64,000 nt of DNA from Cobetia sp. L2A1 (lineage in GTDB: Bacteria > Pseudomonadota > Gammaproteobacteria > Pseudomonadales > Halomonadaceae). Of the stretch, positions 1 through 64,000 are shown in pieces. How positions within the stretch are numbered: position 1 is the first letter of the stretch; each line of letters starts with the position of its first letter. The DNA lies in contig NZ_CP047025.1 of assembly GCF_009796845.1 (NCBI RefSeq), forward strand, positions 2,418,001-2,482,000. The letters run 5' to 3'. A model generated the notes under the pieces. It did no database searches. It was not told the origin of the DNA and saw nothing but the letters and a program-made list of their open reading frames with translations. The position numbers and the translations under genes were made by a program.

Positions 1-93
1 TGTTCACCCGCCTGGACAGCGGCAAGTCTCAGTAACGTCAAACCATTTGTATGTGAAGCGCGATTGCGCTGAAATGTTTGCATGCCATGCCTG

Positions 94-141
94 AAACACC
101 CGAGTCGACAGGAGATACCTCTCCTGCGGTTCGGGTGTTTT
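94..141 (+). terminator. Rho-independent terminator of an upstream gene
   Basis: A long hairpin is visible. AAACACCCGA (94-103) pairs with TCGGGTGTTT (131-140), and an inner stem of CGACAGGAGA with TCTCCTGCG closes on a short loop. The right arm ends in TTTT. It probably ends a gene left of the window. Confidence 0.75.
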
Positions 142-424
142 GCATTGAGGATACGGCCATCACGGACGGTATCTGACACGCAAAGTCATCAGGCATGCAT
201 CGGTCATAGTCCTGGCATATGCCCTGCCTCCTATGCCCCGTCTTTACCTTGCCGGCGCGACTCACGAATGTTGGCGTGAAAAGTCAAATAAACGGCGCTT
301 TTTGCTCATCTGACCTCGCGCAATTTCACGACACTGTGTCCAACCGAAGCGCAAGTCTTCTGCGAGCCCCGCAGAACGCTTGCTCGATTCGACCGAAAGT
401 TATCCAGTTACGTGAGGCTCGACG
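142..424 (+). promoter_or_regulatory. Leader and promoter region of the carnitine operon
   Basis: This 283-base stretch has no convincing gene. It lies between the terminator at 94-141 and the first carnitine gene, so it should hold the operon promoter and any activator site. The ribosome binding site GAGG lies seven bases before the ATG at 425. I could not identify a specific operator by eye. Confidence 0.5.
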
Positions 425-1360
425 ATGAATCGCAAGACTATCCTGACATGCGCCATCACTGGCGCCGGTGATACCGCCAGCAAGAATCCCAATGTTCCGG
501 TCACCCCGAAGCAGATCGCCGATGACTGCATCGCGGCGGCCAAGGCCGGTGCCAGTGTTGCTCACATCCACGTGCGTGACCCGGAGACTGGCGGCATCAG
601 CCATTCCACCGAGCTCTTCCGTGAAGTCATGGATCGTGTTCGTTCATCAGACACCGACATCGTCATGAACATCACTGCCGGTGGCGGTGGTGACTGGATT
701 CCGGATGCCACTGATCCGACTCGCGGTGGCCCGGGCACTGACATGCAGACCCCAGCCGAGCGTCATGCGCCGGTCGGGGAACTGCTGCCGGAACTGTGCA
801 CCCTGGACTGCGGTAGCCTGAACTTCGGCGACATGGTCTACATCAATACCGCTGACTGGCTGCGCGAGCACGCTCGTCTGGTGCAGGCTGCTGGCGTCAA
901 GCCGGAGCTTGAGTGCTTCGATCTGGGCCACGTCTGGTTCGCTCGCCAGCTGCAGGAAGAAGGTCTGCTCGACGACGATCTGCTCTTCCAGCTGTGCCTG
1001 GGCATTCCGTGGGGCGCTGAAGCCGACACCGAAACCATGATGACCATGAAGAACAAGCTGCCGACCAATTCCAACTGGGCAGCCTTCGGTATCGGTCGCA
1101 TGCAGATGCCGATGGTCGCACAGGCAGTGTTGCTGGGCGGTCACGCTCGCGTCGGTCTGGAAGACAACCTCTATCTCAAGAAGGGTGTCATGGCCTCTAA
1201 TGGTCAGCTGGTCGAGAAAGCGGCAGGTATCATCGAAAACCTCGGTTCCAGCGTCATGACGCCGGCCGAGACTCGCGTCTTCCTCAAGCTGCGTGATCCG
1301 TCTACCGGCAAGACTGCCGGCGATGTCGCAGCACGTGAAACCGCTGGAGGTGTTGCATGA
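425..1360 (+). CDS. cdhC: 3-dehydrocarnitine cleavage enzyme (BKACE/DUF849)
   Basis: This 311-residue protein belongs to the beta-keto acid cleavage enzyme family. In carnitine catabolism the enzyme joins 3-dehydrocarnitine with acetyl-CoA to give betainyl-CoA and acetoacetate. The zinc-binding motif HIHVRD is at residues 47-52 (His47 and His49 as ligands), and a GLEDN motif near residue 240 supplies the expected glutamate. Length is normal for the family. It is the first gene of a tight operon: its TGA overlaps the ATG of the next gene by four bases. The neighbours (carnitine dehydrogenase and a hot-dog thioesterase) fix the substrate, because BKACE enzymes as a family act on many beta-keto acids. 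The gene name follows P. aeruginosa. Confidence 0.9.
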   Translation: MNRKTILTCAITGAGDTASKNPNVPVTPKQIADDCIAAAKAGASVAHIHVRDPETGGISHSTELFREVMDRVRSSDTDIVMNITAGGGGDWIPDATDPTRGGPGTDMQTPAERHAPVGELLPELCTLDCGSLNFGDMVYINTADWLREHARLVQAAGVKPELECFDLGHVWFARQLQEEGLLDDDLLFQLCLGIPWGAEADTETMMTMKNKLPTNSNWAAFGIGRMQMPMVAQAVLLGGHARVGLEDNLYLKKGVMASNGQLVEKAAGIIENLGSSVMTPAETRVFLKLRDPSTGKTAGDVAARETAGGVA

Positions 1361-2310
1361 GCCAGTTATCCGTCATCGGTACCGGTGTCATCGGCAATGG
1401 GTGGATCGCACGCGCACTGGCCAATGGCTGGGATGTCGTCGCCTTTGATCCAGCCCCCGACGCACAGGCACGCACCCGCGCCTTCGTGGAAAATGCCTGG
1501 CACGCCCTCGAGAAGGACGGCCTTGCACAAGGCGCTTCCGTGGAACGCCTGCGCTTTGCACCGACCATTGAAGAAGCAGTTGTCGGCGCGGATCTGATCC
1601 AGGAAAACGTGCCGGAGCGTCTGCCGCTCAAGCAGGAAATCCTCAGCGCCATTGATGCGGCGGCTGACACTCATGTCGTGATCGGCTCTTCCACCTCCGG
1701 CTTCAAGCCGACCGATCTGCAGAAGGACTGCAAGAACGCACCGGGCCGCGTCATCGTCGCCCACCCGTTCAATCCGGTCTATCTGCTGCCGCTGGTCGAG
1801 CTGGTCGGTGGTGAGCATACGACGCCGGCACTGCTGGAAGGCGCGCGCGAAGACTATCAAGCGCTGTCCATGCGTCCGCTGATCGTGCGTCGCGAGATCG
1901 AAGGCCACATCGCTGACCGTCTGATGGAAGCGCTGTGGCGTGAAGCTCTGCACCTGGTCAATGATGGCGTCGCCACCACTGAAGAGATCGATGCGGCTGT
2001 CGTCTATGGCTGTGGTCTGCGTTGGTCACTGATGGGCACCTTCCTGACCTTCCACCTCGCCGGCGGCGAGCCGGGCATGCGTCACATGCTCGAACAATTC
2101 GGCCCGGCACTGAAACTTCCGTGGACCAAACTGGAAGCGCCAGAACTGACCGACGAACTGATCGACAAGGTCGTGGAAGGCTGTGAATTCCAGGCCGCGG
2201 GTCGTACGGTGGCACAACTTGACCGTCGTCGTGATGACTTCCTGGTTGAGATGCTGACGCTGACGCGCAAGTATTGGCCGGAAGCGGAAGGTCTTGAGGG
2301 CCGTATCTGA
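1357..2310 (+). CDS. cdhA: L-carnitine 3-dehydrogenase
   Basis: This 317-residue cytoplasmic enzyme of the 3-hydroxyacyl-CoA dehydrogenase superfamily oxidises L-carnitine to 3-dehydrocarnitine with NAD+. The Rossmann motif GTGVIGNG is at residues 8-15. An HPFNP motif near residue 140 carries the catalytic histidine, and a C-terminal helical domain follows. The size matches stand-alone carnitine dehydrogenases; in some bacteria the protein is fused to the thioesterase that is the next gene here. It overlaps cdhC by ATGA, and its stop shares one base (TGATG) with the next start, so translation is probably coupled. The name lcdH is also used. Confidence 0.9.
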   Translation: MSQLSVIGTGVIGNGWIARALANGWDVVAFDPAPDAQARTRAFVENAWHALEKDGLAQGASVERLRFAPTIEEAVVGADLIQENVPERLPLKQEILSAIDAAADTHVVIGSSTSGFKPTDLQKDCKNAPGRVIVAHPFNPVYLLPLVELVGGEHTTPALLEGAREDYQALSMRPLIVRREIEGHIADRLMEALWREALHLVNDGVATTEEIDAAVVYGCGLRWSLMGTFLTFHLAGGEPGMRHMLEQFGPALKLPWTKLEAPELTDELIDKVVEGCEFQAAGRTVAQLDRRRDDFLVEMLTLTRKYWPEAEGLEGRI

Positions 2311-2771
2311 TGGCATTGCTCGACATCACCGTGCCTCACGCATGGGTCGACTATAACGGCCACATGAATGATGCCGAATATGCGCGGGCCTTCTCGATGG
2401 GCGTTGAAGCGCTGATGGAACAAGTCGGGTTGGATGCGGCAGGCCGTGAGCAATATGACCTGACCATCTACACGCTGGAAACGCACCTCTGCTATCTGGC
2501 GGAAGCGCATGAAGGCCAGGCGCTCAAGGTCGATGTGCTACTGCTGGATCACGACGCCAAGCGCCAGCATGTGCTGTTCACCCTCAGCGATGCAGAAGGC
2601 AACGGCATCGCCACCAGTGAGCAGATGTTGATGGCCATGAGCATCAGCGGCGGGCGTCCTGCGCCCTGCCCTGATGAGGTCGCTGAACGCATCGCGGCGC
2701 TACCTCAGCCAGCCAGCGCTGATGACTGGCCCAAGGCAGCAGGTCGTCGCATCGGTATCCGTCGCAAGTAA
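2310..2771 (+). CDS. cdhB: Betainyl-CoA thioesterase (hot-dog fold)
   Basis: This 153-residue protein has a 4HBT-type hot-dog thioesterase N-terminus with the motif WVDYNGHMNDAEY near residues 11-23. By family and position it hydrolyses betainyl-CoA to glycine betaine and CoA, completing conversion of carnitine to glycine betaine. It starts on the last base of the carnitine dehydrogenase stop codon. The same domain is fused to the dehydrogenase in some species, which supports the pairing. Glycine betaine is also an osmoprotectant, so the operon may serve both nutrition and salt tolerance. Confidence 0.85.
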   Translation: MALLDITVPHAWVDYNGHMNDAEYARAFSMGVEALMEQVGLDAAGREQYDLTIYTLETHLCYLAEAHEGQALKVDVLLLDHDAKRQHVLFTLSDAEGNGIATSEQMLMAMSISGGRPAPCPDEVAERIAALPQPASADDWPKAAGRRIGIRRK

Positions 2772-2806
2772 GGGACTGCCATCCTGCGTGACTCGGCTTT
2801 TCATCG

Positions 2807-2836
2807 ACACCCCGCCAGCAACCGCTGTCGGGGTGT
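2807..2836 (+). terminator. Intra-operon hairpin, weak terminator or attenuator
   Basis: ACACCCCG (2807-2814) pairs perfectly with CGGGGTGT (2829-2836) around a 14-base loop. The hairpin sits between the thioesterase stop and the hydrolase start. It is followed by TATCGTTT rather than a clean T-run, so termination may be partial. Confidence 0.5.
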
Positions 2837-2871
2837 TATCGTTTGGATCACTCCCCACTCAGAGCCGACTC

Positions 2872-3852
2872 ATGACAACGACACCGTCTCCCCTATCATC
2901 TCCACTACGGTCAGCCATCCGCTGCCATGACTTCATCGAGACCTTTTCTCTCGGCCTGGAGGACATGGTCACGCTTGAGATACCGCAGGCGCGTCTGTGC
3001 TATGAAAAGCTGTGCCAGAAAATCGGTGCCCCTCTGCCCGCCGGCATGACATCACACGATGAAATGCTGTCAGTCGCGGACCGGGAGTCTCCTCTTCGAT
3101 TGCGCCACCTCTGCCCGGCGGGATGCCAGAATGCCTCGTTGGCTCCCGTCGTCTACCTGCACGGCGGTGCCTGGCAGATAGGCTCGGTGGAGACCCACCA
3201 GGGAGTCGCTGCCAGTCTGGCGAATCATCTCGGACGCGTCGTGGTCAGCGTCGATTACCGGCTGTTGCCCGACGTCAGTTACCGCGACCTGCTGGAGGAT
3301 TGCCTGGTCGCCGTTCGCCACCTGTCGCAGACACAGCCTCCGGCAGCTCTGGTCGGGGACAGCGCTGGAGCGCGACTGGTGATGGATGTCACCCGAGTGC
3401 TCTCGGCAGAATCCTCACCCGCACCATCTCCTTACCATGCCGAGACAGTGCTTGGCCTGGTCTATCCGCCACTTGATCCCGTCTTGTCGCTGGACGCTGA
3501 TGATGAGCGCACGCTAGGCCCCACTGCGCCCCTCCTCAGTCGTGAGGAGATCGTCAGCATGTGGCAGGTCGTGGTCGAGGGTGATGCGTCAGGCAGCTAT
3601 GCGCCCTCACCAGCCCACTCACGCTTCGCCCCTGCAAAGCGCATCGAAGTCTTGAGTGTCGAACACGACCCCCTCACCGCTCCACTAGAGGCTGCGATCG
3701 CGACATGGCAGGCGCAAGGGGCTGATATTGGCTATCGCTGTGCGCCGGGCATGGTGCATGCCGCGCTTCATGCACATCATGTGCTACCGGAGATGGGCGT
3801 CGCCTGGCGCGATTTCTGCGGCGCATTGAAGGGTCGCATTGACGACGCATGA
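2872..3852 (+). CDS. Alpha/beta hydrolase, probable short-chain acylcarnitine hydrolase
   Basis: This 326-residue hydrolase is of the hormone-sensitive-lipase-like (alpha/beta hydrolase fold 3) type. The oxyanion motif YLHGGAW lies near residue 95 and the nucleophile motif GDSAG near 163. An Asp in EHDPLT and a His in GMVHAALH complete a triad near the C-terminus. I chose the ATG at 2872; an in-frame upstream ATG at 2674 would run through the preceding gene. In P. aeruginosa the last gene of the order cdhC-cdhA-cdhB-X is HocS (PA5384), an L-specific hydrolase of acetyl- and butyrylcarnitine. The identical position suggests the same role. Function is inferred from context. Confidence 0.7.
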   Translation: MTTTPSPLSSPLRSAIRCHDFIETFSLGLEDMVTLEIPQARLCYEKLCQKIGAPLPAGMTSHDEMLSVADRESPLRLRHLCPAGCQNASLAPVVYLHGGAWQIGSVETHQGVAASLANHLGRVVVSVDYRLLPDVSYRDLLEDCLVAVRHLSQTQPPAALVGDSAGARLVMDVTRVLSAESSPAPSPYHAETVLGLVYPPLDPVLSLDADDERTLGPTAPLLSREEIVSMWQVVVEGDASGSYAPSPAHSRFAPAKRIEVLSVEHDPLTAPLEAAIATWQAQGADIGYRCAPGMVHAALHAHHVLPEMGVAWRDFCGALKGRIDDA

Positions 3853-3943
3853 GGCTGACTCTCCTGCACGTCAGCGCGTGACGCTTGATCGCGCAGCGCT
3901 ATCTGCATTGCACCCAAGAAAATCGTATTCAAGAGAATCTGGC

Positions 3944-4852
3944 TCAAGACACTCGTACCTCGTCGCACTGCACCTCATCGCGGCGCAGTACCCGCAGCTC
4001 CACATCCGCGGGACACTGTGAAACAAGAGACTGCCAGCGGGCCTGCAATTGGCCCCGCAGCTCAGCGTCGCCGTAGATCACGACCACGACCACCAGTCGG
4101 AAGTTGTCATCCATCGCCCGTTCCGCGATGAGGGCTTCGTAAAGAATACTGTCAAGCACACGCTCAGCCTTGGCGTGATGTTTCAGCACTCTGACATCAA
4201 CAAAGGTATTCACGGATGCCTGACCAACAAACACCGCATCGAAGCATGCCCGTGTATCACCTACCTGGATATCGTGGCGAACCTCACTGGCCTGCTTTGC
4301 GCCAGACTCGCGTGCAATCTGACGCACCAGAGCCGTTTTCACTGCGCGTAGCTCGTGGCGATGCTCTCGCGTCATCTTCTCGCGCGCCACCTCATGTGAT
4401 GCCATCTCCCCACTGGATGGTGACGCCATCGGCGTGTCGTTATTGCCGCCGTGAAGCAGTTGCGCCACGTCAGCATCATCCACGGAGATCTGGGCATCCT
4501 CTGCCTTCCTCTCATCGCCATCCTCCTCGCCCAGTGAGTCCCGCACCTCAGCGGTCAGACGCGCCTCTTGTTCGCTGGGCGACAGGGTACGCATGAAGGA
4601 GCGGTCCTTATGGTAATCGCCAGGCGCATAGAGTTTGCCGTGATGATGGGTGACAAGACGATAGAAAACGCCCAGCACCAATAGCGGAAAGATAACGATG
4701 AAGGCGATCAGCGGCCAACGCTCAGCCTCTGTCAGCTTGTCGGCGGATGAATTCAACAACAGACTCGCGAATCCATAGATCAGCGAGATGAACAGCGCGA
4801 TGATACCGAGTGGATTGCGCGCCAACTCCTTGGCATTTTTCATGAACTGCAT
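3944..4852 (-). CDS. Membrane-anchored protein of unknown function
   Basis: This 302-residue protein has two predicted membrane helices (about residues 15-33 and 47-65). A charged, Ala/Glu/Asp-rich linker follows, then a compact alpha/beta C-terminal domain from about residue 195. The ATG at 4852 has GGAG five bases upstream. In the C-terminal domain, FDAVF is followed by a VDVRVLK strand, and a later RLVVVVVIYG strand is strongly hydrophobic. The first pair vaguely recalls the D...(D/E)xK pattern of restriction-endonuclease-like folds, but this is only a suggestion. No family was recognised. It converges with the hydrolase and stands alone on its strand. Confidence 0.7.
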   Translation of the reverse strand: MQFMKNAKELARNPLGIIALFISLIYGFASLLLNSSADKLTEAERWPLIAFIVIFPLLVLGVFYRLVTHHHGKLYAPGDYHKDRSFMRTLSPSEQEARLTAEVRDSLGEEDGDERKAEDAQISVDDADVAQLLHGGNNDTPMASPSSGEMASHEVAREKMTREHRHELRAVKTALVRQIARESGAKQASEVRHDIQVGDTRACFDAVFVGQASVNTFVDVRVLKHHAKAERVLDSILYEALIAERAMDDNFRLVVVVVIYGDAELRGQLQARWQSLVSQCPADVELRVLRRDEVQCDEVRVS

Positions 4853-5119
4853 AACTGCTCCATTCCCTTGGCCTGTTACTGGCTATGGGGCGCGGGCAGC
4901 CACATTGCAATGCCAACCCAGAGGCTTTGCCCTCCACACAACCCTTCGCCGCTGACCATCACTTGCGCCTGCTTCCTGCATATCGTTTGCACAATGACGA
5001 TATATACTCGATGAGCATTTTCTTATTACGATATTGGCCGAGCATTCTGTACATCATCGGCCAGTACTTAGGTGGCGACCTCCCCAACGCCCCTGACCAA
5101 CCGCAAGGATTGACACTAC

Positions 5120-5671
5120 ATGACAGGCAAGAAGCTCAACTGCCAGATCATTTTCTGGGCCACCTTGATCGGCGGCTTCGTCAGCTCGCTGATCAAGTCC
5201 GGCACCGAATCCAACATGCCGCCGCGTGTCAGCGGTGAAGCTTCTCCGCCGGCGATTCACATCGACTCCTGGCTGGGCGGCCTGGGAATCAACTCCCACT
5301 CCATGGACTACGTCTATCAAGGCATCACCATCCCGGGTGCCGTGATGCTGTATCACTGGCTGTTCAGCTTTGCTTTCGCCTTCCTGTATGTCGCCTTGTC
5401 AGCCTACTGGCCGAAAGTGCGTGCCGGTTATGGTGCGGTGTATGGCCTGTTGATCACCTTCGTCATGCATGGCTTCCTGATTCCGGCCCTCGGCTTCCGC
5501 AACCCGGCCTACCTTGGCGGTGAAACGACTGGCTGGCTGTGGAACCTCAACGGCTATGAACTGTGGAGTGAAACCCTCGGCCACGTCTGCTGGTCCATGT
5601 CGATCGAAGTCTGCCTTATCGCCGTGCTGGCGCACTTCTCCAAGCCCATCAAAGGCGCCTGGAGCAAGTAA
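5120..5671 (+). CDS. YagU-like inner membrane protein (DUF1440)
   Basis: This 183-residue protein has about four hydrophobic helices and resembles the YagU/DUF1440 family. Features include an N-terminal ATLIGGFVSSLIKSG helix, then NMPPR and a conserved proline-rich loop, then further helices around residues 72-95, 103-122 and 152-170. YagU is reported as an inner membrane protein linked to acid resistance in E. coli; the biochemical role is unknown. An AAGGA-type ribosome binding site lies about ten bases before the ATG. It ends at a strong bidirectional terminator shared with the convergent gene. Confidence 0.75.
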   Translation: MTGKKLNCQIIFWATLIGGFVSSLIKSGTESNMPPRVSGEASPPAIHIDSWLGGLGINSHSMDYVYQGITIPGAVMLYHWLFSFAFAFLYVALSAYWPKVRAGYGAVYGLLITFVMHGFLIPALGFRNPAYLGGETTGWLWNLNGYELWSETLGHVCWSMSIEVCLIAVLAHFSKPIKGAWSK

Positions 5672-5702
5672 CTTCCCGCTCCATCTCTCAGATGAGCGCA
5701 AT

Positions 5703-5738
5703 AAAAAGGCGCCCCTGCTTTCGCAGGGGCGCCTTTTT
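5703..5738. terminator. Bidirectional Rho-independent terminator
   Basis: Perfect 16-base arms AAAAAGGCGCCCCTGC (5703-5718) and GCAGGGGCGCCTTTTT (5723-5738) enclose the tetraloop TTTC. A-run and T-run flanks allow termination in both directions, between the YagU-like gene and the convergent exported-protein gene. Confidence 0.95.
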
Positions 5739-5761
5739 ATTGTTACAACGGCACGCGCAGA

Positions 5762-6460
5762 TCAGCCTTCGATAGTCATGCGGCACAGCAGCGTGTTGTC
5801 CTGCTTGAGGCTTTCCCCCCAGACGAACTTGGCGTTGTCGTCCCAGTCGATATCGTCATAGCCATCTTTCGGGCTGACGTCGCTGGCAGCGTGTTCAATG
5901 GCAGCCGGCCAGTCGCTATCGTCGAAGTCCGGGGCGGTCCAATCACCATCAACCGTAGTTTCCTCGAAGGCACAAGCACCCTCACCCGCTTGTGGGTCAC
6001 TTTCGTCTTCGCAGGAAGTCTTCACCGGTGCGTGATGTACCACGAGGCAATGCATGTCGCTGTTGGTAACACCGATGACGTCACCTGTCTTTGCATCACG
6101 GAACTGGGCAATCATGCCGCCATCACCCATCTGCTGACGATCGGTGCCGATATATTCAAGGCCTGAGTCATTCTCCTTGAAGTCCTTGGCCTTGATGGCA
6201 ATCGTCACCGGGAATTGCGTCTCGATGATGGCGGTTTCTGAATTGAAAGAGCGCTCAGTGGTGATCGGCACGCTGTCTTGCATCGCCTTCTCGCCATTGA
6301 CGTACATTTCAAACCAGTTATCGACCCAGACCTCGGCCTTGAGTCTGGTACCGCTCTGAGGCCCGGCCTTGGGCTTTGCTGCATGCTCATCCTTGGCGTG
6401 TGAATCGGCAAAGGCAGGTGCAGCAGCCAAAATGAGGGCAGCGGTCAGTAATGTGCGCAT
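5762..6460 (-). CDS. Exported protein with jelly-roll-like features, unknown function
   Basis: This 232-residue protein has a clear signal peptide (MRTLLTAALILAAAPAFA, cleavage before DSHAKDEH). The mature part contains WVDNWFEMYVNG near residues 46-57, and FDDSDWPAA near 180. That pairing recalls galactose-binding-like jelly-roll domains. Six or so cysteines suggest disulfides in the periplasm. A good ribosome binding site (AAAGGA) precedes the ATG. It is the last gene of the minus-strand block that also holds the YHYH proteins, so it is probably part of that system. Function unknown. Confidence 0.75.
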   Translation of the reverse strand: MRTLLTAALILAAAPAFADSHAKDEHAAKPKAGPQSGTRLKAEVWVDNWFEMYVNGEKAMQDSVPITTERSFNSETAIIETQFPVTIAIKAKDFKENDSGLEYIGTDRQQMGDGGMIAQFRDAKTGDVIGVTNSDMHCLVVHHAPVKTSCEDESDPQAGEGACAFEETTVDGDWTAPDFDDSDWPAAIEHAASDVSPKDGYDDIDWDDNAKFVWGESLKQDNTLLCRMTIEG

Positions 6461-6532
6461 GAGGATTCCTTTCGTGGTGAATAGTGATCGGTCTTCTTGG
6501 CTTGCAGGGGCTGTCTTGCGTCCATCATCTGC

Positions 6533-7171
6533 TCAGTTGCGGAAGGTGATGGAGGATGAATCAATGACCTTCCCCTTGAGCGCCTCGGTCATCGTCTCCC
6601 AGTTCACGCTCATGTCGTCATGATCCGGCAACGAATCCAGCGGTGCCTTCAAGGCATACAGCGTGATCGTGTATTCGTGATACGAGCCCTCAGGGCCGGG
6701 AGGTGAACAAGGCGGCGTATACCCGATACGTTTCTTGTCCTTGTCGGCGCCCTCATCCCCCAGCGACGCCGGGTTGCCGCGCGGCAAGGCGTGGGTGTCT
6801 GCCGGGAGATTCCACAGCAGCCAATACTGGCTGGGAGCGTCACGACCTTCGACGGTGCCTTTGGGATAGTGATGCATGATGAGGGCGAGGCTCTGTGTGC
6901 CGTCAGGCACATCCCCCCATGTCAGTGGGGGTGTGAGGCCATCGCCGCCGTCGCGAGTGCATTTCAGGTCATCCGGCAGCCAGCCGTCATCACTGAAGGC
7001 AGGACTGGTGAGCGTGAAGTCGCCTTGTGCCAGCGCAGGCGTGGCCATGGGCCCGGCCAGTGCCAACGTACAAAGCCCAGCGGCCATCCCACGCGCGAGA
7101 CGCGTCTGCAAGGCACTTGAGAACTTGCCCGACAAATTGCTCAATAACTTGCTCGATCCTGCAGAACTCAT
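6533..7171 (-). CDS. YbhB/YbcL-type PEBP family exported protein
   Basis: This 212-residue phosphatidylethanolamine-binding-protein family member is of the bacterial Raf-kinase-inhibitor-like type. An export signal occupies residues 1-48 (hydrophobic GMAAGLCTLALAG, then ATPALAQG). The PEBP signature follows: FTLTSPAF, TPPLTWGDVPDGTQSLALIM, then HWxLWN-like QYWLLWNLP, and YTPPCSPPG near the C-terminus. These proteins bind small anionic or phosphate groups; the ligand here is unknown. Its ATG overlaps the stop of the upstream YHYH gene by four bases, with GGGGAG in that gene as ribosome binding site, so the two are coupled. Confidence 0.85.
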   Translation of the reverse strand: MSSAGSSKLLSNLSGKFSSALQTRLARGMAAGLCTLALAGPMATPALAQGDFTLTSPAFSDDGWLPDDLKCTRDGGDGLTPPLTWGDVPDGTQSLALIMHHYPKGTVEGRDAPSQYWLLWNLPADTHALPRGNPASLGDEGADKDKKRIGYTPPCSPPGPEGSYHEYTITLYALKAPLDSLPDHDDMSVNWETMTEALKGKVIDSSSITFRN

Positions 7172-8238
7172 CGGCAGTACTCCCCTGTCTTGACGTCTCC
7201 ACCATCTGTCACGGTACGCGTTTCAAAGTCATAGCAATCGGGCGTATCGGTGGGCGTATAGCGAATGTAATAGGCTTCACCGTGATAGGTGTAATCCATG
7301 CTGCGCTTGCCGTCTGCCTGCTGGGTAAAGACGAGGTCTTCCACGCCCCCTTGCGGCGGAGTGCCGGCAGGACGCCCACGGCTATTGGCATCGCTGGTAT
7401 CGTTTGCGGCTGACAATGGCGCCACACGTGGCAAGTCCTTCTGGTCAGGCACTTTCCCCATCAGGCACTGCACGATATAGGGCGCCTTCTGCGAAGTGTG
7501 GTAGCGATAGCCAAAGGTCTTGTCCGGCTGGCCATTGCAGATATCCAGCGCTCCGTTCGCGATATGACTGCCATCTGGATTATCGTCGCCATAGATGGGA
7601 TACCCATCCAGCGCCCAACCGATGATGGGGTTGTCATCGGCATTCTTCATCTTGTCGATCATGCAGGTGGGTTTGACATGATAGTGGTAGTCATCGCCAC
7701 GCCCGGAATGCCCACCACAGGCATCCAGCTGTTTGGTGGCCAGGGTGTCATTCTTGGCCTGATAACTTGAGAGGTCATCCTGAGACATCTCTCCGCCGCC
7801 GGTGTAGTCGTAGATCGGCACGCCATTGACGGCGACACCCAGCGCAGCATCACGCGTATAGGGTGACTCCTCACTGCCGCGCATCTTGGGCTCCAGCACT
7901 ACGGGCGATGCGTAACCCTTGGCCGGCACCGGTATCTGCTCATTGGTGCCGACGATGCCGGTCATCATCTCGTGGTCCGGCCAGGTGTCCGAAGCAATCA
8001 ATGCCTTGCCATCGTGACAGCTGACCGACACCGAATCGTCAAAGCCTGCGTCCTTCACCGAGGCTTTCACGACATCACAGCGTGTCTTCTGCTTGGCCGT
8101 CAGTGATGCCGGGTCATTGGCGATAGACTGCGCAGCGTGAAATGCCAACGGCGCCAAGACCGCAGTCCCTATGCCCAATGCAATGGAACGACGCATGAAG
8201 CGTCCTCGTCCATGCGAGTTCTGATCGGTGGATGACAT
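7168..8238 (-). CDS. YHYH-domain exported protein (copy 1)
   Basis: This 356-residue exported protein has two YHYH-type blocks. The first is DACGGH followed by DDYHYH; the second is LDICNGQ followed by FGYRYH, where the second position is Arg rather than His. Between them are GVPIYDY and ALDGYPIYGDDN, typical of the family. The start at 8238 is chosen because AAAGGAGGGGAG lies just upstream and a signal sequence follows (RRSIALGIGTAVLAPLAFHAAQS). Longer in-frame starts would overlap the upstream membrane gene. The biochemical role of YHYH domains is not established; the histidines and cysteines suggest metal binding or disulfides. It is coupled to the PEBP gene. Confidence 0.85.
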   Translation of the reverse strand: MSSTDQNSHGRGRFMRRSIALGIGTAVLAPLAFHAAQSIANDPASLTAKQKTRCDVVKASVKDAGFDDSVSVSCHDGKALIASDTWPDHEMMTGIVGTNEQIPVPAKGYASPVVLEPKMRGSEESPYTRDAALGVAVNGVPIYDYTGGGEMSQDDLSSYQAKNDTLATKQLDACGGHSGRGDDYHYHVKPTCMIDKMKNADDNPIIGWALDGYPIYGDDNPDGSHIANGALDICNGQPDKTFGYRYHTSQKAPYIVQCLMGKVPDQKDLPRVAPLSAANDTSDANSRGRPAGTPPQGGVEDLVFTQQADGKRSMDYTYHGEAYYIRYTPTDTPDCYDFETRTVTDGGDVKTGEYCR

Positions 8239-8293
8239 GCTCCCCTCCTTTGAGGTCGTGGTGATGGAATCTGATCCAGACTCTTTGAAGAGA

Positions 8294-8309
8294 GCGGCCC
8301 GATGGCCGC
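8294..8309 (-). terminator. GC-rich hairpin upstream of YHYH copy 1
   Basis: GCGGCC (8294-8299) pairs with GGCCGC (8304-8309) around CGAT. On the minus strand it is followed by TCTCTTC. It may partly terminate transcripts from the two membrane genes before the YHYH gene. Confidence 0.35.
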
Positions 8310-8396
8310 CCCACGCCCAACCCTGGGCAACTTCACGTATGGCGGTTCTTGTGGTGGTTCTGGTGATAGCTCCGATGCCGGCTCGAACAGCAGGCG

Positions 8397-8945
8397 CTAC
8401 CACTGCATGACGATGAACGTCAGTGTCATCACGCCGATGGCGACCATCCAGGCACCCAGCACGCGCTGGGCGATCACGAAAGCCGCCTCTGGCAACACGC
8501 GCCCGATCAGGGCAAACACCCCCCAGCACAAGAGGATGGTGCCCAGAATCGTCCCCAGCACTCCGACAAGCAACGCGGCGGGCGTAGTCGCCACGTCATG
8601 CCCCAGAAACAGCAGCCCCACGATCAGCCCCGCCATCAATGCCGGAACACGTGCCATCGCGGCATGCCCCCAGGCTGTACGCAGCGGCAGATGGATCGAC
8701 ACCAGCAAGGCGAAGAACATCGCAAGCCCGACCACTCCCATCACTAGGTAATCCGGTGCGAACAGCGACACCGCGATACCCAGCACCATGCCATTGATCA
8801 CTCGCAGAACATGGCGCATCACCTCGCAAGCCGTGAAACGACTCTGAGTGGCAACACCGACCAGCCCTGCCGTCAGCAGCATGTAGAGAATGACGGGGCT
8901 TCCGGCGGCGGCTTGAAAGCCCAACATCAACTGATCCTGCCACAT
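8397..8945 (-). CDS. Six-helix membrane protein, partner of the HupE-like permease
   Basis: This 182-residue protein is almost entirely hydrophobic, with about six membrane helices. Motif-like pieces are LGFQAAAGSPVILYMLL at the N-terminus, HAAMARVPALMAG in the middle and a GHDVATTP loop. The ATG at 8945 begins on the last base of the HupE-like stop codon (TGATG), so translation is coupled. An in-frame GTG lies three bases further upstream. The size and helix number resemble HupE/UreJ proteins, but the hallmark HP-G-DH motif is absent. It may be a degenerate second subunit of the permease. No specific family was recognised. Confidence 0.7.
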   Translation of the reverse strand: MWQDQLMLGFQAAAGSPVILYMLLTAGLVGVATQSRFTACEVMRHVLRVINGMVLGIAVSLFAPDYLVMGVVGLAMFFALLVSIHLPLRTAWGHAAMARVPALMAGLIVGLLFLGHDVATTPAALLVGVLGTILGTILLCWGVFALIGRVLPEAAFVIAQRVLGAWMVAIGVMTLTFIVMQW

Positions 8946-9589
8946 CACGCCAGAGCCTCTATCAGGAAGTAGACGCCCAGCAAGGCCGTCACCGCGCCCA
9001 ACACTCGCAACAGCTGGCCTTGACGGAAACGCTCTGCCAGCACACCGACACCGATACCCGCGGCGTGCAACGAACCAGTCGCCAGCATGAAGCCGATGGC
9101 AAAGGCGAACGGATCAGAGGCCAACGGTAACTCCGCCCCATGGGCATAGCCATGACAGATGGCGAACACTGATACCACCAGACAAGCGATCCACAATGGC
9201 AATTTCACTCGTCCGGCAATGAAGATCCCCAGCACCAGCGCCGAGAGCGCGATACCGATCTCGATCCCCGGCAGAGGAATCCCGACAATGCCGACGACAC
9301 TGCCCAGCGCCATGATCATCGGGAAGACAACCGGCAACAGCCAGGTGGCGGGACGCCCGAGAATGACACCCCATAGCCCTACCGCTGCCATGGCGGTGAA
9401 GTGGTCCAGCCCGGTCAGCGGATGGAGGAAACCAGCCGCGAATCCGCCGACGGAATCCGTATCCACATGAGCTTCGGCCATGCGTGAAAATAGCAGTAAC
9501 AAGAAAGCCATGCTGAGTGCGCATGTACGGGCAGTGCTTGGCCGTAAACACTGGGGAAGCGTCATCATGTAGTCATCCATCGAGGTCAA
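8945..9589 (-). CDS. HupE/UreJ-family membrane permease
   Basis: This 214-residue protein carries the family hallmark HPLTGLDHFTAMAAVG near residue 57 and HAAGIGVG near residue 178. HupE/UreJ proteins are linked to nickel or cobalt uptake. A signal peptide is likely cleaved after MAEA, leaving an N-terminal His in the mature protein as in other members. The TTG at 9589 is used because GGGAGG lies seven bases upstream; an in-frame ATG at 9580 has no such site. That GGGAGG lies in the 3' arm of a terminator-like hairpin, which is unusual. No urease or hydrogenase gene is nearby; the neighbours are YHYH proteins. Confidence 0.82.
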   Translation of the reverse strand: MTSMDDYMMTLPQCLRPSTARTCALSMAFLLLLFSRMAEAHVDTDSVGGFAAGFLHPLTGLDHFTAMAAVGLWGVILGRPATWLLPVVFPMIMALGSVVGIVGIPLPGIEIGIALSALVLGIFIAGRVKLPLWIACLVVSVFAICHGYAHGAELPLASDPFAFAIGFMLATGSLHAAGIGVGVLAERFRQGQLLRVLGAVTALLGVYFLIEALA

Positions 9590-9636
9590 TAAAAAGCCTC
9601 CCCCCTATGCAGAAAAGAATGCATTGGAAGAAGGCT
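9587..9636 (-). terminator. Terminator hairpin overlapping the HupE ribosome binding site
   Basis: Read on the minus strand, AAGCCT plus a pyrimidine stretch pairs with a G-run plus AGGCTT. An inner ATGCA/TGCAT stem sits around an eight-base loop, and TTTATT follows. It ends the lectin-like gene (stop at 9650). Its 3' arm contains the GGGAGG that best fits the HupE-like start. Confidence 0.65.
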
Positions 9637-9649
9637 TGTTCATGCGAAG

Positions 9650-10309
9650 TTACTTGGCAAAGCAGTACAAGAGACCATCTCCACCGGTGCTTTTCAGCGC
9701 CGGGATATCACAGCCCTTGGTCTGGTGTGCCGAATTCCATGAGGTCGGCTGAGCGCCTCCCCCCTGGCGGTCGAAGTGTCCGACCATGACACCTTCATCA
9801 TTGCTTGAACTGGTCCAGTCCTGACAGGTGCCACCTTCGAGCTCACCTTGGGCATTGGAGGCGGTGAGGATGTCATGACGATTGGGAGTATCCCCATAGC
9901 CAGTGATGTGTTCGCCCTTCTCCGTCAAGGCGGTCGCCTGACTGACGTTGGTGGCCACGGAATGCAGTGCCTCGACATCCTTGGCGACCATCACACCCTC
10001 GGCGTTGTACCAGGGGCCGGCACCAATGCGATCACGCGCATTCTCTTCGCTGGTAGACAGGTAAGCTGCCCACTGCCTGTCACCCACCCCTGCCGACTCT
10101 GCCAGTGACTGACAATGCGCATCAGCCCCTTTGACACCGCCGAAATCACCGCCCTTGCCGGGATTGTGACTGGTGACGAAGAAGCTCATGGAAGCATCCC
10201 CTGCGGCACCCTCCGCTGCGAGCGCCTGAGCACTTGCCAGACTTGCTGCCAGCAGGCCCGCCACCAGAGCCGCCACCCATTTATCACTACCTTGCTTGAC
10301 CGACTTCAT
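9650..10309 (-). CDS. Exported lectin-like protein (DUF1554-like)
   Basis: This 219-residue exported protein has a signal peptide ending in SAQALA (start at 10309, with AGGAG eight bases upstream). The mature domain resembles the DUF1554/C-type-lectin-like fold. Visible features are FFVTSHNPGKGGDFGG, GADAHCQSLAE, a WAAYLST strand, WYNAEG, TGYG, CQDWTS and a C-terminal LLYCFAK. The four cysteines fit two disulfides. Such proteins are extracellular or periplasmic with unknown ligands. It is in the YHYH/HupE block and ends at a hairpin before the permease gene. Confidence 0.75.
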   Translation of the reverse strand: MKSVKQGSDKWVAALVAGLLAASLASAQALAAEGAAGDASMSFFVTSHNPGKGGDFGGVKGADAHCQSLAESAGVGDRQWAAYLSTSEENARDRIGAGPWYNAEGVMVAKDVEALHSVATNVSQATALTEKGEHITGYGDTPNRHDILTASNAQGELEGGTCQDWTSSSNDEGVMVGHFDRQGGGAQPTSWNSAHQTKGCDIPALKSTGGDGLLYCFAK

Positions 10310-10413
10310 CCTGAAATCTCCTGTCATCATGACTGAAGTACTGGAAATATCGCGTCTCATGCGACGCTTGCTTCACATGACTCTGCGCGACGCGACTCAT
10401 GGCCTACACGACA

Positions 10414-10439
10414 GACAGGCCACACGAAGATGGCCTGTC
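10414..10439 (-). terminator. Terminator of YHYH copy 2
   Basis: A perfect 9-bp stem, GACAGGCCA (10414-10422) with TGGCCTGTC (10431-10439), lies just past the stop codon of the minus-strand YHYH gene. The T-run after it is poor. Confidence 0.6.
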
Positions 10440-10442
10440 AGA

Positions 10443-11498
10443 TTACTGCTCGTTGGCATCACCGGATGCATCATCGCTTTCCGGACCGCCTATGGGTGCA
10501 ACACCATCCGGGCCCGGACCTGGCCCCTGGCCCGGTGCGCGTGGGGAACCGATCCCCATCTTGGCATTGGTGGTGAAGTTCTCCTTCGCCATCTCGCCTT
10601 TCAAGCACTTGGGCAGGTTGGGGAATTCTTCCGTGGCGTGATAGTGATACTCGCCTTCCGGGTGACGCTTGGTCGGGCCGAAGTGGCCATTGCAGCTGTC
10701 GAGATCCGTCGGCACTTCCCCCGTCGGATCTTCGCTGCCGAACATCGGATAACCATCGAAGGCATAAGCGAATTGAGCACTGTGGCTCTGTGGCAGCTGG
10801 CAGTTGACATCCACCTCTTCCTTGGAATAGACGGCGTCGATATCCGTTGCAGTCGCGTGCCAGTGATACCAGCCGCCGGGGTCGGTATGCCCTCCACAGG
10901 TATCCAGAGCCGGCAGATTGCCGGTATCCAGCACTGACGGCGCATCCGCGAAGATCGGGACACCATCCAGTGCCAGCCCGACCTTGGCCACGGTACCCAG
11001 TGACGTGGGCTCTTTCGCCTCCACTGGCTCCAGCGGCAACAGAATCGTCATCTCGACGCTTTCATCCGGGGAGACGTTCAGACAGTTGTTGTCGTCGACC
11101 GGCTTCTTGCTCAAGTCCGTCATGATGTGGAGTTTTTCATCCTCATCATAGAAATGGAAGCCAAGCGTATCGAGCATTTCAAAGAAGCTGCGATCCAGAC
11201 GATACAGACCCGGTCTGGTGCCATCCCAATCCCAGATGCCACCGGCATCATCCAGTGTCGGAGGGCAGAAAGGGCCTGTCTTGAGGTCGTCTGGCTTATG
11301 CTTGACGACAATCCTGGTGCATTGGGTAGTGGTGCCATTTTCAAGGGTACATTCCACTGTCTCAGGCGCCTTGACCAGCGCAGATTCAGAGAACTGTCCC
11401 GGCACGACTTCGGCGCGAGCGGCGCTGGCCAACAACAAGGAGGCAGGCAACACCGCGGCCAGCCATGCCGTCTTGCTCACAAGGGATACTGGCTTCAT
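10443..11498 (-). CDS. YHYH-domain exported protein (copy 2)
   Basis: This 351-residue exported protein has a signal peptide ending in ASAARA, with the start at 11498 and GGAG six bases upstream. An N-terminal cysteine-rich domain (VECTL, TTTQCTRIVVK, GPFCPPTLDD) matches the same region of copy 3, so the two are paralogues. Two YHYH blocks follow: LDTCGGH with GGWYHWH, and LDSCNGH with EGEYHYH. A tryptophan replaces Tyr in the first block. GLALDGVPIF and AFDGYPMFG are the usual connecting motifs. The C-terminus is a Pro/Gly-rich acidic tail. Function unknown; metal or small-molecule binding in the periplasm is plausible. It is preceded by a terminator-like leader. Confidence 0.85.
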   Translation of the reverse strand: MKPVSLVSKTAWLAAVLPASLLLASAARAEVVPGQFSESALVKAPETVECTLENGTTTQCTRIVVKHKPDDLKTGPFCPPTLDDAGGIWDWDGTRPGLYRLDRSFFEMLDTLGFHFYDEDEKLHIMTDLSKKPVDDNNCLNVSPDESVEMTILLPLEPVEAKEPTSLGTVAKVGLALDGVPIFADAPSVLDTGNLPALDTCGGHTDPGGWYHWHATATDIDAVYSKEEVDVNCQLPQSHSAQFAYAFDGYPMFGSEDPTGEVPTDLDSCNGHFGPTKRHPEGEYHYHATEEFPNLPKCLKGEMAKENFTTNAKMGIGSPRAPGQGPGPGPDGVAPIGGPESDDASGDANEQ

Positions 11499-11508
11499 GT
11501 AAGGCTCC

Positions 11509-11561
11509 AAAAAAAAGCGCCCGCAACTGATCAGTGGGGACATCATCAGTCAGACGGGCGC
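11509..11561 (-). terminator. Leader terminator just upstream of YHYH copy 2
   Basis: On the minus strand, GCGCCCG (11561-11555) pairs with CGGGCGC (11523-11517), with an inner ACTGAT/ATCAGT stem. A run of eight T follows and then directly GGAGCC, the ribosome binding site of YHYH copy 2. It would stop read-through or act as an attenuator in the leader. Confidence 0.75.
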
Positions 11562-11748
11562 AGGATATTACGTAAAAGCGTCAGTGCCGCTATCCATGAA
11601 CAGCAACACGAACATTATACCAAAACAATACACATATCTTTCAATAATCATACAGACATGCAGCAAGCAGAATCATTTCGCTGACAGGCACTGGACAGGT
11701 GCGCCATCACGGGATTCCGCCCAGGCAGTAAAAAACGGCAAGAACAGT

Positions 11749-11767
11749 AAAAAAGCACTCAGTGCTT
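11749..11767 (-). terminator. Compact terminator with the stop codon as loop
   Basis: On the minus strand AAGCAC, TGA and GTGCTT form a 6-bp hairpin whose three-base loop is the stop codon of the small exported protein. It is followed by TTTT. Termination of translation and transcription coincide. Confidence 0.6.
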
Positions 11768-12067
11768 GTCGCCCTTGGGTGCGTCATCTGGCAGGCAAGC
11801 CGTTTCACCACCCTTGGGAGGGGCGACGCACTGACCCGGCACCAGTGAATCAGCGTTCGGTACCTTGATCTGACACTGGTCACCCACCTGCTTGTCAGCA
11901 CAGGCATCAAAGGCCTCCTGCGGGGGTTTGCCATTAGGCGGCCCACCACTCGGCGGCTGTTGAGCAGCACTCATCCCGCTCACTGTCAGCAGTGCAGTCG
12001 TCATCAGGAGCATTGCTCCGACACGCGCCATCTTGGGCACGGCGGCAGACATATGAGTGAAATTCAT
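11759..12067 (-). CDS. Small exported Pro/Gly- and Cys-containing protein
   Basis: This 102-residue protein has an export signal (hydrophobic ARVGAMLLMTTALLTVSGMSAA) and a short mature part. A Pro/Gly-rich stretch (PPSGGPPNGKPPQ) is followed by four cysteines in CADKQVGDQC, GQC and TAC spacing, compatible with two disulfides. The start at 12067 has AAGGA seven bases or so upstream. It lies between two YHYH genes and shares their Pro/Gly-rich composition, so it is probably part of the same periplasmic or secreted system. No family was recognised. Confidence 0.7.
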   Translation of the reverse strand: MNFTHMSAAVPKMARVGAMLLMTTALLTVSGMSAAQQPPSGGPPNGKPPQEAFDACADKQVGDQCQIKVPNADSLVPGQCVAPPKGGETACLPDDAPKGDKH

Positions 12068-12132
12068 CGTGCTGTTCCTTGTGTTCCTGTTGATGGGCAA
12101 ATCCTGCGACTTGACTGTGCAAGCAATAAGTC

Positions 12133-12171
12133 AAAAAACAGTACGCAACGAGGTAGATACGTCACGCACTG
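12133..12171 (-). terminator. Rho-independent terminator of YHYH copy 3
   Basis: On the minus strand a 12-bp stem with three wobble pairs (CAGTGCGTGACG with CGTTGCGTACTG) is followed by TTTTTT. It lies just after the YHYH copy 3 stop. Confidence 0.75.
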
Positions 12172-12191
12172 TCGCACGCTCTGCCACGTGA

Positions 12192-13259
12192 TTACTCTGC
12201 AGCTTCGGGACGCTCCTGGCCCGGCGGCGGACCATCCGGACGCTCACCATCCTGACCCGGCGGCGGACCTGCCGGAAGCTCATCTGCCTTGCAGACAGCA
12301 TCCGCAGAGTGGAGTGCACAGCCGCTTTCTCCGTGGAAGCAACCCAGGATCGCGTTCTTCTCGGCACTGTTGCCGTGGTAGTGATAACCAATGCTCTTGG
12401 CGGTGTGACCACTGCAGGCGTCAAGGTCCGCGTCTTCCGCGTCATCGCCGGTCAGCTTGGCCAGGATCGGGTATCCGTCCATCGCGAAGCCGATCATCGG
12501 GGCGTCCGCCTCGGCCACCTTCTCTTCCGGGCTACAGCCATTGGCGCCGTGGTAGTGATAGCCGGCATGCAGGTTCACGTGACCGCCACAATCATCCAGC
12601 GGTGCCACGGTATGAGCCGCGAGAATGACATCCTGCGGGGCAGAACCATCAAAGACGACCCCATTGAACGCCACACCACGCTGGCCATGCTGATTGTCAT
12701 CTGGCTCGCCTTCCAGCGGCACCGGCACCAATGGCAGCACGTAGGTCGTTTCCGTCAGCTCATCCATGTAAGCCGGGTCACACTTCACGCAGTAGTTGTT
12801 GTATTCATCAGCCACGATTATTGCCGCCGCAGCTGCACAGGCTTCCTTGGTATCCGTGACGTTGATCTTGCCAGTCTCCTTGTCGAACAACTGCCATTCG
12901 GGGTCGTCATAGAAGGTGGCCAGATTCTCGATGAAGGCACCATCAACATCAATAGATTTGCCATCGCGCATCCAGATGCCGCCTTTATCGTCGCCATCAC
13001 CAATGTTCTCCGGGCACCAGGAGCCCATCTCGTCATGGTCCAGTGAATTCTTGAGGGTGATGCTGAAGCACTGGGTCTCGGTGCCGCCGGAAAGCGTGCA
13101 GTCCACCACCTTGGGGCCCTCAACGATGCTCTTGGCATCGAACATCGACTTGATGTGCTCCAGACGTGCCGAGACATCCATCTCATGAGCCATCGCAGAG
13201 CCGGAGGCCATCAGTCCCATTGCACTACTCAGCAACATCGTGCCTGCAAAATGCTTCAT
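12192..13259 (-). CDS. YHYH-domain exported protein (copy 3)
   Basis: This 355-residue exported protein has a signal peptide ending in ASGSAMA (start at 13259). The N-terminal domain (VDCTL, TETQCFSITLK, GSWCPENIGD, GGIW) is clearly paralogous to that of copy 2. It has two perfect motifs: DDCGGH with AGYHYHG, and LDACSGH with IGYHYHG, plus GVAFNG and AMDGYPI between them. The C-terminus is a low-complexity PPPGQ-type tail. This is the most canonical copy of the three. It is the first gene of the minus-strand block, facing the divergent DUF6152 gene across a 530-base region. Function unknown. Confidence 0.87.
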   Translation of the reverse strand: MKHFAGTMLLSSAMGLMASGSAMAHEMDVSARLEHIKSMFDAKSIVEGPKVVDCTLSGGTETQCFSITLKNSLDHDEMGSWCPENIGDGDDKGGIWMRDGKSIDVDGAFIENLATFYDDPEWQLFDKETGKINVTDTKEACAAAAAIIVADEYNNYCVKCDPAYMDELTETTYVLPLVPVPLEGEPDDNQHGQRGVAFNGVVFDGSAPQDVILAAHTVAPLDDCGGHVNLHAGYHYHGANGCSPEEKVAEADAPMIGFAMDGYPILAKLTGDDAEDADLDACSGHTAKSIGYHYHGNSAEKNAILGCFHGESGCALHSADAVCKADELPAGPPPGQDGERPDGPPPGQERPEAAE

Positions 13260-13789
13260 GTAATCATCCCTATTGCGTGATATTGGCAGATGACAAGGGT
13301 CTACATCGAGGTGATGCCGACTGTCTTGTCTAACTAATATTGTTACCGCGAGACGCAACATTCACCCATCATCCAATAAACGAAGAATCGCTGCCAGCCT
13401 AATGAAATCCCTTTCAGCATAGCAGCAATCACGGTGCCGACCCGTCGGATAACAGCGCCAAACCCCCTCCCAACAATGCAAATAAACGTCAAAAATCTCC
13501 GGGCTTTTCATGGCTGCCTCTGAGTCATCATCACCATGGCCAATGTTTGTCTTCAGTAGGCGAAATGCCATGAAAGACACCACGTATCGTGCCATCACAT
13601 TTCGTCAACATTTCCTGCACTACTTCACCGCTAGACTCGCCATCATTCATCAATATCCATACATCATCTTGTTCCTTGTCGAGATGCTAACGATGTCCTG
13701 ACCATGATCATGATCATGATCATGACGATTCAGTTTGCTTCAGAAGACGGTGCCCTTGTCTTCCTTTTTCTCAATCGGACACCCTACCC
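13260..13789. promoter_or_regulatory. Divergent promoter region of the YHYH block
   Basis: These 530 bases separate the minus-strand YHYH genes from the plus-strand DUF6152 gene. Short reading frames inside lack ribosome binding sites and family features. The most notable element is the (CATGAT)3 CATGAC repeat at 13703-13726. The region should carry promoters for both sides. Confidence 0.5.
13703..13726. repeat. CATGAT hexamer tandem repeat
   Basis: Three CATGAT units are followed by CATGAC. Each junction forms the palindrome ATGATCAT. It lies about 65 bases before the DUF6152 start and could be an operator or a slippage-prone spacer. Confidence 0.8.
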
Positions 13790-14965
13790 ATGAGATATCT
13801 CTCAGCTCAGACCGCCCTCGGCCTCTCTCTCCTCCTCACAGGCATAGCTCAGCCCGCTTGGGCGCACCACGGCGTGAATTCGGAGTTTGATGTCACCAAG
13901 GATGTCGACATTTCCGGCACCCTCTCACGCGCACGACTCGTCAACCCGCATTCCTATCTGTACATCGAATCGACGACAAATGATGACAAACCCGAGACCT
14001 GGGCGTGCGAAATGGGCTCATGGACGGCGCTCAAGCGTGATGGCTGGACCAAGGACATGTTGCAGACAGGGACTCACGTCACCGTTCACGGCCATCCCTC
14101 GCGCACAGAGGCGCTGGGGTGCGTCGTCGAGCAATTATCACTGGCAGATGGCACCCAGCTGGATACTCGCCCCGAGCATGAAACGAGCGATACAAAAAGT
14201 ACGGCAGATGAACAAGCGCAGCGGGCGACGACTCAGGACGGCACTCCCACTCTTGCTGGCAACTGGGCCGCGATACACTTCCAGCCACTCGCACCTGGGG
14301 CTGGCGGTCCTCCGGGAGAACACGGCCCGCAACTGGGGCCACGTCCGGATCACGGCATGCCACCGTCAGGCGGCATGCCGCCCGAAGGCGCGGACCGCCC
14401 AGCACAATCTCTGCCCAAGGACCTGCCCGTGACAGCTGCCGCAAAGACAGCCTCCAAGGGTTACGATCGTGATGACAACCCTCGCTTCAACTGCATGGCG
14501 ACCAATATCTTCGAAGACTGGACCTTCGATGAGATGGTCAATCATATCGAGCAGACTGCTGACACCGTTCATATTGACTACGGCTTCATGGATCTCGAAC
14601 GCACCATTTATCTGAACCAGGTAAAGCACCCGTCAGACCTCACGCCCAGTCGGGCGGGGCACTCCATCGGCCATTGGGAAAATGGCAAGCTGGTCGTGGA
14701 CACCCGCGGCTTCACGCCGGGCTATCTTCTGGCATCGCCCATGGACGGCGTCGCGCTGATGAACAGTGCACAACTGCATACCGTGGAGACATTCTGGCGG
14801 GATGAGGACGGTGTCACGCTGCATCGCAGTTACACCATCGAAGACCCGATCTATCTGACAGAGCCGCTGACAGGACAGGACGATGTCGTGGCGACCGATG
14901 ATGCCTACGAGGAGTATCACTGCGACGACCTGACCAATGCCGGCCATGTTGAGCCGCCCCACTGA
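13790..14965 (+). CDS. Exported DUF6152-type protein with C-terminal domain
   Basis: This 391-residue exported protein has a signal peptide ending in AQPAWA, followed by HHGVNSEFD, the hallmark start of DUF6152 domains. NPHSYLYIE and TWACEMGSW follow within the first 110 residues. A Pro/Gly/His-rich linker spans about residues 165-205. The second domain (about 215-385) has IEQTADTVHIDYGF, TPSRAGHSIGHWENGKLV and VETFWRDEDGV, a pattern often seen in exported proteins of unknown function. It is the first of three plus-strand genes and is followed by two membrane proteins. Role unknown; location and histidines suggest a link to the adjacent YHYH/HupE genes. Confidence 0.8.
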   Translation: MRYLSAQTALGLSLLLTGIAQPAWAHHGVNSEFDVTKDVDISGTLSRARLVNPHSYLYIESTTNDDKPETWACEMGSWTALKRDGWTKDMLQTGTHVTVHGHPSRTEALGCVVEQLSLADGTQLDTRPEHETSDTKSTADEQAQRATTQDGTPTLAGNWAAIHFQPLAPGAGGPPGEHGPQLGPRPDHGMPPSGGMPPEGADRPAQSLPKDLPVTAAAKTASKGYDRDDNPRFNCMATNIFEDWTFDEMVNHIEQTADTVHIDYGFMDLERTIYLNQVKHPSDLTPSRAGHSIGHWENGKLVVDTRGFTPGYLLASPMDGVALMNSAQLHTVETFWRDEDGVTLHRSYTIEDPIYLTEPLTGQDDVVATDDAYEEYHCDDLTNAGHVEPPH

Positions 14966-14981
14966 GGCGAGGGCTTTCCCC

Positions 14982-15440
14982 ATGGAGCTTTGGTTCGCGC
15001 TGGAAGACTCGTGGCTGGGAATGTGGGTGGCAAGCTCTGAATGGGGCTATCCCATCACGCTGTCACTGCACGTGGTGGGCATGGCGATGGTGCTGGGCAT
15101 CAGCTGGATGATCGATCTGCGCGTGCTGGGAATCAACACGGCTGCATCAATCACTGGACTGCTTCGCTATCGAGGCATCGTTCTGCTGGGGGCATTCATC
15201 AGTCTACTGACCGGTATCGGCATGTTCGCGGGGGAGGCCTCAATGGTCTACGACAACACGGCGCTGTGGGCCAAGCTGCTGGTGCTGCCCTTCGCACTGG
15301 GCACAAGCCTGTGGCTTTGGCGGCGTCTTCGCCCGGAAGCGCGTGCGATCCGACCGGCCGACAAGGGGCTGGCGCTGGTCAATCTACTGCTCTGGGGGGC
15401 CGCCATGCTGGCAGGCCGTTTGATCGGGTATTGCTCGTGA
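14982..15440 (+). CDS. DUF6644-like four-helix membrane protein (copy 1)
   Basis: This 152-residue protein has about four membrane helices. The motif YPITLSLHVVGMAMVLGI followed by MIDLRVLGI is typical of the DUF6644-like group. The start at 14982 has GAGGG upstream; a longer in-frame start would overlap the DUF6152 gene. It is adjacent to a second, related gene. The histidine in the second helix could bind haem or metal, but this is only an inference. Function unknown. Confidence 0.72.
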   Translation: MELWFALEDSWLGMWVASSEWGYPITLSLHVVGMAMVLGISWMIDLRVLGINTAASITGLLRYRGIVLLGAFISLLTGIGMFAGEASMVYDNTALWAKLLVLPFALGTSLWLWRRLRPEARAIRPADKGLALVNLLLWGAAMLAGRLIGYCS

Positions 15441-15459
15441 ACTACTTGAGGCACATCCC

Positions 15460-15972
15460 ATGACCGCGGACACCCTCGCGCTCTGGATGAAGTCCACCGC
15501 CCTGCATAGCGCCATTGTGCACTCGACCTCGGTGTGGCCAATCCTCGAGATGCTGCACTATCTCGGCCTCAGCCTGCTGTTCGGTGGGCTGATGATCATC
15601 GACCTGCGCCTGATGAGCGTGATACGTCATCTATCGTTTCGGGGGGCCAACGGCTTCATCCCCGGGGCGCTGGTCGGCTTTGCCATCAACCTGACAACTG
15701 GCGTGCTGTTCCTATTCGGGGACCCGGATCGCTATTGGGGCAATACCTCGTTTCAGATCAAGATGGCGCTGATCACCTTTGCAGGCGTGAATGCGCTGGT
15801 CTTTCGACACTATTTGAAGCCGTCGCTGATCAGCAGGGATGAGCCGCTGATCAACGACGCTAACCAGACCCCTGCCAACAAGCGTCAACTGGCCCTCCTG
15901 GCAGGCCTGCTGTCGCTGTGTGCGTGGATAGGGGTGATCGTGATGGGGCGCCTGATCCCCTACCTGGAATGA
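15460..15972 (+). CDS. DUF6644-like four-helix membrane protein (copy 2)
   Basis: This 170-residue membrane protein is related to its upstream neighbour: VWPILEMLHYLGLSLLFGG followed by MIIDLRLMSV reproduces the His-containing helix and DLRL motif. A larger polar loop lies between the last two helices. It is 19 bases after copy 1, so the two are co-transcribed and may form a heteromer. The gene ends at a strong terminator. Function unknown. Confidence 0.72.
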   Translation: MTADTLALWMKSTALHSAIVHSTSVWPILEMLHYLGLSLLFGGLMIIDLRLMSVIRHLSFRGANGFIPGALVGFAINLTTGVLFLFGDPDRYWGNTSFQIKMALITFAGVNALVFRHYLKPSLISRDEPLINDANQTPANKRQLALLAGLLSLCAWIGVIVMGRLIPYLE

Positions 15973-16012
15973 GACGCTCTGCATGTGACTGATCGTCAAT
16001 CGCTCACCACGC

Positions 16013-16043
16013 AAAAGGCCTGCCCATTGGGCAGGCCTTTTTT
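16013..16043. terminator. Bidirectional Rho-independent terminator
   Basis: AAAAGGCCTGCCC (16013-16025), ATT loop, GGGCAGGCCTTTTTT (16029-16043). It closes the DUF6152 operon and also the convergent AraC-type regulator. Confidence 0.93.
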
Positions 16044-16088
16044 GTCACGCTCATCGACGGACAACAAGAACATCGAAGGTCAACAAGG

Positions 16089-17045
16089 TCATCGCGTCTG
16101 GCGTGGCGAGTGCCCGAAGTGATTGCGATAGGCACGCGAAAAACTGGAGCTTGAGGTAAAGCCACTGGAAAGCCCCACCGAGAGGATGTCGAGATCAGTC
16201 TCCTTGAGCAGATGCCGCGCTCGCTCCAACCGCAATTTCAAATACCAGGCGCGCGGCGAGGTGGATAGTTCCTGCTCGAAGAGGCGTTGCAATTGTCTCA
16301 GCGATACCCGACAGCGCCGTGCCAATTCCTCAAGCGTCAGCGGTGTGTCCAGATGCTGTTCCATCAGCGCCACCGCATCGACCAACTGGCGTTTGTGGGT
16401 GCCAAGACGCCTGGCTAGCGTCATGCGCTGCTGATCGGTGCGTGTGCGCATGCGGTCGTGCACCAGCTGCTCGGATACGTCCACTGCCAGTGCTGTGCCA
16501 TGACGGCGTGCGATCACGTCCAGCGCCATGTCCATGGCCGCTGCCCCACCGGCACACGAAAAGCGCCGTGCGCCCAGCTCGAACAGCTCGTCTGACGTAC
16601 TGATGGTCGGAAAGCGCTCACGGAAGGCCGGCAGGCTCTCCCAGTGCAGCGTGACACGCTCACCGTCCAGCAAGCCTGCTGCTGCCAACAGGAAGCAGCC
16701 GGTATCAAGCCCGCCCAGCACACAGCCTGCCCCATCCAGGCGATTCAGCCAGCCACTCAGGGCACGGTTGAGATGGGCTTCTGGCTCAAACCCGCTACAC
16801 ACCGCCAACGACGGAAGTGAGCGAATATCGAGAATGCTGTGATCTGCCACCAATGTCATACCGCTTGATGACGTCACCGGCTGGCCATCCTCGCTGATCA
16901 ATAACCAGCGAAATAGCGTCTGGCCACTGATGCGATTGGCGATCCTCAGCGGCTCTACCGCGGCAAAGAACGCCATCATCGAAAAGCGCGGCAGCAGCAG
17001 GAATCCGATGGTTTCGGGGAGCGGTCCTGAATAATCGAGACGCAT
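16089..17045 (-). CDS. GlxA-family AraC-type regulator (GbdR/CdhR-like)
   Basis: This 318-residue transcription factor has an N-terminal DJ-1/PfpI-like ligand domain (about 10-190; IGFLLLPRFSMMAFFAAVEPLR is the typical opening) and a C-terminal AraC/XylS pair of helix-turn-helices (about 220-318; RRCRVSLRQLQRLFEQ and the closing AYRNHFGHSPR). This architecture includes GbdR and CdhR, which sense glycine betaine/dimethylglycine and carnitine in Pseudomonas. It is divergent from a BCCT carrier, and the carnitine operon is 12 kb away. It is a candidate controller of both; the exact ligand is uncertain. The leader is odd: a repeat-containing reading frame ends just before its start. Confidence 0.85.
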   Translation of the reverse strand: MRLDYSGPLPETIGFLLLPRFSMMAFFAAVEPLRIANRISGQTLFRWLLISEDGQPVTSSSGMTLVADHSILDIRSLPSLAVCSGFEPEAHLNRALSGWLNRLDGAGCVLGGLDTGCFLLAAAGLLDGERVTLHWESLPAFRERFPTISTSDELFELGARRFSCAGGAAAMDMALDVIARRHGTALAVDVSEQLVHDRMRTRTDQQRMTLARRLGTHKRQLVDAVALMEQHLDTPLTLEELARRCRVSLRQLQRLFEQELSTSPRAWYLKLRLERARHLLKETDLDILSVGLSSGFTSSSSFSRAYRNHFGHSPRQTR

Positions 17046-17049
17046 GGCG

Positions 17050-17271
17050 TCAGGGCCTCCTCATGGTGTCCAGAGTTGAGGTCGTGATGACCTGATGGAT
17101 GATAACCCGGCAAGTAATGACCTGATGGATGATGATCCGGCAATTAATGACTTGATAGACGGCGAGCTGATAGTTGGCGATCTGATGAGTGATGAAAAGC
17201 AACGTGAACCCTCGTTCGCATCTGCGCCCACTCAGACCATTCAGATAACGACTCGTGGTATTCCTATGCAC
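17050..17271 (-). CDS. Possible leader reading frame upstream of the AraC-type regulator
   Basis: This possible 73-residue reading frame runs across the 30-bp repeats. It encodes a ten-residue periodic pattern (HQVITCRVII and variants), and its TGA lies four bases before the regulator start. The AGGAGG site for the regulator is inside its last codons. It could be a coupling leader or an accident of the repeats. No homologue is recognised. Confidence 0.25.
   Translation of the reverse strand: MHRNTTSRYLNGLSGRRCERGFTLLFITHQIANYQLAVYQVINCRIIIHQVITCRVIIHQVITTSTLDTMRRP
17085..17195. repeat. Degenerate 30-bp tandem repeat (about 3.7 copies)
   Basis: Units start at 17085, 17115, 17145 and 17175. 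Each opens with a TGATGACCTGATGGATGA-like core; the first two copies are nearly identical and the later ones have drifted. The repeat occupies the leader of the regulator gene. Confidence 0.85.
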
Positions 17272-17638
17272 GACAGTAGCGAAAAAATGTCGACTAATGA
17301 AAATAAAAAGTCGCTTGAGGTTAAATTATAGCATTGCACCTTTCTAATCTGTCCATGTGCCCTCGACGTGCCGAACACATACGCAGGCTGCAATTCCGTG
17401 GTAACAGCGTTAGTTGACAATCAATTTTCCAGAATCTGTAGCCATGAAAACTTAATGTATCCATAATATATCGTAATGCTATGAATTTATTAGCATTGCG
17501 CCGAGATTTTCCGAAGCGTTCCTACACCTCATCGCGTTGCCCGATGAACAACAATAAAGGGTTGCCGATGTGCGGCTGATCCGCCTCAGTCGTTCAAGGG
17601 ATCGCTGGCCCTATGTCCAGCCTGAACAGGAGTATTGT

Positions 17639-19357
17639 GTGACACCATCTCAACCTGATCCCACATCCCCAAAAGATGCTTCTCTGGATTCTGGCCCCGC
17701 CAGTGGTCCACGTCCCTACAACTCTCGGGACATGAGCCTGATGGTCGAAAAGACCGGCATGCTGAAAGGCATGCACAAGGGCATGACACTGACGTCCGCC
17801 GGTCTGCTGTTGCTCTTCGTGCTGGCTACTGGTCTGGCTCCCGACCTATCTTCCAGCCTCTTCGGTGCAGCCCGCGGCTGGATAGAAAACACCTTTGGCA
17901 CCTATTACCTTGTCACCATGGTAGGTCTCATTGGGCTGTGCATCGCTCTCGTAATCTCCCCGTGGGGAAATCTGCGCCTTGGCACGCCGGAGAGTCGCCC
18001 CGAATTTTCACGCTTCACCTGGATATCGATGTTGCTCTCGGCAGGTGTCGGCATCGGGATTCTGTTCTTTGGTGTTGCCGAACCGCTGTTCTATTTCGAC
18101 AACTCCGGTGGGTTTGGCTATCCGAACAATCCGCATGCGGATCTTGCCGGCCATCTGGCGATGGATCATGCCCGTGCCGTGGATGCCCTCAAGCTGGCCT
18201 TCTTCCACTGGGGCCTGCATGGCTGGGCGGTCTATGTCATCGTTGGCATGACACTCGCGTATTTCGCCTATCGCCGCGGCCTGCCACTCGCATTGCGCTC
18301 GGCGTTCTATCCGCTGATCGGTGACCGTATCTATGGCCCCATCGGGCATGCCGTGGACATTCTCGGGGTGCTGGGGTGCGTGTTCGGTATCGCTACCTCA
18401 CTGGGGCTGGGTGTCAGCCAGATCGCGGTCGGCCTCAACCGTCTGACAGGCCTGGATTCCGGCATCTACACTCAGGTGGTGCTGATTGCGGTGATCTGCG
18501 CAATCTCGATCGCCTCTGCCGTCTCTGGCGTCAGCCGCGGCATACGTATCATCTCTGAGTTGAATGTCGGCGTGTCCGTCATCGTGGTGGGCAGTTTCCT
18601 GGTTGGCGGCCCGACGCTGTGGTTGATCAGCATGTTCGGCGAAACCGTCGTCGCCTATGTGCGTGACGTAGTGCCGATGGGGTTGTGGGTGGCGAGCACA
18701 CCGGCTGAAGCGGATTGGCAAGATGCCTGGACGATCTTCTACTGGGCGTGGTGGCTGGCATGGGCACCATTCATCGGCCTGTTCATCGCCCGTATCTCCA
18801 AGGGACGTACCGTTCGAGAATTCATTCTCGGTGTGCTGATCGCCCCGCCGCTGATCATTTTCATCTGGCAGGCGCTGTTCGGAGGAACGGCACTTCATCA
18901 GGAACTGACCGCGGCGATGGGGCCTGGTACCGGTGAGTTGATGGGCATGATCCGCGACTGGAACCTCCCGGAAGCCTTGTTCGCCACTGCAGACACGCTG
19001 GTCAGCAATGACATCCTGAGCACCACCCTCTCTTCACTGTTGATCTTCCTGCTGGTCAGCTGGTTCATCACCAGCTCTGACTCCAGCACACTCGTGATCA
19101 CCACCATCCTGTCGATGGGTGACGAAGAGCCGCTGGCACGTCACCGTATCTTCTGGGGTATCTCCATCGGTGTCGTCGCTGCCGTCCTGCTGGTGGCAGG
19201 AGGGTTGAAAGCCCTGCAGACGGTTCTCATGGCAGCTGCCTTGCCTGTCAGTGTCGTGATTCTGCTGATGACAGTCGGGTTGCTGGTCGCTCTCTGCGAA
19301 GAGTCGATGACGGCTTACAAGCGTCGCAAGGCTCGTCGCCAGACCGTCACTGACTGA
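17639..19357 (+). CDS. BCCT-family betaine/choline/carnitine transporter 1
   Basis: This 572-residue, 12-helix sodium-coupled carrier imports quaternary amines as osmoprotectants or nutrients. The family motif GVGIGILFFGVAEP is intact. The aromatic substrate box is present in two places: FFHWGLHGWAVY (fourth family helix) and FYWAWWLAWAPF followed by ARISKGRTVREF (eighth). The GTG at 17639 is preferred because ACAGGAG lies six bases upstream; a further in-frame GTG at 17570 lacks such a site. It is divergent from a GbdR/CdhR-like regulator, which suggests induction by carnitine, betaine or a related compound. The substrate cannot be read from sequence alone. Confidence 0.9.
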   Translation: MTPSQPDPTSPKDASLDSGPASGPRPYNSRDMSLMVEKTGMLKGMHKGMTLTSAGLLLLFVLATGLAPDLSSSLFGAARGWIENTFGTYYLVTMVGLIGLCIALVISPWGNLRLGTPESRPEFSRFTWISMLLSAGVGIGILFFGVAEPLFYFDNSGGFGYPNNPHADLAGHLAMDHARAVDALKLAFFHWGLHGWAVYVIVGMTLAYFAYRRGLPLALRSAFYPLIGDRIYGPIGHAVDILGVLGCVFGIATSLGLGVSQIAVGLNRLTGLDSGIYTQVVLIAVICAISIASAVSGVSRGIRIISELNVGVSVIVVGSFLVGGPTLWLISMFGETVVAYVRDVVPMGLWVASTPAEADWQDAWTIFYWAWWLAWAPFIGLFIARISKGRTVREFILGVLIAPPLIIFIWQALFGGTALHQELTAAMGPGTGELMGMIRDWNLPEALFATADTLVSNDILSTTLSSLLIFLLVSWFITSSDSSTLVITTILSMGDEEPLARHRIFWGISIGVVAAVLLVAGGLKALQTVLMAAALPVSVVILLMTVGLLVALCEESMTAYKRRKARRQTVTD

Positions 19358-19742
19358 TCCTACTGACTGATGCCATGAACACGCTGACTGATTAGTCGAT
19401 ATTGCGTCACCAATCCCTGCCAGGCCTCGCGCCTTGCGGGGATTTTTTTCATGGCTCCCTGCACGCGAACCCCGCCACTGAATGAAGCATTAGCCCTCTT
19501 CGACTAACGTCTCGATCTACAAATATTACGATGTAGCTGTCGCTTAAAGGCAATTTTATGTCGCTTCAGTTCAAAATTGCTTCTGTCGTCAAGATAGTCT
19601 TGTGTCGCTATCGCCATAGACAGGAGCCCACCATCGGTCATTTCGCTCAGCAGTCCAATACGAACGCGCGTTGCAGTGCCAAGACATCCCTGACTGAAGC
19701 TACGACAACAATCATAACGAAGACATTCACAGGAGCCACACG
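19358..19742. promoter_or_regulatory. Intergenic region between BCCT 1 and BCCT 2
   Basis: After the first transporter there is a terminator. The rest looks like a promoter. GCAATTTT (19550-19557) and AAAATTGC (19573-19580) form a perfect 8-bp inverted repeat. TGTCGCTT occurs at 19538-19545 and 19559-19566, with TGTCGCTA at 19603-19610. No gene was found. Confidence 0.5.
19411..19449 (+). terminator. Rho-independent terminator of BCCT 1
   Basis: AATCCCTGC-like left arm, GCGGGGATT right arm, then TTTTTT, about 55 bases after the transporter stop. Confidence 0.65.
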
Positions 19743-21209
19743 ATGACGTCCCCCACCTCTCATCCTGACGAGAACATGTCAGATACTGAAGCCGCCACAT
19801 GCGGACTTGGTGCGTCGACAACCGCCAAGGAGCAGTACTTCACCTCGCTTGCCACGGTGGCAGTCATTGCCCTGCTCATTGGTGCGGCAGCCTTGTTCCC
19901 TACAGGCTTCCTGTCGGTGCTCGAGTCCATCAAGACCCATGTCATCGGCAACCTTGGCTTCATCTTTACCTGGCCAGCCTTTGCCGTGTCATTACTGATG
20001 GTGGCCGTATGCTTTACACCACTCGGCAAGCTGCGCTTTGGCGAAGGTCCGCCCGAGTTTCATACCCTGAGCTGGATGGGCATGCTGTTTGCCACCGGCA
20101 TGGGCATTGGTCTGCTGACCTGGGGGGTACTGGAGCCGAAATACCATACCGATGCAGGCCAGAGCAGCGACATGGCATTGCTGAATGCCTTCAATCACTG
20201 GGGACTACTGGCCTGGGCTGGCTATCTGGCGATTGGTGCACTGTTTGCTCACGCCATGTACAACATGAAGATGACCAAGCCGGCGGAAGAACTGCTTGGT
20301 AACGGACTCTGGAGCAAGCTCAATCTGATCAGCCTGGTCGTCTCGACCGTCATCGGACTGTCACTGTCGTTTACCTACGCCACCATCCCGATTCAGCAAG
20401 GCCTTCAGAAACTGCTGGGCATCGATTTCAGCCCGACCCTCATCATCTGTGTACTGGCCGTGTGCGCCATCGTTTCCTCTGCATCTGGTCTCAAGCGAGG
20501 CATCAAGTGGCTGAGCAACTACAACACCCTATTCGCCATCATTTTGATGGTGGGAGTGCTGGTACTCACCGTGCCGGGCGACATCTTCTCGACCTTCCTG
20601 CGACTGGTGCCGGAATATCTGATCAAGTACCCCGCCATGGCGACGGACATCGGTATTGGGGATCCAGCGCGCAAGGCATGGCTGGCTGACTGGCTATATG
20701 CCTTTGAAGCCGCCTGGTATGGCTGGTTTATCTTCACCGGCGTATTCATTGCACGCATCTCGAAAGGTCGCACGCTACGCGGCATGGTACTGGGCGTGAT
20801 GCTGGTACCGACACTGTTCTCCTGCCTGTGGTTCGTCGTCTTTGGTGTTGGCAGCTTGAGCCTCGGCGTCGATGACGTCTTCGCATTGATCGACACCATC
20901 GATGCCAGCGGCATTCTGTCTGTCGTGTTGACCATCAATATCCTGTTGTTCTTCATTACCAGCGCCGACTCTGCTGGACTGGTGTGCGAGATGTTGACCG
21001 TCAAGCGCTCACGCGCCCTCTGGATCATCGCCATGGCTGCACTGGCCATCGTGGTCAGCTGGTTGGGCGGTGATGTCTACAAGACCTTGTTGAGCCTTAT
21101 CTCGGTCGCCGCGATACCCGTTGCCCTCGGTATCTTCGCGTTGGTCATTGCCTTCGTGATTCGCGTACGGCGTGAACGTGCCGGTACCGCGGTCATCACG
21201 AATCAGTAA
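19743..21209 (+). CDS. BCCT-family transporter 2 (divergent)
   Basis: This 488-residue, about 12-helix carrier is shorter than its neighbour. GMGIG is kept, but the following segment reads LLTWGVLEPKYH instead of the usual FWGVAEP. The fourth-helix box is FNHWGLLAWAGY. In the eighth helix the usual WWxxWAPF is replaced by FEAAWYGWFIF before ARISKGRTLRG. It is therefore a real but divergent family member and may take a different substrate. AGGAG lies seven bases before the ATG. It has its own promoter region and a hairpin after the stop. Confidence 0.87.
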   Translation: MTSPTSHPDENMSDTEAATCGLGASTTAKEQYFTSLATVAVIALLIGAAALFPTGFLSVLESIKTHVIGNLGFIFTWPAFAVSLLMVAVCFTPLGKLRFGEGPPEFHTLSWMGMLFATGMGIGLLTWGVLEPKYHTDAGQSSDMALLNAFNHWGLLAWAGYLAIGALFAHAMYNMKMTKPAEELLGNGLWSKLNLISLVVSTVIGLSLSFTYATIPIQQGLQKLLGIDFSPTLIICVLAVCAIVSSASGLKRGIKWLSNYNTLFAIILMVGVLVLTVPGDIFSTFLRLVPEYLIKYPAMATDIGIGDPARKAWLADWLYAFEAAWYGWFIFTGVFIARISKGRTLRGMVLGVMLVPTLFSCLWFVVFGVGSLSLGVDDVFALIDTIDASGILSVVLTINILLFFITSADSAGLVCEMLTVKRSRALWIIAMAALAIVVSWLGGDVYKTLLSLISVAAIPVALGIFALVIAFVIRVRRERAGTAVITNQ

Positions 21210-21260
21210 CCATCGTTAGAGAATCATCATCGACAATGGGTCGACATGCAGCGACTCCCT

Positions 21261-21294
21261 CACGGCCCTGCCCTCATTCGAGTGCAGGGCCGTG
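21261..21294 (+). terminator. Hairpin downstream of BCCT 2
   Basis: CACGGCCCTGC (21261-21271) pairs perfectly over 11 bp with GCAGGGCCGTG (21284-21294). There is no T-run, so it may be a weak terminator or an RNA-stabilising hairpin. Confidence 0.5.
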
Positions 21295-21494
21295 TCGTGT
21301 GGGCGGCCTTTCGATGACACGGAATCCAGGACTCGCTAAAAAAGCATCCGCAAATACTGAAATGGGTTGGACAGCCAGGACATTCCTGCTGATAGGGTGG
21401 ATTGAGCGCTAAAGCAACGGCGAAACCCCACTATGCTGGAGATAATCGTCACGTTCTGTACGGCTCCAGCATTGCCCAACAACAGGAATCTGCC

Positions 21495-22721
21495 ATGCCA
21501 GCCAGTTTCAATGAGCATCTCAACCGCCAGATCACCGAGCTAAACGAAGAAGGCCTCTACAAGCAGGAGCGCGAGCTTACCTCGCCTCAACGTGCCAGCA
21601 TTCGGGTCGCCAGCGGAAAAGAGGGGGATGAGGTCATCAACTTCTGCGCCAACAACTATCTGGGTCTGGCTGATGATCCTGAGCTGGTCGCGGCGGCACA
21701 TCAGGCGCTGGACCGCGATGGCTTCGGCATGTCGTCGGTACGCTTCATCTGCGGCACCCATCATCAGCATCGTGTGCTGGAAAGACGCCTCGCGAACTTC
21801 CTTGGCATGGACGATGCCATCCTGTACTCCTCGTGCTTTGATGCCAATGGCGGCCTGTTCGAGACGCTGTTCGGCCCTGAAGACGCCATCATCTCGGATG
21901 CCCTCAATCACGCCTCGATCATTGATGGCGTGCGTCTGTGCAAGGCAAAGCGCTATCGCTACGCCAACAATGACATGATTGAGCTTGAAGCCCGCCTCAA
22001 GGATGCTGACGCCGCCGGAGTGCGCTTCAAATTGATCGCCACCGATGGTGTCTTCTCGATGGATGGTGTGATCGCCAACCTAAAGGGCATCTGTGAAATG
22101 GCAGAGCGCTATAACGCGCTGGTGATGGTGGATGACTCTCACGCCACCGGCTTTGTTGGTGCCAACGGCCGTGGTAGCCACGAATATCATGCAGTGATGG
22201 ACAAGGTGGACATCATCACCACCACCTTCGGCAAGGCGCTGGGCGGTGCCTCTGGCGGTGTGACAGCGGCACGCGGGCCGATTGTCGAGTGGCTACGTCA
22301 GCGCTCACGCCCTTATCTGTTCTCCAATTCGTTGGCGCCGCCGATTGTCGCAGCGACTCTCAAGGCGCTGGACAAGATTGAGGACAGTGGCGAGTCGCGC
22401 CAAATGCTGTGGGACAACGTCGAGCGCTTCCGCAGTGGCATGCAGGCTGCCGGCTTTACCCTCGCCGGAGCGGGTCACGCCATCATTCCCGTGATGCTGG
22501 GCGATGCGCGCCTCGCGGGGGAGTTCGCCAATCGCCTGCTTGATGTCGGCATCTACGTGATCGGCTTCTCTTACCCCGTCGTCCCCAAGGGACAGGCTCG
22601 GATTCGCACCCAGATTTCTGCTGCACATACACCAGAGCAGATTGATACCGCGATTGCTGCCTTCACGCGTATCGGCCGCGAGCTGGGCGTGATCAACACG
22701 TCACCGGGAGAACGTTCATGA
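21495..22721 (+). CDS. kbl: Glycine C-acetyltransferase (2-amino-3-ketobutyrate CoA ligase)
   Basis: This 408-residue PLP enzyme cleaves 2-amino-3-ketobutyrate with CoA to glycine and acetyl-CoA, the second step of threonine breakdown. Visible family motifs are [32 protein letters not shown] and the PLP-lysine site [10 protein letters not shown]. The start at 21495 is chosen because it has AGGA upstream and gives nearly the normal length (E. coli 398); a longer in-frame start is possible. It overlaps tdh by ATGA, the usual kbl-tdh arrangement. Confidence 0.93.
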
Positions 22722-23743
22722 AGGCGCTAGCCAAGCTCAGACCAGAACCGGGCATCTGGATGACCGATACGGCGATACCGGAAATCGGCCATAACGATGC
22801 GCTGATCAAGATCCGCAAGACGGCCATCTGTGGCACTGACATGCACATCTTCCAGTGGGATGAGTGGTCACAGAACACCGTACCAATCCCGATGGTGACC
22901 GGACATGAGTACGCGGGTGAAATCGTCGCACTGGGCAGTGAAGTGCGCGGTTTCGAGATTGGCGATCGCGTCTCCGGCGAAGGGCACATCACCTGCGGAC
23001 ATTGCCGTAACTGCCGCGCGGGGCGTCGCCATCTGTGCCGCAATACCGAGGGCGTCGGCGTCAACCGCCCCGGTGCCTTTGCCGAATATCTCGCCCTGCC
23101 CGCCTACAACCTATTCAAGCTGCCGGATGAGATCAGTGATGACTTGGCCGCCATCTTTGATCCCTTTGGCAATGCCGTGCATACGGCACTGGCCTTCGAT
23201 GTGGTTGGCGAGGATGTATTGATCACCGGCGCTGGACCCATTGGCATCATGGCAGCAGCAGTGGTGAGGCACATCGGTGCGCGCCATGTCGTGATCACGG
23301 ATGTAAACGACTACCGGCTGGCCCTGGCCAGGAAGATGGGGGCAACGCGCACCGTCAACGTCGATCGCGAATCACTCAAGAAGGTAATGGCAGAGCTACA
23401 CATGCACGAAGGCTTTGATGTGGTGCTGGAGATGTCCGGCGTGCCGTCAGCCGTGAGTCAGATGCTCGATGTCATCAATCATGGCGGCAAGATTGCCATG
23501 CTGGGCATCCCGCCCGGCGAGATGGCCATCGACTGGACCAAGGTCATCTTCAAGGGTCTGACCATCAAGGGCATCTATGGCCGTGAGATGTTCGAGACCT
23601 GGTACAAGATGGCCAGTTTGATCCAATCGGGGCTGGATCTATCGCCCATCATTACCCATCGCCTACCTATCGACGACTTCGAGCAGGGCTTCGAGATCAT
23701 GGGCTCGGGGCAATCAGGCAAGGTCATACTCGATTGGGGCTAG
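22718..23743 (+). CDS. tdh: L-threonine 3-dehydrogenase
   Basis: This 341-residue zinc medium-chain dehydrogenase has exactly the length of the E. coli enzyme. It oxidises L-threonine to 2-amino-3-ketobutyrate with NAD+. The catalytic zinc cysteine is Cys38 (AICGTDMH) with GHEYAG following. The structural zinc cluster [15 protein letters not shown] lies near residues 93-107. The nucleotide-binding [10 protein letters not shown] is near 172. It is translationally coupled to kbl, so threonine is converted to glycine and acetyl-CoA by one operon. Confidence 0.95.
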
Positions 23744-23757
23744 TCACTCCTCCCCTT

Positions 23758-24666
23758 TTATAGACCGAATGCCGTGCTCATACCCGGCGCACAGAGACGC
23801 TCTATGAACCATTTGAGCGCCTTGCCCTGGCGACCACTGCGCCAGGCGATAGACAGACTAATCGGCACGCGTTCCATCTCCAGTGCCAATACCTCAAGAC
23901 TGCCGGTCGCAATCTGCTCTCTCACGCGATGCAGCGGAAGATAGCCCACTCCCAGCCCCTTGGCCTGAATCTCGATCTTCTGAGCGATGGTCGGCACGAT
24001 GATCTGACTACGCCCGTCCAGCAGTCCCGATGAAAGGCTTGGCAGATTGCGTGTGCTGTCTGCCACCACCACCGTCGGATAATCCTGCAGAGACGTGACG
24101 GATAATGGCTGCGACAAACGAGTCAACGGGTGACCACTGGCAACGGCAAAGACCAGCGACACCTCACCCAATGGTTGGCTTGCCAATCCTGAGACCGGTG
24201 CTTCGCCTGGCGCGCCAATCACGAGATCACAGCGATTATCATGTAGCGCATCCCACGCCCCGCTCAACACTTCCTCGCTCAGTACCACTCGTGTCCGTGG
24301 CTGGATGGCTTGGAATTCCTCCAGCAACGGGTAGAGTCCTTCTGGCTCAATGATAGAGTCGATACAGATACGCAGCTCGACTTCCCATCCGGCCCCGGAC
24401 TGGCGAGCCAATGCCGTCATTTCTTCGGTGGCCAGCAGGATTCGGCGACCATGCTCGAGCACCAGCCGCCCGGCCTCGGTCATTGCTGCGCGACGTCGAG
24501 AGCGATCAAACAACGGCACGCCCATCTCTTCCTCAAGCTTCTGTACGGTGTAGGACACCGCCGAGGGCACACGATTAAGTGACTCGGCAGCAGAGGCAAA
24601 ACTGCCGCGCCGATCAATGGCATCCAGTACGCGCAGTGCATCCAGAGTGATGGGTGATGTCATCAT
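23758..24666 (-). CDS. LysR-family transcriptional regulator (DoxX/pirin cluster)
   Basis: This 302-residue LysR-type regulator has its helix-turn-helix at about residues 20-45 (GSFASAAESLNRVPSAVSYT). An effector-binding domain follows, with LGVGYLP near the usual late position. Two consecutive ATG codons precede the helix-turn-helix; the first is given. It is divergent from a DoxX gene across 105 bases that contain a TTTGA-N9-TCAAA palindrome, so it most likely controls the doxX-pirin pair. The inducer is unknown; related clusters respond to phenolic or redox stress. Confidence 0.88.
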   Translation of the reverse strand: MMTSPITLDALRVLDAIDRRGSFASAAESLNRVPSAVSYTVQKLEEEMGVPLFDRSRRRAAMTEAGRLVLEHGRRILLATEEMTALARQSGAGWEVELRICIDSIIEPEGLYPLLEEFQAIQPRTRVVLSEEVLSGAWDALHDNRCDLVIGAPGEAPVSGLASQPLGEVSLVFAVASGHPLTRLSQPLSVTSLQDYPTVVVADSTRNLPSLSSGLLDGRSQIIVPTIAQKIEIQAKGLGVGYLPLHRVREQIATGSLEVLALEMERVPISLSIAWRSGRQGKALKWFIERLCAPGMSTAFGL

Positions 24667-24674
24667 TCAAAAAA

Positions 24675-24693
24675 TTTGACCTTTTAGATCAAA
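24675..24693. promoter_or_regulatory. Probable LysR operator
   Basis: TTTGA (24675-24679) and TCAAA (24689-24693) form an inverted repeat with a nine-base spacer. It lies between the divergent LysR and DoxX genes, the typical place for a LysR binding site. Confidence 0.5.
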
Positions 24694-24771
24694 AACCTCC
24701 GTTATTTTTTCATTATGTCAGTCTTTATAGTGCATCCATTGATCAAGAACACTCACTCAATGGAGAACATC

Positions 24772-25230
24772 ATGTCCACACCTTCCCTATTCAAGTCTAT
24801 GCTTTCTCGTCTGCTGAGTACTGATGACAACGTCGCCAGCCTGATACTGCGCGTGCCCACCGGCATCATCTTCATGGCGCACGGTGCGCAAAAGCTGTTC
24901 GGCGCTTTCGGCGGTTATGGCCTGGAAGGCACTGGGCAGTGGATGGCCTCCCTTGGTATCGAGCCCGGCTATCTGATGGCGCTGATGTCTGGCAGTGCTG
25001 AATTCTTCGGCGGTCTCGCCATTCTGATAGGTCTGCTGACCCGCCCTGCTGCCGCGGTACTAGCCTTTACCATGTTGATCGCCATTCTCACCGTTCATAT
25101 CAGCAATGGTCTGTTTGCCAGCAACAATGGCTATGAGTACGCACTGGCACTGATGACCACCTCGGTCGCCCTGGCACTACTGGGCGGCGGCAAGGCCTCA
25201 CTGGATCGGCTGCTATTCTCGGCTCGATAA
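24772..25230 (+). CDS. DoxX-family membrane protein
   Basis: This 152-residue protein has four helices and the family pattern LRVPTGIIFMAHGAQKLFG and GSAEFFGGLAILIGLLTR. DoxX proteins are quinol-oxidase-associated or detoxification-linked membrane proteins, with roles mostly inferred. The start at 24772 is chosen because GGAG lies six bases upstream. It is followed after 59 bases by a pirin gene; this LysR-doxX-pirin arrangement is common in proteobacteria and points to aromatic or redox stress response. Confidence 0.88.
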   Translation: MSTPSLFKSMLSRLLSTDDNVASLILRVPTGIIFMAHGAQKLFGAFGGYGLEGTGQWMASLGIEPGYLMALMSGSAEFFGGLAILIGLLTRPAAAVLAFTMLIAILTVHISNGLFASNNGYEYALALMTTSVALALLGGGKASLDRLLFSAR

Positions 25231-25289
25231 CTCACCGCGAAGACTCGCCGATTGATGCCCCTCCCCGTTCACACAGATGAGGACTCGTC

Positions 25290-26009
25290 ATGATGTACCT
25301 ACGTCGTAACAATGAGCGCGGCCACGCCAGATTCGACTGGCTCGAAAGCCGTCACAGCTTTTCCTTTGCCAGCTACTACGATCCCGCGCATATGGGGGTT
25401 TCGGTGCTACGCGTCATCAATGACGATATCGTGGCACCAGGTACGGGATTTGATGCCCACCCGCATCGCGATATGGAAATCATCAGCTACGTGCTACAAG
25501 GCAGCATCGAGCATCGCGATACGCTGGGCTCGCACCGAAAGCTGAGTGCAGGTGAAGTACAGGTGATGAGCGCCGGCATTGGCGTTGAGCACAGCGAATA
25601 CAACGTTTCAGAGCATGATTCGCTGCACTTCCTGCAAATCTGGATCACGCCGAATATCAAAGGGCTGACGCCGCGCTATCAGCAGCAACCTTTTGAGCCC
25701 ACGCCTGGTCTGCAGCTATTGATCGCACCAGCAAATGACAAGACTGGCGCCGATAACGCTAACGCTGACGTGCTAAGCATCAATCAGGACGCACGGATGT
25801 ATCGCGTCCAGCTTGATGGGCAAGATCTTGAACTGCCACAGCGCCCACATCGTGTCTATTACCTGCATGTCATCGAAGGCCAGGTAAGTTTGCAAGGCGA
25901 AACCCTGAAGGCGGGCGATGCAGCCGCGGTCAATACGAAGCAAGACGCGCCACTGGTACTGAGCGGCGCACAATCCCTGCATGCCTTACTGTTCGATCTA
26001 CCGGCCTGA
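25290..26009 (+). CDS. Pirin-family protein (YhaK-like)
   Basis: This 239-residue bicupin has the N-terminal metal site intact: His57 and His59 in AHPHRD, His101 and Glu103 in EHSEYN. Pirins bind iron and several have quercetinase activity; YhaK is a redox-responsive member. The C-terminal cupin is shorter and lacks ligands, as usual. It is cotranscribed with doxX under the divergent LysR. Start at 25290 with ATGAGGA upstream. Confidence 0.9.
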   Translation: MMYLRRNNERGHARFDWLESRHSFSFASYYDPAHMGVSVLRVINDDIVAPGTGFDAHPHRDMEIISYVLQGSIEHRDTLGSHRKLSAGEVQVMSAGIGVEHSEYNVSEHDSLHFLQIWITPNIKGLTPRYQQQPFEPTPGLQLLIAPANDKTGADNANADVLSINQDARMYRVQLDGQDLELPQRPHRVYYLHVIEGQVSLQGETLKAGDAAAVNTKQDAPLVLSGAQSLHALLFDLPA

Positions 26010-26178
26010 GTCGACGGAACACCATATCGAACATAAGCGTCACGATGATCGACTGCGTGGGGCAGAATAGTCATAGGGTGAACTCACTCACGACTAATCT
26101 GTCCCACCTTTCAGTATTCTAGTGTCGAGCCTTTCGGGGCCAATGACGCAGACGATCATCTTCACAGGAGGACGTGTC

Positions 26179-26604
26179 ATGACAGCCAACACTCGTACCC
26201 CCGCCATCATTCAGGCAGACAAGGCCGAACCCGCCAGGCACGCGGAGAGAGTCTCTGACGCTCAGGCAAATCTTCATGTGCACGCTGATGCCTATTCCAC
26301 TGCAGGCTTCTGGAATAAAGTCTCGAACGTGGCGAAAAAGGCTGGCAAGACGGTGCTGAATCCTGCCTTTCGCATGTACTTTGCGGCACAGGACCCCGAC
26401 ACTCCCATCTGGGCCAGAACGACCATCTATGGCGCATTGGGTTACTTCATCTCGCCGATTGATGCACTGCCGGATTTCACTCCTCTGCTGGGCTATACGG
26501 ATGACCTCACCCTGATGGCCGGTGCCGTGGCCATCGTGGCAGCCCACATCAAACAGGAGCACGCCGAGCGGGCCGATAAAGTGCTCAAGCGCTGGTTCAA
26601 CTAA
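26179..26604 (+). CDS. YkvA-family protein (DUF1232)
   Basis: This 141-residue protein has the DUF1232 core in its C-terminal half: ALGYFISPIDALPDFTPLLG followed by YTDDLTLMAGAV. The N-terminal 50 residues are polar. Start at 26179, with ACAGGAGG seven bases upstream. The family is often small and membrane-associated; function unknown. It stands alone. Confidence 0.82.
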   Translation: MTANTRTPAIIQADKAEPARHAERVSDAQANLHVHADAYSTAGFWNKVSNVAKKAGKTVLNPAFRMYFAAQDPDTPIWARTTIYGALGYFISPIDALPDFTPLLGYTDDLTLMAGAVAIVAAHIKQEHAERADKVLKRWFN

Positions 26605-26767
26605 CATCGCCCATTCTTGCTTTGCCACGTGCATGGAAGGGGTGAAATGCATTACCCGCACCACGATCAGTCACTGACCGTCGGCATGGTATCCTGATCG
26701 CCGCTGCAGAATCGCGATTCAACCCCCAAATTCACGAGCCAGAGATATTAACGCTCAGGAAACCTCC

Positions 26768-27436
26768 ATGACATTGATGAAAACCGCACTCGCGGGTCTG
26801 GCGATGCTCCTGATGACAGGCTGCGCTTCACGAGCGCAGATTGATGTTCCCGTAGTACAGCCCGTGCAGACTCAGGCCTACGAGCACAAGGCATTTTTTC
26901 CCGATATCTATTACAGCCAGCCTGAAGCCAACCTGTTTTCCGGTGCTGCTCAACAAGCCATGCAACCGCTTGGCAACGTCAGGCTATCGCACGTCTGTTC
27001 GCCGGCCATGACCAATTTCGATCAGCTGCTTCGTGAGCAACTCCCCAGCACATCGAGCATCACTCATGATGCTCGCGCGGGCGATTACCGCCTGCAGGTC
27101 GAGATCATGGCACACGAAAACAGAGGGCCAGTCTATCTTGACTATCTAATGGCAATAAATCTGCCCATGAACCTGCTGACCTTTGGCATCGCCAATGAAG
27201 ATTTCGACATCATTGCAGATTTCAATGTCGAATATCGACTATATGACAAGGACGAAAAGCTGCTGTTCAGCAAGGATTATACCGTCAGGGATTCTGTGCC
27301 TCACCAGGCCGGTAACTTCGACATTGGAAATCGGATTTTCCTGCCCGCGCAGAACATGATGACGAAGTATCTGTTATTGACCATGAACGACTTCTTCAAC
27401 AATGCCAGCCGGCCTCTGCCCGCAACAGGCACCTGA
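26768..27436 (+). CDS. Putative lipoprotein, unknown function
   Basis: This 222-residue protein begins with a lipoprotein signal peptide (MKTALAGLAMLLMTGC, lipobox with Cys near residue 19). The mature part contains DYRLQVEIMAHENRG near the middle and ends in a polar tail. The alternating strand pattern suggests a periplasmic beta-rich domain attached to the outer membrane. No family was recognised. It is flanked by its own promoter-like region and does not belong to a clear operon. Confidence 0.75.
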   Translation: MTLMKTALAGLAMLLMTGCASRAQIDVPVVQPVQTQAYEHKAFFPDIYYSQPEANLFSGAAQQAMQPLGNVRLSHVCSPAMTNFDQLLREQLPSTSSITHDARAGDYRLQVEIMAHENRGPVYLDYLMAINLPMNLLTFGIANEDFDIIADFNVEYRLYDKDEKLLFSKDYTVRDSVPHQAGNFDIGNRIFLPAQNMMTKYLLLTMNDFFNNASRPLPATGT

Positions 27437-27810
27437 ACAGTCGCCAGTACACAATGGACAATCTGAGCACTCAACGCCTCGTCTGCCTCGCAGCCGGGGC
27501 GCTTTCAATCACGCAAACACATCGTGAGATGGGCATTGAATCGCCGACAGATGCCTTACAGCCATGCTATTAGTCTAATCATCTTGCCGACCCGTGAGAT
27601 GAATTTGCAGATCAAAAATCAATTATTTCATAAAATACAAACACTTGGGCCTATAAAAACGCAGAAACACGACTGGTATTACCAGATGGCCTCCAGTAGC
27701 AGAAACAAATCGACTCTCTTACCTTGAACTAGCATCAGACGTATAAACATTTTTCGTTTACTCACAACAATAATGACGTTCGCTGCGCCAAATGATGGAG
27801 AGTGCTGCAC
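27437..27810. promoter_or_regulatory. Promoter region of the lactate permease
   Basis: These 374 bases hold no convincing gene. A weak hairpin (AACGCCTCG with CGGGGCGCTT, about 27473-27504) may end the lipoprotein transcript. The AT-rich second half has the inverted repeat TAAAC-N7-GTTTA at 27744-27760, a possible operator near the permease. Confidence 0.45.
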
Positions 27811-29505
27811 ATGAATCAGTCGCTACTGGCTCTACTGGCCTTTGTGCCATTACTGCTCGCTGGAGTTCTATTGATCGGCTTCCGCATGGCCGCCCGCCTC
27901 GCCATGCCCATCGTCTTCGTGGTCACGGCGCTCATCGCGTTGCTGGCGTGGGACATGACCTTCAATCGCGTACTGGCCTCCTCGTTGCAGGGGTTGATTC
28001 TGACCATCGCCATCCTGTGGATCATCTTCGGCGCCCTGCTGCTGCTGAATACACTCAAGCACTCCGGCGGCATCGCTGCGATTCGCAACGGTTTCTCCGG
28101 TATCAGTCCTGATCGCCGAGTGCAGGCCATCATCGTCGCCTGGCTGTTCGGTTGCTTTATCGAAGGGGCCTCCGGATTCGGCACACCTGCTGCCGTTGCG
28201 GCTCCCTTGATGGTGGCGCTGGGCTTCCCTGCGCTGGCCGCCGTTGTCGTTGGCATGATGGTGCAATCAACGCCGGTCTCCTTCGGCGCAGTCGGTACAC
28301 CCATCGTCGTCGGGGTATCTGGGGGACTCAACAAGGCAGGTGTCAGCGAAACACTGACCAGCAATGGCTCCAGCTGGGATAGCTACTTCCAGTTGATCAC
28401 CTCTGAAGTCGCCATCACCCACGGCATCATCGGCATCTGCATGCCGTTGATCATGGTCGCTGTGATGGTGCGCTTCTTCGGGGCCAATCGCTCCTGGCGC
28501 GAGGGACTCGAAGTGGCACCGTTCGCGCTGTTCGCCGGCGTCTGTTTCGTCGTGCCCTATGTGCTGGCCGGCGTGCTGCTGGGGCCGGAATTTCCCTCGA
28601 TGATCGGCGCCATGGTCGGACTGGCCATCGTCGTGCCTGCTGCTCGCAAGGGCTTCCTGCTACCCGCCACCACCTGGGACTTCCCGAAAGTCGAAAGCTG
28701 GCCCCAGGAATGGATCGGCAAGCTGGATATGACGCTGGAGCCCGTAGAAGGTCGCAAGCCACTGTCCGTCGGCATGGGCTGGATGCCCTATGTGCTTCTA
28801 GCAGTCTTGCTGGTGCTATCTCGCGTCATCACTCCCTTGAAAGATGCACTGACCTCCCTGAGCTTCGGCTGGAACAGCATTCTAGGGGAAAGTGACATTT
28901 CCGGAAGCCTGCAACCGCTATATCTGCCCGGCGGTATCCTGGTCGTGGTGGTCTTGCTGACCACCGTGCTTCACCGGATGCGCATGAAGGATGTCGGTGC
29001 TGCAGTCTCGGAGTCCAGCCGCACGATTCTGGGCGCTGGCTTCGTACTGCTGTTCACCATCCCGATGGTGCGCATCCTGATCAACTCGGGCGTCAATGAG
29101 GCGGACCTGGTCTCGATGCCCGTCGCGATGGCACAGTTCATTGCCGATAGCGTCGGCGACATCTATCCGCTATTTGCGCCAGCTGTCGGCGCGCTCGGTG
29201 CCTTCATCGCCGGTTCCAATACCGTCTCCAATCTGATGCTGGCTGACTTCCAGTTCAACGTCGCCGAAGCCCTTGGCCTCTCCAGCGCCATGATGGTCGC
29301 GCTACAGGCCGTGGGCGCGGCTGCCGGCAACATGATCGCCATCCATAACGTGGTCGCCGCTTCTGCCACGGTTGGCCTACTGGGGCGAGAAGGCATAACA
29401 CTGAGAAAGACGATTCTACCGACGCTCTACTACGTCATCTTCGCCGGCATCATCGGCATGATTGCCTTCCATGGCATCGGAGTCGTGGATGGATTGATGA
29501 AGTAA
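27811..29505 (+). CDS. L-lactate permease (LctP family)
   Basis: This 564-residue protein has 12-14 membrane helices and is close in length to E. coli LldP (551). Family-like segments are [33 protein letters not shown] and [15 protein letters not shown]. These carriers take up L-lactate, D-lactate or glycolate with protons. The start at 27811 has GGAGAG upstream; a TG-rich in-frame start slightly upstream is less likely. No lactate dehydrogenase lies beside it, so the exact substrate is inferred. It ends at a strong bidirectional terminator. Confidence 0.9.
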
Positions 29506-29558
29506 TGATCAGAGGCGTGCCATGGGGAGTGCTTTGAAGACCATGGCGCAATCTCGCT

Positions 29559-29598
29559 AAACGAAGACGGGGGCCTTTATAGGCCCCCGTCTTCGTTT
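29559..29598. terminator. Bidirectional Rho-independent terminator
   Basis: Perfect 18-bp arms (29559-29576 and 29581-29598) enclose TTAT. It ends the lactate permease and the convergent cold-shock/DUF1294 gene. Confidence 0.95.
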
Positions 29599-29620
29599 CA
29601 TCCTGAGCGAAGCCGCCGCC

Positions 29621-30265
29621 TCACGACCACTTGATCATCATGTCACCCGTACTGATGGGGAACCCCAGCATCTGCCGCAACGACGATGCATCTGGTGACA
29701 GAACCAGCCAGCCGACGGCGCCGATATTGAGCAGTACTGCGCACCAGAAGGTGACCTGATAACTGCGCTTGCGCGTCTTGTGGCGCAGGAGTTGCTGCGC
29801 GAACCAAGCACCGGGCCAGCCACACGTCAGCTCCATCAGATGCAGGGTACTCTCCGTGACTCGCCATGCACCACGCCGAGCCGCCTGCTTGTCCGTCCAG
29901 TAACTCAGGAAGGCCAGCAGGCTCATGCCCAGATACATGGCAAGTAACATCCACGGCAACACCCCCTGCTGCCACGCGACATACAACCCGCCAATCACGC
30001 CCAACGCCACCAACAGGCTTACCCATACGCCGACATTGACGGCCGATGAAGTACCGCCTGCGCCTTCCACACGAAAGCGCGTTACACGTGGTCGACCCTG
30101 CTCGTCCATCCCAAGCTGATAGGCCACTTGCGCACTGGCCTTGGGGCGGCCACGCCCCTTGTAGGCACTGATATGAGCGAACACCTCCTGCCCGCCCAAT
30201 GACGGCTTGATGAAGCCAAAGCCCTTGTCATCGTTCCAGCGCGTCAATCTTCCTTGATGATTCAT
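29621..30265 (-). CDS. Cold-shock domain plus DUF1294 membrane protein
   Basis: This 214-residue fusion has an N-terminal cold-shock RNA-binding domain (about 1-65; RWNDDKGFGFIKP is the RNP1 motif, followed by VFAHIS). Next comes a short linker, one helix pair (about 75-115), then DUF1294 with FLSYWTDKQAARRGAWR and a final membrane segment. The combination occurs in many gammaproteobacteria; its role is not established. It suggests membrane-localised RNA binding. Start at 30265 with the standard MNHQGRL beginning. Confidence 0.87.
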   Translation of the reverse strand: MNHQGRLTRWNDDKGFGFIKPSLGGQEVFAHISAYKGRGRPKASAQVAYQLGMDEQGRPRVTRFRVEGAGGTSSAVNVGVWVSLLVALGVIGGLYVAWQQGVLPWMLLAMYLGMSLLAFLSYWTDKQAARRGAWRVTESTLHLMELTCGWPGAWFAQQLLRHKTRKRSYQVTFWCAVLLNIGAVGWLVLSPDASSLRQMLGFPISTGDMMIKWS

Positions 30266-30307
30266 GTGCCAGCGACTCGTCCGTGTGTCATTGTCCAGCG
30301 GCTATCT

Positions 30308-30799
30308 CTAGCCAACAAAGGTGCCAGTGCTCTTGCTACCCCCAGCATTGCCACCCCCATTCTGGTCATTATCATGATCGTTGTCGTCATGCTCAGTACG
30401 CTGGTCGTCATCACGGAAGCTGCCCTGAATGGCATCCTTTGCCATCGCAGCCTTTTGCTCAGCTGAGCGCGCCAGCGCCTCATTCGGATTACGTGCTTCC
30501 ACCTGCATCTGATATTGATAGCCTTGTGTTTCCAGCAGGCTGGCATACCACTGATTGCCCTTGAGGCTGATCGTGAGATTCAGGCCGAGAAACAGCACAT
30601 TGGATATCAGCTGCCCTTCCATCGTCGCCGGAATGAGCATGGAGCTGAGTACGATGAAGCCGAACAGGCAAGCGGCCAGCATCCAGATACGCTTGTAGAG
30701 TGCCCAGAAAACCCCGAAAAAGAAGGCCGGCCACGACCACCCTTGCTTGACGGCACGGGGGCCGTGAAGGGGATGCTCGAGAATGCTGAATGTCGCCAT
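30308..30799 (-). CDS. DUF2628-like membrane protein
   Basis: This 163-residue protein has a DUF2628-type N-terminus (GWSWPAFFFGVFWALYKRIW and an adjacent hydrophobic helix pair, about residues 20-65). A cytosolic region with NPNEALARSAEQ follows. The C-terminus is an Asp/Asn/Gly-rich low-complexity tail (DDNDHDND type). The ATG at 30799 is preferred to the GTG three bases upstream. Function unknown. Confidence 0.78.
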   Translation of the reverse strand: MATFSILEHPLHGPRAVKQGWSWPAFFFGVFWALYKRIWMLAACLFGFIVLSSMLIPATMEGQLISNVLFLGLNLTISLKGNQWYASLLETQGYQYQMQVEARNPNEALARSAEQKAAMAKDAIQGSFRDDDQRTEHDDNDHDNDQNGGGNAGGSKSTGTFVG

Positions 30800-31019
30800 C
30801 ACTGAAATCCTTGTCAGATGCCCCGCCCCGAAACACGGCGTGATAGGGGAAGGGAGTCACAGATGAACCGAGCCGATGACATCAGTCGTTATCGACACTG
30901 CAAAGCCTGTCACTATAAACACCCGCCCTTGTCAGGACCATGAATTCGAAGCGGTTCTCAAGCGACAATCGTTACGGCCTCCCGCTACAAGGCTGTTCGA
31001 GCCGACATCTCCTGATAAT

Positions 31020-33119
31020 CTAACCGGACACGCTGATGACAATCGGATCCTCGTTGGCGGGATAGGCACAACACATCAATACCTCCCCTTGAGCGATCGC
31101 CGCTTGCGGAGTGACGGGATATTGAACTTTCCCCGACATCAACCGTAGCGCGCAACTGCCGCAGCGACCGGAGCGACAACTCGACAAGGTGGCCAGGCCA
31201 GCCTGCTCCGCCAGCTCCAGCAAGGTGCCTTTCTGCGGAACCCAATCAGCCACCGTTGCTGCCGTCGGCTGAATGGGCTGTCCGCGCCGAGCCCGTGGCA
31301 TGAAGGTAATCTCCGTGTGTGCCGGCAATGCATGCCTCGAAGGGCCATCGTCTGCGGACGGTGTCTCTGATTCCAACGAACCACGCCCGAAGAACTCGTG
31401 ATGCAGATGCTCGCGCGGCAGCCCCAATGCCATGAGTGCGGCATATTGCGCCCTCATGAAACCTTCCGAACCGCACAGATAGACATGGCTATGGGCCATG
31501 TCCGGTAGCCAGTGCATCAGCGGTGATAGCGCCAGACGTCCACGCGAATGATGATGAGTCGTGGCCGCCGGATTGGCAGAGGGTCGTGAGTGTGCGATAT
31601 GCAGATGTAACCACGCATGCTTGCGCGCCCATGCAGCGAGTTGGTCGGCAAAGGCCTGCTCTGCGCCATCACGCGCGACATGAACGAAGAACACCTCATG
31701 TGGCTCGGTATCACCCGCCGTTACCTGCCGGATCCGCTCCTCCAGCATGGCGATCATCGGTGTGATGCCGACGCCGGATGACAGCAACACGATCGATGCG
31801 GACGCTGCTTGCAACGTGAAGTCGCCCGTCGGCGGCAATGTCTCGATCACATCGCCCACTAAAAGCTCATCATGCAGCAACCGGGAGGCGACGCCCTGTG
31901 GGTCACGCCTGACTGAAACTCGATAGTCCGCGAGCTCGTCATGCCAGCTCTGCGAGAGGCTATAGCTGCGCATGACCGGAATCGAGCCACTGGTTAGAGG
32001 TTGTGATGGCGTCGACGACAACCGCAGGGTGAGAGACTGCCCCGCACGATAGGGAGCAATTCCCGCATCATCTGATGAGAGAGGCGCCAGATAAAAGGAC
32101 GTGATCGAGGCACTTTCCTTGATCTTGCGTGTGACACGCAGGCGACGAAATCCCTGGGGCCTTGCCGTTGGCCGTGGCCATTCGCCTGTCTGTGCAAGCG
32201 ACGGCGAGAGCTCGATCAAGCGCGCCTGCGCGGGTAGGGCATCCCTGACATGCAGGGTCTGCTCGGGCACGACATCCACAATCCGCTCGGCACCTTCAAT
32301 CAATGCCGCGCGTTGCGGATTCCAGTCCACGCGCGCCCGCCCCTTCAGCACCAGTACTTCTCCGCTGGTGAAATCAGGAATCAACAGACTGACGCGTTCG
32401 TCCTGCTCAATGTTGCCCAGCGTATTGAAGAAGCGATTGCCGGCAAAATCAGGAAACGACAGACTGCCATCCGAATTCAGATGCAGAAACCCGGGCCTGC
32501 CGCCACGATGCGAGACATCCACTCCATTATGCGACGCTGCATCCAGGTCGGCGGCGCGGGTGGCGATGAAAAACGTATCGGCCTGTGCCAGAAGCCTCTG
32601 GCTGAGCGATGACGTGATCGCGACTCTCCGGCTTCTGGGGACGAGAGCCGTGCCGGACTGCCAATCCACCTCGCGCTGCTGGATGTATTGAGGACAATTG
32701 CCAAAGCTCTGATCAACCGAGAGTCGCAAGCCCCGCTCATCGTGGGACAGCACGGTGCCATTCAGACGATTACGCCGTCGACTGCTCATGTCGAGTCCCA
32801 GCAGTCCAAGCTTGGTCCCTGGATCAATCTCGAGATCAAGTAACTTGGCAAGTGGCGGCGTCTTGCGAATCACCATCTCATTCGGTGACACCTCGCACAG
32901 TTCACCGGGCGCATCAAAAGCCACGATAGCCCACGGCCAACCCTGCTTGTCTGGCACACCCATGAACAGCACCGGCAGACTCTCGAAGAATGCGACATGC
33001 TGATCAGGCATTCTAGCGCGCACATAAGATGTCACTTGATCCACGTAATCCTCAGGGACGCCAGCGCGCGCTTGAACGCGACGTTCGCCTGCATGAAATA
33101 CCTGCCGGTGACTACTCAT
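31020..33119 (-). CDS. Fused PNPOx-like, ferredoxin-reductase and [2Fe-2S] oxidoreductase
   Basis: This 699-residue protein has three parts. A split-barrel pyridoxamine-phosphate-oxidase-like FMN-type domain spans about residues 20-310. A ferredoxin-NADP+-reductase-like domain spans about 335-560, with RSYSLSQ for FAD and LLSSGVGITPMIAML for NAD(P). A plant-type [2Fe-2S] domain follows, with Cys648, Cys653, Cys656 and Cys683/684. Electrons would pass from NAD(P)H through flavin to iron-sulfur. Such proteins can serve oxygenases. It follows a GST gene by 52 bases and may be cotranscribed. It may supply the Rieske oxygenase at 40 kb, but that is inference. Start at 33119 with GAGG upstream. Confidence 0.85.
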   Translation of the reverse strand: MSSHRQVFHAGERRVQARAGVPEDYVDQVTSYVRARMPDQHVAFFESLPVLFMGVPDKQGWPWAIVAFDAPGELCEVSPNEMVIRKTPPLAKLLDLEIDPGTKLGLLGLDMSSRRRNRLNGTVLSHDERGLRLSVDQSFGNCPQYIQQREVDWQSGTALVPRSRRVAITSSLSQRLLAQADTFFIATRAADLDAASHNGVDVSHRGGRPGFLHLNSDGSLSFPDFAGNRFFNTLGNIEQDERVSLLIPDFTSGEVLVLKGRARVDWNPQRAALIEGAERIVDVVPEQTLHVRDALPAQARLIELSPSLAQTGEWPRPTARPQGFRRLRVTRKIKESASITSFYLAPLSSDDAGIAPYRAGQSLTLRLSSTPSQPLTSGSIPVMRSYSLSQSWHDELADYRVSVRRDPQGVASRLLHDELLVGDVIETLPPTGDFTLQAASASIVLLSSGVGITPMIAMLEERIRQVTAGDTEPHEVFFVHVARDGAEQAFADQLAAWARKHAWLHLHIAHSRPSANPAATTHHHSRGRLALSPLMHWLPDMAHSHVYLCGSEGFMRAQYAALMALGLPREHLHHEFFGRGSLESETPSADDGPSRHALPAHTEITFMPRARRGQPIQPTAATVADWVPQKGTLLELAEQAGLATLSSCRSGRCGSCALRLMSGKVQYPVTPQAAIAQGEVLMCCAYPANEDPIVISVSG

Positions 33120-33171
33120 GATGAAGGCCTCTGATACACACTGATGTAGCGCTGGTCGACGGTGAGAAGCG

Positions 33172-33813
33172 TCAGGCCAGGACCGGACTCGTTGCCATGC
33201 CCACGAAGCCAGGTAGCGCTTCAACACGCGCAAGCCAGGCCTGGATATTGGGATAAGGCGCAAGGCTGACACCGCCTTCGGGCGCATGAGCGATATAGCT
33301 GTAACCCGCGATATCCGCCAACGTGATGTCGTCTCCGGCCAGGCAGGACTGCTGCTCCAGATGGGATTCCATCACACGGAGCAGCGCATGCGCGCGTGCG
33401 ATGGTCTGCTCATGATCGAAGGACGCACCGAATACGGTGACTAGACGCGCAGCGCAGGGGCCAGAAGCAATCTCGCCAGCCGCGATCGACAACCAGCGTT
33501 GTACTTCGGCAGCCGCCAGCGCATCACTGGGCATGAAGCGTTGCTCGTCGTCATAGCGACCTGTCAGGTAAATGAGGATGGCATTGGAATCACTTAGATA
33601 GATGCCGTTGTCCTCGATAGCCGGTACCTGTCCGAAGGGACTGATCTTCAAGTACTCAGGGGACTTGTGCACCCCATTGGCCATATCGAGATCGACGGTT
33701 TCATAGGGAATGTTCAGCAACGCCAGCATCAGTTCGACACGATGACAATGGCCGGATTTGGGATTGCGGAACAGACGAATGGGGGCTGCGGCTGCAGGAA
33801 AGAGAGCGTTCAT
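33172..33813 (-). CDS. Glutathione S-transferase
   Basis: This 213-residue cytosolic GST has a thioredoxin-fold N-terminus (about 10-85; LFRNPKSGHCHRVELMLALL, KISPFGQVPAIED and LSDSNAILIYL for glutathione binding) and an all-helical C-terminus with LAGDDITLADIAGYSY. It is upstream of, and likely cotranscribed with, the fused flavin/iron-sulfur oxidoreductase. The substrate is unknown; the context suggests detoxification of an electrophile or a step in catabolism. Confidence 0.9.
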   Translation of the reverse strand: MNALFPAAAAPIRLFRNPKSGHCHRVELMLALLNIPYETVDLDMANGVHKSPEYLKISPFGQVPAIEDNGIYLSDSNAILIYLTGRYDDEQRFMPSDALAAAEVQRWLSIAAGEIASGPCAARLVTVFGASFDHEQTIARAHALLRVMESHLEQQSCLAGDDITLADIAGYSYIAHAPEGGVSLAPYPNIQAWLARVEALPGFVGMATSPVLA

Positions 33814-33846
33814 AGGTCACCTGACAATGTGTTGAAAGGAATCTGA

Positions 33847-33918
33847 TGGATGAAGCAGGGATTGGATGAATCAATTTGGATGAAGCAGATTGGTCGAAAG
33901 CTGGCGATCGAAAGCTGA
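33847..33918. repeat. Short degenerate tandem repeats before the GST gene
   Basis: TGGATGAAGCAG occurs at 33847-33858 and 33877-33888, with a variant between them. TCGAAAGCTG occurs at 33894-33903 and 33909-33918. They lie in the GST leader, between the DUF1348 stop and the GST start. Confidence 0.75.
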
Positions 33919-33938
33919 TGAGAGAGTCATTTCGAGGC

Positions 33939-34415
33939 TCAGAACCCGAAATCGCTCAACCCCGGGTGGTCATCCGGGCGCCGCCCCAGTGGCCAATGGA
34001 ATTTACGCTCGCTTTCGGTGATCGGGTGCTCATTGATACTGGCGTGGCGGTGAGTCATCAGCCCCTGATCATCAAACTGCCAGTTCTCATTGCCATAGGC
34101 ACGGAACCACTGGCCGCTATCATTGTGATATTCGTAGGCATAACGCACAGCAATACGGTCGCCTGCCGTAGTCCAGAGTTCCTTTATCAGGCGGTACTCG
34201 AACTCGTTGGACCACTTGCGTGTCAGGAAGGCCGCAACCTCATCACGCCCGGTCACGAATTCCGCGCGATTGCGCCACCGGGTATCAGAGGAATACGCCA
34301 GTGCCACCTGCTGGGGATTGCGACTGTTCCACCCGTCTTCCGCCAGACGTACCTTCTGTGCAGCACTCTCTGGCGTGAACGGTGGCAAGGGATGGCGTGG
34401 GAGAGTGGCTGACAT
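33939..34415 (-). CDS. DUF1348 / NTF2-like protein
   Basis: This 158-residue protein has the DUF1348 pattern: [44 protein letters not shown] and a C-terminal [13 protein letters not shown]. The NTF2-like cone fold often binds small molecules. Start at 34415 with GGAG upstream. It is divergent from a LysR regulator that probably controls it together with the downstream GST and oxidoreductase genes. Function unknown. Confidence 0.87.
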
Positions 34416-34549
34416 GACAGAGACTCCAGCAGTTGAGGGTAACCAGATAGATGCCCACAGTACTCTGCCTGCCAGAGTGCTAGAATCCTCGCCAATCACA
34501 ATTCATTATTCCAGATATTGACAACAATCGCCGTGAACGGGAGCCACTG

Positions 34550-35455
34550 ATGGACCGACTGCAGACCCTGGAAGTCTTCGTGGCAGTCGCTGATGCGGGC
34601 AACTTTGCCGCAGGTGGCCGAGCAATGGGCATCAGTGCACCTTCCGTAACCCGCGCCATCAATGCACTGGAGGCACGGCTCGGTGTGCGTGTCTTCACGC
34701 GCACGACGCGCCGAGTGAAACTGACGGAAACAGGAGTGCGCTACCTTGACGATGCACGGCGCATTCTTGCCGAACTCCAGGCCGCGGATGATGGTGCAAG
34801 CGGTGCCGCTGCACAGCCGACGGGGCGATTGCGCATTACCTGTCCAACCGAATTTGGCCGTCTCTTCGTCATGCCGCTATTGATGGAATATCTCGACAGT
34901 TATCCGGACATGCACGCGGAGGTCGTGATGGTCGACCGCGTGGTCAACATGATTGAGGAGGGCTTCGATATTGCGGTACGCATCGGCTCGCTACCCTCCT
35001 CCGGGCTATCAGCTATCAAGGTGGGTAGCGTGAGGCGTGTGCTCTGTGCAGCCCCGGAGTATCTTTTCCAGCATGGCAGGCCAGAGACGCTGGAGGTGCT
35101 CGCCACTCATCGTCTCATCACCACGACGACCTTGAACAACAGCAAGGAGTGGCGCTTCGGGAGCGGGCTTGACCAAGTGGTTCGTGTCAGCCCACGCCTT
35201 TCCGTCAGCAGCATTGCGGCCGGCATCGAGGCCGCCCGCAGCGGCTGGGGGATGACACGTGTGCTGTCTTATCAGATTGGGCCGGATCTTGAAGCAGGGC
35301 GACTGGAGACAGTCCTCGAAACGCTGGAGCCACCTCCACTACCGATCCACCTCCTGCATAGTGAGGGCCGTGGCGCCGTTGCCAAGGTACGGACCTTCCT
35401 CGATTTCGCCGCCAAGCGCTTGAGAGCCGAATCAGTGCTCACATCAGCGAGCTGA
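34550..35455 (+). CDS. LysR-family regulator (GST/oxidoreductase cluster)
   Basis: This 301-residue LysR-type regulator has its helix-turn-helix near residues 16-40 (GNFAAGGRAMGISAPSVTRAI) followed by the usual effector domain (TCPTEFGRLFVMPLL and DIAVRIGSLPSSGL). It is divergent from the DUF1348-GST-oxidoreductase block over 134 bases and is its likely activator. The ligand is unknown. Confidence 0.9.
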   Translation: MDRLQTLEVFVAVADAGNFAAGGRAMGISAPSVTRAINALEARLGVRVFTRTTRRVKLTETGVRYLDDARRILAELQAADDGASGAAAQPTGRLRITCPTEFGRLFVMPLLMEYLDSYPDMHAEVVMVDRVVNMIEEGFDIAVRIGSLPSSGLSAIKVGSVRRVLCAAPEYLFQHGRPETLEVLATHRLITTTTLNNSKEWRFGSGLDQVVRVSPRLSVSSIAAGIEAARSGWGMTRVLSYQIGPDLEAGRLETVLETLEPPPLPIHLLHSEGRGAVAKVRTFLDFAAKRLRAESVLTSAS

Positions 35456-35465
35456 TATCTCATGG

Positions 35466-36395
35466 CTATTGCGAATGACTGAAGGCCAGCATGTCCTGCA
35501 TAAGCATCACCATCAATTGATTGGCCCCGACACTCAGCTGTCGCCCCAGTCGACTGATCAACTGCACATGGGGGATGACGAATTGCGCCTCTTGCAGCGG
35601 GATGCGGCACAACCGTCCTGCCTTCACCTCTTCACTGACCACAAATTCCGGCAACAATGTCACACCGCCGTGCAAGGCAAACTGCTTGAGCATGGCAATG
35701 GCATTGCAGGTCAGCGTCGGGCTGAGCATCACTCCCGCCTGATGCTCCGCCAACGTCACCAGCTGGCGAATGCCGAAAGACACCTCCGGCAGGGCCAATG
35801 AGTGGCTGGAAAGCTCAGACAGCGCCAAAGGTTCAGGTAATTCGGCCGCTGCGCATTGCCTGACGAGAGGATGCAGGGGGTTGACCACCGCGCACACCGG
35901 CTGAGGCCGTGAGACATGCGTGCGAATTCTGGGATCGCCCGCCGGGTGGAAGACCAGTCCCAGATGCGCTTCATCCTCGACGACCTGCCGGATGACCTCA
36001 TTGGTTCCGCACAGATTCACCTTGAGCTCGATGCCCGGATAGCGCTGGGAAAAGCGACTCAATGGCTCCGCCAGCCCCTCGATGAATCCCTCGCCGATCG
36101 CCAATACCAGCGAGCCGCTCTGTAGCCCTTTCAATGACTGCAACGACTCCAACAGCACTTCCTGCTGTGCCAGGCGCTGTCGGTAATATTCGAGTACCCG
36201 CTCCCCGGCCTCCGTCGGCTTCACCCCGCGACGATGGCGCTCCAGCAGCGGCATCCCCAGTTCATGTTCCAGCTGGGTGATCTGTCGACTGACTGCGGAG
36301 GGCGCCACGTTCAGGTAGTCCGCCGCCGCGCGCACGCTACCTAGCCTGGCAGCCTCATGGAGGTGCCCGATCCGATGCTCCTGAACCTGACTCAT
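35466..36395 (-). CDS. LysR-family regulator (dehydrogenase pair)
   Basis: This 309-residue LysR-type regulator has a clear helix-turn-helix (GSVRAAADYLNVAPSAVSRQ, about residues 19-38) and an effector domain with LVLAIGEGFIEGL. It is divergent from the beta-hydroxyacid and aldehyde dehydrogenase genes (start 36558) and convergent with the previous LysR gene. The position suggests control of the dehydrogenase pair. The ligand is unknown. Confidence 0.9.
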   Translation of the reverse strand: MSQVQEHRIGHLHEAARLGSVRAAADYLNVAPSAVSRQITQLEHELGMPLLERHRRGVKPTEAGERVLEYYRQRLAQQEVLLESLQSLKGLQSGSLVLAIGEGFIEGLAEPLSRFSQRYPGIELKVNLCGTNEVIRQVVEDEAHLGLVFHPAGDPRIRTHVSRPQPVCAVVNPLHPLVRQCAAAELPEPLALSELSSHSLALPEVSFGIRQLVTLAEHQAGVMLSPTLTCNAIAMLKQFALHGGVTLLPEFVVSEEVKAGRLCRIPLQEAQFVIPHVQLISRLGRQLSVGANQLMVMLMQDMLAFSHSQ

Positions 36396-36557
36396 GACGC
36401 CCCCAGCATTGCCTTCAAGGCAACATTAAAGTGAATTCTGGATTATTGCTGGAACACAGAAGCCCTGTCCATACTCGATGACATGCTCTTCAGCGACATG
36501 GCCTTCAGTGACCTGGAAGCGAACGGCGTTATCCCCTCTCACGACAGGAACGACACA

Positions 36558-37478
36558 ATGACAACAACCGTCGGTGTAATTGGCTTGGGTAACATGGGGG
36601 GCGGCATGGCGGCCACACTCGCTCGCCATGACTTCCCCGTCTTCGGGTTCGATCTCTCCGCGGCTGCCCGTGACAAGGCGGCCGAGACAGGCGTCACGCC
36701 GGTCAGCTCATTGCCTGAGCTTCTCGAACACGTCGCTATCGTGATCGTGTCTCTGCCCAAGGCGGAGCACGTGGAATTGCTGTGTCTAGGCAAGGAAGGT
36801 GACCAGGGCAATGCGCAAGAAGGCGCAAGCCTGATGGCTCTGGGCAAGCCGGGCTTGATCGTGATCGACACCACCACCTCGACTCCCGAGACCAGCCGCA
36901 AGGTGGCGGCGGCACTGGCGACTCGCGGTATCGATTTCATGGATGCGCCTGTCTCCGGTGGCCCCAAGGGGGCCGCGACCGGCAGCATGTCGATGGTGAT
37001 CGGCGCCGAGGATGAGGTGCTGGCACGCGCCATGCCGGTGCTGGAGGCCATGAGCGGCAGCCGCGTTCACGTCGGCAGCTGCGGTGCGGGCAATGTCGCC
37101 AAGATCGCCAACAACATGCTGGCCGCCTGCCATCTGATCAGCACGGCGGAGGCCGTCTCCATGGCCGCCAAGGCCGGTGTCTCGCCCGAGAAATTGCTGG
37201 AAGGCCTGAACGTGGGCTCCGGTCGCAGTGGCGCCACCCAGGTCATGTTCCCCAGCTGGGTGATCAACAAGGCGTATGACTCTGGTTTCACCATGGGTTT
37301 GATGCGCAAGGATGTCGGACTGGCCAGTGACCTGACAGATGCCCTCGGGCTGGAGCTTCCGCTCGCCAGGACCGTCGCTCGGCTCTGGGAAGAAAGCAGC
37401 GCTACCCTGGCTGATGGCGAGGACTTCTGCGCCATCGTGCAACGCACTGACTCGGCCCTCTTTGGCCACGGAGAATGA
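36558..37478 (+). CDS. Beta-hydroxyacid dehydrogenase (3-hydroxyisobutyrate DH family)
   Basis: This 306-residue enzyme has the Rossmann motif GLGNMGGGM near residues 9-17. The substrate motif is DAPVSGGPKGA near 133, and the catalytic-lysine region is GNVAKIANN near 178. The family oxidises 3-hydroxyisobutyrate, tartronate semialdehyde, threonate and related acids. Sequence alone does not choose among them, although resemblance to L-threonate dehydrogenase LtnD is possible. It overlaps the next gene by ATGA. The start at 36558 is chosen over an upstream in-frame ATG because it leads directly into the nucleotide fold and has AGGA upstream. Confidence 0.88.
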   Translation: MTTTVGVIGLGNMGGGMAATLARHDFPVFGFDLSAAARDKAAETGVTPVSSLPELLEHVAIVIVSLPKAEHVELLCLGKEGDQGNAQEGASLMALGKPGLIVIDTTTSTPETSRKVAAALATRGIDFMDAPVSGGPKGAATGSMSMVIGAEDEVLARAMPVLEAMSGSRVHVGSCGAGNVAKIANNMLAACHLISTAEAVSMAAKAGVSPEKLLEGLNVGSGRSGATQVMFPSWVINKAYDSGFTMGLMRKDVGLASDLTDALGLELPLARTVARLWEESSATLADGEDFCAIVQRTDSALFGHGE

Positions 37479-39040
37479 CCATGCCTCTTGTTTATGCTAA
37501 AGCCTCCTGCACGACCTCCGCCCGCATCGCCGAACTGATGCAGCCCTTCTGGGGCGATCGAGGCAATCAAGACACCATCATCGGTAGCCTGATCGGCGGG
37601 GAATTCATCACCGGTACCGGTGACATCATCGAGGTGCGCAATGCCCATGATGACAGTCTGATGCTGTCCTTCCCGGACGCCGCTCCCTCGCAGGTAGTGC
37701 TGGCCAACCACGCCACGCAGAAAGCTCAGCAAGACTGGTGGGCACTGACGGCCCAGGCACGCGGACGCGCCATCTATCAAATAGGCGCCCTGATCCGTGA
37801 GCAGGCCGAGACGCTGGCCGAACTGGAAGCGCTGAGCGCCAACAAGCCGATCCGAGATGCGCGCGTCGAGGTGGCCAAGGTCGCCGAGATGTTCGAGTAC
37901 TACGCCGGCTGGGCTGACAAGCTGCACGGTGAAGTGATTCCGGTACCGACTTCGCACCTCAACTACGTGACCTATGAGCCACTTGGCTGCGTACTGCAGA
38001 TCACCCCCTGGAATGCGCCCATCTTCACCGCAGGCTGGCAGATCGCTCCCGCCATCGCGGCAGGCAACGCTGTGATCCTCAAGCCGTCGGAGCTGACGAC
38101 TCTCTCCTCACTGGCGCTGGGTGTGTTGATCGAACGTGCCGGCGTGCCGCGTGGTCTGGTCAATGTCATCGCCGGCTACGGTCACACCATCGGTCAGGCC
38201 TTCATTGCCGAGGGGGATATTCGCAAGGTGGTGTTCGTCGGGTCTCCCGCGACAGGCCGTCATATCGCCACCGCCGCGGCGCAGCGCTGTATTCCAGTCG
38301 TGCTGGAACTGGGCGGCAAGTCGGCCAATATCGTCTTCGAGGACGCTGACCTTGACGTGGCGCTACGTGGCGCCCAAGCCGCCATCTTCTCTGGCGCGGG
38401 TCAGAGCTGCGTCTCGGGTTCACGCCTGCTGGTACAGGCATCCATCTTCGACAAGTTCACCAGCGCGCTGGCAGAAGCCGCGACGCGATTCACGGTCGGT
38501 GACCCGCAGAACCCCGATACCCAGATCGGCCCGATCAACAATGCCAGGCAGTATCAGCACGTGAAGACGATGATCACCGAAGCACTTGCCGATGGTGCCA
38601 CCTTGCCTGAGGCACCAGCGACTTCGGTGCCGGGCAATGCCGGCTATTACGTCGCACCCACGGTACTGCTGGGTGACAATGCGATGCCCTGCGCCCAGGA
38701 AGAGATCTTCGGGCCGGTCGTCGTCGCCATTCCCTTCGAGACTGAAGAAGACGCCGTGCGTATCGCCAACGACAGCCGCTTCGGGCTGGCCGGAGCCGTC
38801 TGGACGCGCGATGTCGGCCGCGCCCATCGTGTGGCACGTCAGGTACGCGCGGGCACCTTCTGGGTCAATGGCTACAAGACCATTCACGTAAGCTCCCCCT
38901 TCGGCGGCTATGGCGAGAGCGGTTACGGTCGCTCCTCGGGACTGGATGCGCTGCGTGAATACAGCGAAGTGAAGAGCGTATGGGTCGAGACGGCTGCCGT
39001 ACCGGCTGCCAACTTCGGCTATGGGGCCAGCCTGGAATAA
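37475..39040 (+). CDS. NAD(P)+-dependent aldehyde dehydrogenase
   Basis: This 521-residue enzyme of the aldehyde dehydrogenase superfamily has the catalytic Glu in LELGGKSAN and the catalytic Cys in GAGQSCVSGS. It also has TPWNAP and a C-terminal FGGYGESGYGR. It oxidises an aldehyde to an acid. It is coupled to the beta-hydroxyacid dehydrogenase by a four-base overlap, so the two probably act in sequence on one substrate: alcohol or hydroxyacid, then semialdehyde, then acid. The substrate is unknown. An in-frame second ATG lies six bases on. It may feed from the Rieske/BCCT genes further downstream. Confidence 0.9.
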   Translation: MTMPLVYAKASCTTSARIAELMQPFWGDRGNQDTIIGSLIGGEFITGTGDIIEVRNAHDDSLMLSFPDAAPSQVVLANHATQKAQQDWWALTAQARGRAIYQIGALIREQAETLAELEALSANKPIRDARVEVAKVAEMFEYYAGWADKLHGEVIPVPTSHLNYVTYEPLGCVLQITPWNAPIFTAGWQIAPAIAAGNAVILKPSELTTLSSLALGVLIERAGVPRGLVNVIAGYGHTIGQAFIAEGDIRKVVFVGSPATGRHIATAAAQRCIPVVLELGGKSANIVFEDADLDVALRGAQAAIFSGAGQSCVSGSRLLVQASIFDKFTSALAEAATRFTVGDPQNPDTQIGPINNARQYQHVKTMITEALADGATLPEAPATSVPGNAGYYVAPTVLLGDNAMPCAQEEIFGPVVVAIPFETEEDAVRIANDSRFGLAGAVWTRDVGRAHRVARQVRAGTFWVNGYKTIHVSSPFGGYGESGYGRSSGLDALREYSEVKSVWVETAAVPAANFGYGASLE

Positions 39041-39051
39041 CGCTGAAGCAT

Positions 39052-39079
39052 GCCGAACCTGGCACGAGCCGAACCTGGC
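39052..39079. repeat. Direct repeat GCCGAACCTGGC
   Basis: The 12-mer occurs at 39052-39063 and 39068-39079, just after the aldehyde dehydrogenase stop. Confidence 0.8.
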
Positions 39080-39150
39080 TGGAATTGAACCGCAAGCCAG
39101 CCTGTCCAATGCCGAACGCATAGGGTTCGAGTCACGCTGGACTCCTCCGG

Positions 39151-39184
39151 AGACATGGCCCTGAAAGGGCCATGTCTCTTTTTT
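39151..39184. terminator. Rho-independent terminator of the dehydrogenase operon
   Basis: GACATGGCCC (39152-39161), TGAAA loop, GGGCCATGTC (39167-39176), then a T-rich run. It ends the dehydrogenase pair. Confidence 0.92.
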
Positions 39185-39253
39185 CGTCTGGGCCTGTCAT
39201 TTACACCGACCCTCTTCTTTCTCTATCTCCCCTCGCCGTCCCAGTCCTGATCC

Positions 39254-39271
39254 TATCTCTATCTCTATCTC
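39254..39271. repeat. ATCTCT hexamer microsatellite
   Basis: Three ATCTCT units in tandem lie just before the LysR stop codon region (gene 39278-40141, minus strand). Confidence 0.75.
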
Positions 39272-39277
39272 TGACTA

Positions 39278-40141
39278 TCACGCTCCACCCGAGGTGTTCA
39301 GCGTCTCTTTCAGTACCGTGAGTGCCTGGACGATATCCGGGTAGTGGCGCCGACGGCTATGCACCGCCGTGAATATCGGATGCAGTATTTCCGGCGCATC
39401 CTCGACGATACCCAGCCCCTCTAGCGTGGATGCCAGGTCCTCGACGATACGCAAGGGCACATAAGTACTGCCGCCGGTTCTGCGCAGGAACTCCACGGCA
39501 ATGCCTTCAAAACTGACCGAAATGGCGGAGTTGGAGAAATCAGGCAACAGCGTCTGGTGGCGCTGACGAAAAAACGAGGTGTAGTGAGTATTGAGGTAGG
39601 TGTCCTTGGGGATATGAGCGAGCTGCTGGCCATGCGTCGACACCATGACGAATCGCTCTTCACCGACCTGCTCAATCTCGAGATCCGGAAGGTACTGGGG
39701 GGAGTACAAGAGCCCGATATCAATGGCGCCAAGCGATACATCCTTGATGATCTGCAGCGAGTAATCCGCCTGCAGATCCACCGCAGTACGCTGGTCGCGG
39801 GCCCGAATGTTGATCACCCAATCCACCAGCACAGGACGCATCAAGCTGAACTGGCCTGCCAGGCGCAGCAGTCGATCACGGTCCTCACTGGCGCCGGTAT
39901 CGCGGCGCGCCTGATCCCAGGTGGCGATTAGAAGCCTGGCATGCGGTTCAAAACGAATGCCGGCAGGCGTGGGAGTCGCCCCGGCACGGCCTCTCTCGAA
40001 CAATTGGGCCCCGACATCTGCCTCCAGCGCTCGAATGCGCCCACTGATGCTGGATTGCGTCACCTCGAGACGGTCAGCCGTGCGGTTGAAATTGCGGCTC
40101 TCGAAGACATCCAGAAACGTCGTGACAAGCTTGATATCCAT
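39278..40141 (-). CDS. LysR-family regulator (Rieske/BCCT cluster)
   Basis: This 287-residue LysR-type regulator has its helix-turn-helix near residues 15-40 (NFNRTADRLEVTQSSISGRI) and effector-domain pieces such as VDLQADYSLQII. The ATG at 40141 has GGTGA five bases upstream; a GTG nine bases before it is an alternative. It is divergent from the Rieske oxygenase gene, with two ATCGAT-containing sites between, so it is the most likely regulator of the oxygenase-BCCT-hydrolase genes. Confidence 0.88.
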   Translation of the reverse strand: MDIKLVTTFLDVFESRNFNRTADRLEVTQSSISGRIRALEADVGAQLFERGRAGATPTPAGIRFEPHARLLIATWDQARRDTGASEDRDRLLRLAGQFSLMRPVLVDWVINIRARDQRTAVDLQADYSLQIIKDVSLGAIDIGLLYSPQYLPDLEIEQVGEERFVMVSTHGQQLAHIPKDTYLNTHYTSFFRQRHQTLLPDFSNSAISVSFEGIAVEFLRRTGGSTYVPLRIVEDLASTLEGLGIVEDAPEILHPIFTAVHSRRRHYPDIVQALTVLKETLNTSGGA

Positions 40142-40153
40142 ATCAATCACCAG

Positions 40154-40183
40154 AATCGATCATTAACGTAAGTGCAATCGATT
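40154..40183. promoter_or_regulatory. Paired AATCGAT sites in the divergent promoter
   Basis: AATCGAT (40154-40160) and AATCGATT (40176-40183) are separated by 15 bases. Each contains the palindrome ATCGAT. The location between a LysR gene and its divergent target fits an operator. Confidence 0.5.
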
Positions 40184-40288
40184 GTATGACTTATGACACG
40201 TGAATAGCATTCCCCGTGATGCTTGACGAGCCGTTAAACGCTCGGGGCAGCGAGACAACAACAATGACCCCTTGAAAAGGAGCGTTTC

Positions 40289-41518
40289 ATGTCGCGATTG
40301 ACCACTGATCTCTTGTCGCGCCGCCAGCCAGGCCATGCATTGGAGAGAGCGTTCTACACGGACCACGACATCTACCAGCAGGACCTGGAGCAGATCCACT
40401 ACAAGGAATGGCTGTTCGTCGCGCCAGCCTGTGAACTGTCCACAAGTGGCAGCTATCTGACCTACAGGATCGGCGAATACCCGATCGTGGTGATTCGCGG
40501 GGCGGACAACGAGATTCGCGCCTTTCACAATACCTGCCGCCACAGAGGATCGGTGATCTGCAAGACGCACAAGGGCAAGACGCCGAAACTGGTGTGCCCC
40601 TACCATCAGTGGACCTACGATCTTGATGGCACCTTGCAATGGGCACGCGACATGGGGCCCGACTTCGTTCCTGAAGATCACGGTCTGATCTCCGTTCATT
40701 GCCGCACGCTAGCCGGACTGATCTATGTGTGTCTTGCCGATGAGGCCCCGGACATCGAGTCATTCCTCCAGGTCGCGAGCCCCTATCTGGCACCGCACGA
40801 TCTCAGCAATGCCAAGGTGGCCTTCGAGTCACGCGTGGTCGAGAACGGCAATTGGAAGCTGGTCTGGGAAAACAATCGCGAGTGCTATCACTGCTGCGCC
40901 AACCATCCCAGCCTGATCCGCACCTTCCCTGAAGACCCGCGCATTTCCTTCATCGGCGAGAACGCGATTCCCGACTTCATCGCCGACCACTTTGCGGCCT
41001 GTGAAGCCGAAGGGCTGCCGTCGCGCTATGTCGTCCCCCCCAATGGCCAGTTCCGGTTGTCACGCATGCCGTTGGTGGAAGGTACAAAAAGCTTCACGAT
41101 GGATGGCAGCTTCGGGGTACATGGCAAACGACTCGGCCATGTCCACAAGGAAGATGCAGGAGTGCTGAACATGTTTCACTATCCCAGCACCTGGGCCTAC
41201 TTCCTGCCGGATCACAGCATGACGTTCCGCGTGACGCCTATCAGCCCCACCGAGACGGAGCTGGTCACCTGTTGGCTGGTGGACAAGGATGCCGTCGAAG
41301 GCGTCGATTATGATCTCGAGCATTTGACCAGAGTCTGGATCAATACCAACAGCGAAGATCGTCGTGTCGTGGAAGACAATCAACAGGGAGTGAACTCGCG
41401 TGCCTATCGTCCGGGCCCCTACTCACCCCTGCATGAGGCCAGCGTCAGAGGCTTCGTGGAGTGGTACTGCGAGACACTGGGACCGCGATTGATCCCGGTC
41501 ACTGCCGTGGCGTCATGA
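40289..41518 (+). CDS. Rieske non-heme iron oxygenase, quaternary-amine type
   Basis: This 409-residue catalytic subunit has the Rieske [2Fe-2S] ligands Cys83, His85, Cys103 and His106 (CRH and CPYH). Its mononuclear-iron site has His201 and His206 (NRECYHCCANHP). Glu198 takes the bridging position where most ring-hydroxylating oxygenases have Asp, as also in carnitine oxygenase CntA. The overall pattern resembles GbcA/stachydrine-demethylase oxygenases acting on N-methylated compounds. A BCCT carrier follows, which agrees. No ferredoxin or reductase gene is adjacent, so the electron donor is elsewhere. AAAGGAG lies seven bases before the ATG. The substrate is not identified. Confidence 0.85.
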   Translation: MSRLTTDLLSRRQPGHALERAFYTDHDIYQQDLEQIHYKEWLFVAPACELSTSGSYLTYRIGEYPIVVIRGADNEIRAFHNTCRHRGSVICKTHKGKTPKLVCPYHQWTYDLDGTLQWARDMGPDFVPEDHGLISVHCRTLAGLIYVCLADEAPDIESFLQVASPYLAPHDLSNAKVAFESRVVENGNWKLVWENNRECYHCCANHPSLIRTFPEDPRISFIGENAIPDFIADHFAACEAEGLPSRYVVPPNGQFRLSRMPLVEGTKSFTMDGSFGVHGKRLGHVHKEDAGVLNMFHYPSTWAYFLPDHSMTFRVTPISPTETELVTCWLVDKDAVEGVDYDLEHLTRVWINTNSEDRRVVEDNQQGVNSRAYRPGPYSPLHEASVRGFVEWYCETLGPRLIPVTAVAS

Positions 41519-41588
41519 GGCAGGCCTCGACACTTGATTCAGCATTCCTCTGATTCCCCATTCACGACCACGCACCTCGATGACACTG

Positions 41589-41622
41589 CAAGGCGACGCG
41601 GTTATCACTCCGCGGCGCCTTG
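41589..41622 (+). terminator. Hairpin between the Rieske gene and BCCT 3
   Basis: CAAGGCGACGCGG (41589-41601) pairs with CCGCGGCGCCTTG (41610-41622) with one mismatch around an 8-base loop. The T-run is absent, so it may only attenuate or stabilise RNA between the oxygenase and the transporter. Confidence 0.5.
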
Positions 41623-41758
41623 CGACGTTAGGAGGATATGCGTCAGCGTCATGCCCCCATACACAACCCGCGTTTGCGGCCTCCCCCCCGGGGGCGGATA
41701 AGGTGGTGTCATCTGACATGGCAGCACTCACCCAATAACAAGCACGGGGTTCTGGCGC

Positions 41759-43357
41759 ATGATGCGTTCGATTCGACATCTGGTCTTCTGGCCAACCTTT
41801 CTGATACTCATCGCGGCGGTGAGCTTGAGCGTCTACGACAAGGAAAGTTTCCTCGCCACCACGACGGCGATGAACAACTGGGTACTGGATCACTTCTCGT
41901 GGCTGTTCACGCTCGGTAGCGTCTATCTGCTGGTACTGGCCGTCATCATCTATTTCTCGCGCCTGGGCAACATCCGCATCGGCGGTGAAGATGCCAAGCC
42001 GATGTTGAGCAAGGCGCGCTGGTTCTCCATCACCCTATGTACCACGCTGGCAGTCGGCGTGCTGTTCTGGACCACGGCAGAACCGCTCTATCACCTGATG
42101 GGCCCACCGGAATCTCTCGGCATTGAAGCCGGTTCCACCGAGGCAGTCCTGTTCAGCATGTCGACCATGTTCCTGCACTGGTCATTCACGCCGTATGCCA
42201 TCTACGCCGTTCCAGCGCTGGTGTTCGCACTGGTCTTCTACAATCTTCGTCTGAAGTTCTCCATTTCCAGCATGCTGGAGCCGGTCTTCGGCCCGCGCAT
42301 CACCCGCTACAGCAGTCTGATCGATGCCCTGGCACTCTATTCGCTGGTCGCCGGCATGGCGTCCACACTGGGCACCGGCGCATTGACACTGGCCGGCGGT
42401 ATCGGTCAGTACACCGACGGCGAGACGACGCCTCTGCTGCTAGGCATCATCATTGCCGTCATCGTGGTCACCTTCGTGCTGTCCGCCGCCAGCGGCCTGC
42501 AGAAGGGTATCGCACGTCTGTCATCCCTGAATGCCGGCCTGCTGCTGGTGCTCGGTCTGTTCGTTTTAGTGTGCGGCCCGACCATCTTCATGCTCAAGCT
42601 CGGCGTGGAATCCTTCGGTGTCTATCTGGACAACTTCTTCACGCGCAGCCTGTTCACTGGCGCGGCGGGCAATGACCAATGGCCGTACTGGTGGTCCATC
42701 TTCTACTGGGCGATCTGGTTCGCCTGGGCACCGGTGACGGCCCTGTTCCTCGGGCGTATCTCGCGTGGCTACACCGTGCGTGAATTCCTGCGCGTGAACC
42801 TCTTCTATCCGGCACTGTTCGCCGTCGCATGGATCACGATCTTCTCCAGTGCCAGTCTCTACTTCCAGCTGCATACCGATGTCGACCTCAACGGCGTATT
42901 GAACGACCAGGGCGTCGAACATGTGCTCTACTCGCTGTTCGATCAGCTGCCGCTATCGGGTGTGTGGATTCCGTTGCTGCTGTTCATCGCTTTCATCTCT
43001 TACGTGACCGCAGCTGATTCCAATACCGATGCCATCGGCAATCTGTGCACCCGTGGCCTGACCGCTGACAGCGAAGGCAATTCCGGTGTGCCGATGAAGG
43101 TCATCTGGGGCGGCATGGTGGGCATCGTCGCCTGGGTCATGACAAGCTCGGTGGGCATCGATGGCGTCAAGATGCTCTCCAATCTGGGTGGCCTGCCGGC
43201 GCTCATCATCATCCTGCTGGCCAGTGGTGCTATCTGGCGCTGGCTGAGCAACCCTGAACTGCTGAACGTCGAGGCCAATCTGCGCCGCGACAATGCTTCT
43301 GCCACATCGCAAGACCGCCAGGACTCCGCCGCCATTCTCGACCAAAAGGCTCAGTGA
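41759..43357 (+). CDS. BCCT-family transporter 3 (glycine motif altered)
   Basis: This 532-residue carrier has 12 helices. The usual G-x-G-I-G stretch is absent: the segment reads CTTLAVGVLFWTTAEPLYHL. That resembles the sodium-independent carnitine antiporter CaiT in lacking the glycines. The fourth-helix box is FLHWSFTPYAIY. The eighth-helix region is FYWAIWFAWAPV followed by GRISRGYTVREF. It is probably a quaternary-amine importer or exchanger for the oxygenase cluster; sodium independence is inferred. The TGA is followed one base later by the hydrolase ATG. Two in-frame ATG codons open the gene; the ribosome binding site is weak. Confidence 0.87.
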   Translation: MMRSIRHLVFWPTFLILIAAVSLSVYDKESFLATTTAMNNWVLDHFSWLFTLGSVYLLVLAVIIYFSRLGNIRIGGEDAKPMLSKARWFSITLCTTLAVGVLFWTTAEPLYHLMGPPESLGIEAGSTEAVLFSMSTMFLHWSFTPYAIYAVPALVFALVFYNLRLKFSISSMLEPVFGPRITRYSSLIDALALYSLVAGMASTLGTGALTLAGGIGQYTDGETTPLLLGIIIAVIVVTFVLSAASGLQKGIARLSSLNAGLLLVLGLFVLVCGPTIFMLKLGVESFGVYLDNFFTRSLFTGAAGNDQWPYWWSIFYWAIWFAWAPVTALFLGRISRGYTVREFLRVNLFYPALFAVAWITIFSSASLYFQLHTDVDLNGVLNDQGVEHVLYSLFDQLPLSGVWIPLLLFIAFISYVTAADSNTDAIGNLCTRGLTADSEGNSGVPMKVIWGGMVGIVAWVMTSSVGIDGVKMLSNLGGLPALIIILLASGAIWRWLSNPELLNVEANLRRDNASATSQDRQDSAAILDQKAQ

Positions 43358-43358
43358 C

Positions 43359-45419
43359 ATGCAGGTCAAGACCGACTTCCCGTATCCCGTCCGCGAAATC
43401 GAACACCTGTTGATTCCGCTCTCGGACGGCACCCAGCTGGCCGCGCGAATCTGGCTGCCAGAGGGCGCCGAACAGGCGCCGGTACCCGCCATTTTGGAAT
43501 ACCTGCCCTATCGCAAGAGTGATGGCACCGCACCGCGTGATGCGCTCACCCACCCGTACTTCGCGGGTCATGGCTACGCATCAGTGCGCGTCGACATGCG
43601 CGGCAACGGCGAATCCCAGGGGCTGATGGAAGATGAATATCTGCCACTGGAGCAATCCGATGCGCTGGAGGTGATCGAGTGGATCGCCAATCAGCCGTGG
43701 TGCACCGGCAAGCTAGGCATGATGGGCATCTCCTGGGGCGGCTTCAATTCGCTGCAACTGGCGGCGCACAAGCCAGAACCGCTCAAGGCCATCATCACGA
43801 TCTGCTCCACCGATGATCGCTACACGGATGACATCCACTACAAGGGTGGGTGCCTTCTCAACGAGAATCTGGCCTGGGCCGCGACCATGCTCAGTTTCTC
43901 GGCGGCACCGCCGGACCCGCGCCTGGTCGGCGATGAGTGGCGCGCCATGTGGCAGGAGCGTTTGGACGAGATGCCGCTGCTGGCCGAGACCTGGCTTTCG
44001 CATCAGCACCGCGATGAATACTGGAAGCAGGGCTCCATCAACACCAATTACGCCGATATCGAAGCGGCGGTCTATACCATCGGTGGCTGGGGCGATGCCT
44101 ACAAGAACACCGTCGGGCGGATGATGGAAAACCTGAGCTGCCCGCGCAAGGCGCTGATCGGCCCGTGGATTCACAAGTATCCGCACTTCGCGGTGCCCAA
44201 TCCGGCTATCGGCTTCCTGCAGGAAGCGCTGCGCTGGTGGGACCACTGGCTGAAAGGCGAGGAAAACGGCGTGATGGACGAGCCGTCCGCCACCTTCTAC
44301 CTGCAGGACTCCCTGCCGCCGAAGACGATGTATGCCGAGCGTCCGGGGCGTTGGGTGCAGACCGATGGCTGGCCTGCCAGCCATGTCGAGATGCACCAGA
44401 TGTCACTGAGCGAGTCAGGCCTGAGCGATGACGCACGCCTGGGCCAGCAGGCGCTGGCCAGTCCGGTCGTGGTGGATTCCCCGCTCACTGCTGGCCGTCA
44501 TCAGGGCGAGTACTGCGCCATCTGGTTCGGGCCTGACCTGCCGGCTGATCAGCGCATCGATGATGCGCTGGCCGTGTGCTTTGACAGTGAACCGCTCGAC
44601 GCGCCGCTGGATATCCTCGGCAAGCCCAAGGTCACGCTGACACTGGCCAGTGACCAGACCTGCGGCCAGTTGGCAGTGCGCCTGAGCGACGTGCAGCCGG
44701 ACGGCCAGGTCGCGCGCATTACTTACGGCGTGCTCAATCTCAACCTGCGCGATCATGATCATCCCGAGATGCTGGTGCCGGGCAAGCCCATCACGGTGGC
44801 ACTTGAACTCGACATGGCGGGCTATCAGATTCCTGCGGGCCACCGCCTGCGCGTGGCACTGGCCACCGCCAACTTCCCGATGGTGTGGCCGGCAGCCAAG
44901 CGCTCGGCACTGACCTTGCAGCCAGGCTTGCAGTCGCTCGCGCTGCCGGTCTTCACCGGTGAGGCGATTGCCAATCCCTTCCAGGCGCCGGAGTCCGCTC
45001 AGCCCGCGAACATCAGCGAGCAACGTGAAGCCAAGCCCAGCCGCAGCGTGGTCGAGGATGTGGCCAGTGGAGAAATCACCACCATCGTCGAGGACGACAT
45101 GGGGGCGATGACCTTTGAAGACACCGGCATGCGTGTCGAGCATCGCTGCACGGAGCGCTACACCGCGCACCCGGAAGACGCTGACCGCACGCGTGCCGAG
45201 ATCGTCTGGCATTACCGTGCCGGACGTGACCAGCACGGGCGTGACAGTGCCTTGGGCGAGACGACCCCGGGCCAGTTCGACATCCGTGTCGAGAGCCATT
45301 ACCGCATGCGCTGTGATGCCGAGAACTTCTACCTGGAAGCCGAACAGATCGCCTGGGAGGACGACATGGAAGTCCATCGCCGCGACTGGCAACGCACCGT
45401 GCCGAGAGCCGCGGTGTGA
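43359..45419 (+). CDS. CocE/NonD-family serine hydrolase
   Basis: This 686-residue hydrolase is of the peptidase S15/CocE type. Ser125 lies in MGISWGGF, Asp246 in GGWGDAYKN and His272 in IGPWIHKYPH; the order Ser-Asp-His fits the family. A C-terminal galactose-binding-like jelly roll follows, then an extra acidic extension of about 100 residues. No signal peptide is visible, so it acts in the cytosol. Family members hydrolyse esters (cocaine, acyl groups) or X-prolyl bonds. Coupling with the BCCT gene (one-base gap) suggests it works on an imported substrate. The substrate is unknown. Confidence 0.88.
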   Translation: MQVKTDFPYPVREIEHLLIPLSDGTQLAARIWLPEGAEQAPVPAILEYLPYRKSDGTAPRDALTHPYFAGHGYASVRVDMRGNGESQGLMEDEYLPLEQSDALEVIEWIANQPWCTGKLGMMGISWGGFNSLQLAAHKPEPLKAIITICSTDDRYTDDIHYKGGCLLNENLAWAATMLSFSAAPPDPRLVGDEWRAMWQERLDEMPLLAETWLSHQHRDEYWKQGSINTNYADIEAAVYTIGGWGDAYKNTVGRMMENLSCPRKALIGPWIHKYPHFAVPNPAIGFLQEALRWWDHWLKGEENGVMDEPSATFYLQDSLPPKTMYAERPGRWVQTDGWPASHVEMHQMSLSESGLSDDARLGQQALASPVVVDSPLTAGRHQGEYCAIWFGPDLPADQRIDDALAVCFDSEPLDAPLDILGKPKVTLTLASDQTCGQLAVRLSDVQPDGQVARITYGVLNLNLRDHDHPEMLVPGKPITVALELDMAGYQIPAGHRLRVALATANFPMVWPAAKRSALTLQPGLQSLALPVFTGEAIANPFQAPESAQPANISEQREAKPSRSVVEDVASGEITTIVEDDMGAMTFEDTGMRVEHRCTERYTAHPEDADRTRAEIVWHYRAGRDQHGRDSALGETTPGQFDIRVESHYRMRCDAENFYLEAEQIAWEDDMEVHRRDWQRTVPRAAV

Positions 45420-45523
45420 CAGGACAGCCACACCTCGTCTGAATGACCGTCCCGCTGCAAGGCCTCACGGGTCGTCATGTTATCCTTCGCCGAGCACTTC
45501 CACGCTCAGCATAAAGGACTCGC

Positions 45524-46441
45524 ATGTCGGCCCGTGATGCCCTCCCTCCTCTGCAATGCCTGCGCGCCTTCGAGGCCGCCGCCCGCCATGGCAGCTTCAC
45601 TCAGGCCGGACGCGAGCTCAATCTGACCCAGAGCGCCATCAGCCGCCAGATCAAACGTCTGGAGGAAGATCTCGGCCGCCCGTTGTTCGAGCGTGACCCG
45701 GAAGGCCTGCGCCCGACGCCGGCCGGTGAGGACTACTACCGCGTCATCCGTCGCGTACTGCGCGAACTGGCCGATGAAACCTCGCGCCAACGTCGCCGAG
45801 GCAATGAGCGTCAGCTCACCCTGGCCACCAGTCCGACCATCGCCTCGACCTGGCTTGCCCGCAAGCTGACGGACTTTCGCGATCTGCATCCCGATATCGA
45901 ACTGCGCATCCTGACCATGGAAGACCCGCATCGGCTGGATCTCGCCGAATTCGATCTGGGCATCTATTACCATCTCTCCCATGAGATCGATCCGCCTGGC
46001 GTTGCGGCGGAACCCATCTTCAGCGATGAAGACGTGATCGCCGTCTGCAGCCCTGCCTATCTGGCACGCTTTGGCGAAGTTCACGATGCCACTGACCTGC
46101 TCGACAACCACACTCTGCTGGTGGTGGAAGACTACTTCAAGGACTGGCTGACCTGGCAGCACTGGTACGGCACGCTGGGACTCGACTGGCACACGCCAGC
46201 CCATAGCTTGCGCGCCAACAGCTATCAACTGCTGATGCATGCTGCCTTCGCGGGCCAGGGCGTGGTGCTGTGCTGGTCGAAACTGCTGAGCGAAGATATC
46301 GCCGAGGGCAGACTCCTCAAGGCCCTGCCACATGCCATGCCCAGCCCCGGCACCTTCTCCCTGCTCACCCCGCAACACCGCCACCTGAGCCAGGCAGCCC
46401 AACGCTTCCGGCAATGGTTGCTGGAGCCGCCTGACGCCTGA
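45524..46441 (+). CDS. LysR-family regulator (GcvA-like)
   Basis: This 305-residue LysR-type regulator has the GcvA-group start LPPLQCLRAFEAAARHGSFT and its helix-turn-helix near residues 24-50. The effector domain contains TLATSPTIASTWLARKL. AAAGGA lies five bases before the ATG. It follows the hydrolase by 104 bases and may regulate it. The ligand is unknown. A (GGCTCA)3 repeat follows the stop. Confidence 0.9.
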   Translation: MSARDALPPLQCLRAFEAAARHGSFTQAGRELNLTQSAISRQIKRLEEDLGRPLFERDPEGLRPTPAGEDYYRVIRRVLRELADETSRQRRRGNERQLTLATSPTIASTWLARKLTDFRDLHPDIELRILTMEDPHRLDLAEFDLGIYYHLSHEIDPPGVAAEPIFSDEDVIAVCSPAYLARFGEVHDATDLLDNHTLLVVEDYFKDWLTWQHWYGTLGLDWHTPAHSLRANSYQLLMHAAFAGQGVVLCWSKLLSEDIAEGRLLKALPHAMPSPGTFSLLTPQHRHLSQAAQRFRQWLLEPPDA

Positions 46442-46453
46442 CGCCGGGCCTCG

Positions 46454-46471
46454 GGCTCAGGCTCAGGCTCA
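46454..46471. repeat. GGCTCA hexamer repeat after the LysR stop
   Basis: Three GGCTCA units in tandem lie directly after the stop codon of the GcvA-like gene. Confidence 0.8.
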
Positions 46472-46510
46472 GGCCCCGATCTAGCCTCAGTACGCCACGA
46501 CACTGCATAG

Positions 46511-46567
46511 ACGCCAACGGCCCTGACGGTTTACTCATAAAGAGTTCGTCAGGGCCGTTGGCGTTTC
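46511..46567. terminator. Long hairpin terminator
   Basis: ACGCCAACGGCCCTGACG (left arm from 46511) pairs with CGTCAGGGCCGTTGGCGT around a 17-19-base loop; TTTCTC follows. It ends the LysR gene and possibly also the convergent carrier. Confidence 0.8.
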
Positions 46568-46619
46568 TCACTTTTCTCACTGGCTACCAATACAGCCGGT
46601 CAGTCTCATGGACGAACCC

Positions 46620-47921
46620 TCAATACACGAAGGCAAACAGGAAGTTGAAGATCAGCGCGGCTGCGAAGCCCAGCGGAGCGGCCTTGAACAGTAACTTGGG
46701 CAACAGCTCATTGCGGCGCTCTTCACTGGGGCACGAGCCCAGAATCAGGCTGCCCCCGGAGGAGAATGGCGAGATGGCCGTGGACTGTGCGCCCACCACG
46801 ATGGCGACGAACAGAATCATCGGATCGATCCCCAGCTGAAGCGCCAGCGCAGGCACCACCGGGAACAGCGCCGGAGTCACCACGCCCAGCGTGCTGGCGA
46901 ACAGCGACATGATCGCCGCGATCACCCCGAACACGATCGGCACCGCATAGACCGGAATGTTGCCGCTGACCCAGGACGACAGCAGATCGATGGTGCCCAC
47001 CTTGATGGCAATCGAGATCAGCATGCCGACACCACAGATCATGATGATGGTGCCCCACGGCAGCGAGGCAATCGCCTTGCGCTCATCGCCAAGCTTCATC
47101 AGCAGCGCGATCACGGAGAACACGCTGGCGATCAGGCCGATGTTGATACGGTCATTCACATATGCCACCAGCGAGCTGTCCGGCAGGATCATCGCCGTGA
47201 TGGGCGGTGCCAGCACGGTCACCATCAGCAGCAGGGTCAGGCGCAGGGTCAGGCGCTGTTCACGATTCATCGCGCTGGGCGGTGCGACATCCGCCAGTCG
47301 GGTATCTTGCTGATGGCCTCTGAGCGAGAACAGGACCAGTCCACCGAGCACGATGATCGGCACGATCATGGTGGCCAGGAAGATGCCGAAGCTGTAGTGG
47401 AAGGCATCGCCAGACGAGATACCCGCGCCCGTCATCAAGCCCTGGAAGATGATGCCGCTCTGGCTGGAGACAAAGTTGGCGCCGGCCAATGCACCGTAGT
47501 TCACCGCCATGGCCCCGACGATCAACGACAGACGCGTCTTGTCACACAGCACTAGCGTGATGGGGGCCATGAAGGCCAGCACGGTGTAATACCCCGCGCC
47601 CAGTGCCGAGATGATCACCGACGAGAAGAAGATGGCAAACGGCAGCAACGCCGGCACATTGCGACAGCGATACAGCAGATGTTCGGCGAGCTTCTCGAGC
47701 GTGCCATTCACGATCGCGAAACTGTAGAACAGACAGACCGAGAAGATGATGAAGAAGATCTTCAGCGGCCAGAGACCGATCACTTCATTGGGCGACATGC
47801 CCAGCCAGAAGCATCCGATCAGATAGGAGAAGGCGATCGCGAATAGACCGATGTTCAGGCGAAACCGATAGCCCAGAACGATCGATACCACGATGGCCAG
47901 TATGACAATGAGACTCGACAT
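46620..47921 (-). CDS. MatC/DASS-like organic acid permease
   Basis: This 433-residue protein has about 11-12 membrane helices and resembles the MatC/divalent-anion-sodium-symporter-like carriers. Pieces seen are LFYSFAIVNGTLEKLAEHLL, SVIISALGAGYYTVLAFMAP and TAISPFSSGGSLILG, the last being an SxSSGG loop. Such carriers take up di- or tricarboxylates. The start at 47921 is used because an upstream in-frame stretch lacks hydrophobic and family features. It is 117 bases after the amidohydrolase gene on the same strand, so the two are likely one unit under the divergent GntR regulator. Substrate unknown. Confidence 0.8.
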   Translation of the reverse strand: MSSLIVILAIVVSIVLGYRFRLNIGLFAIAFSYLIGCFWLGMSPNEVIGLWPLKIFFIIFSVCLFYSFAIVNGTLEKLAEHLLYRCRNVPALLPFAIFFSSVIISALGAGYYTVLAFMAPITLVLCDKTRLSLIVGAMAVNYGALAGANFVSSQSGIIFQGLMTGAGISSGDAFHYSFGIFLATMIVPIIVLGGLVLFSLRGHQQDTRLADVAPPSAMNREQRLTLRLTLLLMVTVLAPPITAMILPDSSLVAYVNDRINIGLIASVFSVIALLMKLGDERKAIASLPWGTIIMICGVGMLISIAIKVGTIDLLSSWVSGNIPVYAVPIVFGVIAAIMSLFASTLGVVTPALFPVVPALALQLGIDPMILFVAIVVGAQSTAISPFSSGGSLILGSCPSEERRNELLPKLLFKAAPLGFAAALIFNFLFAFVY

Positions 47922-48038
47922 GGCGAACACTCTTGTTGTTGAGATGAGGCGCAGGAAGTGACACGCAGGCACTGCCGTCAGCAGGAGAGATTCGGCGCAA
48001 TCCCCTCGCCCGATACCTGACGGCATGAACGCATCGTC

Positions 48039-48863
48039 TTACAGCTGCAGCAGACGGCTCGGGTTATGCATCATGACCTGCTCTATCAGCGACTCATCCT
48101 TGAGCAGGGCGCACATCTGTTGATACTGATGGCGATGATCCGTGACATCTTCAAAGCGGGTGTGCGGCCAGTCACTCCCCCACAGCAGCCGCGTGTCATC
48201 TCCCATCGCCCGACGCAACACGGCAAGCGAGGCTGCCGCCTGCTCGGGCGTCGAGCCTGAACGATAAGGCGCAGAGACCTTGACCCAGATCGGCGCTTCC
48301 GCCAGCAGCGCCAGGAAGCGCTGGTGCTGTGGCAGGTCGCGATCCAGCACACCCTCCTTCGGCAAGCCGAAATGATCGATCACCAACGTCACGCCCGTGT
48401 CGATCAGCGTCGGCAGAACGTCCGCCAGGTCTTCGACACTGCGCTGGATTTCCAGATGCCAGCCGCGCTTCGCCAGCTGACGATAGAGCGCCAGCCACGC
48501 CTCTCCCAGGTAATCGGCTGGCGTCTTGCCGACCAGATTGAGACGCACCCCGACCACACCGGCCGCCGCCAGGCGATCCAGTTCGGCCGTCGTGATGTTG
48601 CTGTCCACCACCACCACGCCCCGCAGGCGCTCAGGGTGTGCTTCAAGGGCTGACAGCAGGAAATGATTGTCGGTCCCCAGAAAACTCGGCTGGACCAGCA
48701 GCCCATGGGAAAGCCCGCTGGCATCCAGGTGTGCTAGATAAGCCGCGCAGGTGGCATCATACTCTGGGCTGTAACGACGACCTTCCGTCATGGGAAGGTC
48801 ATGGAGAAAGACGTGGGCGTGGGTATCAACGCCATTACACAAGGCCGGGAGTTCTGTCGTCAT
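48039..48863 (-). CDS. Amidohydrolase of the 2-pyrone-4,6-dicarboxylate lactonase type
   Basis: This 274-residue TIM-barrel hydrolase has the metal-site-like motifs VDTHAHVF near residue 12, IDHFGLP near 163, and LLWGSDWPHT near 229. The pattern fits the LigI (2-pyrone-4,6-dicarboxylate hydrolase) branch of the amidohydrolase superfamily, whose members open lactones or related rings. The start at 48863 is preferred; a GTG nine bases upstream is possible. It is followed by a carboxylate permease and divergent from a GntR/UTRA regulator, suggesting uptake and ring-opening of one lactone or carboxylate. The substrate is unknown. Confidence 0.85.
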   Translation of the reverse strand: MTTELPALCNGVDTHAHVFLHDLPMTEGRRYSPEYDATCAAYLAHLDASGLSHGLLVQPSFLGTDNHFLLSALEAHPERLRGVVVVDSNITTAELDRLAAAGVVGVRLNLVGKTPADYLGEAWLALYRQLAKRGWHLEIQRSVEDLADVLPTLIDTGVTLVIDHFGLPKEGVLDRDLPQHQRFLALLAEAPIWVKVSAPYRSGSTPEQAAASLAVLRRAMGDDTRLLWGSDWPHTRFEDVTDHRHQYQQMCALLKDESLIEQVMMHNPSRLLQL

Positions 48864-48950
48864 CAGGGTCACTCACTATCTGGCGCATGGCATGAGGGGC
48901 AAGATCCGCCTCATTCATCCAAACATATATATGAATTTGAGTGACAGACT

Positions 48951-48967
48951 AGCGTAAAAAATACGCT
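48951..48967. promoter_or_regulatory. Probable GntR/UTRA operator
   Basis: AGCGTA (48951-48956) and TACGCT (48962-48967) form a perfect inverted repeat with a five-A spacer. It lies between the amidohydrolase gene and the divergent GntR gene. Confidence 0.6.
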
Positions 48968-49000
48968 GACACAGCGCCCTCTCGACCAAAGGAGCACTAC

Positions 49001-49753
49001 ATGCCGCACGAACGGTCAGTTCGAGGAATCAGTGGTTCGGACAGCCGTCTGCCGCTTTATCAACGACTTCGCGATGAATTCCTGTTGCAGATCGCCGAAG
49101 GACGCTGGGTGCCGGGCATACCGATTCCCACCGAAGCCGAGATGACCCGCGAGTATTCGGTGGCGATCGGGACAGTACGCAAGGCCATCGACACCCTGGT
49201 GCAGGACGGTATTCTCGATCGACAGCAAGGGCGTGGCACTTTCGTGCGTCGCCCAGAGTTCACGCGTTCGTTATCGCGCTTCTTCCGTCAGGTGGATCAA
49301 CAGGGCAACGTGCGTATTCCTGAAAGCGACATCCTCTCGCTGGAAAGTGAGCCTGCCAGCCAGCACGTCAGACAGACACTGGCGCTCGGGGAAGGTACAC
49401 GGGTGATTCATCTGGAACGTGTGCGCCGCATGGAGGGCAAGCCACTGTCACATGAGCGTATCTGGCTACCCCAGACGCGCTTCGCCACCCTGCTCGACAC
49501 ACCGAAGGATGCCTTGGGAGACCTGCTCTACCCCACCTATGAAACCCTGTGCGGCCAACTGATCGCCCACGCGCAGGAGACGCTGTCGGTCGGTACTGCC
49601 GATGCTTTGACATCCGCCCTGCTTGGCATCGCGGTCGAGACCCCCGTCGTGGTGATCGATCGCCTCGCGACCGGCTTTGATGGCACACCGCTGGAACTGC
49701 GCCGCTCCTATGGCATCGCCAGCGACTTCCGCTATCAGATCGACATAGCATGA
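49001..49753 (+). CDS. GntR-family regulator with UTRA domain (HutC subfamily)
   Basis: This 250-residue regulator has a winged helix-turn-helix (about 17-85; LPLYQRLRDEFL, PIPTEAEMTREYSVAIGTVR and QQGRGTFVRRP) and a C-terminal UTRA/chorismate-lyase-like ligand domain (about 105-245; LALGEGTRVIHLERVRRMEG and LRRSYGIASDFRYQID). It is divergent from the amidohydrolase-permease pair, with a palindrome between, so it is their probable repressor. The ligand may be the imported acid. It ends at a terminator. Confidence 0.9.
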   Translation: MPHERSVRGISGSDSRLPLYQRLRDEFLLQIAEGRWVPGIPIPTEAEMTREYSVAIGTVRKAIDTLVQDGILDRQQGRGTFVRRPEFTRSLSRFFRQVDQQGNVRIPESDILSLESEPASQHVRQTLALGEGTRVIHLERVRRMEGKPLSHERIWLPQTRFATLLDTPKDALGDLLYPTYETLCGQLIAHAQETLSVGTADALTSALLGIAVETPVVVIDRLATGFDGTPLELRRSYGIASDFRYQIDIA

Positions 49754-49795
49754 CGGCATGAACTGAGCGCATTCGCTTCGTAGGCAACGCACACA

Positions 49796-49833
49796 AAAAC
49801 GCCCCGGACGATTTCCCGTCTGGGGCGTTTTCT
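49796..49833. terminator. Rho-independent terminator
   Basis: AAAACGCCCCGGACG (49796-49810) with CGTCTGGGGCGTTTT (49817-49831) around ATTTCC. It ends the GntR gene and also faces the convergent small DNA-binding gene. Confidence 0.9.
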
Positions 49834-49860
49834 CTTCACTTCGTCGGGCTGTACTCCACC

Positions 49861-50043
49861 TCACTTGCCAGTGGTGCGTTCAGGTTGAGTCGCATAGTCG
49901 ACACCATGTGTCTGGAGATAATCCCGAATCAACTGGCGAACGACCTGTGACGGCGTCTGATCCTGTGAGGCACACAGTTGCTCGAAAGCTTGCTTCTTGT
50001 GAGGGTCAATCATGAGGGTCAGGCGCGCGGTCTTCTTTTCCAT
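49861..50043 (-). CDS. Ribbon-helix-helix DNA-binding protein (CopG/Arc type)
   Basis: This 60-residue protein has the RHH pattern: a beta strand (TARLTLMID) followed by two helices (PHKKQAFEQLCASQDQTPSQ, then VVRQLIRDYL). Such proteins bind DNA as dimers. AGGAG lies seven bases before the ATG at 50043; the GTG three bases upstream is less likely. It is divergent from the SulP transporter, and a perfect 14-bp palindrome lies directly beyond its ribosome binding site, so autoregulation and control of the transporter are likely. No toxin gene follows, so it is not obviously an antitoxin. Confidence 0.85.
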   Translation of the reverse strand: MEKKTARLTLMIDPHKKQAFEQLCASQDQTPSQVVRQLIRDYLQTHGVDYATQPERTTGK

Positions 50044-50056
50044 CACACATCTCCTA

Positions 50057-50085
50057 TAAACATTAACATCAGATGTTAATGTTTA
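50057..50085. promoter_or_regulatory. Palindromic operator for the RHH regulator
   Basis: TAAACATTAACATC (50057-50070), one base, GATGTTAATGTTTA (50072-50085): a perfect 14-bp inverted repeat. It lies about 13 bases upstream of the RHH start codon. A related half-site, TATGTTAACGTA, is at 50163-50174, nearer the SulP gene. Confidence 0.75.
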
Positions 50086-50258
50086 TTCCTATGCTTGGCA
50101 ATGATGCCTTCGCTCATCTTCCTTGCTTTCGAGCGTGAGTCAATTGAATTTTATGGTAATCGTATGTTAACGTAGATCACATGCCAATCGCTTCTATTAC
50201 TGCATGTGATGCCCACGAGAGCTCATGGCAAGAATAGATCTTCACGAGGTACCAGCGT

Positions 50259-52004
50259 ATGGCACGTAGCCGTTTTTCCCTGAACGTTCCCGCCATTGCC
50301 ACAGGGCTGCGTGCAGCCTGGCGAGAGGGCTACAGCCTTGCAGACCTGCGACACGATGTCATGGCAGGACTCACCATTGGGACGGTGGCTGTACCGCTTT
50401 CAATGGCGCTGGCCATTGCGGCGGGCGTCGCACCACAGCATGGCCTCTACACAGCCATCATTGCCGGTGCCATCATCGCGATCACTGGCGGATCACGCTT
50501 CAATGTTTCCGGGCCAACCGCAGCCTTCGTGGTCATTCTGTTTCCCATCGTTCAGCAATACGGTCTAGGCGGCCTACTCATTGCCACGATGATGGCAGGC
50601 GTTATCCTGGTCATATTAGGTATCACACGAATGGGGCAACTCATTCAGTTTGTCCCCTATCCCGTAGTGCTGGGCTTTACTGCGGGTATTGCGGTCGTGA
50701 TTTCCGTCCTGCAGATACCTGACTTTTTAGGGCTTAACGTAGGCCAACTCAGCGAGCATTTTGTCGAAAACCTGGGACAGATCATTACCGCTCTTCCTGG
50801 TGTCAATCCCTATGAACTCGGGATAGGCGCATTTTCGCTAGCCGTCATGTTGCTATGGCCACGCCTGAACATCCCCATCCCTGCCCCATTGATTGGGCTG
50901 GTTGTCGGTGCTATCGCGGCTTATGGTGCCAATCAATGGCTGGGTGGCCCGAACTCTGACACGGTGGTACAGACGATAGCCTCGCGTTTCACATGGGAGG
51001 CAGATGGTGAGGTTGGCAACGGTATCCCGCCAATTGCCCCAACGATCATGGCACCCTGGTTACTACCCGGGGCAAATGGCCAGCCACTAGAGTTGAGCTT
51101 TGATCTGATACGCGCACTGCTGGGGCCGGCTTTTGCGATTGCCATTCTTGGCGCGATAGAGTCGCTACTGTGTTCTGTCGTATCAGATGGTTTGACAAAA
51201 ACCAAACATGATCCGAATGCAGAACTCATCGGACAAGGGCTAGGAAACATCGTCGCCCCTATTTTCGGCGGTATCACTGCCACGGCAGCGATTGCACGCA
51301 CCGCGACCAATATTCGCAGCGGGGCACGCTCTCCCATCGCCGCCGTCGTGCATGCGGGAGTGGTATTACTGGCAGTCATTGCCTTGGCGGGCTTGCTCGG
51401 ACTGGTGCCCATGGCATCATTGGCGGCACTGTTATTCATCGTCGCCTGGAACATGAGCGAAGCGCGGCATTTCCTGAAAACGTTACGCTCAGCACCTGCT
51501 GGGGACGTGGCAATTCTGGTGACCTGCTTCGGCCTCACCGTGCTGTTTAACATGGTGTTGGCGGTCGCGGTGGGCATGGGGCTCGCAGCCGCGCTATTCA
51601 TTCGACGCATGATTCTGCTAACACAAACGGAACGCATCGATCGCGACAATCATCCGGCCTTGCACACGCTGCCGAACAACGTTGCTGTCTACGCTATCAA
51701 TGGGCCCCTATTCTTTGGAGTCGCCGAGAAAGCGCTACTGTCGTTGCATGTAGTGGACCCCAAGGTGACTATTGTCATTATCGATATGCAGGATGTACCG
51801 AGCATGGACGGAACGGCCATCGTGGCAATTCAGTCACTCATCGATAATATGGGCAGCAAGAACATTGCGCTTATTCTGGTGGGGCTAGCGCCTAGAATGA
51901 TCGTCAAGCTACGCCGAGCCGGCATTCACAAGCGATTGGAGAGCCTGACGTACTGCCGTGATCTCGAGGCCGCAACAGCAGTTGCGATACGCTGGCAACG
52001 TTGA
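50259..52004 (+). CDS. SulP-family anion transporter
   Basis: This 581-residue protein has an N-terminal 14-helix-type SulP core (about 20-430; PLSMALAIAAGVAPQHGLYT and GGSRFNVSGPTAAFVVI) and a C-terminal STAS domain (about 455-570; VIIDMQDVPSMDGTAIVAIQ). SulP members carry sulfate, bicarbonate or other anions, often sodium- or proton-coupled. The substrate is not visible from sequence. It is divergent from a small RHH regulator with a perfect operator palindrome, which probably controls it. GAGG lies nine bases before the ATG. Confidence 0.92.
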   Translation: MARSRFSLNVPAIATGLRAAWREGYSLADLRHDVMAGLTIGTVAVPLSMALAIAAGVAPQHGLYTAIIAGAIIAITGGSRFNVSGPTAAFVVILFPIVQQYGLGGLLIATMMAGVILVILGITRMGQLIQFVPYPVVLGFTAGIAVVISVLQIPDFLGLNVGQLSEHFVENLGQIITALPGVNPYELGIGAFSLAVMLLWPRLNIPIPAPLIGLVVGAIAAYGANQWLGGPNSDTVVQTIASRFTWEADGEVGNGIPPIAPTIMAPWLLPGANGQPLELSFDLIRALLGPAFAIAILGAIESLLCSVVSDGLTKTKHDPNAELIGQGLGNIVAPIFGGITATAAIARTATNIRSGARSPIAAVVHAGVVLLAVIALAGLLGLVPMASLAALLFIVAWNMSEARHFLKTLRSAPAGDVAILVTCFGLTVLFNMVLAVAVGMGLAAALFIRRMILLTQTERIDRDNHPALHTLPNNVAVYAINGPLFFGVAEKALLSLHVVDPKVTIVIIDMQDVPSMDGTAIVAIQSLIDNMGSKNIALILVGLAPRMIVKLRRAGIHKRLESLTYCRDLEAATAVAIRWQR

Positions 52005-52060
52005 TGAATGCAGAGGCTCAGAATTGACCGCTGATACGGACTGCTGGATTCAGATAATAA

Positions 52061-52131
52061 GTGCAACACCTGATATCTCTCGGCCGTTGATTCTGAGTGC
52101 AGCACCTGAGGTGCTCTGTCAGGTATTGCAC
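52061..52131. repeat. GTGCARYACCTGA motif in three copies
   Basis: Copies are at 52061-52073 and 52097-52109 (plus) and 52119-52131 (minus). The second copy lies in a perfect AGCACCT-G-AGGTGCT palindrome (52101-52115). The first and third form a long inverted repeat. It may be an operator array, a transcript hairpin or a repeat element. Confidence 0.75.
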
Positions 52132-52488
52132 TCATGTCGTACTCAAGACTCAGCGTTATATATCATGCCCCTATCCAGCTCTGGTTATTTCAAGGCTGTC
52201 ATCCGGGAGCCCCTGCTGCTTCCAATAGCCAGCGACAAACCGTCAAACGTCAGAGATGATCCATGATCTTGCCTGGCGTGAGCCCGTCGAGGGCCGACCG
52301 ACACCGGCTGCCTACTGGTCACCGGTGACTCCTGGCGAAGTCAGGTCAAACGATCATCAGATATACGATGGCAGCACCCACGACAGAGGTTGCTCAAGGC
52401 CATCAAGCAACATACGCCTGGTTTATAACGGGGCATTTATCATCGACCCAAGGAAGCTGGGACTCTCCCGCTACTGATCAGCCTTAAC

Positions 52489-52524
52489 AAGACGCCCCTG
52501 ACAGTTTCCCGTCAGGGGCGTCTT
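52489..52524. terminator. Rho-independent terminator (minus strand)
   Basis: AAGACGCCCCTGAC (52489-52502) pairs with GTCAGGGGCGTCTT (52511-52524) around eight bases. It most likely ends the FCD-GntR gene on the minus strand. Confidence 0.85.
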
Positions 52525-52563
52525 TCCATCCTTTCGTCAGTTCTGCGCTCAATGAGTCTTCAC

Positions 52564-53265
52564 TCAACTGGTCTGCACACCTTCAAACATCCGACGTCTA
52601 GCGCCTTCCAGGTGCGTGCGCATCGCACTTTCCGCACGTACTGCATCCTTGTCGGCAATCGCAGCAATGATCGCGAGATGCTCATCCTGCACGATACGCA
52701 GACGCTCTTCAGAGGCACGCAGCGACAAGCCACGCGTCAAATTCATGCCCTCCTTGATGCTCTGATTCAGTGAACGCAATACCGTCGCATAATAGTGATT
52801 ACTGGCGGCTTCAGTGATTGCGAGATGAAACTCGAAATCTTCTTCAGAGGCACGGTCGTGATTCAGGTTGGCCTGATTGATGGCCTCATAGCGGTCACGA
52901 ATCAGGTCCAGTTGCTCAGCCGTCCGACGGAGTGCTGCAAGCCCTGCTGCACTGGCTTCCACATTGGTACGGAATTCAAAGCAGCGCTGAATATCGGCGA
53001 TGCTGGAAATACGCGCGAATTCAAGCACCGCGCTATCCGGCCGATTGACCACAAAGCTGCCAGACCCACGCCTGGACACTACGAGATTGTCTTCGCGCAA
53101 ACGGGCAAGGGCATCTCGCAACACAGGACGTGATACTTCATAGCACTCGCAAAGACGTGCCTCGGTAGGCAGCTTCTTGTTGACTGGGTAATCGCCACTG
53201 ATGATAGCTGCGAGAATCTTCTCGTAGACTACCGATGCCAGCGAATGCTTGGCTACCTCACTCAT
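52564..53265 (-). CDS. FCD-GntR regulator of the TctCBA/sugar-acid genes
   Basis: This 233-residue FadR-type regulator has a winged helix-turn-helix (about 8-75; KKLPTEARLCECYEVSRPVL and RRGSGSFVV) and an all-helical FCD ligand domain (about 90-225) with metal-type histidines (EDFEFHLAITEAASNHY). FCD regulators bind organic acids. It is next to TctA on the same strand, 119 bases after it, and a likely operator for this class lies upstream of TctC. The ligand is probably the sugar acid or a product of it. Confidence 0.88.
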   Translation of the reverse strand: MSEVAKHSLASVVYEKILAAIISGDYPVNKKLPTEARLCECYEVSRPVLRDALARLREDNLVVSRRGSGSFVVNRPDSAVLEFARISSIADIQRCFEFRTNVEASAAGLAALRRTAEQLDLIRDRYEAINQANLNHDRASEEDFEFHLAITEAASNHYYATVLRSLNQSIKEGMNLTRGLSLRASEERLRIVQDEHLAIIAAIADKDAVRAESAMRTHLEGARRRMFEGVQTS

Positions 53266-53384
53266 CTCTACTCATCATCCTTCACATGGGCCTGTCGGAA
53301 ATCCGACATCTAAGGGGAAGGATACGGGGCAAGCGCTCGTGCGGAAAGCCCGCCCCGCTGACATCCCTGCCAATAACGCTCAAA

Positions 53385-54884
53385 TCACGGGGCCGCCGTA
53401 GATACCTTGCGACTGGCACGTACACCGTTGACGATGATCATGGTCCAGACCAGGGTAGCGGCAATCGCCAGCACCATCGCGATCGGACGATCAACGAAGG
53501 CGGTCAAGTCGCCATTGGACTTGAGAATCGAGCGCATGAAGTTGCTCTCGACGATCGGGCCCAGAATGACGGCCAAGATCATCGGCCCTACCGGGAAATC
53601 ATTCTCGGCCATGAAGAAGCCCATCACCCCGATACCCAGCATGATCCAGATATCGAACATGGCATTGTTGGCCGCGAAGGCACCAACGATGCAGAACATC
53701 AGAATCAGCGGGAACAGGATCCCCGTCGGGATCGACAGGATATGACGCGCGCCACGGATGGCCATGAAGCCTAGCGGCAACAACAATAGATTGGCCAGGA
53801 TGAAGACCATGAAGATGGCATTCACCAGCGGCCCCTGGGTCACGAAGACGTCCGGCCCCGGTGTGATGCCCTTGGTCATCAAGACGCCGATGATGATCGC
53901 CGTGACCGTATCGCCCGGAATACCGAAGACCAGTGCCGGAATATAGGCACCCGAGAGAGACGCGTTATTGGCGGCACTGGCAGACACCAAGCCTTCCGGA
54001 TGCCCCGTACCGAATTTTTCCGGCGTCTTGGACAACTTGCGACTGACGGCATAGCTGATCCACGAAGCGATGTCAGCGCCCGCACCCGGCAAGGCGCCAA
54101 TCACGGTGCCCAGTGCACCACCACGCAATACGCCACCCTTGTACCGCCATAGCGCGCTACCCACGCCTTCGAAAGGATTCTTGATGATCGGCGGCGATAA
54201 CGGTGCCCGATTACGCGTTTCCGGCATACGGCGGATCAGCTCGGAAATGGCAAACAGGCCAATCAGCACTGGCAAGATCGAAATACCCGCCAGTAGATCG
54301 TAGTTACCAAAGGTGAAGCGCATCTGACCAGACACACTGTCCATGCCGACCATGGCGATGACAAGACCCGCCAGCATCGAGATTCCGCCCTTGAGCGGAT
54401 CATTGCCGGATACCAGGATGGCGCATGAAAGCCCCAACAGCGCTAACCAGAAGTACTCATCACTGGTGAACTGGATCGCGAACTCGGCAATCATCGGTGC
54501 ACAGAAGGCCAGAATCAGTACACCAATGACGCCACCAATCATCGAGCACGTCACATTGAGGCCCAGCGCCAGGCCGACCTTGCCTTGCTTGCCCATCGCA
54601 AAGGCTTCTTCGGTATACACCGCCGAGGCGGGTGTCCCGGGTATACGCAATAAAGCACCAGGGATGTCACCCGCCACGATGGCCATGGCGGTCGCGGACA
54701 CGATAGCGGCAATCGCCGGTAACGGATCCATGAAGAAGGTCACCGGCACCAGCAGCGCAGTCGCCATGGTCGCCGTCAATCCCGGGATGGCGCCCATGAA
54801 CAGCCCGAACAGTGAGGCGGCCAGAATGATGAGGCACACCTCCCAGGTGAAGACCATCGAGGCGGCCTGTAGTAGATCACTCAT
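53385..54884 (-). CDS. tctA: TctA-family tripartite tricarboxylate transporter large subunit
   Basis: This 499-residue protein has about 10-12 membrane helices and matches the TctA pattern: LFGLFMGAIPGLTATMATAL, PGALLRIPGTPASAVYTEEA and GVLRGGALGTVIGALPGAGADI. It forms the channel part of a binding-protein-dependent, sodium-coupled tripartite system. It overlaps tctB by one base (TGATG). Substrate specificity lies with TctC; sugar-acid catabolic genes next door suggest a uronate or aldarate rather than citrate, but this is inference. Confidence 0.93.
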   Translation of the reverse strand: MSDLLQAASMVFTWEVCLIILAASLFGLFMGAIPGLTATMATALLVPVTFFMDPLPAIAAIVSATAMAIVAGDIPGALLRIPGTPASAVYTEEAFAMGKQGKVGLALGLNVTCSMIGGVIGVLILAFCAPMIAEFAIQFTSDEYFWLALLGLSCAILVSGNDPLKGGISMLAGLVIAMVGMDSVSGQMRFTFGNYDLLAGISILPVLIGLFAISELIRRMPETRNRAPLSPPIIKNPFEGVGSALWRYKGGVLRGGALGTVIGALPGAGADIASWISYAVSRKLSKTPEKFGTGHPEGLVSASAANNASLSGAYIPALVFGIPGDTVTAIIIGVLMTKGITPGPDVFVTQGPLVNAIFMVFILANLLLLPLGFMAIRGARHILSIPTGILFPLILMFCIVGAFAANNAMFDIWIMLGIGVMGFFMAENDFPVGPMILAVILGPIVESNFMRSILKSNGDLTAFVDRPIAMVLAIAATLVWTMIIVNGVRASRKVSTAAP

Positions 54885-55354
54885 CAGTAGATCACCTTTT
54901 CCAGCAGCCCCAGATCAAGCGGCACATGTAGTAGCTGACCAAATACGCCCCAGATAATGGCGGTCGCTGTCAGAGCCATGCCCATCGATGGCAACCAGCG
55001 CCGATGATGGAAGGTATAAAGCAGCAGAGAGAGCAGAACAAAGGACACGATGGGGAATCCCACCACCGGCGTCAGGTAGACGTAGGCCACCACAGAGGCA
55101 CAAATGGCAACCAACGTCAGAATGAAGTGCATCAACGGAATAGGATGCTGCCATTGAAGCCACTTCTCGCGATTGCCGAGACCGCGCAATAGCAGGATGG
55201 CGCCAAACAGCACCAGCAATCCACCGATGACCGTCGGAAAAGTGCCAGCGCCATACTCCTGGCGGGGGAGATTCTTGAGGTCGAGCGAGGCATATATGAC
55301 GGCAGCCCCGAAGGCTGCCGTCACCACACCCGTCACCTTGTCATTGGTACGCAT
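54884..55354 (-). CDS. tctB: TctB-family small transporter subunit
   Basis: This 156-residue protein has four membrane helices, as expected for TctB. It has VTAAFGAAVIYASLDLKNL near the start, GAGTFPTVIGGLLVLFGAIL, and GFPIVSFVLLSLLLYTFHHR near the C-terminus. It partners TctA. The tctA start overlaps its stop, and the tctC gene lies 60 bases upstream, so order tctC-tctB-tctA is one operon. Confidence 0.9.
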   Translation of the reverse strand: MRTNDKVTGVVTAAFGAAVIYASLDLKNLPRQEYGAGTFPTVIGGLLVLFGAILLLRGLGNREKWLQWQHPIPLMHFILTLVAICASVVAYVYLTPVVGFPIVSFVLLSLLLYTFHHRRWLPSMGMALTATAIIWGVFGQLLHVPLDLGLLEKVIY

Positions 55355-55414
55355 GTGCGGTTTCTCATGAAAACTTCAGGAGTAAAACAGGCAGGTCATC
55401 CATTCGCCAGACGA

Positions 55415-56380
55415 TCAATTGGCCAGGCCCAGCTTCTTGATGGTGACTGCATTCTTTTCATCCTGATCCTTCATGAAGGCTTCAAAGCCTTCCGCATCTT
55501 CCCAGACGGTACCGTAGCCACGGCTGGACATGAAGGTCTGGAATTGCTCGGAGTTCCAGACTTTTTCTGTCGCTTCCGCCAGGCGCTCCGTCACTTCTTC
55601 CGGCATCCCTTTCGGCCCGACCAGCCCACGCCAGGAGCCTTGATTCCACTCAGAGCCCGTCAGCTCCTTGGCAGACGGGACATCCGGGAAGGAGTCCAGG
55701 CGATCATTGGCCAGCACTGCCAGTGTCTTGACGCGACCTGAGGCACGCATGGATTCGGATTCCGGCATGGAGGAGAACACGATGTCGACCCCACCGGCGG
55801 CCAGCTCCTGCAGACCCGGCGCAGCACCTTCACTCGGCACCAATGTCACGTCATTCGGATCAATGCCCTGCTGATCAAGGAAGCCCGCAAAGGATAGATG
55901 GTAGGCAGCCCCCGGCGCAGAGCCAGACACGGTGTAATCGCTGGGATTAGCCTTGAGATCCTTCAGTGCGTCATCCAGCGTCTCCCATTTGGAATCAGCC
56001 TTCACGGTGAACGCCGCATAATCCAGATTGAGCAGTGCAATCGGAGTGAAATCCTTGTAGGAAAGCTGAGCGGTACCAATGTGCTGATAAGTGGCAATTT
56101 CTGCCGTGCCCAGCCCAAGGGTATAACCGTCAGGGCGTGCCATCTTCATGGTCATATGACCGACAACACCGGACCCGCCGGTCTTGTTGACGACATTGAC
56201 CGGCTGACCCAACTCTTGTTGCAGCCCAGCCGCCAGCTGACGACCCACCGAATCGGTACCACCGCCGGCAGACCACGGCACGATAAGGGTAATCGGCTTG
56301 TAGGGATAATCCGCCGCCATGGCGACGGAAGCAGATAGGGTGAGAACTGAAGCACAGAGGACGTGTGACAACTTACGCAT
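55415..56380 (-). CDS. tctC: TctC-family periplasmic substrate-binding protein
   Basis: This 321-residue protein has a signal peptide MRKLSHVLCASVLTLSASVAMA. It has the family opening YPYKPITLIVPWSAGGGTDS and QLAAGLQQELGQPVNVVNKTGG, with GVDIVFSSMPES later. It delivers the substrate to TctAB. The first gene of the transporter operon, it is preceded by a 777-base region with a candidate operator. The substrate is likely an organic or sugar acid, given the neighbours. Confidence 0.93.
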   Translation of the reverse strand: MRKLSHVLCASVLTLSASVAMAADYPYKPITLIVPWSAGGGTDSVGRQLAAGLQQELGQPVNVVNKTGGSGVVGHMTMKMARPDGYTLGLGTAEIATYQHIGTAQLSYKDFTPIALLNLDYAAFTVKADSKWETLDDALKDLKANPSDYTVSGSAPGAAYHLSFAGFLDQQGIDPNDVTLVPSEGAAPGLQELAAGGVDIVFSSMPESESMRASGRVKTLAVLANDRLDSFPDVPSAKELTGSEWNQGSWRGLVGPKGMPEEVTERLAEATEKVWNSEQFQTFMSSRGYGTVWEDAEGFEAFMKDQDEKNAVTIKKLGLAN

Positions 56381-57157
56381 GGCGCGGACTCTCTCTTTAT
56401 CTTGTTATGGAGGCGTTGGTGAAATGTTCATCAGCCACTTGGACGCTTACGCTTTTCACGTGAACTACGAACAGGGTTAGTGGAAATAGTGGAAACACTG
56501 CGTGCTCTGCTTACCTGACGGCGCTGGAGCTATCGAGCAGTGGTTGTCATGTTGTTGCGACTGCCTTGGCACTGAAGTGAGTGTCAGTGGGATGCAATGA
56601 TTTTACAAGTTATTACAACTTGAACTTTAGACCAATCCAAAAATGATCGGAATGAAATATCTCAATACTGATGGCAGCGGTAAACGGAATGTCATTCCCC
56701 TTAGATTAGCTGACCAGACAGGGAGACACCCTTATCCTATGGCCGTAGCACTCCCTATCATTCAGCGTGAAAACACCTCAAAAAAACAACTCAAGTCATT
56801 GAAAATCAATAAATATACGAAATTTACAAACAATACCGCCATACCCGTATCAGTCGATAAATGCTTCTACCTCTCGCTATACGACTAACGTGTATCCCCT
56901 CTCATGCTACCCGCATGTTTCATCACCCTCCTTCGTTCATGCCGAGACGGTCACGCCCGCCAGTTGTTATTATTTGTTTGTCGATCACAAAAGAGTGGGC
57001 TAAGGTGACTCCTGCCGGTAGGAGGGCATCAAGACTCGCCACTGCCTCCCTACCCACCTACTTTCGCCAAGTGGCTTGATTCATAGCAATTGCCCCTGGT
57101 GCTTGCTTATTAGTAGTCGCCACACACAACAACACACTGATCACTCAGGAAATTGCC
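56381..57157. promoter_or_regulatory. Divergent promoter region of the sugar-acid cluster
   Basis: These 777 bases separate tctC (minus) from the SDR gene (plus). No convincing gene is present; the few short frames lack ribosome sites. The operator candidate at 56606-56622 and AT-rich stretches around 56770-56870 fit promoters for both directions. Confidence 0.5.
56606..56622. promoter_or_regulatory. CAAGTT-N5-AACTTG candidate FCD-GntR operator
   Basis: CAAGTT (56606-56611) and AACTTG (56617-56622) form a perfect inverted repeat with spacer ATTAC. It lies about 225 bases upstream of tctC. FCD-GntR regulators bind comparable short palindromes. Confidence 0.55.
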
Positions 57158-57934
57158 ATGTTCACCGATCTCCAGCAGAAAAAAGTACTGATCACCGGTT
57201 CTACCAAGGGTATCGGCCTTGCTGCTGCCGTTGCCTTCGCTCGTCAGGGTGCCTTGGTGGGCATCAATAGCCGTCAGAAGGATGAGGCTGCACAGGATGC
57301 CATCGCTCAGATGGAAGCCACCGGTGCACGCTTTGAATACTTCGCACGCGACCTCTCTACCAGCGAAGGCTGTGCCGCACTCATTGAAGATTTCACCAAG
57401 GCATTCGGTGGCATGGATGTGCTGGTCAACAACGCCGGCGGCCTGGGCATTCGTGCCGGCCTTGAGAGCCTCGACGATGCAGCCTTTGATCTGGTGATGG
57501 ACCTCAACCTGCGTTCTGCGATCATGACGACCAAGTACGCGATGCCGCATCTGAAGGCATCTGCCGCAGCATCCGGCACCACCGCCAGCGTCATCAGCAC
57601 CGGTTCCATCGCGGGTCGTGAAGGTGGCGGCCTGGGTGCCTCTCTTTATGGCGGCACCAAGGCCATGTTGCACAACCTGCATCGCAACTGGGTGAAGGAG
57701 TTCACCAAGGACAATGTGCGCTTCAACATCGTCTCCCCGGGCACCATCGACACCGTCTTCCATGCCGACAAGAGCGAAGAACTGCGGGCGAAGATTGCTG
57801 GCAGCATCCCGATGGGCCGCTTCGGTACCTCGGAAGAATGCGCTCCCACCTTCCTGTTCCTCGCATCGCATGCCACCAGTGGCTACATCACTGGTCAGGT
57901 GATCGATATCAATGGCGGCCAGATGTGTCCGTAA
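57158..57934 (+). CDS. Short-chain dehydrogenase (SDR), sugar-acid cluster
   Basis: This 258-residue classical SDR has the nucleotide motif GSTKGIG near residues 14-20, NNAGG near 91, and a catalytic Tyr/Lys in YGGTK near 166. The closing ITGQVIDINGGQM is typical. It probably oxidises a hydroxyl group of a sugar or sugar acid with NAD(P)+. CAGGA lies about eight bases before the ATG. It is 170 bases before the alpha-ketoglutaric semialdehyde dehydrogenase gene and likely cotranscribed. The substrate is unknown. Confidence 0.88.
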   Translation: MFTDLQQKKVLITGSTKGIGLAAAVAFARQGALVGINSRQKDEAAQDAIAQMEATGARFEYFARDLSTSEGCAALIEDFTKAFGGMDVLVNNAGGLGIRAGLESLDDAAFDLVMDLNLRSAIMTTKYAMPHLKASAAASGTTASVISTGSIAGREGGGLGASLYGGTKAMLHNLHRNWVKEFTKDNVRFNIVSPGTIDTVFHADKSEELRAKIAGSIPMGRFGTSEECAPTFLFLASHATSGYITGQVIDINGGQMCP

Positions 57935-58104
57935 ACCAGCGTCACGCATAAGACAGCATCATTTGCGAACCAAGACCGCAAATGGGTCAGAAGCTCTCGC
58001 AAGCCAGGGATGCCACCGCCTCGACACATGCCAAGCCCTAGTGGCCATCGTTTGTGTCGGGGCTGTTTCGCCCCTGTTCAGTCAACAGAGAAGAGATATT
58101 TCAT

Positions 58105-59697
58105 ATGTCACTTTCAGACCAATCGCCATTGCACGGACATCAGCTCATCGGCCAGCGCAGCCTGCTCGCCACTGGCAAGCCGCTGCATGCCATCAACCCT
58201 GCCAATGGCGAGACGCTTGAGCCGGGCTATCCCTCCGGCGGTGCAGAAGAAGTCGAACTGGCCTGTAAACTTGCACATGACGCCTTCGATAGCTTCCGCG
58301 AGACAGACCCAGAATCACGCGCCACCTTCCTTGAGACCATCGCCGAGGAAATCGAGGCCATCGGTGAACAGATCACCGAACGCGCCCTACAGGAAACCGG
58401 TCTACCGCGCGCGCGTCTTGAAGGCGAACGTGGCCGTACCTGTGGGCAGCTACGTCTGTTTGCCGGTGTCGTACGTGCTGGCGAGTGGCTGGATGTCCGC
58501 ATTGATCCGGCCCTGCCGGAACGCAGTCCGATGCCGCGTGCCGACCTGCGTCAGCGTCGTATCGCACTAGGCCCCGTCGCCGTCTTCGGTGCCAGCAACT
58601 TCCCGCTGGCCTTCTCGGTCGCCGGTGGCGATACCGCGTCTGCCCTTGCGGCGGGCTGCCCGGTAATCGTCAAGGCGCACTCTGCCCATCCGGGTACGTC
58701 CGAGCTGGTCGGTGGAGCCATCCAGCGCGCCGTCAAGCGCTGTAACCTGCCGGAAGGCGTGTTCTCTCTGCTCTACGGCAGTGGCAGAATTCTCGGCCAG
58801 GCACTGATCACTGATCCGCGCATTCAGGCTGTCGGCTTCACCGGCTCGCGCAGTGGCGGCACCGCATTGCTCAAGACGGCCCAGAATCGCCCGCAGCCAA
58901 TTCCGGTCTACGCCGAGATGAGTAGCATCAATCCGGTACTGCTGATGCCGTCGATCATGGAAGCACGCGCAGAAGCCTTGGGTCAGGCATTCATTGCCTC
59001 GCTTAACATGGGCGCAGGCCAGTTCTGCACCAACCCGGGCCTGGTACTGGCACTGGAAGGCCCGGCACTGGAGCGCTTCATCAAGACCGCCGCCGACAAT
59101 GTCGCGGCCAGTGCTTGCCAGACCATGCTGACGCCGGGCATCCACGACGCCTATCGCAAGGGCGTCGAACAGCTCTCCGCTCTGTCGCAGGTCGAGGAAG
59201 TGGCGCGTGGCATGCTGGATTCAGACAATGCCAGCCCCTGCCAGACCGCCCTGTTCCGCACCAAGGGCAGTGACTTCCTCAGCGAAGCTGCCCTGCAGGA
59301 AGAAGTCTTTGGCGCCAGCTCGCTGATCATTGCCTGCAAGGATATCGCCGAGATGCGCGCCGTCTGCGAGCATCTGGAAGGACAGCTGACCGCCACCGTT
59401 CACATGGACGACGCTGATCACGATGCGGTACGTCAGCTGCTGCCAGTACTGGAGCGCCGCGCTGGCCGTATCCTCGCCAATGGCTGGCCGACGGGTGTCG
59501 AAGTCTGTCAGGCCATGGTGCATGGTGGCCCGTGGCCCGCCACCTCCGATAGCCGCACGACTTCCGTGGGTAGTGCCGCCATCGAACGCTTCCTGCGTCC
59601 GGTGTGCTACCAGGACCTGCCGGAGGAACTGCTGAGCCCGACATTGCGCGACGCCAACCCTGAAGCCCTGCCACGCCTGATGGACGGCAAGCGCTAA
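58105..59697 (+). CDS. Alpha-ketoglutaric semialdehyde (2,5-dioxovalerate) dehydrogenase
   Basis: This 530-residue aldehyde dehydrogenase is of the KGSADH type. The catalytic Cys is in GAGQFCTNPG and the C-terminus has NGWPTGVEVCQAMVHGGPWP, a pattern characteristic of these enzymes. It oxidises 2,5-dioxovalerate to 2-oxoglutarate, the last step of non-phosphorylating pentose, uronate and aldarate pathways. The start at 58105 with GAGAAGAG upstream is preferred to a longer in-frame start. Its presence is the best pointer to the pathway of this region. A dehydratase making the substrate is not in the window. Confidence 0.9.
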   Translation: MSLSDQSPLHGHQLIGQRSLLATGKPLHAINPANGETLEPGYPSGGAEEVELACKLAHDAFDSFRETDPESRATFLETIAEEIEAIGEQITERALQETGLPRARLEGERGRTCGQLRLFAGVVRAGEWLDVRIDPALPERSPMPRADLRQRRIALGPVAVFGASNFPLAFSVAGGDTASALAAGCPVIVKAHSAHPGTSELVGGAIQRAVKRCNLPEGVFSLLYGSGRILGQALITDPRIQAVGFTGSRSGGTALLKTAQNRPQPIPVYAEMSSINPVLLMPSIMEARAEALGQAFIASLNMGAGQFCTNPGLVLALEGPALERFIKTAADNVAASACQTMLTPGIHDAYRKGVEQLSALSQVEEVARGMLDSDNASPCQTALFRTKGSDFLSEAALQEEVFGASSLIIACKDIAEMRAVCEHLEGQLTATVHMDDADHDAVRQLLPVLERRAGRILANGWPTGVEVCQAMVHGGPWPATSDSRTTSVGSAAIERFLRPVCYQDLPEELLSPTLRDANPEALPRLMDGKR

Positions 59698-59842
59698 CGG
59701 TTGACGCTCGCCCTTGCCTCTCTCGAGTCCGCGGCATGGCGCTCGGGAGAAAGGCATCAACGTCACGACGGCGCCCACTGCCAACGTCGTCGTGACATCA
59801 GTGACAATGGATACAAGACAAGATCAATAACAAGGACACGCC

Positions 59843-60895
59843 ATGATGTCTGATCACCCTTCTGCGTCATCGACGCACGCCTCTTCTCACTCCTCTTCTC
59901 AATCCTCCCAAGCGACGTCTTCACGTCCGCTTGAGATACTGGCCTTTGGCGAGGCCATGGCCCTGCTGGTCGCGGAAAGTGAGGGAGACCTCGCTCAGGT
60001 CTCACACTACGAGCGACGTATTGCCGGCGCCGACACCAATGTTGCCATCGGCCTGGCGCGACTGGGCTTTCACGTCGGCTGGCTGAGCCGCGTGGGCCAC
60101 GATAGTCTCGGCCGCTATCTACGCCACACCCTGGAAGCCGAGGGACTCGACTGCCGACACTTGAGCGAGGATGCTCTGGCCCCCACCGGCCTGATGTTCA
60201 AGGCGCGCGCCAAACAGGGCGAAGACCCACACGTGGAGTACTTCCGCCAAGGCAGCGCGGCCAGCCGAATGGACGCAAGCGATGCCAGCGGCGTCGATTT
60301 CAGCGCTCTGCGTCATCTTCACGCCACTGGCATACCACCGGCGGTGTCCACCACCTGCCGTGAACTCTCCTTTGCTCTCTTCGACAAGGCGCGCGCGTCC
60401 GGTGCCAGCATCTCGTTTGATCCCAATCTGCGCCCGACGCTGTGGTCCAGCGAGCACGAGATGCGCGAGACCCTGAATCAACTTGCGTGTCAGGCAGACT
60501 GGGTCTTCCCGGGTCTGTCAGAAGGCCAGTTGCTGACGGGAAAGAAAACGCCGGAAGCCGTTGCAGGCTACTATCTCGAGCGGGGCGCCAAGGCGGTCAT
60601 CATCAAGCTTGGCCCTGAAGGCAGCTATTATCGCGGCGTCATCGGCGGCCAGGAAGCGGCCTTCAGCGTGCCCGGACAACGCGTCGACAAGGTCATCGAT
60701 ACTGTCGGTGCTGGCGATGCCTTTGCGGTCGGTGCGGTCAGCGCGCTACTGGACGGCCTGTCACCGCGCGACGCCATGCTGCGCGCCAACCTGCTGGGCA
60801 GTCGCGCCGTACAAGTGCGCGGTGACATGGAAGGCCTGCCGGATCGCGCCACTCTGACAGCGATAGAGCGTGAGCTGGCCGTCAGCGCCACCTGA
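59843..60895 (+). CDS. kdgK: 2-dehydro-3-deoxygluconokinase (PfkB family)
   Basis: This 350-residue PfkB-family kinase has an unusual Ser/His-rich N-terminal extension of about 28 residues, after which ILAFGEAMALLV begins the fold. GADTNVAIGLARLGFHVGWL and the closing catalytic motif DTVGAGDAFAVG follow. It is probably a KDG kinase (KDG plus ATP to KDPG), consistent with sugar-acid catabolism. Alternatives are other sugar kinases of the same family. AAGGA lies upstream of the first of two ATG codons. The extension may be a start choice artefact; an internal in-frame start is not obvious. Confidence 0.82.
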   Translation: MMSDHPSASSTHASSHSSSQSSQATSSRPLEILAFGEAMALLVAESEGDLAQVSHYERRIAGADTNVAIGLARLGFHVGWLSRVGHDSLGRYLRHTLEAEGLDCRHLSEDALAPTGLMFKARAKQGEDPHVEYFRQGSAASRMDASDASGVDFSALRHLHATGIPPAVSTTCRELSFALFDKARASGASISFDPNLRPTLWSSEHEMRETLNQLACQADWVFPGLSEGQLLTGKKTPEAVAGYYLERGAKAVIIKLGPEGSYYRGVIGGQEAAFSVPGQRVDKVIDTVGAGDAFAVGAVSALLDGLSPRDAMLRANLLGSRAVQVRGDMEGLPDRATLTAIERELAVSAT

Positions 60896-61027
60896 GCACG
60901 ACTCAGTCAACTCACCCTGTAGCGCATACCTCTTGTTAGACTATTTTTTCAGCTTCAGTCCAGCCGCTGCTGCCTAGACTCTTGTCAGACAAGAAGGGTC
61001 AATCAAGGAGCAATCCAAGGAGAGTTC

Positions 61028-62083
61028 ATGCACGCGCCAACCTATTCCCCACAGAACGTCAGTCATCTGGAGAGCGGCTCTGCTTCGCTCCCCGCCCGCC
61101 TCAAGGTCGTAGTCCTCAAACCGCTGGCAGAGGACCAGATGGCCGCATTGCGCAAGCATCATGAGGTCGTGGTGCTCTCGAGCTACACCTCTGCTGAAGC
61201 CCTCGATGCAGCCTTGCGAGATGCCTTGCACGATGCTCACGGCCTGATCAGTTCAGGCCTGACCATCACGCCGTCGTTGCTCGATGCCGCACCGCAGCTG
61301 CGCGTGATCTGCAGCGTTTCAGTGGGGTACGACAACTACCCGCTCGAGGCGATGAATGCCCGCGGCATCCTGCTGTGCAACACGCCGGACGTGCTGACCG
61401 AGACGACCGCCGATACTGGCTTTCTCTTGATTATGGCCACTGCACGTCGCGCAGTGGAGCTTGCCAATCTGGTACGTGAAGGCCACTGGAAGCACAACAT
61501 CGGTGAAGCGCATTTTGGCAGTGATGTTCACGGCAAGACGCTCGGCATGGTGGGCATGGGCAGAATTGGTGCCGCCATTGCACGGCGTGGCGCGCTGGGG
61601 TTCGGCATGCGTGTCCAATACTCCAACGCCTCTCCCAAACCTGAACTGGAAGCTGAATTGGGCGCCCATCGGGTCGAGCTCGACACGCTGCTTGAGAGCT
61701 CCGACTTCGTGTGTGTCACGGTTCCCTTGAGCCCAGAGACGGAACGCCTGATCGGACAACGCGAGCTTGAGAAGATGTCCTCTCACGCCATCCTGATCAA
61801 CATCGCACGTGGCCGAGTCGTCGATGAAGCGGCACTGATCGCCTGTCTCGAAAGCGGCGGCATTCGCGGCGCAGGCCTGGATGTCTTCGAACAGGAGCCC
61901 CTGCCGGCAGAATCGCCACTCACGCGTCTGCCTCAGGTCGTCGCCCTGCCCCATATCGGCTCAGCGACACACGAAACTCGTCACGCCATGGCACAGCGCG
62001 CCCTCGACAACTTGCTGCTTGCCCTGAAAGGCCAATCACCGCTGAGCGCTGTCAACGTCTCTCATTGGACACGTAAAGGCTGA
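61028..62083 (+). CDS. D-2-hydroxyacid dehydrogenase (GhrB/2-ketoaldonate reductase type)
   Basis: This 351-residue NAD(P)-dependent enzyme has a substrate domain with SVGYDNYPLEAMNARGI and the nucleotide motif GMGRIG near 180. The catalytic residues follow: Arg in NIARGRVVD near 259, Glu in DVFEQEPLP near 288, and His in PHIGSATHETR near 307. The family reduces glyoxylate, hydroxypyruvate or 2-ketogluconate. The context (KDG kinase and sugar acids) favours a 2-ketoaldonate or hydroxypyruvate. GGAG lies five bases before the ATG. A 25-residue polar N-terminal extension is present. Confidence 0.88.
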   Translation: MHAPTYSPQNVSHLESGSASLPARLKVVVLKPLAEDQMAALRKHHEVVVLSSYTSAEALDAALRDALHDAHGLISSGLTITPSLLDAAPQLRVICSVSVGYDNYPLEAMNARGILLCNTPDVLTETTADTGFLLIMATARRAVELANLVREGHWKHNIGEAHFGSDVHGKTLGMVGMGRIGAAIARRGALGFGMRVQYSNASPKPELEAELGAHRVELDTLLESSDFVCVTVPLSPETERLIGQRELEKMSSHAILINIARGRVVDEAALIACLESGGIRGAGLDVFEQEPLPAESPLTRLPQVVALPHIGSATHETRHAMAQRALDNLLLALKGQSPLSAVNVSHWTRKG

Positions 62084-62253
62084 ATGCAATGTTGACGCGA
62101 CTCCTCGCTGAGGCTTGTGGTATCCGCCAGATGTCAGACCAAAGTGAGACCGTATGACCGCCGAGATTACTCTATGCTGGAAAAACAGGATTTAGATCAA
62201 TCCAAGTCGTTGCCACATAGAGCAACCTCAGGACAACGCCCAGGACAGACGCC

Positions 62254-63378
62254 ATGACAGAGCTAGTGACTCCAACGCCGGTCGATGATGGCGATGGTGA
62301 CAGCCACTCAGATACCGGCCCATCAGACGCTGATCACTCCGCGTCGTCCACGAAGGTCTCAGGCAGCATCACGCTGCAAGACATCGCAGCACACGCCAAC
62401 GTCTCACGCAGTACCGTGTCACTGGTGCTGCGGGCCAGTCCGCTGGTCGCGGAGCGAACACGCGCCAAGGTTCAAGCCTCGATCAAGACCCTGGGCTATG
62501 TCTATAACCGAGGCGCCGCCGCCATGCGTGGCGCCCTGACCTCGACACTGGGCGTCGTTGTCTACGATATCGCCAATCCGTTCTTCGGCTCGATGGTGGC
62601 CGGTATCGATGCCGCACTCAATCAAGAAGGCTATGTGTCCTTTCTCGCCAACAGTGAGGATTCACCTGAGCGTCAGCAGCGCTTTATCGAGCGCATGCGC
62701 GAGCACCGGGTTGATGGGCTACTGCTATGCCCAGCCGAGCATACCGATCCGGCATTGATTCACCGACTGGCTGACTGGGGCATGCCGTGCATTCAGGTCA
62801 TGCGTTATCTGGATGCGCCGCCCAATGACTATGACTACGCCGGTACCGACTTTCGGCGCGTCGCCGAGCTTGCGGTCAATCATCTGGCCAGCCTTGGCCA
62901 TCAGCGGATCGCCTTCATCGGCGGCGCCGATCATTCAGTGAGTCATGATCGCTGGCTAGGCTATCAGGCCGCACTGGATGCGCACGGACTGTCGTATCGC
63001 CGACTGGTTCGCGGGCACGGCGTCACCCGTCGTGTCGGCTACGAATTGATTCAGGAATTGATGCAGGAAACCCCACGCCCGACCGCCGTCGTCTGCCATA
63101 ACGACCTGGTCGCGTTCGGCGCCATGCTCGGCCTCAGGCATATGGGATTGGAGCCGGGCAAGGATTGCGCCGTGATTGGCACCGATGATGTCGAAGAGGC
63201 GGAGCTGGGCGATCCACCGTTGACCAGTATCGCGACCCACCCCTACGCCATTGGTGAGCAGGCGGCACGACTGGCGCTCAGAAGGATTGCCAACCCGCAC
63301 GGTAAACGAGAAAACGTCATCATGCCGCCAGAGTTGAGGATACGTCAGTCATGCGGTAGCCAAGCCGCCATACGCTAA
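62254..63378 (+). CDS. LacI-family transcriptional regulator
   Basis: This 374-residue regulator has a polar 36-residue N-terminal extension, then the LacI helix-turn-helix (ITLQDIAAHANVSRSTVSLV, about residues 38-57). A periplasmic-binding-like ligand domain follows, with FGSMVAGIDAALNQEGY and PTAVVCHNDLVAFGAM. AGGA lies eight bases before the ATG. It lies between the sugar-acid genes and a TRAP transporter receptor, so it likely responds to a sugar acid or a degradation product. No LacI operator could be assigned with confidence. Confidence 0.9.
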   Translation: MTELVTPTPVDDGDGDSHSDTGPSDADHSASSTKVSGSITLQDIAAHANVSRSTVSLVLRASPLVAERTRAKVQASIKTLGYVYNRGAAAMRGALTSTLGVVVYDIANPFFGSMVAGIDAALNQEGYVSFLANSEDSPERQQRFIERMREHRVDGLLLCPAEHTDPALIHRLADWGMPCIQVMRYLDAPPNDYDYAGTDFRRVAELAVNHLASLGHQRIAFIGGADHSVSHDRWLGYQAALDAHGLSYRRLVRGHGVTRRVGYELIQELMQETPRPTAVVCHNDLVAFGAMLGLRHMGLEPGKDCAVIGTDDVEEAELGDPPLTSIATHPYAIGEQAARLALRRIANPHGKRENVIMPPELRIRQSCGSQAAIR

Positions 63379-63499
63379 ATAGCGGCCCGGTAGACAACGA
63401 CACGGCGCGACGTGAAAACACCACCACGCGGCCCATCCCCAAGCAAACGCATGAACAGGCAAAAGAGCATCACCCGGTCGCCAGGAGGGCTGCCGGCAT

Positions 63500-63528
63500 A
63501 GCACTTAGCGAAACAGCACTTAGCGAAA
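63500..63528. repeat. Tandem AGCACTTAGCGAAA repeat before the TRAP gene
   Basis: AGCACTTAGCGAAA occurs at 63500-63513 and again at 63515-63528, a 15-base period. It lies 44 bases upstream of the TRAP receptor start and may be a regulator site. The end contains TAGC-GAAAT-GCTA, a small inverted repeat. Confidence 0.7.
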
Positions 63529-63571
63529 TGCTAGTGAAGTCCACAAAAACAACCAACGCCAAGGTAACGTC

Positions 63572-64000
63572 ATGACTCATAATTGGATCAATCCAAACGC
63601 CATGCAACATCCCCTCTCCACTCGCCTATCGCACCGTCTCGTACACCGCATAGGGCGGGGCATAGCACTCGGTGCCACCGTGGGCACTCTGCTGACCGCC
63701 ACACTGGGCTTCTCCGCCAGTGCACAGGCAACGGAGCTGCGCTTCGGACATGCCGGCACCGAGGATACTGCCTATCAACTCGGCGCCGAGCGCCTGCGTG
63801 ATCTGCTCAGCGAAAGAACCGATGGTGATATCACCATGACCATCATGGGCAATTCGGTGCTGGGTCATGAGACAGAAATGTTCGAGCAGCAGATGGCCGG
63901 CGCCCTCGACATGTCGATCGTGAGCCCGGGCCTGATCACCGACTTCTCACCCACCGCCAACGTCTTCACCATCCCTTTCCTGTATCGCGATGTCGATCAC
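63572..64000 (+). CDS. TRAP transporter solute-binding protein (DctP family), partial
   Basis: The gene runs off the window; 143 codons are visible. The reading frame from the ATG at 63572 (AAGG seven bases upstream) has a signal peptide (GIALGATVGTLLTATLGFSASAQA). The DctP-like start follows: LRFGHAGTEDTAYQLGAERL, and GNSVLGHETEMFEQQMAGALD, then DMSIVSPGLI. It delivers an organic or sugar acid to a TRAP carrier (large and small subunits not in the window). Its position after a LacI regulator and KDG genes suggests uronate or aldonate uptake. A second in-frame ATG at 63602 is possible. Confidence 0.88.
   Translation, partial: MTHNWINPNAMQHPLSTRLSHRLVHRIGRGIALGATVGTLLTATLGFSASAQATELRFGHAGTEDTAYQLGAERLRDLLSERTDGDITMTIMGNSVLGHETEMFEQQMAGALDMSIVSPGLITDFSPTANVFTIPFLYRDVDH

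Follow-up and report, generated by a model that had tools for sequence, protein, structure and literature searches.

What do the exported and membrane proteins encoded side by side in the genome of Cobetia sp. L2A1 (4.12 Mb) do together? We analyzed a 64,000-nucleotide stretch of this genome (the window), in which a first-pass annotation had described a run of such genes as a candidate envelope system. Our analysis confirms the genes but shortens the block, which spans 7.6 kb (5762-13361) on one strand. The DUF6152 and DUF6644-like genes that had been included are local extras, as is DUF1440. The block genes are all on the minus strand. In order of transcription they encode YHYH3 (12192..13361), a small four-Cys protein (11759..12100), YHYH2 (10443..11546), a DUF1554/LenF-like lectin-type exported protein (9650..10360), a HupE_UreJ permease that we call HupE (8945..9589), its six-TM partner (8397..8948), YHYH1 (7168..8244), a PEBP/YbhB-like exported protein (6533..7171), and an exported protein that we call jelly (5762..6460). 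Packing is operon-like, with 4-bp overlaps between HupE and the six-TM gene (stop/start) and between YHYH1 and PEBP.

The three YHYH proteins are exported and match PF14240 (YHYH1, 4.7e-23; YHYH2, 6.6e-22; YHYH3, 4.9e-15). The profile scores of the three are 82.6, 78.9 and 56.4 bits (cut-off 25). The likely starts are at 8238 or later for YHYH1, 11498 for YHYH2, and near 13261-13263 for YHYH3, whose signal peptide ends in SAMA and whose predicted mature protein begins with HEMD. HupE, a protein of 214 aa without an extra N-terminal domain, matches PF04955 over its full length (3.7e-56; 189.9 bits, cut-off 23; profile positions 2-178 of 179). It carries H-x5-D-H in the first helix and an HGxAHGxE-type motif, both of which we take to be functional motifs of the HupE_UreJ family. 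Residues H56, D62, H63, H146, H150 and E153 are invariant in a 15-row alignment, as is an Ala-His at the predicted mature N-terminus. The PEBP protein matches PF01161 (1.4e-19; 71.2 bits, cut-off 24). The exported four-Cys protein (113 aa, TTG start) has no Pfam match, the six-TM protein has no accepted one, and the lectin-type protein, an optional member, matches DUF1554 below threshold. Seven homologues of the six-TM protein were found in the protein database, and the two with names both come from Cobetia.

The divergent genes on the plus strand at 13790..15972 (DUF6152 and two DUF6644-like genes, the latter two weak matches) are strain-specific neighbours. We rejected them, together with DUF1440, as members of the system. 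DUF6152 occurs in one of six Cobetia genomes, and its only plasmid matches are six partial sphingomonad-type records. No occurrence of DUF6152 or DUF6644 was found in the open-licence literature. A search for regulatory elements gave no Rfam match at the gathering threshold, riboswitches included, between window positions 3000 and 20000, and no common motif by eye in four upstream regions of YHYH3. Promoter-like sites (2 vs 5.2 in shuffles) and terminator-like sites (8 vs 7.6) were not above chance.

Comparison of the six Cobetia genomes showed how the block is kept and lost. YHYH3-four-Cys-YHYH2-HupE-six-TM is syntenic in four of them (our own, G002 on two contigs, G003 and G005). YHYH1-PEBP-jelly is found in our own genome, G002 and G003 and is absent from G005. 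Block genes are under purifying selection, with dN/dS values of 0.06-0.34 against congeners (0.15-0.19 for YHYH3, 0.15-0.17 for YHYH2, 0.10-0.11 for HupE). In three congeners YHYH3 is 68-72% identical and the four-Cys protein 47-64%, and the DUF1554/LenF-like gene is absent from the congeners' clusters. The six-TM gene is kept in three congeners and survives as a remnant in two, G001 and G004. These two species lack the block, and 62 bp of the six-TM 3' end (89-90% identical) directly follow GlxA. We attribute the loss to one deletion because the junction is common to both genomes, which are about 95% identical there. The upstream AraC/GlxA gene shows 95-98% identity to its counterpart in each of the five congeners. 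We judged it part of the flank because it is equally kept where the block is gone. PF14240 was detected in 9 of 201 genomes of the family (six Cobetia and three of one other genus) and in 20 of 369 genomes of the class sample.

We turned to the YHYH domain itself. All 36 alignment rows share His204, His212, His214 and Asp248, and 31 of them have two copies of a D-x-C-x-G...Y-H-x-H motif. A jumbo-phage paper predicts YHYH to be a metal-dependent hydrolase with a Zn site (PMC7824862). Our assignment of the invariant residues as the three His and one Asp of the putative metal site is in line with this prediction. A structure model of YHYH2 (pLDDT 87) was confident and matched no solved structure. 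Although a Pfam model exists, no tested YHYH function was found in the open-licence literature.

To place the block in a wider context, we scanned genome contigs with a YHYH alignment, using YHYH2 as query. The scan returned 444 relatives, of which we took the best 80 (L063-L142). Setting aside L063 and L116, which are Cobetia, left 78 outside loci; 74 entered gene counts, as L097, L111, L115 and L131 had no intact YHYH frame in ORF calling. More than one YHYH gene was present in 21 of the 74 (best 80 of 444). Likewise, 21 of the 74 had one or more companions from the set HupE_UreJ_2, DUF6702-like, jelly, PEBP, four-Cys and MbnP. None of these companions was near YHYH in the other 53, which implies that YHYH works without a permease nearby. 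Counted singly in these best 80 of 444, jelly was found in 7 loci, DUF6702-like proteins in 7 of the 78, four-Cys in 7, PEBP in 4, HupE_UreJ_2 in 4 of the 78 and MbnP in 1. Neither DUF6152 nor DUF6644-like genes occurred in any of the 80. The idea of a conserved YHYH/HupE/DUF6152 neighbourhood therefore survives only for its first two members, which occur together in four of six Cobetia genomes and, with a different permease family (HupE_UreJ_2), in the four outside loci. YHYH and HupE are thus linked in some genomes, though not as a general rule.

Enrichment was examined with a Poisson model over 50 of the 78 outside loci, a set that is biased because it includes all four HupE_UreJ_2 loci. 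There we observed 4 HupE_UreJ_2 genes against 0.30 expected, 2 DUF6702 against 0.075 and 5 jelly against 0.18; a manual rescaling to all 78 puts the HupE_UreJ_2 expectation near 0.5. Other neighbours in the outside loci (best 80 of 444) were MarR (9), histidine kinases (11), response regulators (11) and, in 7 loci, di-haem peroxidase-like proteins, with Pfam applied to the one in Neolewinella. The sensor kinases and regulators are BaeSR-like and others, below cut-off, rather than of metal type. Relatives of the four-Cys protein adjoin YHYH in Roseibium and Celeribacter, and a related family forms cluster c15.

Several lines of evidence link YHYH to metal. In the four outside loci noted above (an Anaerolineae MAG, Salinibacterium, an Acidimicrobiaceae MAG and a Microthrixaceae MAG, from Actinobacteria and Chloroflexi), a HupE_UreJ_2 permease with an N-terminal His directly follows YHYH. 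Among proteins with a predicted signal peptide, N-terminal His was found in 10 of 44 YHYH proteins, 9 of 17 companions and 2 of 215 other proteins of the same loci. These counts come from a home-made signal-peptide predictor with companions separated; the difference persists across five thresholds (the weakest P being 0.002), and the P values are optimistic because the YHYH rows are related. Strict settings gave 7 of 31 YHYH proteins against 9 of 148 others, 8 of those 9 being companions, and an earlier version of the predictor with poor site choice gave 9 of 60 against 12 of 342. By eye, a small residue followed by His ends the signal peptide in 28 of 97 family members. In the block itself, YHYH3 and HupE have the N-terminal His and YHYH1 and YHYH2 do not. 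Gene order in other bacteria adds metal-related neighbours. Neolewinella has ECF sigma, MbnP (1.8e-39), YHYH, DUF6702-like, YHYH, CCP_MauG and YHYH. Zhongshania has ECF sigma, Metal_resist, YHYH, a His1 protein, YHYH and a His1 four-Cys protein, and on an Antarctobacter plasmid a di-haem oxidoreductase adjoins YHYH. The first-pass proposal of periplasmic metal handling thus gains support from the N-terminal His, from DUF6702-like, MbnP and Metal_resist neighbours and from the invariant His and Asp of YHYH.

YHYH1, PEBP and jelly travel together as a second recurrent unit. A jelly search in 49 of the YHYH genomes returned 39 match rows from 33 genomes. At the best 20 jelly loci, a YHYH frame lay within 1.5 kb in 16, and was of the YHYH1 type (E < 1e-100) in 11; a PEBP was present at 8 of the 20. 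Complete triads occur in Alpha- and Gammaproteobacteria; pairs of jelly with a different YHYH reach further, to Actinobacteria, Chloroflexi and an acidobacterial MAG. PEBP, YHYH1 and jelly form one open frame in Leucothrix arctica (780 aa) and Marinomonas colpomeniae (729 aa). Neptunomonas antarctica has a jelly-YHYH fusion followed by PEBP, a Loktanella plasmid carries YHYH-YbhB/YbcL-jelly-YHYH, and in Cocleimonas a four-Cys-like part of the c15 family is fused to YHYH. Nothing points more strongly to a shared function of these proteins than such fusions, and the grouping of the block genes is not accidental. Jelly has the beta-sandwich fold of the CBM67 module and looks like a sugar-binding module; its Asp-Asn stretch by itself scores -1.0 bits. 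CBM67 is described in PMC4690510 as binding rhamnose in a calcium-dependent manner. In contrast to the CBM67 of alpha-L-rhamnosidase or the Pleurotus lectin, jelly is a stand-alone exported protein or is fused to PEBP-YHYH, without a catalytic domain.

Our preferred reading, which we hold to be about evenly balanced between right and wrong, is that the block forms a module of the cell envelope for handling metal. Outside the inner membrane, a divalent transition metal would be bound by the exported YHYH proteins, and HupE with its six-TM partner would import the ion into the cell. The small Cys protein and the PEBP and CBM67-like partners may assist the complex or dock it at the surface, with PEBP and jelly probably bringing the YHYH1 unit to the surface or to a glycan; the partners would be in physical contact. 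Some observations count against metal handling: YHYH1 and YHYH2 without N-terminal His, the sugar-module-like jelly, the missing riboswitch or upstream motif, the 53 of 74 outside loci (best 80 of 444) without companions, and regulators that are not of metal type. A bolder version, which we consider unlikely, is that PEBP-YHYH-CBM67-like, whether made by adjacent genes or as a single polypeptide, is a new type of metalloprotein machine at the surface, in which YHYH has an undescribed fold. This machine would capture metal from surface or algal polysaccharide and pass it on, depending on the lineage, to importers (HupE, HupE_UreJ_2) or to carriers (DUF6702-like, MbnP).

A rival reading is a surface glycan system in which the YHYH proteins act as metal-dependent hydrolases or adhesins, PEBP-YHYH1-jelly serves as a secreted lectin-enzyme for algal polysaccharide, and HupE is a mere neighbour in Cobetia. 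This account strikes us as unlikely. The ORFs examined beside the clusters, by eye and in part with Pfam, contained no recognisable glycoside hydrolase or lyase family, and the recurrent pairing with HupE_UreJ_2, DUF6702-like, MbnP and Metal_resist proteins argues against it. Two independent modules could also simply adjoin here, a lectin unit (YHYH1-PEBP-jelly) and a metal unit (YHYH3-four-Cys-YHYH2-HupE-six-TM). G005 has the metal unit without the lectin unit, and many outside loci (best 80 of 444) have one without the other. However, YHYH2, YHYH3, jelly and YHYH1 follow one another in Yoonia L080, and PEBP, two YHYH, DUF6702-like and jelly occur together at Psychrobacter loci. We regard this separation as improbable. 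Least probable, and very doubtful in our view, is a plain nickel supply for urease, with HupE as an additional UreJ-like importer and the rest, the exported genes, as passengers. It draws on the presence of ureC and the block in the same four of six Cobetia genomes. The urease cluster, however, contains its own HupE gene, apart from that of the block, and selection is purifying on the exported genes, which accompany other permeases elsewhere. G001 and G004 have no HupE match at all. As these two share one deletion, ureC and the block may have been lost together a single time; the co-occurrence is a hint only and probably reflects one event. Within the metal-handling reading, this co-occurrence slightly favours nickel as the metal; cobalt, copper and zinc would follow.

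The nearest known system is that of the anglerases, and the following comparison draws on PMC12537917, in which YHYH does not occur. Both systems pair a HupE-type permease with an exported N-terminal-His part, metal-binding in the anglerases and putatively so here, and the likeness extends to the four outside loci (best 80 of 444) where an N-terminal-His HupE_UreJ_2 directly follows YHYH. In anglerase-HupE_UreJ_2 the N-terminal-His capture domain is fused to a PF13795 permease, whereas the Cobetia HupE is an unfused PF04955 protein, and separate exported YHYH proteins would take the capture role. The same paper describes a DUF6702 metal sequesterase that binds Ni2+ with 5.6 pM and Co2+ and Cu2+ with nM affinity. 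At 7 of 78 loci (best 80 of 444) a small exported N-terminal-His protein of this kind neighbours YHYH, but no block protein matches DUF6702 (PF20420), and most neighbours are sub-threshold or cluster-only relatives (L114 above cut-off, L065 below, L118 matching the cluster profile only). A likeness to MbnP/MbnH and CorA copper-binding proteins is seen in the MbnP and CCP_MauG of the Neolewinella cluster; MbnP occurs in that one YHYH locus only (best 80 of 444) and not in Cobetia. No description of the present system was found in the open-licence literature, which leaves out most subscription papers. The metal-handling reading would give the unknown YHYH family a concrete, testable role, tied across phyla to N-terminal-His exported proteins, metal permeases and a lectin-like partner. 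It would also suggest that anglerases are not the sole means by which bacteria could supply HupE-type importers.

Plasmid records matching YHYH2 number 17 and those matching jelly 5, and in Limimaricola (L115) a 59% relative of the DUF1554/LenF-like protein follows YHYH2-YHYH3.

The block of exported and membrane proteins is flanked, in the congeners we examined, by BCCT transporter genes beside a GlxA-type AraC regulator; in our strain the transporter genes adjoining this regulator occupy window positions 17570-19357 and beyond. A divergent, strain-specific insert lies between YHYH3 and the regulator gene (13790-15972) and carries a DUF6152 gene and two DUF6644-like membrane genes. The mature DUF6152 protein is predicted to begin with His-His. 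In two Cobetia species, the site of block deletion is marked by a 62-bp scar, a remnant of the six-TM gene (locus L160, 8778-8838; locus L161, 9036-9096).

The urease cluster (L058, about 2623815-2628152 of contig C1 in our genome) includes a HupE of its own, and ureC presence agrees with block presence in all six Cobetia genomes. The closest HupE of the family outside Cobetia (59%) has a zinc-type neighbourhood of DUF1007, a CobW GTPase and ZnuA (L057, 10036-18811).

Both PEBP-YHYH-jelly fusions are followed by a small exported protein with an N-terminal His and no Pfam family (L175, 967-1485, minus strand; L182, 2116-2643, plus strand). Small exported EF-hand proteins occur near YHYH genes in Formosa (L114, 1042-1326 and 7137-7478) and Zhongshania (L118, 8073-8480). 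A Neolewinella cluster (L139, 7648-15216) combines three YHYH genes with an ECF sigma factor and MbnP, DUF6702-like and CCP_MauG proteins.
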